A stretch of DNA of 64,000 bases. Source: Caenorhabditis elegans. Its lineage: Eukaryota; Nematoda; Chromadorea; Rhabditida; Rhabditidae. Under the pieces are notes generated by a model. The model was not told the origin of the DNA and did no database searches. It was given only the letters and a program-made list of their open reading frames with translations. Below are positions 1-64,000 of this stretch, one piece after another. Each line of letters starts with the position of its first letter. Within the stretch, counting starts at the first letter, position 1. The stretch spans positions 4,154,001-4,218,000 of the forward strand of contig NC_003282.8 of assembly GCF_000002985.6 (NCBI RefSeq). Direction: 5' to 3'. The position numbers were made by a program, and so were the translations under genes.

Positions 1-29
1 TTAACTACTGGCCACCATATGCTGACTAA
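1..29 (+). pseudogene. 3' tip of a member of the tandem 'WPPYAD' family
   Basis: The window opens inside the last exon of a gene like the copies at 1110-3099 and 5562-7789. The frame reads NYWPPYAD then TAA at 27-29, the same ending as in those copies. The rest lies outside the window, so I cannot tell whether this copy is intact. Confidence 0.6.
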
Positions 30-539
30 ATGCCAAGTTTTGCAATTAATTTGAATAAATATTTGAACATTCCAATAGCTTACACTTCGGTTTCAGGGCC
101 AACGGCCTATTGCGCCTCAAGCCTCTTATCTGTATTTTGACGTAAAATCATATTCTTGGAGTTTGTACCACCAAGTGCATAGATATATGTTTCACAGTGC
201 CCGACACTTTTTTGGCTTCTACGCCGCACTCATAAATCAAGTAACGCAAAATTGAATTTTTTTTTGAGTAAACGGTTTTTGAAAGTAAACCTTTCTAAGT
301 AAGTTCCTAATAGTAAGTAAGATAGTAAACCATCCGTTAAAATTCAACATTTTTGTCAGAAAAATCGACGAGACTCCTTTAAAATTTAACTGGCAAAATG
401 CTAGGCCGCTCACATTTTAATACTTTTTTTGTGTGTTTTTTCATAAATATTCTATACAATCCTTTCTTCCCATTTTCATTAGGGTTTTTTGTTAGTCCAC
501 TGCGTACAATAAATTTTTTTAATAAGTTAATTATTTCAG

Positions 540-732
540 GCAATTGAATATGATTGGTTGACTCTCGATGCTGCTATTTACAACATGACCCTTGAATACT
601 CATACTCGACTAATACCCCATTCAAAATGCAGATTAGACAATACGTGATGATGTAAGATACAATTTGAGATGGTTGATCTGAAAAATAACATTTCCAGCG
701 ATTCTGACCACTGGACACCATATGCGGACTAA
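540..732 (+). pseudogene. Orphan last two exons of the tandem family
   Basis: Two exons are readable. The first is 540-652 (acceptor TTATTTCAG, donor GTAAGA) and encodes DAAIYNMTLEYSYSTN and then QIRQY. The second is 699-732 and ends WTPYAD-stop. They match the final two exons of the copy at 1110-3099. None of the five upstream exons is present between 30 and 539, so this looks like a 3' remnant of a duplicated gene, not a working gene. Bases 30-539 are AT-rich and I see no gene there. Confidence 0.6.
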
Positions 733-1109
733 ATCTCGCTTTTCTCTACATATTCAACCGATTCAAATAAATATATGCTCATGAAGCAATTTTTTTTTCA
801 AAATTTCTTATCAGTTCCGAAATACTTAAAACATTTTCATCGCCTTACTTCCTTCTCTCCGTCTCTTGTATTACCACCACAAGCATCACATTGGTATAAA
901 GTCTTAGTACTTATTTGATGAGACATTACATTTCTTCCCATTGCATCAGTACTCCTCTATTATTCAGTCCCTTTAATAGTCCCATTTTCAGACAGAATCA
1001 GTTGCACACAACCAGTTCCATAATCACATTTAAAACCAAAACATAAAAAAATTAAAATTTTACAGATATTCAAGGAAAAAGTTAGGTTTATATAAGTAAT
1101 ATGTTTCAG

Positions 1110-3099
1110 AAACCCTTGATTGTGTACCAGCTGAACCGAAGATAATTTTATTCGCTTATTCAAATGATTTGGAGGCCAGTGTTGTTTCACAATCTGCCAG
1201 TGCTCTGTTTGTAGACTTGGGCTTCCACCGTGTAACAAAATTTGGAAACGTTCGATTTGACACTAGCCAATCTGCAGAAATATACTACAGTGATGACTTA
1301 CAGTAAGTGTTTATACATATGTTGGGATGTTTTTGTTCGACATTTTTAGACGGTTCAACACATCAGTGCTTGCTAACCTTCCCGATCCATCTCTTGGTTT
1401 TGGCAGCAGTTCAATTGGTAGTGACTCGTTGGAAATTATTGAGGTATCATCATTACTTATATATAAAAAACTATACATGGGGACGTTAAAATTGTAGTTT
1501 GTAGTCTGTGACGTCATACTTTTCAGAGGCAAGGTGTTTCAGGCTGTTGAAGGGATTATGGGTTAGGGTTAGTAGGGGGATATAGTCAGGGTGCCGTAGT
1601 AGTACTTTAGGGGTACTGGGGGTTTAATTTTTTAGAAAAAATCTGGAAATTTCTAGACTTTCTAAAAAAAATTTGAAAATTTTTTTGGCGGGAAATTTAA
1701 ATTTTCTGAGAAAAACATTTTGGTGGGAAATTAAAATCGTCTGACAATGAGAGAAAAATTTGACGGAAAACTCATCGGTTAGGGGTGAGTAGGGGATTTG
1801 GTGGGGGTACTGTAGTATTACTTTAGGGTTACTGTAGTTTAGGAAACATTGAGTTTTTGTTTTTTTTTTTGACGTATCTTGAAACTTCTAGAACTTTCTA
1901 AAAAATTTAGAAAAGTTCCAGAGTTTTCTAGAAAATCTGGAAACTTCTAAAAAGATTCTAGAAAAAATGAGTAAGATACTAAAAATTTCTTGAACGTCCG
2001 CAAAACTACATGAAAAATGCAACTGTACAAAAAGCTTATCACTTTCAAATTATTAAAACAATTTAGCGTACGCCACTCGGAGCACGCGCTTTGTGTTTCC
2101 AAACGATTGGTAGAAAAAAAATTGCATTTTCAGAAATTTTACGACAACTCTCCATTCTCCGTTTGCGGATCAATTGTTGTGATTCTCTCCAAGCGAAACC
2201 CAAACGAGGTTGACATTACTAATCTAGTAGCCAAAATTCGATCGCATCATGGAATGGTTCATGTAATTTCATCAAATACTCCATCCGGTGGATCTCAGCC
2301 ACTTACCCTCTATGATCTTTCATCTAAAACAAATGGACTAACCGATTTTCGAAATGATGATCAATTCTACGACGTGAGATTTCAGAGAGCGTTCCCCACT
2401 ACTAATTTATTTCAGTCTGCAATTGGTGGTGAAGGCTTATTTTTGCCTATAGCCCTTTATTCGGCGAATCCTTTAGTGTCCGGAAAAGGTTCTATCGTTC
2501 TTCCTCCACTACTCGTAACTTATCCATACGGAGGTAGCTTTGCAGTTACTGTACAGAACCATGGTACAAATTTTGATATATTTATCATCACTTATTAACA
2601 TTACAAATTAAGGTCCCATTGATACATTCCAATCATTTCACCTCTCTTGGTACAATGCTTCTTCAACTTCTAATGATGGTTTCTATGGATACCCAGGATC
2701 CCCATCCTACGAGGTAACGTTTCCTTAATACGATTAATACGATACCGTTTTTTCGATAATTATGATTACTGGAGACTGCTCGCACTAATTTTAGATAACT
2801 AATTTTTATTTTGAGGTTACTACTTTTGAAAGTAATAACCTCACGATTGAAGACGGACTCACTAATAGAGAATATATGTACTATAGCTATTTCAGAAAAA
2901 TGGCACAATCCGAACAGATGGTAGTTATCTCAGTGCTGCTATCTACAACATGACACTTGAATACTCATACTCGGACAATACCCCAATCAAACTGCAGATT
3001 AGACAATACGTTTACATGTAATATTATGTTAGGGCTAGTTCATCGGAAAAAACAATTTTTTTCAGCGGTATTGCCTACTGGCCACCATATGCTGACTAA
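1110..3099 (+). CDS. Nematode-specific family protein, most complete copy of the tandem array (5' end not found)
   Basis: Seven exons join in one frame: 1110-1302, 1350-1443, 2134-2373, 2416-2563, 2613-2713, 2896-3017 and 3066-3099 (stop TAA). With a two-base carry-over into the first of these, the total is an exact multiple of three, about 310 residues. Landmarks are FAYSNDL, FDTSQSAEIYY, NLPDPSLGFGSSSIGS, SIVVILSKRNPNEVDI, SSNTPSGGSQPLTLYDLS, VTVQNHGPIDTFQSF and the terminal WPPYAD. The ILSKR...SHHGM stretch resembles the later strands of a VWA-like fold, but that is only an impression. I recall large C. elegans families of this kind that are probably secreted; function unknown. No exon with a start codon and signal peptide was found in 733-1109, so the 5' end is unresolved or lost. 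Confidence 0.65.
1541..2011. repeat. Intronic repeat block shared with 5871-6260
   Basis: This block in the third intron begins near GGGTTAGGGTTAGTAGGGGG and contains repeated TTTTGGCGGGAAATT words and runs of TTCTAGAAA. The same block in the same order occupies the matching intron of the copy at 5562-7789. A shared intron of this length points to recent duplication of these two copies. Confidence 0.7.
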
Positions 3100-3691
3100 A
3101 TGCCAATTTTTGCAATTCATTTGAATAAATATATGAACATTCCGAACCTCTTGATCTGTTAACCTTTTTAAAAACACATTTTTACACACATTTTTATTCT
3201 CGTACTTGTTGAACGATTGTCTTACTTTTTTCATACAATCTCAAAAATCAAGCACCATAGACCAGTCCAATAATTTTTTTAAAAACATAGCTTCAGATGA
3301 AACTCATTACTTTGAGAGTTAATACTGAACTCAAACACACCCACAGAATTTGGTCTTACACTTAGTGTTGAAACTAAGAAGGTATTAAGCATTTTTTCAG
3401 TTCAAAATGTCTTATCAATCGGAAAAAAAACTTGAATTTTCATCGCCTTACCACATTCTCCTTATGTCTAGTATTATTTGAACTATTTAACACCGACTCG
3501 TATAAAGGCAATACATTTCTCCAACTAGCTTCAGTACGTATCTATTATTCATTCCCCATATAATCCTAATTTCAGATAATTTCATACAAATTCAGATATA
3601 CCAAGTTGCACACAACCAATCCTAAAATTAAAAATGATTTTACAGATATTCTAGGAGAATCGTGTTCTTAACTTAACATTATTATTTTTAG
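3100..3691. other. Intergenic DNA between tandem copies
   Basis: Contains the 3' flank of the upstream copy and an AT-rich stretch. At 3588-3640 is a degenerate counterpart of the ACCAAGTTGCACACAACC segment that also precedes the other copies (near 1003 and 5450). No convincing start codon or signal peptide exon was found. Confidence 0.5.
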
Positions 3692-5189
3692 CAACCCTTG
3701 AATGTTTACCAAGTGACCCCAAGACATTGCTGTTCGCTTATTCAAACGATTTGGAGCCCCATGTAGTTGAACTAACATTTGATGTCGTGAAGGTTTACAT
3801 AGAGGATGATAACTACAACACGTTCGCAAGTGTTCGATTTGATACCCGCCAAGAGGAAGAAATCAATTACTATTATAGCCTCAAGTAAGTTTTTGTACAA
3901 GTAAAGTTTAATTGGTATCAAGTTAGAGAGTTAAATACATCGATTCTTGCCCACCTTCCCGATCCTTCCCTTGGATTCGAAAGCAGTTCAATTGGAAGTG
4001 ACTCGTTGAAAATTGTTGAGGTTTTGTAATCTAGATCAGAACCTAACATTAAACATATAAAAAAGTTTAGAAATTTTACAATAGCACTCAATTTTCCACT
4101 TGCGGATCCATTGTGTTAATATTATCAAAGCGGAACCCAAATGAGAATGATATTTCCAAACTAGTAGCTAAAGTTCGATCCCACCATGGAATGGTTTTTG
4201 TAATTTTTTCAAATACTCCATCAGGCGGATCCCAACCACTTACACTATATGACCTCTCATCAAAAACCAATGGACTAGCCGATTTCCGGAATGATGATGA
4301 ATTTGACGAGGTGAGACTTTTATGGATTATTTTCAAATTAAAACAACCCAAAACTCTTTTCAGTCTGTCATACCATTTGCTGGACTGAACTATCCCATAG
4401 TTAATTACGCGGTGAATCCATTAGTATCCGGCAATGGCTCCACTGTACTGCCTCCACTATACCAAGCTCATCCCAGCCAAGCCAAGCTCACAGTTACTGT
4501 ACAGAATCATGGTACACATTCTTATTACGACAACACAAAATTCTGCAAATTTGTTTTGCAAAACATATTTGACGCACAAAATATCTCGTAGCAAAAACTA
4601 CAGTAATTATTTAAATGACTACTTAAGCGCTTGTGTCGATTTGAGGGCTCCATTTATGAATTGAACTTCTTTTCGAATAGTGGTAGCGGTATTCCATTTT
4701 TCTTTGTTTCTCCGTATTATTTTCTCATATTTTTTGCCTAATTTTAATACTCTATCCATTAATAAATGATTTTAATTCACCGTCATTTAAAGAATTCCTG
4801 TAGTTTTCGCTACAAGATATTTTGCGCGTCAAATATGTTGTGCAATACGCATTCTCAGATATTTTGTGTTCCTGTAATATATGAAAACTTTATAAATGTA
4901 CATTAAGGTCCCATTGATACATTCCAGTCGTTTGAGCTATTTTGGTATAACGCTTCATCGTCTACCAATGGTGGTCATGGTCTAGTTAATCTGGTACAGT
5001 TTCTTTAAATATCGTTTTAAGTTATTTTTATTAAGCTTTTTTTATTAGTCCTCCGACAGTTGCGTGCAATAATTTTTTTTAATTTTTTTCAACGAAATGG
5101 CACGATTGAATATGATTGGATTACTCTCGATGCTGCTATTTACAACATGACACAGGGATATCGGCTATTGGACACCATATGCAGACTAA
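3692..5189 (+). pseudogene. Second copy of the tandem family, 3' end damaged
   Basis: Exons 3692-3884, 3927-4020, 4071-4310 and 4364-4511 match the intact copy exon for exon in length (193, 94, 240 and 148 bases). Exon 4908-4993 is 15 bases shorter but in frame. The next exon has lost its splice acceptor: the family TTTCAG reads TTTCAACG at 5086-5093. Its sequence then jumps from the YNMT codons at about 5150 straight into GATATCGGCTATTGG, skipping the EYSYS...QIRQY segment and the last intron, and the WTPYAD ending is out of frame. An approximately 350-bp MITE sits in the intron at 4512-4907. Probably a recent pseudogene; a shortened product is possible. Confidence 0.6.
4524..4878. mobile_element. 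Palindromic MITE in an intron of the second tandem copy
   Basis: The ends are inverted copies. ATATTTGACGCACAAAATAT, followed by TCGTAGCAAAAACTACAG (about 4565-4605), is matched on the other strand by the sequence ending GCGCGTCAAATATG (4798-4837). Weaker complementarity extends outward to about 4524 and 4878. I recognise this as one of the common C. elegans foldback repeats. No coding capacity. Confidence 0.7.
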
Positions 5190-5223
5190 ATACTGCTTTT
5201 TTTACCTATTCAACCGATTCAAA

Positions 5224-5561
5224 TAAATCTCACGAAGCTTTTTTTTTCAAAATTTCTTATCAGTTCCGAAATACTTAAAACAGTTTCATCGCCTTACTTC
5301 CTTTTCTCTGTCTCTTGTATTACCACCACAAGCATCACATTGGTATAAAGTCTTAGTACTTATTTGATGAGACATTACATTTCTTCACATTGCATCAGTA
5401 CTCCTCTATTATTCATTCCCTTTAATAGTCCCCATTTTCAGACAGAATCAGTTGCACACAACCAGTTCCATAATCACATTAAAATCAAAATATAAAAAAA
5501 TATTTAAAATTTTACAGATATTCCCGGAAAAAGTTAGATTTTTGTAAGTTATATGTTTCAG
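5224..5561. other. Intergenic DNA, duplicated flank
   Basis: This stretch is nearly identical to 780-1109 upstream of the first copy (same TTCCGAAATACTTAAAACA...TGCATCAGTACTCCTC order), showing that the duplicated unit included the 5' flank. No start exon recognised. Confidence 0.5.
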
Positions 5562-7789
5562 AAACCCCTGATTGCCTACCAGCTGACCCGAAGTTAATTT
5601 TATTCGCTTATTCAAATGATTTGAAGGCCAGTGTTGTTTCGGAATCGGCCAGTTCCTTGTTTGCCAACTTCTATGTAACAAAATTTGGAAACGTTCGATT
5701 TGACACTAGCCAATCTGCAGAAATATACTACAGTGATGACTTACAGTAAGTGTTTATACATATGTTAACTCGTTGGAAATTCTTATGGTATCATCATGAC
5801 TTATATATTTAAAAAAAATGCATGGGGACGTTACAATTGTAGTTTGTAGTCTGTGACGTCATACGTTTCAGAGGCACGGTGTTTCAGGCTGTTGAAGGGA
5901 TTATGGGTTAGGGTTAGTAGGGGGATATGGTCAGGAGGTGAAAAATATTTTGGCGGGAAATTTAAATTTTCTGAGAAAAACATTTTGGCGGGAAATTAAA
6001 ATCGTCTGACAATGAGAGAAAAATTTGACGGGAAATTCATCGGTTAGGGGATTTTGTGGGGGTACTGTAGTATTACTTTAGGATTACTGTAGTTTAGGAA
6101 ACATTGAGTTTTTGTTTTTTTGACGTATCTTGAAACTTCTATGTATAATCATTTAGAAAAAATTTAGAAAAGTTCCAGAGTTTTCTAGAAAATCTGGAAA
6201 CTTTTAAAAAATTTCTAGAAAAAATGAGTCAGATACTAAAAATTTCTTGAACGTCCGGAAAACTACATGAAAAAATGTAACTGTACAAAAAGCTTATCAT
6301 TGTACAAATTTTTAAAACAATTTAGCGTACGCCACTCGGAGCGCGCGCTTTGTGTTTCCAAACGGCTGGTAGAAAAATATTTTCATTTTCAGAAATTTTA
6401 TGACAATTCACCATTCTCTCTTTGCGGTTCTGTTGTTGTGATTCTCTCGAAACGAAACCCAAATGAGAATAATATTTCCAATCTAGTAGCCAAAATTCGA
6501 TCGCATCATGGAATGGTTCATGTAATTTCATCAAATACTCCATCAGGTGGATCCCAACCACTCACCCTCTATGACCTCTCATTTAAAACAAATGGACTAG
6601 CCGATTTTCGAAATGATGATCAATTCAACGATGTAAGATTTCAGAGGTCGCTCCTCACTCTTAATTAATTTCAGTCTCAAATTCGTTTTTTTGGGCTATT
6701 TTGGCCTGTAGCCATTTATTCGGTGAATCCTGTAGTGTCCGGAAAAGGCTCCATTGTACTGCCTTCACTGTTCCACACTAAACCCAACGGGACATTCTTT
6801 GCCGGGGTCGACTTTGCAGTAACTGTACAGAACCATGGTACAAATTTTGATATGATTATCATAACTTGTTAATATTACAAATTGAGGTCCCATTGATACA
6901 TTCCAATCATTTTACCTTTCTTGGTACAATGCTTCATCATCTACCAATGGTGGTTTTTATGGATATCCAGGATCCCCATCCAATGAGGTAACGTTTCCTA
7001 CATGTACTCATACGATACCGTTTTTTGAGGTTACTACCTTTGAAAGTAATAACCTCACGATTAGAGACTAAATGATTAAAGGATTAAAGGTCGATCCGTT
7101 TTTCAAGCGTTGTGCACTGATTTTTTTGGTTTTTTGAGACCAAAAAAACCAAAAAATAAATTGCAACACTGATTCAGCAAAAAATTAAACAAATGAGAAC
7201 AAAAAACCTTGTTCAATCGTTCGTGTGTTCAATTTTTAATATTTCATGAAAAATTCCTGTTTTGTCCCGTTTGATATCAAACCGTGAAATTTTTTTTGTT
7301 TTTTGTTTTTTTTAGTTTTTTTTTGTTGGTTTTTTTGAAAATTTCGATTTTTTGTTTCTTGTTTTTTGGTCCAAAGTTCGACCAAAAATTTTTTTGTTTT
7401 CTGGTCGAAGTTTGTTTTTGTAATACCTGGTGGTGATCCTACTGGGCGGTAATTTAAGCCACACCCAAGCTGGGGACTGTGGCCGTTTTATAACTTCAGT
7501 AACTGTTTGATAAGACAATAAATTTCGAGAGCAGGCTCCAGTAATCCTATGCCTCACTAACAGGGAATATACGTTAGCTATTTCAGAAAAATAGCACAAT
7601 TCGAGCAGGCTATGGAAACCTCGATGCTGCTATCTACAACATGAAACTTGAGTACTCATATTCTGACAATACGCCAATCAAACTCCAAATTAGACAATAC
7701 GCTGCGATGTAAGATAATGTTAGTGCTAGTTCATCAGAAAAATAACTTTTTTCAGCGATATTGACTACTGGCCACCATATGCTGACTAA
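5562..7789 (+). pseudogene. Third copy of the tandem family, exon 2 deleted
   Basis: Exons 5562-5745, 6393-6632, 6675-6837, 6887-6987, 7587-7708 and 7756-7789 are clear and keep the family splice sites, ending WPPYAD-stop. The 94-bp exon encoding the NLPDPSLGFGSSS segment is missing. At 5766-5800 the sequence passes from the first intron directly to the tail of that exon, TTAACTCGTTGGAAATTCTT, so the acceptor and most of the exon are gone. Because 94 is not a multiple of three, joining the neighbours shifts the frame. The copy is otherwise closest to 1110-3099, including its large third intron. Intron 6988-7586 holds an additional FUN repeat block. Confidence 0.6.
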
Positions 7790-8439
7790 ATGCCAAGTTT
7801 TGCAATTCATTTGAATAAACATTTGAACATTCCAATAGCTTACACATTTCAACAGATAACACTTCAAAAGTTTTTTAGTCTGGGAGATTGATAAAAATTT
7901 GTTTCAAAGTAATTTTGCAGAAATTAAAATTCTGCCACACTATCCTGTATGGAAGAATTTACATGTCGATGTGCATTCTTCTAGTTGATAACTTTGAGAC
8001 TCAGCGAACGCTTGACAAGTTATCACTGCTTGTTCAAGTACTGATTTCGAGCTCCAAATTTATTGTGCTGGTTGCCAGGAGCCACTGGTTTCAGGTTTCA
8101 TGCTGCAAAGTCATCTTCAGTGTTTCACTGAAGATCCACAAAACGAATATATAGTTTGGCTGCTTAACCATTGAAAATCTATTAGTTTTTGTTCAGTACC
8201 GAAAATTCAGATCGGTGAATTCGAGAAAGTTTTGGAAGAGCTGCGGGATGTTTTTGTTCATAGTTTCTAGAAAATTTGGAGCCACGGGGTAAATAAATAA
8301 ATTTTTAAATAAATTAGATAAGTTCAAACGTGAATATGAACTTTCTGCCCTTTCTGCCCTATCCCTTTTCCCCACGTATTCAATTTTCGAAACAACAAAT
8401 AAAATCAATACTCCCTTCGATTGAAATTCATTCATTTTC
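7790..8439. promoter_or_regulatory. Intergenic / probable scramblase-cluster promoter region
   Basis: No convincing gene. The ORFs here lack splice or codon support. The stretch ends in the leader of the first scramblase gene (about 8440-8465). The start of transcription cannot be placed from sequence alone. Confidence 0.3.
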
Positions 8440-8465
8440 GACTAGTGAACAACGATCTGATATGT

Positions 8466-8518
8466 GAGTTTTCTTATATCTGTCAGTGTTCCCCAAAAAA
8501 CCCGCAAAATTTTTTCAG
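8466..8518 (+). other. 5'UTR intron of scramblase gene 1
   Basis: A GTGAGTTTTCTT donor at 8465 and a TTTTTTCAG acceptor ending at 8518 flank a short intron just before the start codon. The same arrangement and related sequence precede gene 2 (about 10722-10776) and gene 3 (about 12476-12530). This shows the three genes were duplicated with their leaders. Confidence 0.6.
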
Positions 8519-8521
8519 AAA

Positions 8522-10423
8522 ATGAACAAACAACCGGGACAGCAACCATTGAGATCGCTTAGCTTGACGTCTGCGGCCAAGTCACCTGAGGAGGTTGAGC
8601 CGGAGCAGGATTCGAAGAAAGGAGAGCCACGTGCCAAGGCTGCAGGATTCGGAGGAGGTGGAGGTGGTGGAAAGAGACTCCCAGAGGCAAGATCTACGCC
8701 AATGGTCATTCCGAACCAGGTAGCAGCGATGCCGGTTCAGATGACTGTAAGTCATTCTAGCTAATAGTGATCGTTTTAACTTTTGACTTTTCAGGGCTTC
8801 GTCCAACTTGTCGCCAACAACATTCTCAGCGCCATTGCCCATACCAACTCTGTGATGGTTGTCCAATGCATCAAACCCCTCGAGATCTTCACCGGATTCG
8901 AAACTCCGAATCGCTACGTGGTCCATGACATGTACTGCCGCCCGCTGCTTTATTGTATGGAAAGATCGAACATCTTCGCTCGTCAGTACGAAGGAAACGA
9001 TCGTAACTTCGGAATGCAGATCATGGATACCCACGGAGCTCAGGTGATGACGTGCTTCAGAGGAAGACCATGCTGCTCGACCGATGATTTTCTGAGCACC
9101 CAGTTCCTCGATCAGCAGATTGGGATGATGAAGAAGGAGTGCTGCAATCCTAATGTGAGTGCTAGTATCAAGTAAAACTACAGTAATCCAGAGCCCTGAA
9201 GCATTCTTTGGAAAAATCACATTTTTCTCAAAAGAGATCTTTTCGCTGATCTGAGTTTGCATCAATCTTGATCGAGCTTAGAGCCAGGGCTGTGCGGCAA
9301 ATTTTGAAACTTGCAGTGCTCGGCAAACGGCAAATTTGCCGCACACCCCTGATGCCCTATCTATAGTCCGATCTATAATATATCTGTAACTTGGCACATA
9401 GCAACCTAGAGTCTTTCCGCTTTGCTCTGCCGCCCAGCCGCAAGACATTGATACACAAAAGAGAGCAAAGCGGAAGGACTGTAGGTTGCAATGTGCCAAG
9501 TTTGTACTGACATAGATATAGACTATAGGTTACTAGACTGTCCAAATGTCTTTCAGTATTAAGATGTTTATCTAGAAAGCCTATTACTTGGTACATAGAC
9601 GTACAGGTTTCACGCCTTTGCTCTGCCGCCCAGCGGCTAGGCATTGACACACTAAAAGAGAGAAACACAGAGCAAGGCGGAAGGACCGTACGTCACCAAT
9701 GTACCAAGTTACAGATATAAATTGCACTATACAATTGCACTATACGTAGATCTATAGATCTATATCTATATACCGCTGAACGGCAACATCGGGACTAGCA
9801 TGACACCTTGTACAAGGGCAAACTCGGCAAATTTGCCGAGCTCAACTAACTCCGAAAAATTTGATGTTTTTTGAAGCACCAAAACTACTGAATTTTTAAC
9901 GCGGCAAATTCGCCAAATTCGCCAAACTTGCCGCACACCCCTGATCAGAGCAATCGTTCCTATAGGCTGAAGCTTTATTAGCTCTTCACCTGAATCTCCC
10001 ATCCTCCTTGAGACACATCCTATTAACCTTTTCTTTCAGTTCGAGCTCGTCGGATCCGGCTGCAACCAGCCCCTGCTCATCCAATCTCCAGGTTGTGCAG
10101 GCTGTGGTGGCACCCAGAAGTTCCCAGTGATGACCTTCAATGGTGTGCTCGTCGGAGAAATTGTCCGCCTCTACCCGGGATTCATGCAGGAGATGTTCAC
10201 CGATGCGGACACCTATATTGTTCATTGTAAGCATTTTATTCTAAGCTTCTGATCTTTTCTATCTTAATTTTGGAATATTTCAGTCCCAATGGACATGCCG
10301 CCAATCTTGAAGCTTCTGCTTGTCACCTCGGTTTTCCTGATCGACTTCACCTACTTCGAGGATCGTAACCAGGATCAACATCGTAACGGCGGAATGCATA
10401 GCGGAATGCATAGCAGCTTCTAA
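8522..10423 (+). CDS. Phospholipid scramblase family protein, gene 1
   Basis: Four exons (8522-8746, 8795-9154, 10040-10226, 10284-10423) give 303 residues. The N-terminus is Gly/Lys-rich and disordered. Scramblase landmarks follow: PLEIFTGFETPNRYVVHDMY, a Cys-rich RGRPCC and ECCNPN (candidate palmitoylation cysteines), PVMTFNGVLVGEIVRLYPGF and the acidic EMFTDADTYIVHF segment typical of the Ca2+-binding part of the family. A hydrophobic stretch near the C-terminus, LKLLLVTSVFLIDFTYFE, is the usual single membrane span. Family members are Ca2+-responsive membrane proteins linked to bilayer lipid movement; function here is inferred from family. The start sits three bases after a TTTTTTCAG acceptor. 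AATAAA at 10465 is the likely poly(A) signal. C. elegans names this family scrm; I am not sure which member this is. Confidence 0.9.
9389..9502. mobile_element. Hairpin MITE, copy 1, in intron 2 of scramblase gene 1
   Basis: ACTTGGCACATAGCAACCTA at the left is matched in inverted orientation by TAGGTTGCAATGTGCCAAGT at the right, with GCTTTGCTCTGCC inside. A related hairpin lies 84 bp downstream. Confidence 0.75.
9586..9710. mobile_element. Hairpin MITE, copy 2, in the same intron
   Basis: ACTTGGTACATAGACGTACA at the left pairs with the inverted TACGTCACCAATGTACCAAGT at the right, and the centre again has GCCTTTGCTCTGCC. It is clearly related to the hairpin at 9389-9502. Both are flanked by CGGCAAATTTGCCGCACACC-type palindromes at about 9288-9350 and 9821-9945. 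Confidence 0.75.
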
Positions 10424-10778
10424 ACTTATAAAGGATCCTGTTCACAAATTCACTTGCAAACTAGAATAAACTAGTTTTTTCTGGCTTCTTCTTACTATAC
10501 CTACTAGCTGATAATTTCTCAGCAAAAGATTGCGTTTTCTGGGCACAAATGACTTGTTAAAATTGCGATAACTAATACACGTGCAGCAGACAACAATTCC
10601 GCAGATAATTTCCTATTTTTTTCCAACAGAAATTTAAATCTGACGTGAAGTTCCACATAGTACAATCAGATCAGATTTTCAAAATTAATTTATTTCCGAC
10701 TTGTGACCAACACTTTTCTATGTGAGTTTTCTTATTTCTCTTGGTTTTCCCTCAAAACCCGCATAATTTTTTCAGAAA

Positions 10779-12176
10779 ATGAATATTCAACCGGGACAGC
10801 TACCATTGAAAGCAATTAGCTTAACGTCCGCGGTGAAGTCACCTGAGGAGGTTGAGCAGGATTCAAAGAAGGATGAGCCACGTGCCGAGGGAGCGGGGTT
10901 CGGTAGAAGAAACAATGCTGGAACGAAGCTGCCAGCGGCGAGATCGACGCCAATGAAAATTCCGAATCAGGTGGCAGCGATGCCGGTTCAGATGACTGTA
11001 AGTCATTCTAGCTAATGGTGACCGCTCTAAATTCTGACTTTTCAGGGCTTCGTTCAGCTTGCCAGCAACAACATCCTCAGCGCAATCGCCCATACCAACT
11101 CTCTGATGGTTGTCCAATGCATCGAACCGCTCGAGATCTTCACCGGATTCGAGACTCCAAATCGCTATGTGGTCCACGACATGTACTGTCGTCCGCTGCT
11201 TTATTGTATGGAAAGATCAAACGTCTTTGCTCGTCAGTACCACGGAAACAATCGTAACTTCGGAATGCAGATCATGGATACGCACGGAGCCCAGGTGATG
11301 ACTTGCTTTCGAGGAAGACCATGCTGCTCATGCGATGATTTCCTGAGCACCCAGTTCCTCGATCAGCAGATTGGGATGATGAAGAGGGAGTGCTGTAATC
11401 CTAACGTGAGTTTTGGACGATAACCACCGCCAGTAATAACTACAGTACTACATTAAACTACAGTACCCTAACATTTATAGAGGCATGAGAATATAGGAAA
11501 CATTTTAACAATACATTGTGAACAGTCCTAAAGTGGTGTCAGGCTGTCTCATACCGGTACGATCTACAAAAAATGCGGGTGTTTTCCGCCCAGAAAAGTG
11601 TGCCAAAACTGTGCGTCTCAATATTGTAGATCATATGGGACATCATGATACCCCGATAAAACCACAATGCCACGTCCTATGCCGATCATTTTGTGAAAGT
11701 AGGGTTGTTAGTCGATGATCTAGGGATCTAAATTGTTCCGAGCTATCACAAGGGAATTCTTATACCTAACACCTTTCATTTGCTAGTCCTAGATTCTTTT
11801 AGTTCGAGCTCATCGGATCCGGCTGCAACCAGCCCCTGCTCATCCAATCTCCAGTTTGTGCTGGCTGTGGTGGTACTCAGAAATTTCCAGTTATGACCTA
11901 CAATGGCGCACTCGTCGGAGAAATCGTCCGCCTCTACCCGGGATTCATGCAGGAGATGTTCACCGATGCGGACACCTATATTGTTCATTGTAAGTTCTTA
12001 AGATCCGAATTCTATCTGAATTCCGATATATTTCAGTTCCAATGGACATGCCGCCAATCTTGAAGCTTCTGCTCGTCACCTCGGTTTTCTTGATCGACTT
12101 CACCTACTTTGAGGATCGTAACCAGGATCGTCATCATCATGGTGGGATGCATGGCGGAATGCATAGCAGCTTTTGA
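10779..12176 (+). CDS. Phospholipid scramblase family protein, gene 2
   Basis: Exons 10779-10997, 11046-11405, 11803-11989 and 12037-12176 give 301 residues. Exons 2, 3 and 4 have exactly the lengths of those in gene 1 (360, 187, 140 bases), and the proteins are nearly identical from PNQVAAMPVQMT onward. The N-terminus differs in its linker (RRNNAGTKLPAARSTP in place of the Gly run). The C-terminus is His/Gly/Met rich (HHHGGMHGGMHSSF). Its 3'UTR repeats CTTGCAAACTAGAATAAAC from gene 1. Intron 2 lacks the hairpins of gene 1. A tandem duplicate with the same inferred lipid-scrambling role. Confidence 0.9.
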
Positions 12177-12740
12177 ATTTTTTATGAGCCCATTTCACTT
12201 GCAAACTAGAATAAACTAGTTTTTTCTCCACAGTTTTATAGCTAGCTTTTCTGTAATTACAAGCTCACTTTTTTCAGAAGATAATTCTGTTTTTTGGGCA
12301 CAAGTGCTTAGATTTTTCCCGTACATCCCAAGAAGTAGTTGATTTTTATTTAAAAAAAAAGCTTTGTAATCTGGATGAAAATTCAAATTTTCAACGTGAC
12401 CCCTTTTCCACCCCTCACGTAACATCTTCTCCCAACATAATCTCCCATTCCTACTATTGTTCATCGTCATCGAATGTGAGTTTTCTATCGCTTCTTTCTG
12501 GGACCCCAAAACCTTCCAACTTTTCCAGAAACCAATAAAAATGAATAAACAACCCGGAGAGCAGCCAGTCAGCTGTGCGACTTCAACTGAGAAATCCGAA
12601 AAGGAGCCACCGAAGAGCCGAGCGGAAGCTGGAATGATGCGTGGCGGCGGGAGACTTCCACAGCCACGGGATACTCCGATGGAGGTGCCGAATATGGTCG
12701 CAGCAATGCCGGTTCAGATGACGGTGAGTAACCTTACGAC

Positions 12741-13320
12741 GCGTTGCGTGTCGCGTTGCGTGTCGCGTTGCGTGTCGCGTTGCGTGTCGTGTCGCGTTGC
12801 GTGTCGCGTTGCGTGTCGAGTTGCGTGTCGCGTTGCGTGTCGCGTCGAGTCGAGTGTCGCGTCGAGTGTCGCGTCGAGTGTCGCGTCGAGTGTCGCGTCG
12901 AGTGTCGCGTCGAGTGTCGCGTCGCGTGTCGCGTTGCGTGTCGCGTCGAGTGTCGCGTCGCGTGTCGCGTTGCATGTCGCGTTGCGTGTCGCGTTGCGTG
13001 TCGCGTCGCGTGTCGCGTTGCGTGTCGCGTTGCGTGTCGCGTTGCGTGTCGCGTTGCGTGTCGCGATGCGTGTCGCGTTGCGTGTCGCGTTGCGTGTCGC
13101 GTTGCGTGTCGCGTTGCGTGTCGCGTTGCGTGTCGCGTTGCGTGTCGCGTTGCGTGTCGCGTTGCGTGTCGCGTTGCGTGTCGCGTTGCGTGTCGCGTTG
13201 CGTGTCGCGTTGCGTGTCGCGGTGCGTCTCGCGTTGCGTGTCGCGTTGTGTGTCGCGTTGCGTGTCGCGTTGCGTATCGCGTTGCGTATCGCGTTGCGTG
13301 TCGCGTTGCGTGTCGCGTCG
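12741..13320. repeat. 12-bp minisatellite, about 48 units
   Basis: A tandem array of the unit GCGTTGCGTGTC with a sub-block of GCGTCGAGTGTC at about 12841-12950 and scattered single-base variants. Because 12 is a multiple of three and the unit has no stop in several frames, long false ORFs of Arg/Val/Ser/Cys or Thr/Arg/Asn appear on both strands. It is much more GC-rich than its surroundings and lies wholly in intron 1 of scramblase gene 3. Confidence 0.97.
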
Positions 13321-13559
13321 CGGTTCTTTGATGTGGAGTACAGGTTTTTCCCCACCTGCAGTCCGTGGCGATTGTCGATGGAGCGCAAAAATCGCTGCGA
13401 GGAAGAAGCCCGTGTACTATCATTGCATATTGTTTGTTTGTTTTTTAGTGACGTCATACCCAAAAACTGGGACATATGACGTCACCACTTGTAGTCGGGG
13501 CCTGTCGAGTGACGTCATCGTTAATCTTTTTTGAAAACCGATCAGATGAATGGCTATTG

Positions 13560-13725
13560 TGAAAACTTTTGGCGGAAAATTGAAAATTTCTGCAAATTTT
13601 TTTTGGCGGGTAATTCAAATTTTTGAGAAAAATATTTTGGGGGAAAATCACATCTTCTGGAGCATTTTTTGGCGGGAAATTTGAAACATTTGAGAAAATT
13701 TTTTGGCGGGAAATTTAAAATCCTC
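13560..13725. repeat. Degenerate TTTTGGCGGGAAATT repeats
   Basis: Four loosely spaced copies of TTTTGGCGGGAAATT-like words separated by about 40 bp. The same words occur at 1681-1790 and 5941-6040 in the tandem-family introns. Confidence 0.5.
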
Positions 13726-14130
13726 AATCTAAACCAACATTATTCCAGGGATTCGTGGACCTCGCCCCTCACACCATACTCGACGTCCTGGCTCAAACCA
13801 CCTCCCTTATGATTGTCCAATGCCTTGAACCACTCGAGATCTTCACCGGAATCGAGACCCCCAATCGCTACGTGGTCCACGATATGTACTGCCGTCCGCT
13901 GCTCTATTGTATGGAAAGATCCAGTTTCTTTGCTCGCCAACATCAAGGATCCCACCGCAACTTTGCTATGCAGTGCATGGATATTTTCGGGGCTCCTGTG
14001 ATGAATTGCTTCAGAAGTCGACCGTGTTGCTCGTGTGATGACTTTCACACCAGAGGTTTCGATTGCAATGAAGAAATGGACGAGAAGTACGACGTGCACT
14101 TTGGAGACAGCCGTTGGTGAGTGTTTAGAG

Positions 14131-15891
14131 ATTGGGGTGGAGTACGCGTTACCACGCGATCAGGGAGCCACCGTCTCAGCACGGGTACATAAAGCTAACC
14201 ATCATGAGGCCATTATCAATAATTTATTGTTCCAAAATGTAATTATTACCCAAAAGCATGAGGATAACGATCACCTGCGTCGTTTTCTCCTCGATACTCG
14301 TGGACTTCCGCCAGTAGTTGAAGCATCAGCTCTGAGAGCCTATGCAGCGATCATTGGAGGACCAAAGGTTACCGATGCGGAAATCGATAACGATCGTACG
14401 ATCATCACGTTCGGAGACTTGACTCTTTCGGAAGAGCAGTCACAGTTCATTCGAACTGTTAAGCGTCTTAAGTTCGATTGTCTTGCTCTCGACTGTGCAT
14501 TTGGTACAGGAAAGACCACAACCGCAATTCTCGGAGGATTGCACTACGCCAAGGAACATCCGAATCGGAAGATGATCTTCACGGGAGTCACAAATGCCTG
14601 TTCTTCCGCAGCAGTGGAGACGCTACAACGTTTGGATCCAAACGAAGAAATTCGAGCCGTACGAATGATTTCCTCGGACACTATCAACGCGATGGACGGT
14701 TCGGGAGGAACTGATATCGATTATCCTAAATTGTGGAAGAATTATCTGATATCTCGAATCAGAGAGCACAACACCAGGGATGCAGAACCAAATGAATGGA
14801 TTGTCATGGCTGCGAGACTGCTGAAAGGTATGAAACTTACAGAAATCAAATTTGTTAACCCTACGCTCTCAGCAGCGGTCAAACTTCCATTTAATACTAT
14901 TCCTAAAGAGATTAACATCTTCCGAGTGTTCATGAAACTTTATGATCCTCAGCTGATTATTGGTACAGCAGCAGCGATTCAACTCGCGTTTAATCAACCA
15001 GATCTTGCTGAAATAAAAGATCTCTTTGATATCACTTTCATTGATGAAGCTTCACAGTTAGCTTTGTATGTGTTAGGATCGTTAGCTACTTTGCTTCCGA
15101 AGACTCGCATTATTCTCGTAGGAGATATGCATCAGCTACCACCATACACCGAAGATGCTCTGCCAGCTGAACTCAAACGTGCAGCGGTTGGAGAACCACT
15201 TACGCTTGCAGTTAAAGGAAGAAGATGGTCGTCAATGCATTTGACACGTGTGCATCGTTGCCCGAAGATGATCACGGACTTACTCGGAGCAGTGTTCTAC
15301 GGAAACACCCTCACTTCAACTAGGAAAGCCGTCAATCGAGTACCGATTCTGGAAGCCATGGAACTTCCTAGCCATCACCCGTTCGTCTTCGTCAACTACA
15401 TTTCGCAGCAGACGCAAGTCGGAAAGAGTTTCTCGAACGAGAACGAAGCGAGATATGCTCTCCAGTTGGTCACCGCTCTGAAACGACACGCACGTGAGCA
15501 GAACACCACCGTTTCCGTCGCAGTTTTGAATTTCTATGGTGCACAATATTCGTATGTGTATTCGATCGCAGAGGATGGAGTTCGCGTGAACACTATCGAC
15601 GGTTGTCAGGGACAAGAGTACGATGTCTCCATCGTGCTTTTAACAAGATCGGATCCTTATGAGAAATCCAAATTCCTCGTGAATCCGAATAGAATCAACG
15701 TGGCGCTGAGCCGATCTAAAATGGCTACAGTAGTCATCGGACAACGGCACCTCATCGGCAATCATCCAAACGTTCAACAAGCCAAACGTGGACGTTATCA
15801 ACGCTCTTGCAACTGGTCTCGACTTCTCGACAAACTTCCAGCTGAATGCTTCGTAGAAGCAAGAGATGAAGTCATCGCACATATGGAATGA
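14131..15891 (+). CDS. Intronless UPF1-like superfamily 1 helicase, N-terminally short
   Basis: The open frame runs to TGA at 15891 without an intron. SF1 motifs occur in order: Walker A in CAFGTGKTTT (about 14500), Walker B as FIDEAS (15040), motif III as VGDMHQLPP (15121), VHRCPKM (15250), motif V as NTIDGCQGQEYD (15592) and motif VI as NRINVALSRSKM (15693). This is the UPF1/DNA2 arrangement; members act on RNA or DNA with ATP. The frame stays open back to 14035, but that part overlaps scramblase exon 2 in another frame, so the genuine helicase sequence starts at about 14131. No start codon is obvious there, and the CH or zinc modules of UPF1 relatives are absent. Lack of introns next to intron-rich genes suggests a retrocopy or mobile origin. 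Confidence 0.8.
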   Translation: MGVEYALPRDQGATVSARVHKANHHEAIINNLLFQNVIITQKHEDNDHLRRFLLDTRGLPPVVEASALRAYAAIIGGPKVTDAEIDNDRTIITFGDLTLSEEQSQFIRTVKRLKFDCLALDCAFGTGKTTTAILGGLHYAKEHPNRKMIFTGVTNACSSAAVETLQRLDPNEEIRAVRMISSDTINAMDGSGGTDIDYPKLWKNYLISRIREHNTRDAEPNEWIVMAARLLKGMKLTEIKFVNPTLSAAVKLPFNTIPKEINIFRVFMKLYDPQLIIGTAAAIQLAFNQPDLAEIKDLFDITFIDEASQLALYVLGSLATLLPKTRIILVGDMHQLPPYTEDALPAELKRAAVGEPLTLAVKGRRWSSMHLTRVHRCPKMITDLLGAVFYGNTLTSTRKAVNRVPILEAMELPSHHPFVFVNYISQQTQVGKSFSNENEARYALQLVTALKRHAREQNTTVSVAVLNFYGAQYSYVYSIAEDGVRVNTIDGCQGQEYDVSIVLLTRSDPYEKSKFLVNPNRINVALSRSKMATVVIGQRHLIGNHPNVQQAKRGRYQRSCNWSRLLDKLPAECFVEARDEVIAHME

Positions 15892-16115
15892 GTGTAAGAC
15901 AGGTTAAACCTTAGGGTAAAGTTTATTTTATTTTTTTTTCTTTACGATAGGGTTATCCAGGCTTTCTAAGCCGTAAATAAACTTCCATTTTAAATTTTAA
16001 AATATTTTAAAGCTCAAGCTTATAGTATAGGGAACAAAGCTTTCTGATAGTTTAGAACTAACAAAGAGCTTATGTTCTACAAAAACAGGGACGTTTTTAT
16101 TTATAGGGGGGGAGG
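15892..16115. other. 3' flank of the helicase
   Basis: AT-rich with a long T run and a degenerate poly(A)-like TAAATAAA (15973). Nothing else recognised. Confidence 0.3.
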
Positions 16116-16680
16116 TGTAAGGATTCTAACCGTCTCTACACTTCTCCCACTTCCCTTTTCCCCAGTGATAGAAGGCTAAGAGTGTATAGGGATTAATGCT
16201 TTTATTTACAGGATCACCGGCCAGAAAGTCAGTCACGCCATGGATCAACCCTTCGCTCTTCTCCGAATACAGCTCTGCAATTGATCCATCCGTGCACAGT
16301 GCCAAACGCTCCTTACGCGTTCGATCCCTGAGATAATTGCAATAATTCCCACACACTCGATTTATTCCAAGCCTCTAAACTTCCTGGCTACCGTAACCCT
16401 GTGTGTGTGTGCGCACACTTGTGTGCGCGCACCTTGTTTACGTCTTCTGGACCTTTCTGCGGAGGAATCCAGGGCTCCGCCCTGCCACCGCAGAGGGGTA
16501 TATAAGACGTGGATTCTATCACTCCAGATCTTCTCTTACTTTTCTGTTCCCCTTTACTTGTTCCCTTTGTCTCATTTCTTACTTGTACCCATTCCATTGG
16601 GGTTATTAATTCATAATAAATCTATTCCTTAGCACATACCTTGTTCTGTTGTAGTATGGGATGCAACAACTTCGGTTGTC
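16116..16680. mobile_element. Possible solo LTR-like segment
   Basis: Begins TGTAAGGATTCTAACC after a G run. It contains a GT/CA-rich purine-pyrimidine run (16400-16432), a good TATA box GGGGTATATAAGACG (16494) and AATAAA 115 bp later (16614). That compact promoter-plus-poly(A) layout is typical of a retrotransposon LTR. I could not define the right end or a target duplication, and no gag/pol frame adjoins it. It could instead be the promoter of an unrecognised transcript. Confidence 0.35.
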
Positions 16681-16775
16681 ATAATGATAATTGAGGGGAA
16701 CACTTAAACAATTACCGGTATACGCTTAAACATTTACTATATGTTCATTCAATCAATCACATATCGACACAACAA

Positions 16776-17569
16776 TTAACACAATCCACAAGTTTTTGCG
16801 CAATACTCCTTCTTCTGTTCCTTTGTGATTCGTGGATCCGCACAGAAGCCACGTCCTGCCCAGAGATGGCAGCTGTAATTTTTATGAATTTTTATTATCA
16901 AATTCGAATTCCCCGTCATTTTTTGTTCATAATCCTATATTTTCAAAGATCTAGCTCAAAATTGCGTGAAATTCCATGTTTGCGGACTTTTGGCGCTACA
17001 GTAACCCGGATTATTTTTGAAAATCGAGATGGAGCTCTGAAAATATGGGAGAAAAGGTAGAAAATCATGGAAAACTCGAATTTGGCATTGAATTTTTTAA
17101 AGAAAAAATAAAATCTGAAATTTAAAAAATTGAAAATTTCACCCAAAGTTTCAAGCAAAATTATCGAACAAAAATATCGATTTTTATCCGTTTTGTAATA
17201 TCAAATTCGAATTCCCCTTCATTTTTTGCCCCCAACCAGAGATCTAGCTAAAAATCGCGTGAGATTCGGTGTTTGCGTACTTTTGGCGCTACAGTAATCC
17301 GGTAATTTTCTGAAAATTAAGCTATTTAGAGCTCTAAAATTTTCGGTTTCGGGCAAAAAATGGCAGGGAACTCGAAAATTTTTAATAAATTTTTAAAATA
17401 AAGTGCAGGAAAAAAGTTACGAACGCCCCAAAACTTACTCAATATTATCGTGACATGACGGAGTGGTCTGAGCACTTTCAAATTCATTCGGGTGGAAATT
17501 TGGAATACTCATGGCAAAATTGGTGCCGAAGAGCACATAAAGAGCAGTAATAATCAGAAAGAATCGCAT
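16776..17569 (-). CDS. Small secreted single-ShKT-domain peptide
   Basis: Two minus-strand exons (17439-17569 with the ATG at 17569, and 16776-16872 ending TAA) join with exact phase to give 75 residues. The donor GTAAGTTT and acceptor ATTACAG are both good. The N-terminus MRFFLIITALYVLFGTNFAM is a clear signal peptide. The rest is one ShKT module: SCHDNID, CHLWAGRGFC, EYCAKTCGLC, with six cysteines in canonical spacing, including the terminal TCGxC. A TATAAA-like box lies about 50 bp upstream (17613). ShKT domains are common in nematode secreted proteins and are named after an anemone channel-blocking peptide. The role here (extracellular matrix, immunity or other) cannot be read from sequence. 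Each exon is too short to stand out in an ORF scan. Confidence 0.8.
16890..17300. repeat. Dispersed repeat in the ShKT gene intron
   Basis: Two direct, diverged copies of a block running TCAAATTCGAATTCCCC ... GATCTAGCT ... TTTTGGCGCTACAGTAA occur at about 16898-17010 and 17198-17300. The TTTGGCGCTACAGTAA core recurs at 59390, 60050, 60238 and 60712. Confidence 0.6.
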
Positions 17570-18107
17570 TCTGGAAGCTTCTGACCTGAAAATGCTCCAG
17601 TGGGGAGATTTTATACTGGAAAATTTTTAAGTATTTAGATAATTAATTGTTCGTATTTCGGAACTGTGTTTTATCAAAAAGCACTGTGTTTTGTGCTCTT
17701 AATTCTGTAATAGTAGATTTTTTTCCCTAAAAATTAGAGTTTTTCATTATCAAACTTTGATTTTTTCATGATTTTTTTCTAAACATGCGGTTCAACAATT
17801 CCATGAACTCAAAACAAGCCGAAATTTGAAGTAAATTCTGTGAAAAATGATATTTTTTCTAATATTATTCAATAAATCTATTTTCTTGTCCTATATTTGG
17901 AGCATTTCAATTGAAGTTTGCTCCATTTTCTGCCCGCGGCCTAGAAACCTCCGTGGCCGAACAACAAGCGCGCTCTACTGCACTCTTTTTATTTTCGTAT
18001 TTTCAATTTAATTTCAATAATTTTTATCGGTTTTCTTCGATTTTTTCGCACTTCCCCCCAGTATTTTTTCAATTTTTCCGATAAAAATACAAATTTTCCA
18101 GCTAACA

Positions 18108-19898
18108 ATGGCAGAAGTTGCGCCGAACAGCACTCTGTACATCAACAATCTCAACGAGAAGATCAAAATCGATGAGCTGCGAAAATCGCTCGTCGCCGTC
18201 TTCAAACAATTCGGCGAAATTGTCAGTGTGATGTGTTTCAGGACGCTGAAGATGCGCGGGCAGGCTCATGTGATTTTTAAAGAGGTTTTGCAGAAAATCC
18301 GAGACTTTTCCCTAAATATTGAAGAATTTTCAGCTCCCCGCCGCATCTGCCGCCCGAGAAGCGTTGAATGGTTTTCCATTTTACGAAAAGCCAATGGTAC
18401 TATATTTATCGATTTAATTTCGATTTTCTCATTTTTCTCCGCTAAATCCCGCTGAAATATCGATTTTTCCAGAGAATTCAATTCGCAAGGGAGGATTCTG
18501 ACGTCGTCGCCCAGGAAAAGGGGACATATATCAAGCGGGAGCCCAAATATCTATCGGAGAAGATTCTGAAGAAGCCAAAGAGCCGAAAGAAGGAAAATGG
18601 AGGCGATGGACCAGCGCCGCCCAACAAAATCCTATTTTGCACGAATCTTCCAGATTCGGCGACCGCTGAAATGCTTGAGATTATGTTCAATCAGTGCGTG
18701 GCGTTTTTCCAGCTGAAAAATTGAAAAAATTGGCTGAAAATTCGAGATTTTCACGAAATTTGCTCCAAAATGTTGATTTTTCAGTCAGAAATAGATGTTT
18801 GGGCAGTTTTTCTCAAGCTTTTTTCCGATAAAACTGGAAATTTCACGTTTTCTGCTGAAAATCATGGAATTTTACCTAAAAATTCATTTTTCGGCTTAAA
18901 ATTACGAATTTTATTTTAAAAATTAGCGTTTTTTTGCTGAAAATCGATAAATCAAAAAGTACAAAAATCTAAAATTTCGTAAGAAAAATTGCATTTTTTT
19001 TTCCCTAAAAATTCAATTTTAACTCCAAAAATTGAATTTTCCCCGTTTTTCACTCAAATAGTCACCTTTTTGGCTGAAAATCACGATTTTTAGCTCTGAA
19101 ATTTGATTTTTCAGCGGAGATTTGTAATTTTCGTCTTAAAATGTAAATTAACGGCTCTAAAAATAATATTTTCCACTATTTCCACTCAAAACTTCCAAAT
19201 TTTTTTCCGAAAATTACGATTTTCTTCTCAAAAATTGAATTTTTCAAGTAAATTTGGAAATTGTTGGTTGAAAATCCGATTTTTCCCTAATTTTCACACG
19301 AAAAATCTTTTTTTTGGGCTTAAAATGATGAAAATTGTAAATCTTCGACTTAAATATCACCTTTTAACTGCATTTTCACACCTTTTCACTCAAAAATTTC
19401 AAAAATTTGATTGAAAACCATGATTTTTAACCTAGAAATCGCATTTTTCTACTGATAATTTAGAAAATTTTGCAGAAATTCTCATTTTTTAACTCAAAAA
19501 AACCTCCATTTTCCCCTTAATTTTCATCATAAAACCCCAATTTTTTAAAAACAGTTTTGAGTGGAAAAGTCACCTTTTTGGCGAATTTTTCAAGTAAAAT
19601 TAGAAACTTTTGGCCGATAATTTCAATTTTTAACTCTAAAATTGGGAAATTTCAAATTTCCGGCTGAAAATCTCGATTTTTAACTCAAAAAAGCCCGTTT
19701 TTTCCCCAATTTTCACTCAAAAATTCAAATTTTTCCAGATTCGCGGGTCTCAAAGACATTCGAATGGTTCCAAATCGTCCAGGAATCGCTTTTGTCGAAT
19801 TTGACACAGATTCTTTGGCAATTCCAGCACGTACAACACTCAATAACTTCAAAATCTCGGCGGAGCACACGATGCGTGTCGATTACGCTAAAAAATAA
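18108..19898 (+). CDS. rnp-2: U1A/U2B''-family snRNP protein RNP-2, two RRMs
   Basis: Four exons (18108-18284, 18334-18396, 18473-18693, 19739-19898) join in phase to give 206 residues. RRM1 has RNP2 as LYINNL (residues 10-15) and RNP1 as RGQAHVIF (about 50-57). A Lys-rich linker follows, then RRM2 with ILFCTNLP and GIAFVEFD. Length and layout fit U1A/U2B''/SNF proteins, which bind the U1 stem-loop II or U2 stem-loop IV RNA in the nuclear spliceosome. The last intron is about 1 kb of AT-rich repetitive DNA. The stop codon overlaps an AATAAA. First gene of the operon-like run; the paralogue rnp-3 follows. The symbol is from memory of the C. elegans pair, and assignment between rnp-2 and rnp-3 could be reversed. 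Confidence 0.9.
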
Positions 19899-20094
19899 AT
19901 GGATCTCTCTGGAATTTGATGAAAATTTTAATTTATATATATTCATATATTCAAATGTTAAATATTAAATTTTTTTCAAAAAATCGATTTTTCTGTTTTT
20001 TTTTTTGCGATTTTTCGTGGTTTTTTGCCATTTTTCCATATTTTTCACCATTTTTTCGCCCTTTTTTCGACTTTATCCACTTTTTCAGGTTAAA

Positions 20095-22162
20095 ATGGCC
20101 GACATCAACCCGAATCACACGATCTATGTGAACAATCTCAATGAGAAAGTCAAGAAAGATGGTACGGACGATTTTTAGCGTGGAAAAATGGATTTTTGCG
20201 AAAAAAAAACTGGACAAAAGAATGGAAAATTCCCATTTTCAGCTAAAATTGCAAAAAAAGTTTTCTCTATTTAAAAACGTTTTTTTTTGTGATTTTAGCT
20301 GAAAAATTGCCTTTTTACAGTGATTTTCATAAAATTGAATTTTCTGTAATTTCGCACTATTTTTGATTAAAAAATTGAGTTTTTCATTAACTTTTAAAAA
20401 ATTCAGCTGAAAAATAAATATTTCCCCTTTTTTGCGAAAAAAATTGAAAAAATACAATTTTTGTTGCTGAAAATCCGGAAAATCCTCGTAAAGCTCAGTT
20501 TTTCAATTTTAAGTGCAAAAAATCGCAAAACTAAAAAAAAGTGAAATTTTTCTCATAAAAAATTCAAAATTTCGAACTTTTAACCTAAAAAACTCGAAAA
20601 TTCACCAAAATTTCGAATTTTTCTCCAAAAACTCAAGAAAAATCGATTTTTTTCAACTAAAAAAATTCAAAACTTGTCCAAAAATTCGAATTTTTCACCT
20701 AAAAACCCCCAAAAAATTGCGAAAAACTCAATTTTTCAGAACTCAAACGCTCTCTTCACATGGTTTTCACACAATTCGGTGAAATAATTCAGCTAATGTC
20801 ATTTCGAAAGGAAAAAATGCGCGGACAAGCACATATCGTCTTCAAAGAGGTCTCATCAGCGTCAAATGCTCTTCGAGCCCTGCAAGGATTCCCATTTTAT
20901 GGAAAACCAATGAGAATTCAATATGCAAGAGAGGATTCTGATGTGATTTCTCGTGCCAAAGGAACTTTTGTCGAAAAACGACAAAAATCCACGAAAATCG
21001 CCAAAAAACCATATGAAAAACCGGCGAAAAATGGAAAATCGGCAGCGGAGCCGACTCAAAAGGAGCCGCAGGAGACTGACGGACCAGGATTGCCGAATAA
21101 TATTCTTTTCTGCTCGAATATTCCAGAAGGAACCGAGCCAGAACAGATTCAGACCATTTTCAGCCAGTAAGTGGCTTTGGATCACTTTTTCAGCAAAAAA
21201 AAATTTCAAAAGTTGAAGGATTTTGAGCATTTTCAGCTAAAAAAGGTGTAAAAATCCGTCAAAATTGAATAAAATTGCTGGAAATTGAGATTTTAAGCTT
21301 TTTTTGCGAAAAAACTGTCTAAATTGAATAAGAAAGCAGAAAATTGTGATTTTCAGCTAAAAAATATACTTTTATTGCTGAAATTTCAATTTTCAGCCAA
21401 AAATCGAAATTTTGGGCTGGATTTCAATAATTGAGTCGAAAATCCGAATTTCAGCAAAAAATGTTAATTTTTTATTCTAAAAATCGAATTCTCGGCTGAA
21501 AATCGCATTTTTCAGCTAAAAAATATACTTTTCTTGCTGAAATTCAGAAATTTCAGCTTAAAAATCGTGGATTTTAGCCAAAAATGGAAATTTCCAGCTA
21601 CAAATCCAAAATTTCGGCTGAATTTTAATATTTTAGGGAAAAATATGGATGTTTAGTGAAAATCTGAAATTTTCAAACAAAATTGATCAATTTTCTGCCT
21701 AAAAATCATCGAATTTTTGGCTATGTATTCGCAGAAAATCAAAAAATTCACAGCTAAAAATATTAAATTATATCTTGAAAATGTGTATTTTCAACCGAAG
21801 TATCCAATTTTCAGTAAAAAATCCAGATTTCCGGCTACAATTTTAAAGTTCAGCTGAGTTTCGTTTTTTTTTTCAGTCAAAAAACAAAATTTTTAGCTAA
21901 AAATCTGAAATTTGAGCTTTTTATGCCCGAATTCCCTGCCCAAAATGCCAAAATTTCATTCAAAATTCCGAATTTTCACCAAAAAATCCTTCATTTTTTC
22001 AGATTCCCAGGACTTCGTGAGGTTCGCTGGATGCCAAACACCAAGGATTTTGCATTTATCGAATACGAATCCGAAGATCTTTCAGAGCCAGCACGTCAAG
22101 CTCTCGACAATTTCAGAATTACTCCAACTCAGCAGATTACTGTCAAATTTGCCAGCAAATAG
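20095..22162 (+). CDS. rnp-3: U1A/U2B''-family snRNP protein RNP-3, two RRMs
   Basis: Exons 20095-20161, 20740-21166 and 22003-22162 join in phase to give 217 residues. RRM1 has TIYVNNLNEKVK and MRGQAHIVFKEV. The linker is Lys/Pro-rich (KKPYEKPAKNGKSAAE), and RRM2 carries ILFCSNIPEG and DFAFIEYE. It is a tandem paralogue of rnp-2: the last exon has the same length (160 bases), and the sequence around FREDSDV/AREDSDV is nearly shared. Expected role is U snRNP binding in the spliceosome; in C. elegans this pair is reported to be partly redundant. The start lies six bases after TTTTTCAG, 196 bp from the rnp-2 stop, fitting SL2 trans-splicing. Confidence 0.9.
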
Positions 22163-22387
22163 GCACGGAAATTGGCCCCGAAAATCGCCTAATTTATTGA
22201 TTTTTTTTCGCATCTGAATCTCATTTTCTCATGTTTTATGTGTGTTTTTCCCGATTTTCTATGAATTTTGGTAATTTTCTGTGATTTTTCAACCAAAAAT
22301 TTGAATTTTTGGGTCTCTAACGCCCTGAATACCTTTATTTTCGATGAAAACCGCCCAAAAAATTTGAAAATCCCAAAAAAAAACCAG

Positions 22388-25100
<2,713 letters not shown>

Positions 25101-25568
25101 AAATTTTTTGTAATTTTCAATCGAAAATAGCCCCGGGTTTCTGGCTCGACCCCCCTCTCGAAAATTTTGGAAAATGGCGGGAAAAAATATTTGAAATCGC
25201 AAGAGGAATTTTCACGAAGCGCGTTGAAATAGTTCAGTGAAAAATTGGAAAATAATTTTCAGCTACTTCATCGCCGATGGCACCCGATTCGGCGGCAACT
25301 ATCTCGTCTACACCTCGTCCCCCAACACGTGTCACGCCGAATTTGTGCTCATTTGTGCTCCGATCACCGATGAAGAACGAATTTCGGCGATGCGCTGCTG
25401 TAATCAAGTGAAAAAGACACTTCTACTGGCCACCACTTCATCAGAATCCACACAACCACATTATACGCAATGCACGTGGTTTCGGCCCGAATTTTATTGA
25501 TTTTTTGTCGAGAAAATAAAGATTTTTGCATATTTTATCATTTTTTTTCGGAGAAAAATTGTTCGAAA

Positions 25569-25890
25569 ATGCGGGATTTGAGCCCAAAACCTGAAATAAG
25601 TAATTTTTTTGCCGAAGAAAGCTCCAAATGCAAAAACTGACCAAGATTCGATTCACAAAAAAAATCATAATCAAAAACGCGGAACACGTCAGAAAGTAGT
25701 GGAAAAATCTGCCAAGCAAAAGCAAATGCACGATTTTTTGAATAGAAAACGGAAAATGGACCTGAAGGTCGAGAAGGAGCCCGAGCCGTCGACGTCATCG
25801 GAGCCAAAAGACGCGAAGCCCGTCGATGTGGAGAAGGCGAAGATCCTTCGAAGGAGAAGCAGAAATACGAAAAAGTACGGAGAAATTTAG
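25569..25890 (+). CDS. Small lysine-rich ORF at the operon end, uncertain model
   Basis: The open frame at 25612-25890 encodes a very basic peptide with KQKQMHDFLNRKRKM, similar in shape to a PCNA-binding PIP box (QxxMxxFL), and a Ser/Glu/Pro linker. That frame has no ATG. The nearest, ATG 25569 (MRDLSPKPEIS), is in another frame. Dropping 22 bases between GTAATTTT (25600) and CGAAGAAAG (25621) would join the two frames, but that is too short for an ordinary intron. A GTACGG donor at 25875 could lead to an exon at 26401 that stops at once. Function unknown; the model may be missing a base or an exon. Confidence 0.4.
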
Positions 25891-25940
25891 AAAAAATCGT
25901 TTTTTGTTGTTGTTGTGCAACCGTGAATCCAATTTCCAAA

Positions 25941-26228
25941 TCACGGGGGGGAGGTGGAGTTGCCTCCTGGGTCGAAGGGGATTGTGGAGAGACCGAGGGC
26001 CTCTGCCACTTCTTTAGGCTTCTTCCACATGTTCATCGGCGACAACGGTGCTGCAGGGAAGCATCTTAATAAGTGTTTGACTTCTCCTGTCAAATCTCCA
26101 CACTTTGCACATCGTTTTTGTCCACTTGCTGCACGAGAAGTGCGCCAACGCGTTGCATAGGACATTTGTAGCCAAAGATCCCCGCACCAACAAAGAATTT
26201 CTACAGACTTCAAATTATCGTTCCCCAC
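25941..26228 (-). mobile_element. Possible LINE-type reverse transcriptase C-terminal fragment
   Basis: A minus-strand frame of 95 residues contains KRCAKCGDLTGEVKHLLRC. The pattern CxxC-x7-H-x3-C is like the zinc-knuckle tail that closes many non-LTR retrotransposon polyproteins. No RT motifs (YADD) are visible nearby, so only a fragment remains. The match is by pattern only. Confidence 0.35.
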
Positions 26229-26544
26229 GGTGGTTCAATCGCTAGATGGAGGCAAACACGCTCTATTGCGAACAATTGTTTAAATTTCAAGCCTTTCACT
26301 CGGCATCGATTCTCTCCGTTTTTTGCCGATTTTAACCGTTTTTCCGTATCTTTTTTGTTATTTTTTTTTGTAAAATCGAAAAAGTGTGTCTTGTTTCAGG
26401 TAGTAAGCGAAAAAATTCGAGGAAAACAAAGGAGCGTCGGCGTGGGCAGCAAGGAAAACGAATTAAGTGAGTTTTTTGACGAGTTCTCTTAAAAAATCAC
26501 AAAATATTTTATTTTTTTGATTGAAAAAGAGAGAGCTAAAAATT

Positions 26545-27281
26545 CTGAACAAGATACGGGCCGAATTTTTTAGAAATCGTACCTTCTTCATTAATTTTTT
26601 TTCGAAACTAAAATTTTGCACTGAAAATGGAGGAAAAATGATTTTTTTCGAAAAAAATCACAAAATGTTATATTTTTATTGCCGAATTAGAATCAGCTAA
26701 AAAATCTCTACAAGATAAAGGCAAACATATACACGAATCGTACATTTTTCACTTAAAATTTTCCAAAAGTAAATTTTTTTCACTGAAAATAGTTTTTAAA
26801 AACGTTCCCTTTTTCAAGAAAATCAAAAACTCTTTACGATTTATAGTTGTTTTATGATCAAAATTTAATTGTGTATAAGATGGAACTCAATTCATAGAGA
26901 AATCTTAATTTTTCATTAAAATTTTTTCGAAAAAATTTTTTTTTGTAATAAGAATTTATAAAATAATTTTTTTTGCCAAAAAAATCACAAAATGTGTTAG
27001 TTTTTTGCTTCAAAGAGAAAGAACTGTTAATTTTAAGCAAGATACAGAGAGAATTTTTTAGAAATCGTACATTCTTCAAGAAAATTTTTTCGAAACTAAA
27101 ATTTTGCACTGAAAATGGAGGAAAAATGATTTTTTTCGAAAAAAATCACAAAATGTTTTATTTTTATTGCCGAATTAGAATCAGCTAAAAATTCTCTACA
27201 AGATAAAGGCAAACATATACATAAATCGTACATTTTTCACTTAAAATTTTCCAAAAGTAAATTTTTTTCACTGAAAATTGA
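26545..27281. repeat. Direct duplication of about 240 bp
   Basis: The block at about 26545-26789 (CAAGATACGGGCCGAATTTT ... TTTTCACTGAAAAT) recurs at about 27038-27281 with few differences, 494 bp away. The segment between is similar AT-rich sequence. No coding signal; it lies immediately upstream of the transposase-like gene. Confidence 0.75.
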
Positions 27282-27301
27282 GGAAAAAATTTTTTTTTCA
27301 G

Positions 27302-30077
27302 ATGCCTCCTCCATCAAATCAATCAGCATGGTCTTCAAATCTTCTAAATGCTCGGAAACGACGATGGAAAAAAGATGAAGAAGACGAAAATTCAAATACT
27401 GAAAGAAATGCTTCCCTGGACCTAAACCTGTCGAATGTAGAATTGACAGAAGCTCTCGACAGAAACGGAGATGCGCAGATCACTCCTGAGAGAAGACGAG
27501 TGTCTCCATTTGTGGATTTTGATGATAATCTGGATGTGGAGTCGAAACGCAATATCGATTTGAATCTGACAATAACACCTGAAACTGATATTGTAAGTGA
27601 ATTAATCCATGCTACAACTCGGATCCTAAGACGATTATAATATTTTAAAAATGATTTTTCCAGCCGTTCGACACACAACCATCAACTTCTTCTATTGCGG
27701 AATCTTCTTCATTACCTCCAAGAACACCACACTCTTTTGAAAGATCGTCAAGTCCACTCTATTCATCGAGTGACAGCGTCGGCGTATTTTCGAATGAGAC
27801 ACCATATGTGAAGGGAATTAGAGAAGACTTGAGTAGAGAACGAATGAGATTGCTAGAAGTTGATTCCATTTTGGATAGCATATCAGAGGTAGATTTATTT
27901 CTTTGTTGTTGATTGTTTATTCAATTTTCCATTTCAGAACCTTGACGCCATCCTGTCCAGCTCAAACCATTCGGTCCAGCTCAATCCAAGAACAGACATT
28001 GACGAAGAGACACTTCTAAATCGGTTGATGGAGAGAGACGACGAGTTTGCCGTTTTTTCTGATGAATTTTTCATGCAAAGGAAAGAGATAATTTCAATAA
28101 GAAAAACATCAAAACGGAAAACCAACGAAAATCTGATATTAAGAAAACAAATCGCTCAAATTACGCCAAGGGCGAAAAAGTACAGAATAATATGGATATC
28201 AGAGTTGCGAAGAAGGAATCGTTCACAAAGCCGAAACGTTGTCACGCTTCCCAAGTATACCATCGAATGGAGCAAGCTCGAAAATAAGAGCTCTGGAAAA
28301 TCTAGGATAGATTTGGCACTGGATTTGCTTCAACGAATCAGTCGAGAAGAGGATATTCGTAATTTCATGATTGATTTCCAGAAATATCTCCAACAAAATG
28401 ATTCGCAGTCCTTCCAAGTCCAATTGACGCATTGGCAAACGATTATTTTTCAAGAAAAATGTAGATTCTCTAACAATCAATTGCGGCGGGTGAAGCAATA
28501 CTATAAGATGTTCACCGATCTTGAAATCATGCCAACTATTAATTTGACGATGCAACTGAAAACGAGAATGTCAACTATCGACAATTATAAGGCCACAACA
28601 TATATATCAAAAGGAGAAAAGGTGACCGTTGTCAAAATTATCGATGTCGAGAAAAGTGTCATTCCGAAGCTGGAGCGTTTTTCTGTATCAAAACAATTAC
28701 GCCATGATTCCTATACCGATGGCAAAATTGTTATCGGAATTGGTGGAGATTCGGGAGGAGGAACGACGAAACTTTGTCTTCTGATCGGAAATTGTGATCA
28801 TGCGAACTCGCCGCACCGAATCGTCCTTCTCGCTGTTTTTGATGACTCTGATTCGCGGGAACTTATCATGGCCTACCTGTCTGATCTTATCGTGAAGATC
28901 AACAACTTCACCAGCATCACCTATATGGAAGATGGAAGGGTGGTGACACGTGGCGTTGTCCAAAAAGTAGTCGGTGATTTTAAGTTTACATGTGATTTAC
29001 TGTCACATAAAAAACAATGTGCCACCTATTTTTGCCCGTTTTGTTTCGAAACCAATCCAAGAGGAGGACTGATGCAAAAGCTTAAAGATCTGAACTTGCA
29101 AAAGATATATTTCTTGAGAACAATGAATTCTTACAAGCTCAATTCTAAATACGGTAGCTTTGGTGTCAGATGCGGAAGTGGACCAATTCTTCAAAATGTC
29201 AAGTTGGAACACTACTTGCCTGCAATGCTACACTTGATTGTCGGACTGTTCACGAAATACATCTTTGAGCCGATTTGGATGGCCGTTGTGAGTTTAGACA
29301 ATAAAACATCATTTGAAATTCGAAGAAATAAAGAAGAGACAAAAAGAGTTGCCGATTTGAAGATTCAAGACGCGAACAAAAAATTCGAAGCTTCACCACT
29401 TAAGAGAAAAAGAGAGATGAAAGCACAGTTTACTGCTCTGAAAGAAGAAAAAGTGTTATTGGACGAGACGCTGGATGGACTTGCTGGTGGATATCTTAAA
29501 CAATTTGAGAATGATCTGGAAGAAGTTGGTGCAACACGCCGAGCGTGGTTTCAAATGTACACTGGAAATCACACGAAGCTGATTTTGTCTGAGAAAGGTG
29601 TCACAGCTGCATTCAAAAATCTGAAAAACCACATGACTCCGATGCTTCTGAATGTCAAGAACGCGATGAGCAGGCTGTCCAAAATCATGTCATTGTCGGC
29701 CAATCGATTGCTCTCTGACGATGACATCAGCGAATTGGATGAGTCGATGAAGGAATTCGTTGAATTCCTACAAGCTGCCCACCCAGAAGAATCAATCACT
29801 CAAAAATTGCATGTCCTGGTTGCTCACGTAGTAGAAGTCGCAAAAACGGAAAGGAGCTGGGAAGGCTTTCGGAGCAAGGAATCGAATCGCTTCATGCCGT
29901 TTTCAATCGCCTCGAAAGACGCTTCCACTCGGTTAGAAACACAGGGAAAAGATACCTGTACATTGCTAAGGAGCTGTCATGTAGCAATCTAATTTCTGAT
30001 ATGGAGGAAGTAAGTGGAACCTTTCAAAAAAACAAATCGTAACATTTTCTTTGCAGGACGCCTCGTCTTCCCAATAA
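27302..30077 (+). pseudogene. Transposase-like gene with one frameshift
   Basis: Exons 27302-27592, 27664-27888, 27938-30009 and 30057-30077 use good splice sites. The start directly follows TTTTTTTTCAG. The roughly 870-residue product has DLNLS-type acidic N-terminal segments, a basic region (KTSKRKTNENL), and then three motifs. These are IGIGGDSGGGTTKL (about residue 438), VVGDFKFTC followed by CPFC (about 514), and LSEQGIESLHAVFNRL (about 815). I read these as the two Asp and the Glu of an RNase H-like DDE transposase, in a family seen in nematodes and cnidarians. The frame breaks at about 29865: one base is missing between SWEG and LSEQ. In the continuous frame it reads on to a stop at 29992. 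Downstream of the break the second frame stays open to the GTAAGT at 30010. Either a recent pseudogene or a sequencing slip. Confidence 0.65.
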
Positions 30078-30109
30078 ACCACCCAGCGCTCTCCCTCACA
30101 CAATTCTGA

Positions 30110-30530
30110 ACCTTTTCGCAATTAAAATTTCGGGATTTCCTCAATATCATAAAATTCGGGATTTTCTATGGTTAGTTGTGCTTAAAATTATTAAAAAATT
30201 ATTAATTTCATTAAATTTCAGGTAAAAACATTGACAAGCAGATACTCGGTGCAAATTTGATGGATTTCTCATCAATATTTTGTCGAGGATTTCATAAGCG
30301 GAGATGCTCCACATGGTTTCTTTCAACTTGGAAAATTGTCGATGTGACACCTTAGGATTCTATCGAAAAGCTAAAATTCAGGATTTCCTTCGGTTTGTTG
30401 GGATTAAAATTATTCGAAAATAATTGATTTTATGAAATTTCAGATTGAAACCTTGTCAATGAGCTACTCAGCAAAATTTCGATGGATTTATCTCAAAAAG
30501 TTCACCAGGAGTCGAGGCAATTAAGAAATT
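30110..30530. repeat. Diverged tandem duplication downstream of the transposase-like gene
   Basis: Two units, at about 30150-30275 and 30380-30495, share GGATTT...TTAAAATTATT...ATTTCAG...CATTGACAAGCAG/CTTGTCAATGAG...TTTGATGGATTTCTC in the same order. No reading frame persists. The remaining bases up to 31480 are AT-rich, with a common dispersed repeat at 30845-31010 (GTACGCAAACACCGCGATGA...ACGCGCTCCATTG). I see no gene. Confidence 0.5.
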
Positions 30531-31487
30531 TCACCGGGTTTCCTTATTTTCGAAAGTTTTACCTAGAAAAATTTCAACTTGCATCCGTAAAGCGAAGAAG
30601 GAGGCTGATTCCACATATTAAATTCGTTTTTTGAATCGATTTGTATGTATTTTTCAATTTTCAATCTTCCGTTTCGATTATTTCTTTGTTTTACTGTTCA
30701 AAATTAATTTTTCTGTGTTTCAATAATTCAATTCTCAATTGTTAGCTACTAAATTGAATAATAAAATCTATTTTTTATTTTTTTTTCACCTTGAAACTAT
30801 TAATTCTGCCTTTTTTCTGCTAAAATTTGCTTCAAAAATCTATTTGCCGCTGCAATGTTTTGCGGACTACGGTACGCAAGTACGCAAACACCGCGATGAC
30901 ACATTGCGGACCATTTCGCTGCGTACCTGCGAGATCTTTCTCAAATTTTACGAGAGATCTAGTTTTTGTGATACCGTGTCCCGAAATGCTCGACGAGTAA
31001 ACGCGCTCCATTGAACACTTTTTTCGCGCGCATTCAAATTTAGTTTTTTCATGCCTCCAATATTTTTGTATGGAAAATTGATCGTTTCGCACTGAATTTG
31101 TAAATTTTGGAAGAAAATTTTTAACCAAAAATGCTGAAAAAAAAATTAAAATTAAATTCTTGAAAAAAAAATTTTTTTTTTCACATTCCAAAAATCACAG
31201 ATAAGACTACAAAATATCATGAGGGCCACTCCTCGGAAAAAGCTGGGAAAAAAGACAATATTCAAGTCGACTTGGAAACATTCGTAGCTTGTTTTTTTCA
31301 GGAATCGAAACTCAGCAGAACTCTACACATCATCAGTGCATTGAGAAGACAATATAATACGTTTATAAATTGGAAAATTTATTATTAATATTATTCACTT
31401 TATTATAATTAAACTTTAAAAAAATACATATTAACAAAGTTATTAAGAGAGCGGACGCATTTTGTGCAGTGGAGGTGGGTCGCCCTT

Positions 31488-31942
31488 TTCTGCAAAATCC
31501 AGGAGTTCGAGACGAAGAAGTGGATGAAGAAGGCGGTGGAGGTGGACTATCTGAAAATTTTCCAATTTAAAAACCTAGGGGAGACTGAATTTTCGGACTT
31601 TTACATAAATCTGACTGACCAAGAGAAAAAAATCCGATTTTTGTAGGAAATCCAGGAGTTCGAGATGAAGAAGTTGATGAAGGTATTGGTGGTGATGGAA
31701 TATCTGAAATGTTTCAATTTCAAAACCTAGGGAAGGCTGACTTTTCGGAATTATACATCAATTAAACTGACATAGAGAAAAAATAGGGTTTTCTGGCAGA
31801 TCCAGGAGCTGGAGACGAAGAAGCTGATAAAGATGGCGGACGTGGTGGACGATCTGAAATTTTTCCATTTATAAACCTAGGAAAGACTGAATTTTGGGAT
31901 TTCTACATGAGTTTTACTATTGAAAAATCCCGATTTTCGTAG
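31488..31942 (+). repeat. Three tandem 150-bp units with exon-like starts
   Basis: Units begin at about 31488, 31639 and 31789. Each starts after TTTTCTGCA, TTTTTGTAG or TTCTGGCAG with ATCCAGGAGTTCGAGACGAA, runs into a GGTGG-rich segment, then AACCTAGG-GA-ACTGAATTTT and a T-rich end. In one frame each unit reads PGxxDEExD followed by a Gly-rich run and a stop. The units look like a duplicated exon plus intron of an old gene. No start codon or flanking exons were found. Confidence 0.7.
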
Positions 31943-32052
31943 AATTTTTTTTTAACATTTCGAAGCGTGGGAACGTTATAGGGGGTTGTACTAGAGACAA
32001 TTGGAAATTGAGATAATTAGAGAAAAGTCCTGAAAAAGTAGGTCATGTGAAA

Positions 32053-32620
32053 ATGAGCACTGAAACTCACTATAAAAGGCAACTTTTTGTAATTTTGAAA
32101 CTTTTTATCATCATGTCATTCATGACAAAATGCCCAAAATGTCCAACTTACGAATCTAAGAAGACTACCAATGTGTATCGACACCTTCGGGAAGTGCATA
32201 ATGCGAGTGAGGCTGAAGTTGATCAATTCCGAATTCAGAGAAAAGAAGGTAAATCCTTGACGACAAAAGGCAGTGGAGCATGGAAGTGTCCCGTATGCGA
32301 ACTAGTTATTCCAACAGAGAAAGGCTTGAAGAACCATATGAACCAGAAGCACAGGAAGAAGCCCATCGATCCTTCGACAATCACTCTTGCTACAACGTCG
32401 CCCACAATGGTCTCGCCTCCTCCCAAGGTATTCTATCTGAAAATTTAAAGCATTAAATATAAGTAATTACGTTTCAATTATGACAATTTGATCAGTTTCA
32501 GAACAATTTTTTCAGAGAATCCAGCTACCCAAATCGACGGAAAAATCGCTTGTTTCTTCAGTAGCTACAGTTCGGCAAACACTTTTTGACTACTGGATTT
32601 TTGACTACATTGCTTTTTGA
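32053..32620 (+). CDS. Two-finger C2H2 protein with a transposon-derived C-terminus
   Basis: Exon 32053-32427 and exon 32516-32620 join in phase 0, about 159 residues (about 139 if Met 32113 is used). Finger 1 is CPKCPTY...VYRHLREVH and finger 2 is CPVCELVIPTEKGLKNHMNQKH; the second ends in a basic RKKP stretch. C2H2 fingers usually bind nucleic acid; target unknown. After PPPK, exon 2 reads RIQLPKSTEKSLVSSV and then enters the terminal inverted repeat of the element at 32577-33575, which supplies the last 14 codons (FDYWIFDYIAF) and the stop. Unless another 3' exon exists, the C-terminus is exonised repeat. The start is chosen as the first ATG of the frame. Confidence 0.6.
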
Positions 32621-33575
32621 CTACGAGTGTCTTTTTCGCTACTGACCGAAAAAATTAGAATAATTTAAAAAAATGACAGCGGAATTTGCGAAAATGCGGA
32701 GCGCTTTGGAAAAATTGCAGAAGAAACATAATGATTTCCTTCAAGAGGACTACACGATGGACGGGTCTCGCAGGGAAGAGTAGCGAAAAAGACATGTAGC
32801 GAAAAATCCATCATTGAGAAAAAAGTGATTTATCGCCACGTGACCCTTTTGCTAAGCTTATTTGGAGGACTTTTTGAAAGGGTAGCCTGTAGGCATACTG
32901 TAGTTATAGCATTTAGTGGTACGGTATTGGTACTGTATGTACTGTAGGATCACTGTGGCGTTACTGTGGTTTGCTAAACGCCCTGTTTTTGTCTTCTAAG
33001 GAGATGAAGAGAGACTGTAGGAAATCCGCGAACGAATGTACTCCAATACGCCAGCATAAGAAGAAACGACAGCATACGAATGTACAAAAAAATTGACAGC
33101 ATAGGAAGACGCCAGCATAAGAAATGGCAGCATAGGAATATAGGCTATAGTAATGTAATGTTACGACTGGGTGAAAATCGAGAATCTTCGGGAATGTTCG
33201 AGAAATTTCAAGAATTTATTTTAGAATCTTATGGAAAGTTCTGAATAAAAAATAATTGTTTTCACAAATTGCGATACTGCAATTTTTATTGCAACTTTGT
33301 TGAATGATTCAATGAACAACTTCTACAAACTATCTTTGAGTTTTGGAAAACGCCAGTCGGTCGGAGCGCGTCTTGGTTTTTATGTGGTAGTCAAAAAGTC
33401 AAAAGTGCGAATGTAGTCCTCTTGAAGTAGCTATTTTTTCAGTCAGTAGCGAAAAAGACATTCAGTAGTCAAAAAGACAAAAGTGCGAATGTAGCTATTT
33501 TTTCGGTCAGTAGCGAAAAAGACACTCGTAGTCAAAAAGCAATGTAGTCAAAAATCCAGTAGTCAAAAAGTGTTT
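32577..33575. mobile_element. Non-autonomous DNA element, about 1 kb, with phrase-repeat TIRs
   Basis: The left end AAACACTTTTTGACTACTGG, continuing as TTTTTGACTACATTG and then TTTTTCGCTACTGACC, recurs inverted at 33505-33575 with almost no mismatch over about 75 bp. The TIR is itself made of repeated TTTTTGACTAC words, a feature also seen in MULE ends. The right end carries a second tandem copy of the GTCAGTAGCGAAAAAGACA block (33440-33540). Inside are a 36-codon ORF at 32674 and CAGCATAAGAA-type short repeats (33050-33130). I found no clear target duplication. Confidence 0.8.
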
Positions 33576-34672
33576 CCCTGGAAAGAAGGAGTAATTTTCA
33601 ACAGTTTTAAGCACGTATACGTAGAAAATGAAAGAGAACGCTGAAAGATTGAATTATGGCGAATTTTATGCCAAAATAATTACAAAAACCCTAATTTCGG
33701 AGTTTTTCGCGCTTTTCTGTAGACTTAAGTTCATTTTTCAACCATATTAGCGACTAAAAATGTTCAAAAACTAATCAAAAATGTGAAATAAACGACAAAA
33801 TTATAGGGAAAATGCAAAAGCTTCTTGGCTGCTGACAAAATTGCAGATTTTTTAGGATTTACAAAAAAAAGGTTTCAGTGGGCGGTGCCAATTCGCAACC
33901 ACCGCACGCTCATTTCGCAAGCCTCGCACGTTTTTTCAGTGATCTTTTTAAATACCTTTTTTAAAGAAAAAACGCGCGAGAATAAACAAATAAACAAATA
34001 AACAAAAACGAGACAGAAAAACACGAATGAGCTCTCTCACCGCCTTATATAGCGCGGTGAGAGACGCAGAGAATGCAGGGAAATCAGAATACGACCGCTG
34101 CCGCCGTGGGTCAAGATCACTAGTGATCACTTAAAAAAAAATTTTTTTGGGAGAATTGAACTCTGGGCATTTTTCCGTCACTGTGTTCGCGTACTTTTAA
34201 GTTGTTATGGCGGCAGCGGCGCCATTTTCTGATGTTTTTTATTTGTTTTGTGATCTTTTCATCATTTTCTTGAAGAGTTTGCAGATTTTTTTTTCATTTT
34301 TAGTGAAATTTTCTTAATAAAAACTTTTTTTTCCATTTAGATTGGATTTCTCCGCATTTTCTTCGGCGAAACAAGAGATTCTCTGTTATTATTGCATTCT
34401 AAAAACGTTAAGCAAACAATCAATATTTTGTGTTTTGTTTCTTGTTTTCCATCTCCTTGTTTTTAGAGTTTTAAAGTAGGAAACGTGTTAAATAAGTGCA
34501 GTTTTTTGTGTCTATCTATTTTCCAAATGAACATTTCTGTAATTAGAGAGAAGCTGCCACACCCAGCGTTATGAATAATTATTTTCTTATCTTTGCGCCG
34601 TGTATTATCACTTTTTGAATTGTTTTCCAAAGGAGAATCGTTTATTTAATTTTGATTATTATTTTCAGTACG
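33576..34672. promoter_or_regulatory. Intergenic region upstream of the UAP1-like pseudogene
   Basis: Low-complexity AT-rich DNA with a GC-richer block at 33880-34110 (CGGTGCCAATTCGCAACCACCGCACG, then CCGCCTTATATAGCGCGGTGAGAG). The latter has a TATATA box and a short inverted repeat around it (GCGGTGAGAG/CTCTCACCGC, about 34033-34062). It probably includes the old promoter of the downstream gene. No RNA gene recognised. Confidence 0.35.
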
Positions 34673-35938
34673 ATGACTATCACTGCTCCACCAAAAGACG
34701 AGATTATCTCAAAGTTTCCGGGCTCTGAGCCACTTCTCAACTTTTACAATGAGCTCTCGGATGCCGAAAAATCGAAGCTTTTCCACCAAATTTCAACTCT
34801 AAACCTTTCGGAAGCTCATTAATGGTTCATTGATTCAACGGATCAACGGGCTCCATCAACTGCGGAAGACCTTAAGCCGGTTCTTGATTCTCAGCATTTT
34901 GTACAAGCTGAATTGCATCAAGTGGTAGAGACTTTTAATATTTAGGTAAAACAATCATTAAAATTACATTATTTTCAGATCCTCGATGATCTCTGGAACA
35001 AGGGAATGGATGCTATTGGACGTGGAGAAGTATGTGCAATTGTGCTCGCCGGTGGACAAGCTACACGTCTTGGTTCAAGTTAACCGAAAGGAACGATTCC
35101 ATTGGGAATTAATGCTTCATTTGGAGATTCTCTTTTGGGAATTCAAGCTGCCAAAATTGCACTTCTTCAGGCTCTCGCTGGAGAACGGGAGCATCAGAAT
35201 CCGGGAAAAATTCACTGGGCAGTTATGACGTCACCTGGAACAGAGGAGGCTACTCGTGAGCATGTGAAGAAACTGGCGGCTCATCATGGATTCGATTTCG
35301 ATGAAAAAATGGCCTTCATTCCGAGATGACAAACTTTTTGGGTGGCAAAGGTTCTTTGGGGGCATAGTATCCAAGGAGACAAAGTATCCAGTAGACAAAC
35401 TGGGGTGTATCTTGGGGGGCATATCTTTGGTGACAACCTTTTTTTCAACTAGTTTTTTATATGTATTTTTCAACTAATTTTTGTTCGTATTTCTCTGGAA
35501 TAAATTTTTTAATGCAATTTTTAATGGATTTTCAGCGTATACGTATAGCTATAGTTCAGCTATAGCTATAGCACTCAATTAACGACAGGTGCAAAGTTCA
35601 CCAAAAACTTATTTATTGGGAAAATGCTGAGAACTGGTTGAACAATAGAACCCGGTAGAAAAGTGAAAACCGGGGAATAGAAACACGTGAATCATGGATG
35701 GCGTTGTGAGACATGGAATGAATTATTGAATTTAAAACAATTGAGTATAACGTGATAAAAAACAATGTAGAAACTCTACAAACAACAAAAACTAGCAATA
35801 AAAACAACAATTGAGTATAACGTGATAAAAAACAATGTAGAAACTCTACAAACAACAAAAACTAAGCAATAAAAACAACAATGAAATTAAAAATGTAACA
35901 AGTAAGAAAAGCTACTAGGTTTTTATAAAAATTTGAGT

Positions 35939-38931
35939 TTATTGAACTCTATCAAACTTTAGATCAACGTATACGAATTCTACTTTGGCTCTCTTACCAC
36001 AGGAAGAATTCGGATTATTTGAAGAAAACTGAATCGAATCTGATTCACTTTCATTTCCAAAACTCTTTGTGATCGTTACTTTGACACTACTTCCGGCTTT
36101 CAGTATTCCAAAATCCGGTTTAATTGTGATGTAACTTCTGTCATATCCAGCTTCAAATTCCACATCGCAGTTATTCGGATTTCTTAAAACAAGGAACTTT
36201 ACGCGAATTGATCCAAAAAAATGTAGTGATTTCTCCGATGGAATCAAAGGCTTCGATACTGAATCTGGTGTCGGAGAGTATGGACGAGTTTGCGTTCTGA
36301 AAATTTTTAATAAGATAAGGAGGATATAAATAATTTGTTTAACCTTTTTCTTCCTGAACTGCGTGAATGTGTGGAAGTGTCAAAAGAAGTCATGCTGGAT
36401 TCGAATAACTCATCATCTTTGGATGTGACCAGCGCTGAATTTTCATTTTCCACGTTGTCGATGTTTGAGTAATCTGATTGGGGCTCCTCGTTTTCATCGT
36501 CAGAATTTTCAGACGTCCTCAATCTTCGACTATCCGTATATTCAGAAATGTCTGATTCGGAATCACCACAGTTGTTGGCAGAATTTGAAGAGTTGTTGAC
36601 CGTAAGCGCAGTGTCGTTTGCATATCTAAAAATAAAAATAGAACCATAAATCCAATTTTAGTATAAATTTGTGGTATATAAAAACGAGAAACGGAAACTA
36701 ACCCATTTGGCAGACGATCATAATTGTCTTTGGAAAATTTTGTGAATTTTTTTTCTTGAATCTTCTGGCTTGTCCTCTGGTCTCCCTCAATCTCTCCGTT
36801 TTCAGAACTGTGAAGGTTGTTAAATTATCCAGAAGAATTTTTAAAAATAAATCCCTGGTGGATTCATCCAACGATAATAGAGCAGCAACGACGTGGGAGC
36901 AAACGTCTGGAACTTTTTTACAAGTCCAGCATTTGAGAAAGTTTTCCTCATGAGAAACTGTGACATAGTCCTTTGTACCGGCTGTTTGGACAAGAAATTC
37001 CGAGTCTGATGGCACTACTCGAAGATTTAGAAGGGACGTGAAGTCGATATCTTTGAAACAAGACTGAATATTCGGTGGAGTTTTCAGAAGTGATGTCACT
37101 GCGTCGATCCCCAATACATTGAGTGCTTTCATTTGATCTTTCAACGACGCTGTATTTAGAGAAGGGTTGAAGTCTTCAAAAATCACAGTCTCATCTTCAC
37201 CTGTGATTACAGCATTAACCATTGATCTCAATTCGTCTGAAAGGAAACGTTCATAAAGTTGAAAAGCTGAAATATAATAATTACCATCAATAAACTGAAT
37301 CAATTTCAGGACAGCTGTGTATCCGCACTCTGGTTTTGTAATTGACAGCTTGATGGTACCATTCACACACTCGATCCTGTTGGTAGTCACTCTATGGACA
37401 AGCATTCCACTTAGCAGCTTTGCTTTCAAAGAGTTTGATTCAAACAAGCTCTCTATTCGCTCACGAATCCAATTTTTCAGTTTAATTCCCAAGTGAGCAC
37501 ATTCCAATCTTCGTTTCATGTCGTTGATATTCAACGCCCCGAATACCCCTCTTTTAATATCATTATTGCCATTTTTATTTCCAAAAATCTCCCGAATTTC
37601 ATCTTGTGTTACTTTCGTGCCGGCGTTTTCTTCAAGATTGTTTCGTCGATGAATATCACATCGAAGGAAAATGGTGTCACTAAAATGGATGCCTTTTTTC
37701 ATAGCGGAAAAAGCTGCTTCTCCATCAGTGATCATAGCTGAATTTTTTTGATTTTTTTCGGGTCAAGTTCCTGAAGAATCTCGTTCAGACGGCCAGAAAA
37801 ATCTTCGAAATGACTCTTGTGTTTGGACGAATGGAACATAAATCCCAAAACTACATGGCGCAGTTTCGATGGAGATGACTTTGTATGTTGACGCGTTCTG
37901 AAAACTTCAATTGGTGAATATGGAAAATAAAAATAATCACTGACCGGAACACTGGAATAAATCCAGTAGTGACAGAGATGTATCCGTTGGAAAGACCGAA
38001 AGTTGTATCGAGTTCGATGATAGACGCCACTCGAGTGTCAATACCTCCGCAGGTATACACCTTACAATCCGCCAAGTGTTTGTTTAGATCCGCAGTTCTC
38101 CAGTTTTCAATTCCATCCATACGATTTCTATATGTCGTAATTTCCGTGTAAGTTGGGCACGATTTCAGGAATAGTCCAAGCATCGATTTATTGAAATAAA
38201 TAAACCTGATTGAGTTGCGATGCGATGAGTGATATGCATGAGAAAACATTCGAGAGAGATCGCATAGATCGGCGGGATTTGTGACAGGTCTCGGTCCTCT
38301 ATTAAGTTTCACAGTTGTCAAAACGTTACGTTGCTGGTCTTTGATTTGACGCTTCGAGTACTTTCCACCGAGCATTTGATATACCATCAACACTGTGCGA
38401 CCCTCCAACATCTTCCTGATCATCAATGCCTCTTCCTTCGACAATTTTTTTCTTGCAACTTTCAAAGAAGTGTAGTCGATAACATCGTGACTGGACCCCA
38501 AGAATAAAATCCAGCAGAGCTTTGTTGCTTCTTCAATAGCCATGTACTTTTTGAAAAGATTGGTGGCAGGAGGTGGCGAACTACAGTTGATTCTTCTAAA
38601 AGTCCTTCCATCAACGCTGATGGTGTTTTTCCGCGGTTTCATTTCAGATCCCAGCGAATCTTTCTTTTTCGACCATCGGATACCGTCAGAATTGATAACC
38701 TCATCTTCAGTTTTTTCTCCGATGTTGTAACACGCAGATAATTGCAGAAAACTATCGAATTGTGGCGGTGTGTAGTCTTCAATGTGACAGATTACGTTGT
38801 ACCTGCAAAAAAAAAAGACGTTAAATTTATTAAAGACGAGAAATTGTATACTTTGTGTTGATCAAGGATCGAATCACATTTTCAGTAAACAAGGACACAT
38901 CCCGTTCGGTGAACTCCTGCCACGAAAACAT
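35939..38931 (-). pseudogene. MULE transposase with SWIM zinc finger and C-terminal MSP-like domain, frameshifted
   Basis: Minus-strand exons are 38852-38931 (ATG at 38931), 37945-38802, 36703-37897, 36344-36625 and 35939-36296. In order: an N-terminal FLYWCH/MULE-like region; IIELDTTFGLSNGYISVTTG (first catalytic Asp); MITDGEAAF and FLRCDIHRRNNLEE (second Asp and the CxxH); TTNRIECVNGTIK (likely catalytic Glu); a SWIM finger CWTCKKVPDVCSHVV; an acidic Ser/Asp/Glu linker; and a final exon with LVLRNPNNCDVEFEAGYD and DFGILKAGSSVKVTIT, the major sperm protein fold. Two frame breaks are needed: at about 37745 before MITDG and between about 36830 and 36703, both beside A runs. So the copy is probably dead, or the breaks are homopolymer errors. 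Confidence 0.8.
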
Positions 38932-39460
38932 GCGAATATACCTGAAAATTAATTTTTTAAAAAGAAAATCACAAGAACAAATACAAAGTAATAAAAAACT
39001 GGAAAAATGAGACGAACTCCTTTAAATTTCAAACATATAGCTAAATCCTAAAAAAAAAGATGAAAAAACTCGAATTTTGAACGAAAAATGGAGATGAGGT
39101 GTTAAAATTGATCGGAAAATTAAATATTTAAATTTTATAAAAATTATTATGCAAAATCTAAATGAAAATTGAGAAAAAACGGAGAAAATTGTGTAAAATC
39201 AAAATGAAAAAGAAATAGGTGGATGTCGTCAATCGTGGCGCCTGCACAGTTGTCGTCAAGTATGGTGTTTGCACCGATTCGCGCAACTTATGTTGTGGCG
39301 CATTGTCTTTTTCGCATCATTTCCCTTGTTTTCCACCGAATTTGTATATTTTTTTGTTCACTTTTTGTGTAAAATTATTTCTAAAAACATTTAAAAGAAA
39401 AAGAAACCGTTTTCATTTTGGAAATTTCGATAAAAGCTCCGTTTTCGCCCATTTTTACCT

Positions 39461-39508
39461 TGCCCCCGGTGAACCTTTGTCACCCAAAAGTTTGTCGCCT
39501 CGGAGCAT
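39461..39508. repeat. Internal TIR-like segment inside the MULE
   Basis: TTGCCCCCGGTGAACCTTTG, then TCACCCAAAAGTTTGTC and CCTCGG, repeats in diverged form the outer right TIR at 40350-40390 (GCCCCCAAAGAACCTTTGCC...TCATCTCGG). It lies 0.9 kb inside the element, as if an older end is enclosed. Confidence 0.6.
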
Positions 39509-41894
39509 TTGAAGAAAAAATTCTAAATTTCTAAATTTTTCGATCAGTTATCCCTTTATACTAATATTCCACTACTATTCTATATTCCTTTTCGTATCCC
39601 GAAGTATTCTGCAGATGAGTGAGTTTAAAAAATGTTTTTAACAGGTGAGATTTCAAAGTTCCGCATTTCCACCAGGGTCTACTGTTGGAATTGTCCCTAT
39701 TCAAACTAGAGACAATTTTTCAGTACGTTTTTGGTGGTGGCAGGAATCTTCTATTTTTTAGATGTGCATTTTCGATTAACAAGGAGAAAAACTGTCATGG
39801 GCATAAAAATCAATGTGTTTTTACAGGAGTATAGCAACTTCACAGAACGGTTGGATCATGTCGATGATTTTCGCCGAAAGAACATGAAATTTTTTATAAA
39901 TATCTGTCTTAAAACAGATGTATCTTTTTGGAGAGTCGAGGAACCAAAAAGTTATCAACTTTAACATTGTCAAGCTCAAAACAAAGAACATTTTAATAGT
40001 TGTAAATATATTTTCATCATCATCGAGAACTGAAATGTAGTGAGATGTAAATGTAGTGAGATGTAGTACCAATGAGGTGATAAGAAGAGTCGTATGCTAT
40101 TCCAAGTTAGTTGGACGTTTTACAGCTTTTCCCAAAAGACCATCGTTCATACATTCAATTGTGAGGGAATTATAACCGATAATCGATTGAAAATTGCATT
40201 AAAAAAATTATTCCAAAAAAATGTGAACAAAAATTAGTTGAAAAATACATATAAAAATCTAGTTGAAAAAAAGGTTGTCACCAAAGATATGCCCCCCAAG
40301 ATACACCCCAGTTCGTCTACTGGATACTTTGTCTCCTTGGATACTATGCCCCCAAAGAACCTTTGCCACCCAAAAAGTTTGTCATCTCGGAATGAAGGCC
40401 TGAAAAAATTACTATTTTCTCACAAGATGAAATTGCTGCATACGATGAGCAGGGAAACTTCCTTCTCGGAACTAAAGGATCTGTTGTTGCTGCTCCAAGT
40501 ATGAGCTTTTACGCAATTCGTGTACTCCTCGAGGAAAACTATTTTTACGAATTTTTCAGCTATAATTCTGACTTTTTGATGATTTTTTAATCTTCAAAAC
40601 GAAAAATTATATGACATTTAAAGTATTTTCGGTGTCAATATTGAAAGCAGTATTAATTGCATGGATTTTCCCCCAAAACACACAAAAAATATATATTAGT
40701 TGGCGATTTGAATTTAAAAAATATCTAAAATTAAGTATTTTATCCGAATACTTAAAAATTTCGTACAAAAAAATAATTATTTTTTCTCGGGGAGTACACG
40801 AGCTGCGTAAATCGACACAAAAATTTAAAAAATGCGTTTTTCAACGAAAAAAAAAATCGAATTTTCAATATTTTAAAGATAATGTTTTCTCATCAAACTC
40901 AACTTTTTTTAGAACATAAAATCTAGACTTTTTTTCTGGATTTCAAAAAAAATATAAAATTATCGATTTTCTCACAAAAAACCGAAAAATCAGATTTTTT
41001 TTCAGACGGCAACGGAGGTCTCTACTCTGCCATCTCTGCTCATTTGCCACGTCTTCGCGCGAAAGGAATCAAATATTTCCATGTGTATTGTGTGGACAAC
41101 ATTCTGTGCAAAGTTGCCGACCCTCATTTCATCGGATTCGCCATTTCAAACGAAGCTGACGTTGCAACCAAGTGTGTTCCGAAGCAAAAAGGAGAACTCG
41201 TCGGATCAGTTTTTCTTGATAGAGGACTACCACGTGTCGTTGAATATTCGGAGCTTGGAGCCGAGTTGGCTGAACAAAAGACACCGGATGGAAAATATTT
41301 GTTTGGTGCAGGATCTATTGCAAATCACTTTTTCACGATGAATTTCATGGATAGGTTTGTAATTTTTAATTTGGAGAAAAAGCTTAATTTTAAAATAAAT
41401 ACAGAGTCTGCTCTCCATCATCTCGTCTTCCATATCATCGTGCTCACAAGAAGATTTCCTATGTGAATGAGCAAGGGACCATTGTCAAACCGGAAAATCC
41501 AAATGGGATCAAGCTGGAGCAGTTTATTTTCGACGTCTTCGAGCTCTCGAAGCGATTTTTCATTTGGGAGGTGGCGAGGAACGAAGAGTTTTCTCCATTG
41601 AAAAATGCTCAATCTGTTGGAACTGATTGTTTGAGCACTTGTCAGAGAGATTTGTCCAGTGAGTAGATTTTTCTGTGAATTCAGAATTAAAATTGATTTA
41701 AAAACTGATTTTCAGATGTGAACAAGTTGTGGCTGGAACGTGTTCAAGCGAAAGTGACTGCTACTGAAAAGCCGATCTACTTGAAGACAATCGTCTCCTA
41801 CAACGGAGAGAGTCTTCAAGAACTCCGTCATCGTGAAATTTCTGATAGTGCCTTGGAATCCGATCATTCGATTAACAAATTCTTTGTTGTCTAG

Positions 41895-42299
41895 TCTTCT
41901 TTTGTTTCATATTTATACTGATTGCCTTACTCATTCCCCTATCATTTCCCAGCCAACTGTGTTTTATTTATGTTAAAATCCCCGTGATGCTTTCAAATTT
42001 CCTTCGGTATTTTCCCCTAAAACTGTAGTTATTAGGCCGATATTATTGCTTGACATCCATTTGTTTTAAATTTCTTAAATTTTCGTAAACTGAAACGAGT
42101 TCGAATACAGATTTTGTAAATACTAAAAATGTTAGAATGAGTTGGTACAATTTTATAAATTTAAAAATGACAATTTATAAAAAAAAAAAGTTATCCTTGG
42201 AAATGTGCCTTCTGTTGGGAGGATGTATTTAGTCATTAATTTTCTGAAAAGAGCAATAATTTAAAAAAGCAAAAAACAAAAATTAAAAAAAACTTACCT
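41895..42299. other. 3' flank of the pyrophosphorylase pseudogene
   Basis: 3'UTR-like sequence with no clear gene up to the minus-strand ORF that ends near 42300. Confidence 0.3.
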
Positions 42300-42585
42300 A
42301 ATAGGCCTGCCACGCGGGACTTGTTAGCACCGGATCCAATTCGAAGGCAATCTTCCTCTTCTTGTGCATCTGAGCCACCGTGGCTGTCGAAGATGTCGCA
42401 GTAGAAGCTGCTATCCGAACATTCTCCAGACTCTGTAGATCCACCGAAACCACTTTGGATGATGGCTTCTCTGTCGTTCTTCGCCTTTGTTCCCATTTAA
42501 GCTCACACTCTAATATCTCGAATTTCTCCTTCAAAGTCCACTCGGGAGCATCAAAGGGACTTAGAACCGGTTTCCAAAAGTTTCC
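42300..42585 (-). CDS. Minus-strand exon of an unrecognised small gene
   Basis: A minus-strand exon behind a GAATCAG acceptor at about 42586 reads NFWKPVLSPFDAPEW, then FEILECELKWEQRRRTTEK and RKIAFELDPVLTSPAWQAY followed by TAG and immediately a GTAAGT donor-like signal. Its amino acid make-up is coding-like (Trp/Pro/Arg-rich, few runs). The 5' exons were not found. A second frame continues through the TAG and would splice on. I cannot name the family; the stretch may be part of a larger gene or a relic. Confidence 0.35.
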
Positions 42586-42863
42586 TGATTCGAATAGAAG
42601 AAGAATATTCAAAAACTATTCAGTAGTAATTAAATATAAATAATTAATAAAATCAAAGTGAGAGAGCCTGTACACAAAAGCTCGATGAAAAGTATGAATG
42701 AATAATTGTGGGGTACGGAGGACAGTGTTAAACTAGAGATTAGAGACACAGACTGTTTTATATAAACAAAAAAGTATTGGTCACATTGTTACATTGTTTG
42801 AAAGAACATTTGAACGAGATTCTGAGCGTATTGTGCGGCGTACTAAATTTTTGCAGCTAAAAA

Positions 42864-43152
42864 TACGGTACCCGGTTTCGACGCGACAATCATTTGTTAA
42901 ATGCTAAAAGATGTGCGCCTTTAAGGAGTACTGTACTATCAAACTTTTGTTTTTGCTGGATGTTCATCGTCTTTTAATACTTTTCCGATAAAAGTATATC
43001 TATTTAAATTAAAACATTCCAATAAACCTTTAAACAACCTTGCAAAATCGATGAAAATTGCCCAGAAACGAAAACTTGAAATTACAGCACTCTTTAAAGG
43101 CGCACATATTTTCGCATTTAACAAAAATTTGTCGTGTCGAGACCGAGTACCG
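42864..43152. mobile_element. Foldback MITE, about 290 bp
   Basis: CGGTACCCGGTTTCGACGCG...GTTAAATGCTAAAAGATGTG...CGCCTTTAA at 42864-42935 is matched inverted by TTAAAGGCGCACATATTTTC...CGTGTCGAGACCGAGTACCG at 43095-43152. I recognise it as a common C. elegans repeat. Confidence 0.75.
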
Positions 43153-43466
43153 GAAGTTTGGCTAAAGCTCGTTGCGAAGTATTGCGATTTAGACACAAAT
43201 AAGCTAACGGGTCTCGAAACGGGCAAAACTTTGCAGTTACAGTACCCGTAACTATTACGAAATTATTTTACATACACTTTCATGTACGTCAAACTTTTTT
43301 TTTCATAATTCCCATAAAATAAAAAGGTTTTGCTTTTTAAACTCGAAACCTCTATTTTGGCAGTTGATAATTTTTTGATAAAACCGATGGCAACCGAGAT
43401 ATAGGCTGCTAAAGTGAGCAATGAAGATACTTTTTTCTTCCACATTTTAAACGTGAACAATTCCAG

Positions 43467-44349
43467 ATGGCCTTTCTGATTCTAACTTCAATTTTGGTAT
43501 CCCTTGTATCATTTATCATCTATGTTATTCTGGCAAGAAAGGAACGATTCAGACTTCGAGGAAAAATTGGATTATCTGGACCAGAGCCTCATTGGCTTAT
43601 GGGAAATTTAAAACAAATTATTGAGTTAGTTGAAGTTAAAAACATTAAATATGAAAACTTAATTTTTATTTTCAGGCGAAAAGCAAAACTAGGTTACGAT
43701 GATTCTTATGATTGGTACAACAAGCTTCACAAACAATTTGGCGAAACTTTTGGGTAAGATTTTTTAATTGTGAAAACTTAAATTTTGAATTATAATTTCA
43801 GAATCTACTTTGGCACCCAGCTCAACATAAACATTACCAATGAGGAAGATATTAAAGAAGTTTTTATCAAAAATTTCTCGAATTTTTCGGACAGAACTCC
43901 ACCACCAATTATTGAAGATAATAGTGAGCACCACTCACTTTCAGTTGGAGCCTACTATTTTCTTATTTAGAACTCAAAGAATCGTTGCTCCAAAACACAT
44001 ACGAATCTGGATGGAAGCATACTCGATCTGCAATCGCTCCGATTTTTTCAACGGGAAAAATGAAGGCAATGCATGAGACAATTCATTCGAAAGTTGACCT
44101 GTTCCTGGAGATTTTGAAGGAAAAAGCAAGCTCCGGGCAGAAATGGGATATTTATGAGTTAGTTCAAAAACTTTTGAATGATTCGGATATTTATTATTTC
44201 AGCGATTTCCAAGGTCTAACCCTAGATGTGATTGGAAAATGTGCATTTGCAATTGATAGTAATTGCCAGAGAGATAGAAATGATATATTCTATGTGAACG
44301 CAAGAAAATTTATTACGAATATAGATATTCGACATAGACAAAATTTTAA
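43467..44349 (+). pseudogene. cyp-25A6: CYP25-type cytochrome P450, N-terminal half only
   Basis: Exons 43467-43624, 43676-43753, 43802-43923, 43971-44157 and 44203-about 44340 join in phase. They encode a membrane anchor (MAFLILTSILVSLVSFIIYV), the Pro-rich LSGPEPHWLMGNL hinge, GIYFGTQLNI, the C-helix segment ESGWKHTRSAIAPIFSTGKM and LDVIGKCAFAIDS. The frame then runs into unrelated GGTAGTCAATGAG repeats at 44354. The I helix, the ExxR motif and the heme-binding FxxGxxxC region are nowhere in the next 2 kb, so no active enzyme is possible. I recall a C. elegans gene cyp-25A6 in this neighbourhood listed as a pseudogene; the symbol is tentative. Confidence 0.8.
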
Positions 44350-44353
44350 AAAA

Positions 44354-44655
44354 GGTAGTCAATGAGGAAAGGTAGTCAATGAGCCGAAAGGTAGTCAATG
44401 AGAAGGTAGTCAATGAGTGTTAGCCAAAACCTTTGCATACTCCTGTCTATAAATATTCAATCAATTCTCACCGATGTCCCCTTTGAACAGGTAGCCCATT
44501 GGAACCTGTGTAAGTTTGTACAGATGCCCCCTCTGAACGGATGCCCCCTCTGAACGGATGCCCCCTACGAACAAATGCCCCCTTTGACCTAATGCCCCCT
44601 TAGAACGCGATGCCCCCTCTCTCGATGCCCCCTGGGAGCATAGGCCGCCTCAAAC
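44354..44655. repeat. Phrase-repeat DNA: GGTAGTCAATGAG and ATGCCCCCT arrays
   Basis: Four copies of AAGGTAGTCAATGAG (44352-44420) are followed at 44455-44640 by about eight copies of GAACGGATGCCCCCTCT-like units spaced 17-25 bp apart. The style (short slogan-like words, CCCCCT runs) matches the MULE TIR at 35311 and 40400. It begins exactly where the P450 frame ends, so it probably marks a transposon end or insertion scar. Confidence 0.7.
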
Positions 44656-45664
44656 ACCGCTTCTGAAAAACGTTCATTTTTAGTCAGATATTAAATTTAA
44701 AATTATGAATTCTAAAAAAAATCAGTTCTTCAACTAAAAACACCCAATTTTTTTGAAATGAAAATTTTCATTTGAATGGACGTAAGTTGGCCACAGAACT
44801 CTGTGAGCAATTTCTGAAAATTTGTCTTTTTTGGCCAAAGTGTTGTCACCCAACAATTCATTTCATGCCTTTCTTTTGAAAAATCTTTTACGACCTTCAG
44901 GAGGAGAAGCTTTTAGGCTAATGAAACGTGCCAATCAAGTTTCAAAATCAATTTGATTTATTCATATCGCATGTTTAATGAGAGTTGGAATTAAGTGTTA
45001 ATGTATATATTTACAAAAAAGACATCACAAAAATATCCAAAAGAAGAAAACTTATGCATAGAATAGCGTATTTAAATAGAAATTCGATTGAATGTATAAT
45101 TTACAGAAAATTATGGAATTTTCGGAGAAAAAATCACAGAGAAATGGCGAGTTGCTGGAGTTTAAAAAACTAAAAAGTGTACTTTATTGAGATTATATAT
45201 CGACAAGAATTTTTGTTTTGAAATATCACAATTTCAAATAATTTCTTAAAATGAAGTGTTTCAATTTATTACTGGACTTTGAAATGAAATCTATTTTATT
45301 GGAAATTATACATTCTAAATAGGTCACTTCAAGTATTTAGTTTAGCTGCACACTTTGAACAAAGAAAAGTAGATTGGAAATTGCTTTCAAGCCATTTTTC
45401 ACCAAAATCAGTTATTTAAAAAATGACTCACTATCAGAGTCTTTTCAGGTTTAATGGTGATTTTATTAGGATACATTTTTCTCTCTGATCTTTTTTTTTT
45501 CTCTCAGATCTTTTCAATAAACTTTTTTTTTCGGAAATTTTTTAAAGTGATTTATTTAGAAAGTGCTCTCTCAAATGAAATAGGTTTCATTTCAAAGTAC
45601 AGGAAATAATTGAAGTATTTAGCAAAAAAAGATATTGGATTCTCAATAAAGCTCACTTTCGTTT
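44656..45664. other. Intergenic DNA between P450 remnant and pax-2 3' end
   Basis: AT-rich. One 62-codon frame at 44985 has no splice or family support. No P450 C-terminal motif was found. Confidence 0.4.
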
Positions 45665-51263
<5,599 letters not shown>

Positions 51264-51272
51264 AAATATCTA

Positions 51273-51535
<263 letters not shown>

Positions 51536-51766
51536 GTTATGTATTTCAAAGTATTTTGTGATAAAAATCGTCTCTATACAGGGCGGCCATAATTATGTTG
51601 ACAAATTCTTTTTCTTATAAAATATGAAAAACAGCTCGAAAAATAGCAAAAAACGCATTTTTGTCATTTTTTCTAAAAAATCCCATAAATTTTATAAATA
51701 AGTTTTTTTTCGTTAAAAACACAAAACTCAAGAAATTCGAAAAAAAAATCCCATTTTTCATAAAAA

Positions 51767-51846
51767 TTTCTTACTGTTGTCATTTTTTCCAGAAAAAAAC
51801 GATTTAAATTTCTTACTGTTGTCATTTTTTCCAGAAAAAAACGATT
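51767..51846. repeat. Short tandem duplication
   Basis: TTTCTTACTGTTGTCATTTT continuing TTTCCAGAAAAAAACGATTT occurs twice in a row (51767 and 51808), with one more GTTGTCATTTT-like word upstream. Confidence 0.8.
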
Positions 51847-51853
51847 TTTCCGT

Positions 51854-53363
51854 ATGAAAATCAAGCCCCGCCTCATTATTGGATCATCGGATCCTTATCC
51901 TCTTTCGGTAAAAAAGTAATAAATCATTGCAGTCGACACTGGTGGAATTCGCGGAAAAAATGATAAGAAATCTCATCAACCACACCGAATCCTTCTCAGT
52001 TCGTCTTCCTAATCCCTCTGGTGGTAAGCAGCTTTTTTTTTGGATTTTTGGAAGATTTTTCAGTAGAAAAAACTAAAAATTTCGCTGAAATCGTGAATTT
52101 TTAGCTGTGAATCTCCAGAATCAAGCTCACGGCGAGCTCTCAAAGATCCTGAAATAACACTGTAACGAAGCATTGAAGGGCCAATTTTCCAAATTCACTT
52201 TGGTCTCCGCGGATAAATTTTTTACAGAAAACTCATCAACTAAAAAGTTGTTGATCTTTTTGTAAAGAACAAGTTTGTAGTTGAAAGTTTTTATCAAAAA
52301 ATTTTTGTTTCAGATAGAAGCGCGTAAAGTGCGGTTACTGTTGTTGTTATTTTTATGCAGTTATTGCTATTCTAATGGTTTTATCTGAAACAAATTTTTT
52401 TTTGCTAAAATCTTTCAACTACAAACTTGTTTTTTACAAAAAGATTAACAACTTGTCAGTTGATGACTTTTCTGTAAAAAATTTATCCACGGAGATATGA
52501 GCTACCAAACTGAATTAGGAAAATTGCTTGTTTAGATCGTTACAACGCTTCGTTACAGTGCTATTCTAAGATCTTTGAGAGCTCGCCGTGAGCTTGATTC
52601 TGGAGATTCGTAGCTAAAAATTCACACGTAACCGTTTTAAGACATGGGCTATCAAATGGCATAGGTCCCATATGCAAGTCCAATGGGCACCTTCTGACGG
52701 TTCCCTAGTTAGAATTTCCAGACAATTTTTAGCCATAAATTCTGCATTTTTTGCTCTATTTTCAGTGATTTTTTCAGATTTTTTCAATCAAAATTCGAAG
52801 CAATTTTATCTTAATTTTTTCCAGAATTTTCAGCCAAATCTCATATATTTCGGATAATTTTCAGTTGATATTCAGCCAAATGTAACCTTTTTTCTTCAAA
52901 TTTTCAGCCGACTTTCATCCAAAATTCCACTATTTTTCTGAAATATTAAGCAAAATCTTAACCAAATTTTAAGCCAATACACAAATTTTGTACACAAATT
53001 TTTAGTCAAATTTTTCCGATTTGTGCCGATTTTCAGCCATATTTTAACGTTTTTTTCTCGAATTTTTAGCCAATTTTTCTCACATTTTTGGTAGATTTTC
53101 AGTGAGTTTTTAGCCAAAATTCAGCGTTTTTTTTCCACATTTTATTCGAAATTTGCAATATTTCCCACAAATTTTCTGCCGATTTTCGGTCAAAATTCAG
53201 CTATTTTTCTCGAATATTTAAACTAATTTATTGCCAAATTTTCCCCAATTTTCCAGGTTCCCTCAAAACCACCCCGGTGACGGCATTCCAATTGTGGTAC
53301 AACTCATTTTCTCGAAGATTCCAGGCAAATTCATATTTCTGGAGATCTCTGAATAATGCCTAA
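51854..53363 (+). CDS. Candidate small gene with a 25-nt putative intron
   Basis: Three segments keep one frame: 51854-51907 (MKIKPRLIIGSSDPYPLS), 51933-52023 (STLVEFAEKMIRNLINHTES ... LPNPSG) and 53257-53363 (SLKTTPVTAFQLWYNSFSRR ... SLNNA, stop TAA). The second junction has a good GTAAGC donor and TTTTCCAG acceptor with matching phase. The first gap, 51908-51932, starts GTAAAA and ends TTGCAG but is only 25 nt, shorter than normal worm introns. The product of about 84 residues is unrecognised. The large intron holds a foldback element. If the short gap is not spliced, the frame stops at once and the gene may start at the internal Met (51960). Confidence 0.4.
52105..52615. mobile_element. 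Foldback element, about 510 bp, with roughly 200-bp arms
   Basis: The left arm GCTGTGAATCTCCAGAATCA...AGCTCACGGCGAGCTCTCAA...TCCGCGGATAAATTTTTTAC...CAAGTTTGTAGTTGAAAG is matched inverted on the right (52390-52615) with moderate divergence. The arms nearly meet at about 52315-52390, so it would form a long hairpin. No coding capacity. Confidence 0.85.
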
Positions 53364-53399
53364 AAGCCGCGGCAAGAAAAACAAATTATGAGGTAAGGA

Positions 53400-56300
53400 A
53401 TTGAAAACTTTTGTATTTTTTGTGTAATTTTATGCGATTATTACTATATCCTTGTTCCAACCAATCAATAAAGTAATCTCAAATCATTTAAAAAATTTTC
53501 TGAATTTTTTTCGAATTTTCAAGAACAAGTTGACAACTGTACATCCAATTAATTTTTTTTTGAAAAATTTCATGTTTTCTAGTTTTCTTTAAAAAACTCT
53601 TTTTCAACTTGAAATTTAGCTGAAAATTCGATTTTATTTTTTGTTTGTCTAAAATTTCATTTTCTGGAAAAACGGAAAATTGCCAAAAACAAGTTGAAAA
53701 AAAAAGTAAAAATTGTGATTTTCAGCGATTTCTAAGCTAAAAATTCGAACTTTCGGAAAATTCTCAGATTTTCACCTTTTTCAAGAGAAATTTTCGAAAT
53801 TTCAGTTTTTTGGTTAAATTTTGCAAGTGGCCTAAACAATCCTAGGCCATCCCTTATGAATTCGAAATATTCTGCAATTTGAAGCTAAATTTGAATTTTT
53901 CCGAAAAAAAAGAAACCGTGGCTTAGAAATTTCTAGGCCACCCGCCAGAAAACAATGAAAATTTCAAATTTTTGAGTAATTTTCGGGAAAATTGATTCAA
54001 AAACCAAGAATTTCAGTGAAAATCAGCAAAAAAAATTGTAGTTTTAGCTCAAAAATTCCAATTTTCGCTGAGACCATAGAAAATTGCATGTTTTGCAATA
54101 TTTCAGCGAAAAACCTCCGAATTCGCAAAAAATTCGCAATTTTCTGCAATTTTCTGCAATTTTTGCTACAAAAACCCGAAATTTTAGCGCAAAAATTATC
54201 ATTTTTCTTTATTTTCCCGCAATTTTAGGCCAAAACTCGCCAGAATCGTTCCGTTTTTCTCTGCGCTCTCCACGCGGGGTCTGATCTCTTGTCGCACGCT
54301 ACTCATTCTTCTTTTTCTCCTTTTCTTCTGGTTTTTTCCTATTTTTTCCTGGTTTTTCCTCCTTAGAGATCTCTGAAATTGGGAGTTCAAGCGGCTCGCC
54401 GAGCATGAAAATTTGAAGAAAAAATCAGTTTACTAAGAAAGATTAAAATTATATTTAGTTTCCTATCTTTAACATGCTTGATTTTTGAGTCAATTTCTTC
54501 GAAAATTAGTCAAAAATTTGAAATTTGCATTGTTTTCTGATCGGTGGCCTAGAAATATCTAGGTCACGGTTTCTTTTTTTGCGAAAAATTCAAAATTTAG
54601 CCTAAAATGGCAGAACATTTTGAATTTATAAGGCCTAGGAATTTTTAGGACATTTTAAATTTTCATCCTAAATCCCAATTTTTACTCCAAAAATATTTCA
54701 AAACTTCGATTTTCCCGCCGCTGTTTTCTTGGTGCTGGCCTAAGAATTTCTCGGATTTCTAGGCCACCAGTATTTTTAGGGCAAAATTTAAAAAATTTAA
54801 GGTTTGAAGCAATATTTCGATATTCAAAAGAGAACATTTCAAAAAAATCCAAATAATCTGGAAATCGGTAGAAAATACGATTTTTCTGCTGAAAATTCCA
54901 TTTTTCAGTGGGTTTTCAGCTCAAAATTACTTAAAAATCCGATCTTTCTGCTTAAAATTTAATTTTTAAGGTAGGTTTTCATCTTAAAAGTTACCTGAAA
55001 ATTGAATTATTTTTGTTGAAAATACCATTTTCAGTGGACTTTTCACCTGAAAACTGCCTAAAGATCCGATTTTTATGTCAAAAAAGTCAGTTTTCCCCCG
55101 TTTTCCACATAAAAATCGCTCGAAATCTGATTTTTCTGCCAAAAATAGCACTTTTTTGCCATAAAATGTCTCAAAAACACTCTTGATTTTTGTTCGAGTG
55201 GACGAACACAGTGTAGAGAGAAAAAGTAAATATTTTCGCGAAAATTCCCTCTTTTTCGTCTGCAAATAGACAAAACACGCCGTTTTGAACCGTTTTTTGC
55301 GATTTTTCATCAAATATTTACTTCACGTGGTTTCGAGTGGATCAATCAACAAAACATGATTTTTGTGTTTTTTCCCACAAAAAATCAACAATTTTGACCT
55401 ATTTTTTGGAAAAAACGGTCAGTGGCCTGGCTTTTTGAGGTGGTGGCTTGGAATTATTTTTCTAGGCCACCAAGTTGTAACTCCAATTTTTTGCTGATTT
55501 TCGTTTTATATTGACCAAAAATCTTGCACATGGCCTAGTTTTTGAACTGGATTAGGTTTAGGCTTAGATTTAGGATTAGGCTTAGGCTGAGGCTGAGGCT
55601 TAAGCTTGCTCGCTTAAGTCTCAGGTTTCAATTTTTTCTCGGCCACCGAGTTTTTTTTGTGAATTTTCAGTTTTTTTTTTAACTTTTTCTTTCTCAGAAA
55701 TGGCGCCAAAAATCTTCGAAACAAGTAGGTTGTTGAGCTTCGAACTTTTTCGTCGAAAAAAAGTTTCGGAAATAGAGAAAAAACGAGAGATATGTGAGTA
55801 TTTGTCATCATTTTGTCACTGTTTGTTTCAAGTACAAAAAGTTGAGTTATCGAGTCAGAGATCTGTTTCAAAATTTTAAGAAAAATAGCGGAAAAATCGG
55901 AGGAATTTGAAAAATTTCAGTGAAAAATCGAATTTCCCGCGGTCAGCAGGCCTAAGAAATTTTCAATTTCCGGTGAAAAAAAAAGAAAGAAAAAGTATTT
56001 TTCCCGCATTCCGCAGCCGGTTTTTAAGAGGATTGTAGTCTACTTTTCGATCCGATTATAGATTATATGAACTCTTGCTGGAAATGCAATTTTTCCGTCG
56101 GAAATTGAAGAATTTCACGTGTGTTTTTGAGCGGGAAATTGGATTTTTCGGCAACTCTGGCAATTTGGAGTAATGCGGCAGCGATTTTCACGGCGATCTC
56201 GGCATTTTTCTCAGCAACTTTGTACCTATCCAGTTTCCGGCAATTCTGGCGATTTTCTACAATTTGGCAATTCAATTTCGGCAATTCGGCCATTTCGGCC

Positions 56301-57000
56301 ATTTTTTGGCCATTTCAGCAATTTTCCGTAGAACGTAGAACGCTTTCCGTAAGTTGGTAACTAACATTGTAAGGATTGTTTCCTAACTTTAAAATATGGC
56401 AATCTGAAAAATTGAGATCTTAAATTTTCCACAACTCCGGAAATTTTTTTTGTAGTTCGGCAACTCGACATCTCAACAATATTCCATGGTTCGGCATTTT
56501 GACAACAGCGGCGACTTGACAAGCTTTCGGCAATTTTTCATAGTATCTCGGCAAATTTTGGAAACTTACGAATTTTCCAAAATGTCGCAATTGAGTTCAC
56601 ATAGCGGTTTTTACTACGTGGTCGTGAAACAAGAAAACTCGGCCACCCTGATAACATGGCCACGAAGCATTTTCTCAAAAAACACCACTTTTGTATCTAT
56701 GAAAGCCCTTTTTTAAGACCATTAAAGATAAAAAAATCTTGGTCGAGCTTTTAATTTTACTAGGCCACTTAGCAATTCGACCTGTGAAACAAGCCGGTTT
56801 TCGGCAACTCCGGCAAAAGTCAGGAGTTTTATCCACGAAAATTGTATCGTAGATTGCCTAAAACGGATCATGATAGTCCAAAATAACATTTTACTTCGAT
56901 AAATGAAATTTAGGACATAATTGGTCAGCCCGTCCTCTCGGCGCGGCCCGTTCCATTTCCTATCCCTTTTCTGTTTATTGGGAAAAAACAGAGAAAAAGG
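53400..57000. other. Long AT-rich non-coding stretch
   Basis: Repeated words such as CTAGGCCAC/GTGGCCTAG with AAATTTT runs and, at 56130-56350, many CGGCAATTT words. A GC-richer block at 54240-54310 (CTCTGCGCTCTCCACGCGGG) looks like a dispersed repeat. ORFs on either strand lack splice or domain support. I see no gene. Confidence 0.4.
55551..55617. repeat. Interstitial telomere-type repeat, TTAGGC-related
   Basis: A run of TTAGGC and one-base variants (TTAGGT, TTAGAT, GAGGCT), ending at CTTAAGCTTGCTCG. TTAGGC is the C. elegans telomere repeat. Confidence 0.8.
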
Positions 57001-59576
57001 AAACAGTCTCTTTCTCTCACTGCGCCATTAAGCTTCATGCTCCTTGGCTTCACCGCTGCTCCATGCTCTTTTCGTCAGGCTTCTCGGCGGTCTCCACGGC
57101 GGCTCCTCTCTCGCTGCTCCGTCGCCGAGACATTTTTCAAAGAGCAACCGGAGAGATGTGTGTGCTCGTTTGGGTCCCAGCAACTTTTTTCGTCTTTTTT
57201 TTTTTGTTAGGCTTTGCAAAGTTTTTGGCCTAAAATTTCAGGTTTTTAGCTAAACTTTTAACTTTTAATTTAAAAAATTTGGGGTTTGAACCTCTTTTTT
57301 GCAAATCGCCAAATCTTCCACCTGTAAACTAATTCGATTACAGTTCGTTCTCGTGCCTAGGCATGCCTTCTGTCCCCCAAAACGGCTAACCTGATAAGTT
57401 TTAGGCCACGCCTCCTCCCACAGTTTGCATCACAATCGGTTGTCAGTGGGCGCTGCAATGTTTGCACTCTCTCTTGGCTTTTTCACTTGGCTCTTTGACA
57501 AAAATTTACTCCGCTATTTGAGAACGCCCCCCTTGTCACTGGAGGGACATCTAGTTAGCAAATGACGTGGTGGAATTTTGGAGCATCGTAGAAAAAGTTT
57601 GGAAGATTTTGGGCCAGTTTCTAGGTGTTTTACCGACTTTTTGATTGAACATTTGAAGCACTGGCTCTTTCATCTGAAATTTGAAATTTCGGCATTTTTC
57701 GGAAACTCGCGTGGTGTCAGGTTGTCCCCCCACTGGCACAAAAATGGCGAGAAAAATACATCGAAATTTTATGATGTTGCCCCAAAAAAGCTCCGAAATG
57801 CGAATTTCAAAATTTTCGGCAAACAGATTATGCTGAGAAATATCGTTTTTTCCCCGAAATTTCGACATTTTTAGCACTTTTTTCCGATCCCACGAGTTCG
57901 TTCACACGTCACTTTGAGTTTCCGCGTGTGCACAATTTTCTGTGATTTCCTGTGCCCAAAGTTGTGCTCTCCCCACACCCTGCTGCTCCCAGAGCAACAG
58001 CAGTGTCATCTAGATGCTTTTTCTGTTGCTATGGTGTCTTTGTTTTTTCATTCGAATTATCATCATTTGGGGCGGTGCTGAACATAGAGAATATAACATA
58101 TAAAGGATGAAGCTTCGTAATTTTCAAAGAATTCTAGGACGTCCATGTAGGCGCTGAAACGCCTGCCTGCCTGGCCGTAAGGCGACCTCAGCCTGCCTCA
58201 GTCACCGCCTTACGCCTTAAACATTCGTGAACTTTTTTTTAATTTCTAAATTAGATTCTCATCAAATTGATAATGTAAAAGAAAGGCGGAAGGCCGGCGT
58301 GCGGGCAGGTTTCAGGCAGGCGTCGGGCATTAAAACCGCGCCTGCCTACCACGCCTGCCCATCTAGTTTTGGCAATTTCGAATTGAATATCGGTACGTGA
58401 CTGTACCGAAATTCTATGAAAAGTCTACTGATAATTTATTTGTTGATATCAACACTTGACACTGCCGAGATAATATTGGCAAGGTTCCTGCAGGCGGCTT
58501 TAGGCATTTCCGGCGCTTTTTTTTCACTTTTTGGCAACGGTACAGTTCGACTTTGGATCTGAGCCGATAGGCAACAAAAATGTTTTTTGGCGTTTTTTCG
58601 GGACTTTTTGCTGAATCTGGGTAAATCCGGAACAGTTATATTTTGAGCGGAACAGTTATATTTTGAAGCTGGGCCAATGGGAACTCAAAACTTCAATTTT
58701 CAAAGTGGTTTTCGGCACTTCTCACCCCAAATTGTAGTCGATCTGTAGTTTTGGCATTGTTATCAGTTCAAAGTGTCAGATAGATACACTTCTACACACA
58801 CACACACACATGGTGAGAGAGAAATGAAAGGAATCGTGATAACTTTTAACGACCGCCAGCTACAACACTTACGCATTCTCCTCCTGTAAGAAGTGTGTAA
58901 CTGTATATGCAAAATGGCTGCTGTCTCGTTATTCATCTGATACGAATCTCTCCTCTGTCTTACTTTTGTTCCTCCTCGTCCTCCAACATATCCATTTTAT
59001 TGATTTTCCTTCCAGTTTTCTCTTTTTGACTGAAAATAGTGACGTCACTTTTATCATCACTGTGCACTCGGTACGCGTGTTCCTTATCATTTTTCATCAA
59101 TTTGCACGAATTTTGTTTGGCGGGAAATGTCACGGAGTTTCCCTCGACATAAACTAGACAACTCTCGAAATTTAGGCGGTTACTGTAGTTTTGGAAGTAC
59201 GCAAACACCGAATTTTTAGTGTTTCTGCAGTTGATTTTTGTATTGATTTTTGTGCTGAAAACATCTAAAGCCCAAGTTTAGGCTTGAAATTTCCCTTTTC
59301 TGACTTCAAATGGCACCTTTTAATCTAATCCCAAAAAACTAGACGTCTCTAACAACATTTTGAAACTTTCCGGGTTACTGTAGCGCCAAAAGTGCGCAAA
59401 CACCTAGTGATTGCGTACCAAACACCGAATTGCTCGAAGTGTTGAGCTTTTGAGCTGAAATTTCAGGGCTAAACTAAATGAAAGTCAGAAAATTCGAATT
59501 TTATATTTTTAATTCTCAAATCGTTCATTTTTCGATCGATTCTTGCCCTTCCCCACTAAAACCTCCAATTTTTCAG
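57001..59576. other. Non-coding region with GC-rich patches and dispersed repeats
   Basis: 57015-57180 is a GC-richer block. 58140-58360 is an inverted repeat of GCCTGCCTG/CAGGCAGGC words. 58795-58811 is a (CA)n run. 58960-59208 holds a minus-strand frame (FESCLVYVEGNSVTFPAKQN...) with no supporting splice sites. 59160-59420 carries the GGCGCTACAGTAA / GTACGCAAACACC repeat family. It probably includes the promoter of the OSGIN-like gene, but I cannot place it. Confidence 0.4.
58140..58360. repeat. Inverted repeat of CCTGCCTG words
   Basis: GGCGCTGAAACGCCTGCCTG and CGTAAGGCGACCTC on the left are mirrored by GGCAGGTTTCAGGCAGGCGT and AAGGCGGAAGGCC on the right, around an AT-rich centre. A dispersed-repeat hairpin. 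Confidence 0.6.
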
Positions 59577-62500
59577 CAAAAAATCGTCACACCCACCACC
59601 TTCAACGTCCGGAAACGTGAAAAAGAGCAACTTTTTGTCTCGAATCACCAAAAAACTTCGTATGCATACTGGTTGTTGTACGACGAAATTCGACACTGAA
59701 GTCCTCATCATTGGTACGTCATTTTGGGTAAAAATGTATCAAATTACTCTAGTTTGGTCGGGTTTGGCGGGAAAATGTTCGAAAACCTGTCTGAAATTTA
59801 GCATTTCTGGAAAAAAATCGACTTGGAAATAGAAATAGACGAGAAATTTGAGCAATTTCTTGGGAAACTTGACACTTTTTCTTTTTCTCAGATTTTTTAA
59901 AGTGAAAATTTTGAAATTTGAATGCAAATTTTGAATTCCCCGCTCTCAAATTTGTCTAGACCTCAGTTTTCAGCCCAAAAGGTCAAAATTCCGTCAAATT
60001 CGTTGTTCGTTACTCAACCAACTCGGTGTTTGCGTACAATTGGAGCTACAGTATCCAGGAAAATTTTAAATTAACGTTAGAAACTTCTAGTTTTTTCAGC
60101 CTACACTGAAATTTTGCAGAGAATCGGAATTTGATCTTAGAATTTCAAAAAAATCAGTGCGAACCCAGTTTCCACCAAAAAAACCCTAATTGCCGTAAGA
60201 TTTAGTGTTTAATACGCAATCACTTAGTGTTTGCGTACTTTTGGCGCTACAATAACCTCGGAAATTTCAAATTCATGCTAGAGACTTTGAGTTTTTTCAG
60301 TCTAAATTCGAATTTGACCCAATTTTAGTCGATTTTTCGTTCTTCGAGCTCCTTGAAGCTTCTATGCTCCAATAGCAATTGCTCAGGACATTTAGTGTGG
60401 CCAGTAGGAGCAGCTCCCACTTTTTAATGAGTAAATAGTGGCCGAGCAGGTGGTTGTGGTGGATCACAATAGAGATTAGAAAAAAGAGTTTTAGAACCAA
60501 AGTGACCGACAGTGACGTCACGAGTACAAAGAACAAAGTGGGGGAATTGTTGTCGGGGTGTCAATGGTTTCCGGTTGGAACGGAAATGAGGAAAACGAAA
60601 AAATCACAATTTCAAGTTTCTGACCTGAAAATTCAACATCCCCGTCAAATTTTAGCTCTGATTAAGAAATCTAGACGTCTCCAGCATTAATTTAAAGTTT
60701 TTCGGCTTACTGTAGCGCCAGAAGTACGCAAACACCAATTGCTCTGCGTACCAAACACCAAATTTTACGAAATTGAGAGATTTTTTCCTAAAAATCAAGC
60801 TAAAGACTAATGAAGCATGCAGATTCGGAATTTCACGTCAAAAACCAGCAAATTTTTCAGGAAATGGCCCCGCCGGTATCGCCCTCTCCTCATTCCTCTC
60901 CGGAATGCATCCGTTCTACGACGCCACACATCCACACGAGAACGTGACGGTTCATGAGAAGCTGCTGGCGAATCACGATTTTTCACTGATTGATCAGGTA
61001 ACTGGAGAAATTGGAAACTGACAACACTTTTGGCTCAATTTTGAAAAAAATCTTACCGAAAAACTACTTTTTTATCGAAAATATTCATAATATTCATATT
61101 TTCGGTATTCAGAAAAATCCGAATTTGGCGCCCAAACTCTAAGCTAAAGCCTAATGGAAGCTTAAACTTAAGCCTAAACCTGGCCATAACCCTAAGCCGA
61201 GGTGTAATGGAAGCTTAACCCTGAGTCTAAGACTGAACGTGAGCATTAGCCAAAGTCTAAACTCAACTTCAGCCTGAAACTTAAGTCTAAGCCTTAATCT
61301 AAGCCTAAGCCTATAAGCCTAGATCTTTGCCTCACCCATTAGGTAGAATCTTCCCATGTCACTGATCATTGTGCTTAACAGTAATAACCCCCATACAGTA
61401 CCTACGGTAACTGATTCGGGTGATCTCGATCTGCCACAATTTGTCATCGGGAATTTTCCTTCGTCTTCTTCTTCGTCGTTTTTTCTTCAAAAAACCCGTC
61501 TCTCAATTCTCATCCTCTCTCTCTCGAGCGTGCACAGACGCAGACACAAAAATGCTGACAAATAGGGAGAGAGTATGTTTTTAGAGAGTGCCAAGACACA
61601 TGGTTGTTGATGTTGCTCCGTTTCTTTTTTTTTGTCGTCCGTTTTCGTGCTTGAGGGTGCGCGAGAGGGATTATGCAACAGAAATTGATGCATATCGTTA
61701 ATCAGTGATCAGTGGGGAAGCCACTTTTAAAGGCTTCGCGCTAATAAAGGATCTTTGGGATTGAGGGTTCCGAAATACTGTAAACCTACAGTACCACTTC
61801 TACAGTATCCTAGTAGGAAAGTTGGAGCTTTTAATACAGTACCCATACAGTACATCTACAGTAACCTTGCCAGAAAATTGGACATTTTTGAACGGATGCA
61901 TGCCCACAGTAAAGCTACTCCTACCGTACCCCTACAGTAACCTAGTCGGATAGTTAGAAATTTGCGAACATGTACAACACTATCCATAGTAAAGCTGCAA
62001 TAATCCTACCGTCGGAAAATGCAATGTTTTTGAGCGTTTGTTTCAATGTTTCTGAAATTCCAGAATTGGCCACCTTTGTCAATTTATGCAGCTTGTCGTG
62101 CACTCCTCGAGGAAAATGCTTTGTTTTGAAATCACATTTTGCTTAAAACGTTGAAATTCCCTCTAGAACTGCCTAAACTTCACCGGAAGCTTCTGAAAAA
62201 CAGTCTAGCTGCAATTTATCACGTTCTATGGCCACACGCTCATAGTCAAGGACACTCGTCGATAACATTTTGACCGACCGGTATCGGAGGTACGAAGAAT
62301 GATCGGAGTAGCACGCGGAGATCATGGGATCCATTCTCCGGCAGGATCGGAAAGGATCGTGCAAGCTTCTACTTCCGGTGTGTGGTTGTACGTTCTCTGT
62401 AGCTTATCAACACGAATCAAAGAACAGTTAGTGTCCCCGATAGGGGCAATGAGGGGACAATAAAATAATAGTAGTAAGGTTGACCTTTTTGTTGACAACT

Positions 62501-64000
62501 AGAAGTACGAGAATTTTCCGAAAAATGTCTAAAATTCCATAAAAATCCCCCATTTTTTCAGGACCTCTCCTGGTCATCAAACCTCACAGAGCTCTCCCAA
62601 TCCGGCCGACCACTCTCAGTTCTCTACGACATGCTCGTTCGCCCCGGCGCCGACATGGGCTCCGATGCTCCAGGATGCATCCAATGGGAGCTCAACCGTC
62701 GCCGCGAGATTCCGCACATGGTGATCGGCGAGACAAAGATTGGCGGGAGCTGGAACGAGTATGATGCCGAAATGCTCACCGTATCATTCAGCGATTGGAT
62801 GGATATGCCGGGATTCACGATGGAGCAGTGGCTCGGAGGACGTCCACTTGTGAAGCGGCTTCCGTCGGTGGCTATAGCCACTTATTTGAAGAAATATGTG
62901 GAACGATTGAGGTTGCGGAAGAAGTTTCATCAGTATTTTGTGGTGAACTCGATCAAGAAGATCGGCGACGTTTGGGTCACATCGGGGAAACGAAGTACGG
63001 ATGGAAGAAGTTTTGTGATCAGATCGAAGCAAGTCGTTGTGGCGTGCGGAAAGACAAGCCCTCGGAAGTTACAGGTAAAAACTAATGAGAGTAGGCATAG
63101 TCTTAGGCCTCGGCATAGGCATAGGATTAAGCCTAGGCTTAGGCTTAGGCTTTTACCTAGGTTTAGGTTTAGGCTTAGGCTCAGCTCTTGGCTTAGGCTT
63201 AGGCTCGAATTAATGAAACTCCTGGAGTATCCTTTCGCGGATGCCCCTCTCCAAAATCTCTCAAAATCCACCGATTAATCATTCAGCTACCCAACGAGGA
63301 GCACTGTTCGTCGAACATTGTCTACGATGTCCGCGCGCTCAAGGAACGGCTCGACGCTACCAAAAAGACTGTTATCGACGAGGATGAGAATTATGATACA
63401 CCGTAAGTAATTTTAGGTGAAATTTTATCATGACCATTTGTAATTTCAGAAGCACCTCCACCTGCTCACCGGTGATTGTCGTTGGGGACGGAGTGTCGTC
63501 TGTTGATTGCGTACGACACTGTCTCGAGAGAGATATACCAGTGGTTCATGTGATTCGGAGGACTTTGAGGGAGCTTAGAAGTGAGTTTTTGCACTGGAAC
63601 GCGCGTGACAACCTAGCTAGTTTTCTGAAAATCAATCCCCTCAATTTTCAGATGTAATGCTATCCCGCCTCTCACCAATCCACTACTCGGAATACACCGA
63701 CATCTATCGAATGATGATCGGCCGCTCCGTTCACAAGAACTACCAACGTGTGCTCGACGCAAGCATCACGTCCGTCTCGAAGATCCACGTGGAAATCACG
63801 ACAGGCAGCAACCGGGAGATCATCGAAATGCCCTACTCAACAGTAGCCGTGTGCATCGGTCGGGAATCTCATTTCTCCACGGTCTTCGAGAACGCACACA
63901 CATTCCTCGACTACCAGAGCGAACAGGATGAGACGCTGTTCGCCGTTGGAGCATACGCTGGAGACCATTTTGTACGGTTCCTGGTTGGAGGATGTCTTCG
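59577..64000 (+). CDS. OSGIN-like FAD-dependent oxidoreductase, 5' exon not found, 3' end beyond window
   Basis: Exons 59577-59713, 60860-60997, 62562-63074, 63287-63402, 63450-63580 and 63652 onward join in phase. A basic N-terminal segment (KKSNFLSRITKKLRM) leads to the FAD-binding EVLIIGNGPAGIALS (GxGxxG). Then come RPLSVLYDMLVRPGADMGSD, IGGSWNEYDAEMLTVSF, a second dinucleotide-binding loop VIVVGDGVSSVDCVRHC, and PYSTVAVCIGRES. The frame is still open at the window end (FAVGAYAGDHFVRFLVGG). This order is that of OSGIN1/2 (oxidative-stress-induced growth inhibitors), relatives of flavin monooxygenases whose cellular role is poorly defined. An exon upstream of 59577 with the start codon is expected. 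Intron 60998-62561 and the intron at 63075-63286 hold telomere-type repeats. Confidence 0.85.
61138..61322. repeat. Degenerate telomere-type array (GCCTAA strand) in OSGIN-like intron
   Basis: About 185 bp of GCCTAA, GCTTAA and GTCTAA words in the complement orientation (for example CTTAAGCCTAAACC and TAAGCCTAAGCCTATAAGCC). It is more diverged than the array at 63091. Confidence 0.8.
63091..63212. repeat. Telomere-type TTAGGC array in a short intron of the OSGIN-like gene
   Basis: Begins GTAGGCATAGTCTTAGGCCT and includes CTTAGGCTTAGGCTTTTACC and GGCTTAGGCTTAGGCTCG. It fills most of the 212-bp intron 63075-63286. Its best portion contains two to three perfect TTAGGC repeats in a row. Confidence 0.85.

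Follow-up and report, generated by a model that had tools for sequence, protein, structure and literature searches.

A probable MSP/VAP-like C-terminal module in a family of structurally Mutator-like transposase genes of Caenorhabditis elegans

A family of transposase genes in the nematode Caenorhabditis elegans, Mutator-like in their structure, probably carries a real, old, and diverged C-terminal module of the MSP/VAP (immunoglobulin-like) type. An MSP-like tail is present in four of the six transposase lineages whose downstream DNA was examined, namely those of the window and of C5:18.8, C5:14.9, and C5:17.6, and in all four the transposase is followed by a linker, a phase-2 intron that interrupts an Arg codon, and the tail, in that order. 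The window is the whole 64,000-nucleotide stretch of DNA analyzed here (C4:4154001-4218000), and all genome-wide searches refer to the genome to which it belongs (100,286,401 bases in 7 contigs). The initial annotation of this stretch had described an MSP-like last exon in a Mutator-like transposase gene, a reading sustained for the family by the recurrence of the arrangement, with the same intron phase, in four of six lineages, although the window copy itself is too broken to encode the full fusion. Host-type domains have been described as additions to transposons before, but no MSP/VAP-like module on a transposase was found in the literature searched. The elements themselves may well be named already in Repbase or WormBase.

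The transposon of the window occupies positions 35311..40400 (5,090 bp, borders computed), with its gene on the minus strand. It is flanked by perfectly matching 9-bp target-site duplications (TGAAAAAAT) at 35302..35310 on the left and 40401..40409 on the right and is bounded by terminal inverted repeats of 223 nt that are 96% complementary, one on the side of the MSP-like exon (35311..35533) and one on the 5′ side of the transposase (40178..40400). A second near-complete copy on C3 (5,081 bp, 98.9% identity over 5,101 columns) lies between different 9-bp duplications (ATCACCTTT), and in both insertions the tail exon is inside the repeat-bounded element. These two are the only copies with the full-length span among at least 107 DNA matches listed genome-wide, a count for which 40 of 69 candidates were scored. 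The remaining listed matches are end pieces of the element; of 48 transposase-side end pieces taken from them, 40 make up 20 inverted pairs with a spacing below 5 kb. The tail exon has two full matches in the whole genome, those of the window and C3 copies, and one weak match at C5:13966339.

Within the window element, a transposase exon with the first catalytic Asp (IIELDTTFGLSN) at 37945..38802, its limits set by eye, precedes the 3′ half of the transposase at 36703..37897, which holds the second catalytic Asp (ITDGE), the CxxH, the Glu (TTNRIECVN), and a zinc-like CxxC...CxH motif. The limits of this second part were likewise set by eye; it contains a frame break near 37.74 kb, and an extra short intron inside it is possible. 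A 77-nt intron (36626..36702) leads to a Ser/Asp/Glu-rich linker exon (36344..36625) ending in ...HSRSSGRK(R), and a 47-nt intron (36297..36343), whose computed phase-2 join splits an Arg codon between AG and A, leads to the last exon with the MSP-like domain (35939..36296; TAA stop at 35941-35939), in which the C3 copy is without any difference. All of these parts are on the minus strand. The placement of the last exon (36296-35939, stop included) and of its phase-2 intron in the initial annotation was confirmed, and the peptide motifs quoted there are present in the exon translation. That annotation also had the exon joined in phase to both the linker and the transposase, which is true of the passage from linker to tail; the join from transposase to linker, judged with one donor only, is out of frame in the window copy (phase 1 where phase 2 is needed). 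The window copy thus has two interruptions, this splice and the frame break between the first and second catalytic Asp. The C3 copy is open where the window copy has its catalytic-core break, yet its reading meets an in-frame stop and shifts frame at other places, and neither copy as it stands can encode the whole fusion.

Assignment of the transposase to a class is structural. Duplications of 9 bp, within the range of about 8-11 bp that marks Mutator-like elements, flank all three insertions examined (window, C3, and C5:18.8), and D, D, CxxH, and E are conserved in the transposase alignments, the Glu of the two closest lineages lying within TTNxIExxN. The Pfam MULE family, PF10551, had no genome match at E ≤ 1 when searched exon by exon and matched none of five joined transposase cores. 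The label MULE given at the outset is therefore narrowed to Mutator-like by structure, because the inverted repeats, the 9-bp duplications, and the D..D..CxxH..E pattern fit but PF10551 matches nothing. A SWIM domain had also been named, and this did not hold: the zinc motif in the window, C6, and C5:17.6 copies reads CxxC-x(n)-CxH rather than CxC, and no SWIM family matched the window copy. A five-lineage transposase profile had no match among PDB sequences, and when viral contigs were scanned with the transposase alignment, none of 159 pattern matches was confirmed. The worm elements resemble MULEs, including Phantom and the related Rehavkus, in their long inverted repeats, 9-bp duplications, and short derivatives, in a D..D..E arrangement with CxxH between the last two acidic residues, and in a zinc-like motif after the core; they differ in having no Pfam MULE match, in the CxxC...CxH form of the motif, and in the C-terminal MSP-like domain.

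The element may instead be Rehavkus-like, a type to which 9-bp duplications and repeats of 26-400 bp are ascribed in the available part of PMC6446971. The extra motifs given for the MULE group in that text are PMD, SET, Ovarian Tumour Gene, FAR1, FLYWCH, PHD, and others, with MSP not among them, and the terms “nematod,” “Caenorhabditis,” and “sperm” are absent from its main text. The MULEs with SET, Ovarian Tumour Gene, and PMD described there likewise have a host-type domain in or beside the transposase, from which the worm elements are set apart by the MSP/VAP-like family of the domain, by their nematode host, and by a last exon with a common intron phase. Tm1 of Meloidogyne (Mutator/Foldback), as presented in the available text of PMC3169594, is also a nematode Mutator-like element with mostly 9-bp duplications and many short derivatives; unlike the worm elements, Tm1-A encodes a 496-aa protein with FLYWCH and a Pfam-detectable MULE domain, and “sperm” does not occur in that text.

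Taken alone, the window exon has a relation to MSP that is suggestive rather than proven. In a search of the whole Pfam library, it matched PF00635 at 18.0 bits (E = 0.0026), which does not reach the curated cut-off of 25.9, and MSP was one of seven families at E ≤ 10, the others being BACON_2 (E = 0.001), Cep192_D6 (E = 0.0023), CFAP65 4th (E = 0.0029), Cep192_D3, HYDIN/CFAP65-like, and CFAP65 7th, all seven under their own curated cut-offs. The CFAP65 and HYDIN families are Ig-like by name, and the BACON and Cep192 families are presumably Ig-like too. Five shuffled tails, four of the window exon and one of the C5:18.8 tail, matched none of the MSP or Ig-like families in Pfam; three matched nothing, one matched SPOC (E = 0.054), and one matched Lipocalin_4 (E = 0.14) and ABC_AB (E = 0.27). 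The window exon is not among the 125 matches to PF00635 found genome-wide at E ≤ 0.001. A model from six host MSP sequences gave it 10.6 bits; the top score among 2,000 shuffles was 9.9, and among the other open reading frames (ORFs) of the window it was 7.5. The ORF controls came from the 527 window ORFs of at least 50 aa, and orf299 (10.1 bits), being the window exon’s own longer frame, is no control. A phmmer search of PDB sequences with the window tail returned just two teneurin-like chains, which matched through a repeat and were set aside.

Related elements in the same genome carry the evidence further. Searching with the transposase located a diverged relative at C5:18.8166 Mb, and some 1.1 kb further downstream its strand holds a PF00635 match. 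This element (L049:911-5889) has a 9-bp duplication (TGCGCCATT) and inverted repeats of 92 nt (84%), its transposase core is 36% identical to the window family, and its tail, situated between its own inverted repeats, matches PF00635 at 38.4 bits (E = 1.2e-9), above the 25.9 cut-off. An element at C5:14.904 Mb (copy at 8.577 Mb), whose core is 27% identical to the window family, has a linker ending in GSRRSSRSR, a phase-2 intron, and an MSP-like tail that falls just under the same cut-off (25.4 bits, E = 1.4e-5). At C5:17.634 Mb, in an element with copies at C1:13.93 Mb (99.5%) and C4:2.91 Mb (99.8%, both over the compared part), a linker ending in DSRRSARNR is followed by a phase-2 intron and then by a tail that is found by the profile of the other three tails at E = 2.9e-9 and by PF00635 weakly (14.8 bits, E = 0.026). 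The recurrence of the transposase-tail architecture in other copies, a point raised with the first description of the exon, is thus borne out by three diverged elements of the same genome, all on C5. The genome search that yielded further relatives also gave a weak match at C4:3.31 Mb (E = 0.63).

The intron between linker and tail is alike in all four tail-bearing lineages, being 43-47 nt long, in phase 2, and placed within an Arg codon. In C5:17.63, the reading is open from the exon after the zinc motif via the linker to the tail, across two phase-2 introns, the first of which is the canonical choice among five open donor/acceptor combinations. In the C5:18.8 gene, the domain exon is separated by one more phase-2 intron from a final exon that reads RSQESP...DSDSD. 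The C6 lineage (227.9 kb, with a second copy at 237.3 kb) has the linker and an equivalent phase-2 intron, here splitting an Ile codon, which leads directly to a short Ser/Pro-rich and acidic end, NTRSQKRFSPSP...DSDSE; no MSP domain was found in it, with the approximately 230 nt past the stop scanned with the tail profile and no PF00635 match (E ≤ 0.001) there. For the lineage at C4:4.732 Mb, no tail was found within 2 kb downstream. Because three distantly related lineages carry the same arrangement as the window, the tail is probably an old, retained part of the element and not a chance neighbor.

The four tails are homologous to one another. In leave-one-out runs, each against 2,529 sequences that included 2,000 shuffles and the window ORFs, the profile of the three related tails ranked the window tail first, at 20.0 bits (E = 6.9e-5; best shuffle 12.4 bits), while the other three tails were recovered at E = 4.5e-8, 2.3e-8, and 3.3e-8, each second to the window’s own ORF, which was included in their profile. 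The best of the 8,000 shuffles over the four runs reached E = 0.00082. The MSP-like fold originally proposed for 35939-36296 therefore stays below the PF00635 cut-off when the exon is scored by that model, but the exon leads the field when it is scored with its relatives. PF00635 was matched at E ≤ 1 by all four tails, more than any other Pfam family, and, as calculated from the 125 genome places, any one stretch of 2 kb would contain 0.0012 PF00635 places on the same strand by chance. Compared one to one, the window and C5:18.8 tails are 26% identical (E = 4e-4); tblastn of the window tail in the 9.9-kb C5:18.8 locus gave E = 0.016, equal to a match elsewhere in the locus (0.016).

The kind of domain was judged from a profile of the four tails, which matched 26 PDB sequences at E ≤ 10. 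The lowest E-values (to 3.1e-10) belonged to long HYDIN, FAP47, and CFAP65 chains, and this, together with the window tail matching BACON_2 and Cep192_D6 as well as it does MSP, is what would be expected if the tail were an ASH/HYDIN/Cep192-like Ig domain outside the MSP/VAP family proper. That classification is unlikely, although it retains some weight: in the two alignments inspected, the long-chain scores were spread over 8 and 12 repeats with no more than 15.1 bits each, whereas the best single-domain match, VAP-A (2rr3), reached 30.7 bits (E = 2.2e-6), and PF00635 is the sole Pfam family matched by all four tails and the sole one above its cut-off in any of them. The MSP domains of VAP-B were also matched, and the nematode MSP-type chains followed with 1row at E = 3.6e-4 and the sperm MSP 1msp at 0.014. 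The tail is named MSP/VAP-like within the wider Ig-like group because of this order, in which HYDIN, FAP47, and CFAP65 lead over repeats, VAP-A and VAP-B come next, and 1row and 1msp come after them. A link to sperm or the germline, which had been suggested from the MSP resemblance, finds no support in these scores, with VAP-A placed above both 1row and 1msp. VAP/MSP domain proteins (PF00635; 2rr3, 1z9l, 1row, 1msp) resemble the tails in the profile match around the YxxxPxxGxhxxxS stretch, but they are very diverged from the window tail (17-23%), which is, moreover, part of a transposase gene and is not known to have a sperm or membrane context. Single-sequence AlphaFold models of tails were mostly beta but of too low a quality to be usable (pLDDT 50.7 and 54.6), with a best Foldseek match of E = 0.46.

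As to how an MSP/VAP-like tail came to stand behind a transposase, the exon structure of the genes makes a host origin through exon shuffling likely. A symmetric phase 2-2 exon lying in an intron that is empty in C6 fits the prediction of exon shuffling, and loss in C6 would look alike. Host-domain capture, as first proposed, is consequently favored by the phase 2-2 exon of one lineage and by the C6 intron without a domain, but it has no close donor to point to, and C6 loss is equally possible. In their own genome, the best non-element match of the window tail had E = 0.023 (33%) and that of the C5:18.8 tail E = 0.021 (27%). The former is the weak match at C5:13966339, where a small gene encodes an MSP-like domain that also stays under the cut-off (PF00635, 19.3 bits, E = 0.0011); it looks like a host gene and not a fifth tail, because transposase cores found no match above chance in its surroundings (best E = 0.13), which also showed no inverted repeats of any length worth noting.

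A more passive origin, in which a host fragment was picked up by transduplication and is functionless for the element, has a precedent in C. elegans in Turmoil-1 (PMC2572040), and Mutator-like elements are said in the available part of PMC6446971 to tend to acquire host gene fragments. Turmoil-1 is likewise a C. elegans DNA transposon with host-derived coding sequence; as described in the portion of PMC2572040 at hand, it differs in belonging to the Harbinger superfamily and in carrying RRM and cpg-3 fragments within its inverted repeats, the RRM not being under purifying selection. The tails of the worm elements lie outside the inverted repeats, their place, strand, and intron phase are shared by four diverged lineages, and neither tail searched has a close host donor, all of which make passive capture improbable. 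The substitutions in the C5:18.8 tail lean the other way: this tail and its two copies at C5:14.05 Mb differ by 10 non-synonymous and 4 synonymous codon changes (dN 0.035, dS 0.056), and these copies give no clear sign of purifying selection on the tail. Because its place, frame, and intron persist across lineages whose cores are 36% and 27% identical to the window family, the tail appears to have been retained while the elements were active.

That the tail exon is instead a separate small gene inside the element, not spliced to the transposase, might be read from the out-of-frame transposase-to-linker join of the window copy, but the order, strand, short introns, and phase are alike in the tail-bearing lineages, and linker and tail read open in C5:17.63, so that a separate gene is very improbable. 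A chance motif match in an exon with no MSP relation at all is extremely improbable, since a window exon that is sub-threshold alone, missing from the genome-wide PF00635 list, and no better than chance by tblastn in the C5:18.8 locus nonetheless ranks first of 2,529 in the leave-one-out run and agrees in position and in intron phase with the one tail that scores above the PF00635 cut-off.

The reading preferred here is that of a probably captured and retained MSP/VAP-like module. An MSP/VAP-type domain would have been captured from the host by an ancestor of several of today’s lineages, where it probably landed as a phase 2-2 exon in the phase-2 intron after the linker, and it would have kept that position as the transposase cores drifted apart (to 27% and 36% identity with the window family in the two lineages measured). 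Transposase, linker, and tail would then be translated as one protein. VAP MSP domains dock on FFAT motifs, and the tail may similarly be a protein-protein interaction module, serving either in transposase assembly or in docking on a host protein via a short peptide motif, and as such it would aid the element’s own mobility; that this functional step is right in kind is a tentative suggestion. Equally conjectural is the fuller scenario of host-to-transposon exon shuffling, with a single insertion as a symmetric phase 2-2 exon that may have functioned within the transposase of several lineages ever since, either tethering the transposition machinery to a host partner by VAP-like docking or acting in self-assembly. 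With the tail present in elements of C. elegans, the benefit of a captured interaction domain to a transposon is directly testable in the host. The parts of Mutator elements are of wider interest because Mutator is, in the available text of PMC10015627, the sole DNA transposon class that differs in abundance between selfing and outcrossing Caenorhabditis.

The insertion in the window also has a setting of its own. The gene that the transposon disrupts contains an exon of the UDPGP family (PF01704, E = 1.5e-11), which we take to be UDP-GlcNAc pyrophosphorylase-like, and further in-frame stops in the interrupted gene were apparent by eye.

At C5:14045200-14048800 (stretches L075 and L076), sequence comparison revealed that the C5:18.8 Mb family, a diverged relative of the window family, has two copies of its MSP-tail end arranged as an inverted pair facing outward, with the MSP exon present on both sides and the two tails identical over 369 nt. 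This pair is a foldback-like derivative of the C5:18.8 Mb family. The window family is represented genome-wide by at least 20 short derivatives, each flanked on both sides by a piece of the transposase-side end in inverted orientation, and a genome search with the window tail exon did not find it in these 20 derivatives.

The inverted repeats of the C5:18.8 Mb element itself (L049:911-1090 and 5798-5889) contain minisatellite-like units (GGGGCAACA...), a feature reminiscent of foldback or Rehavkus-type elements. Inside the window element, a 45-nt fragment (39461-39504) is 84% like the terminal repeat and lies about 0.9 kb from the right end. The non-coding 5'-end stretches of the two elements (window about 39970-40030 and L049:1230-1290) are similar by eye (..GTTTTGAGCTTGAC..) and may represent a shared promoter or binding region.

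The window transposon lies within a UDPGP-family gene (window about 34675-41893), identified through the Pfam profile PF01704, which matches its exon at 40996-41358 with E=1.5e-11. The first exons of this gene seem to contain further in-frame stops, so that it looks like a pseudogene. We take the interrupted gene to be K06B9.2. In PMC5603424, K06B9.2 is listed with the hexosamine pathway.

A small gene at C5:13966339-13966566 (stretches L011 and L013) encodes an MSP-like domain with a sub-threshold PF00635 match (E=0.0011, 19.3 bits) and 33% identity to the window tail; neither a transposase nor long inverted repeats were found near it. It is possibly the nearest host relative. Among other tail-bearing lineages, the C5:14.9 family has a copy at C5:8.579 Mb (L074) in which part of the linker and tail region is duplicated internally.
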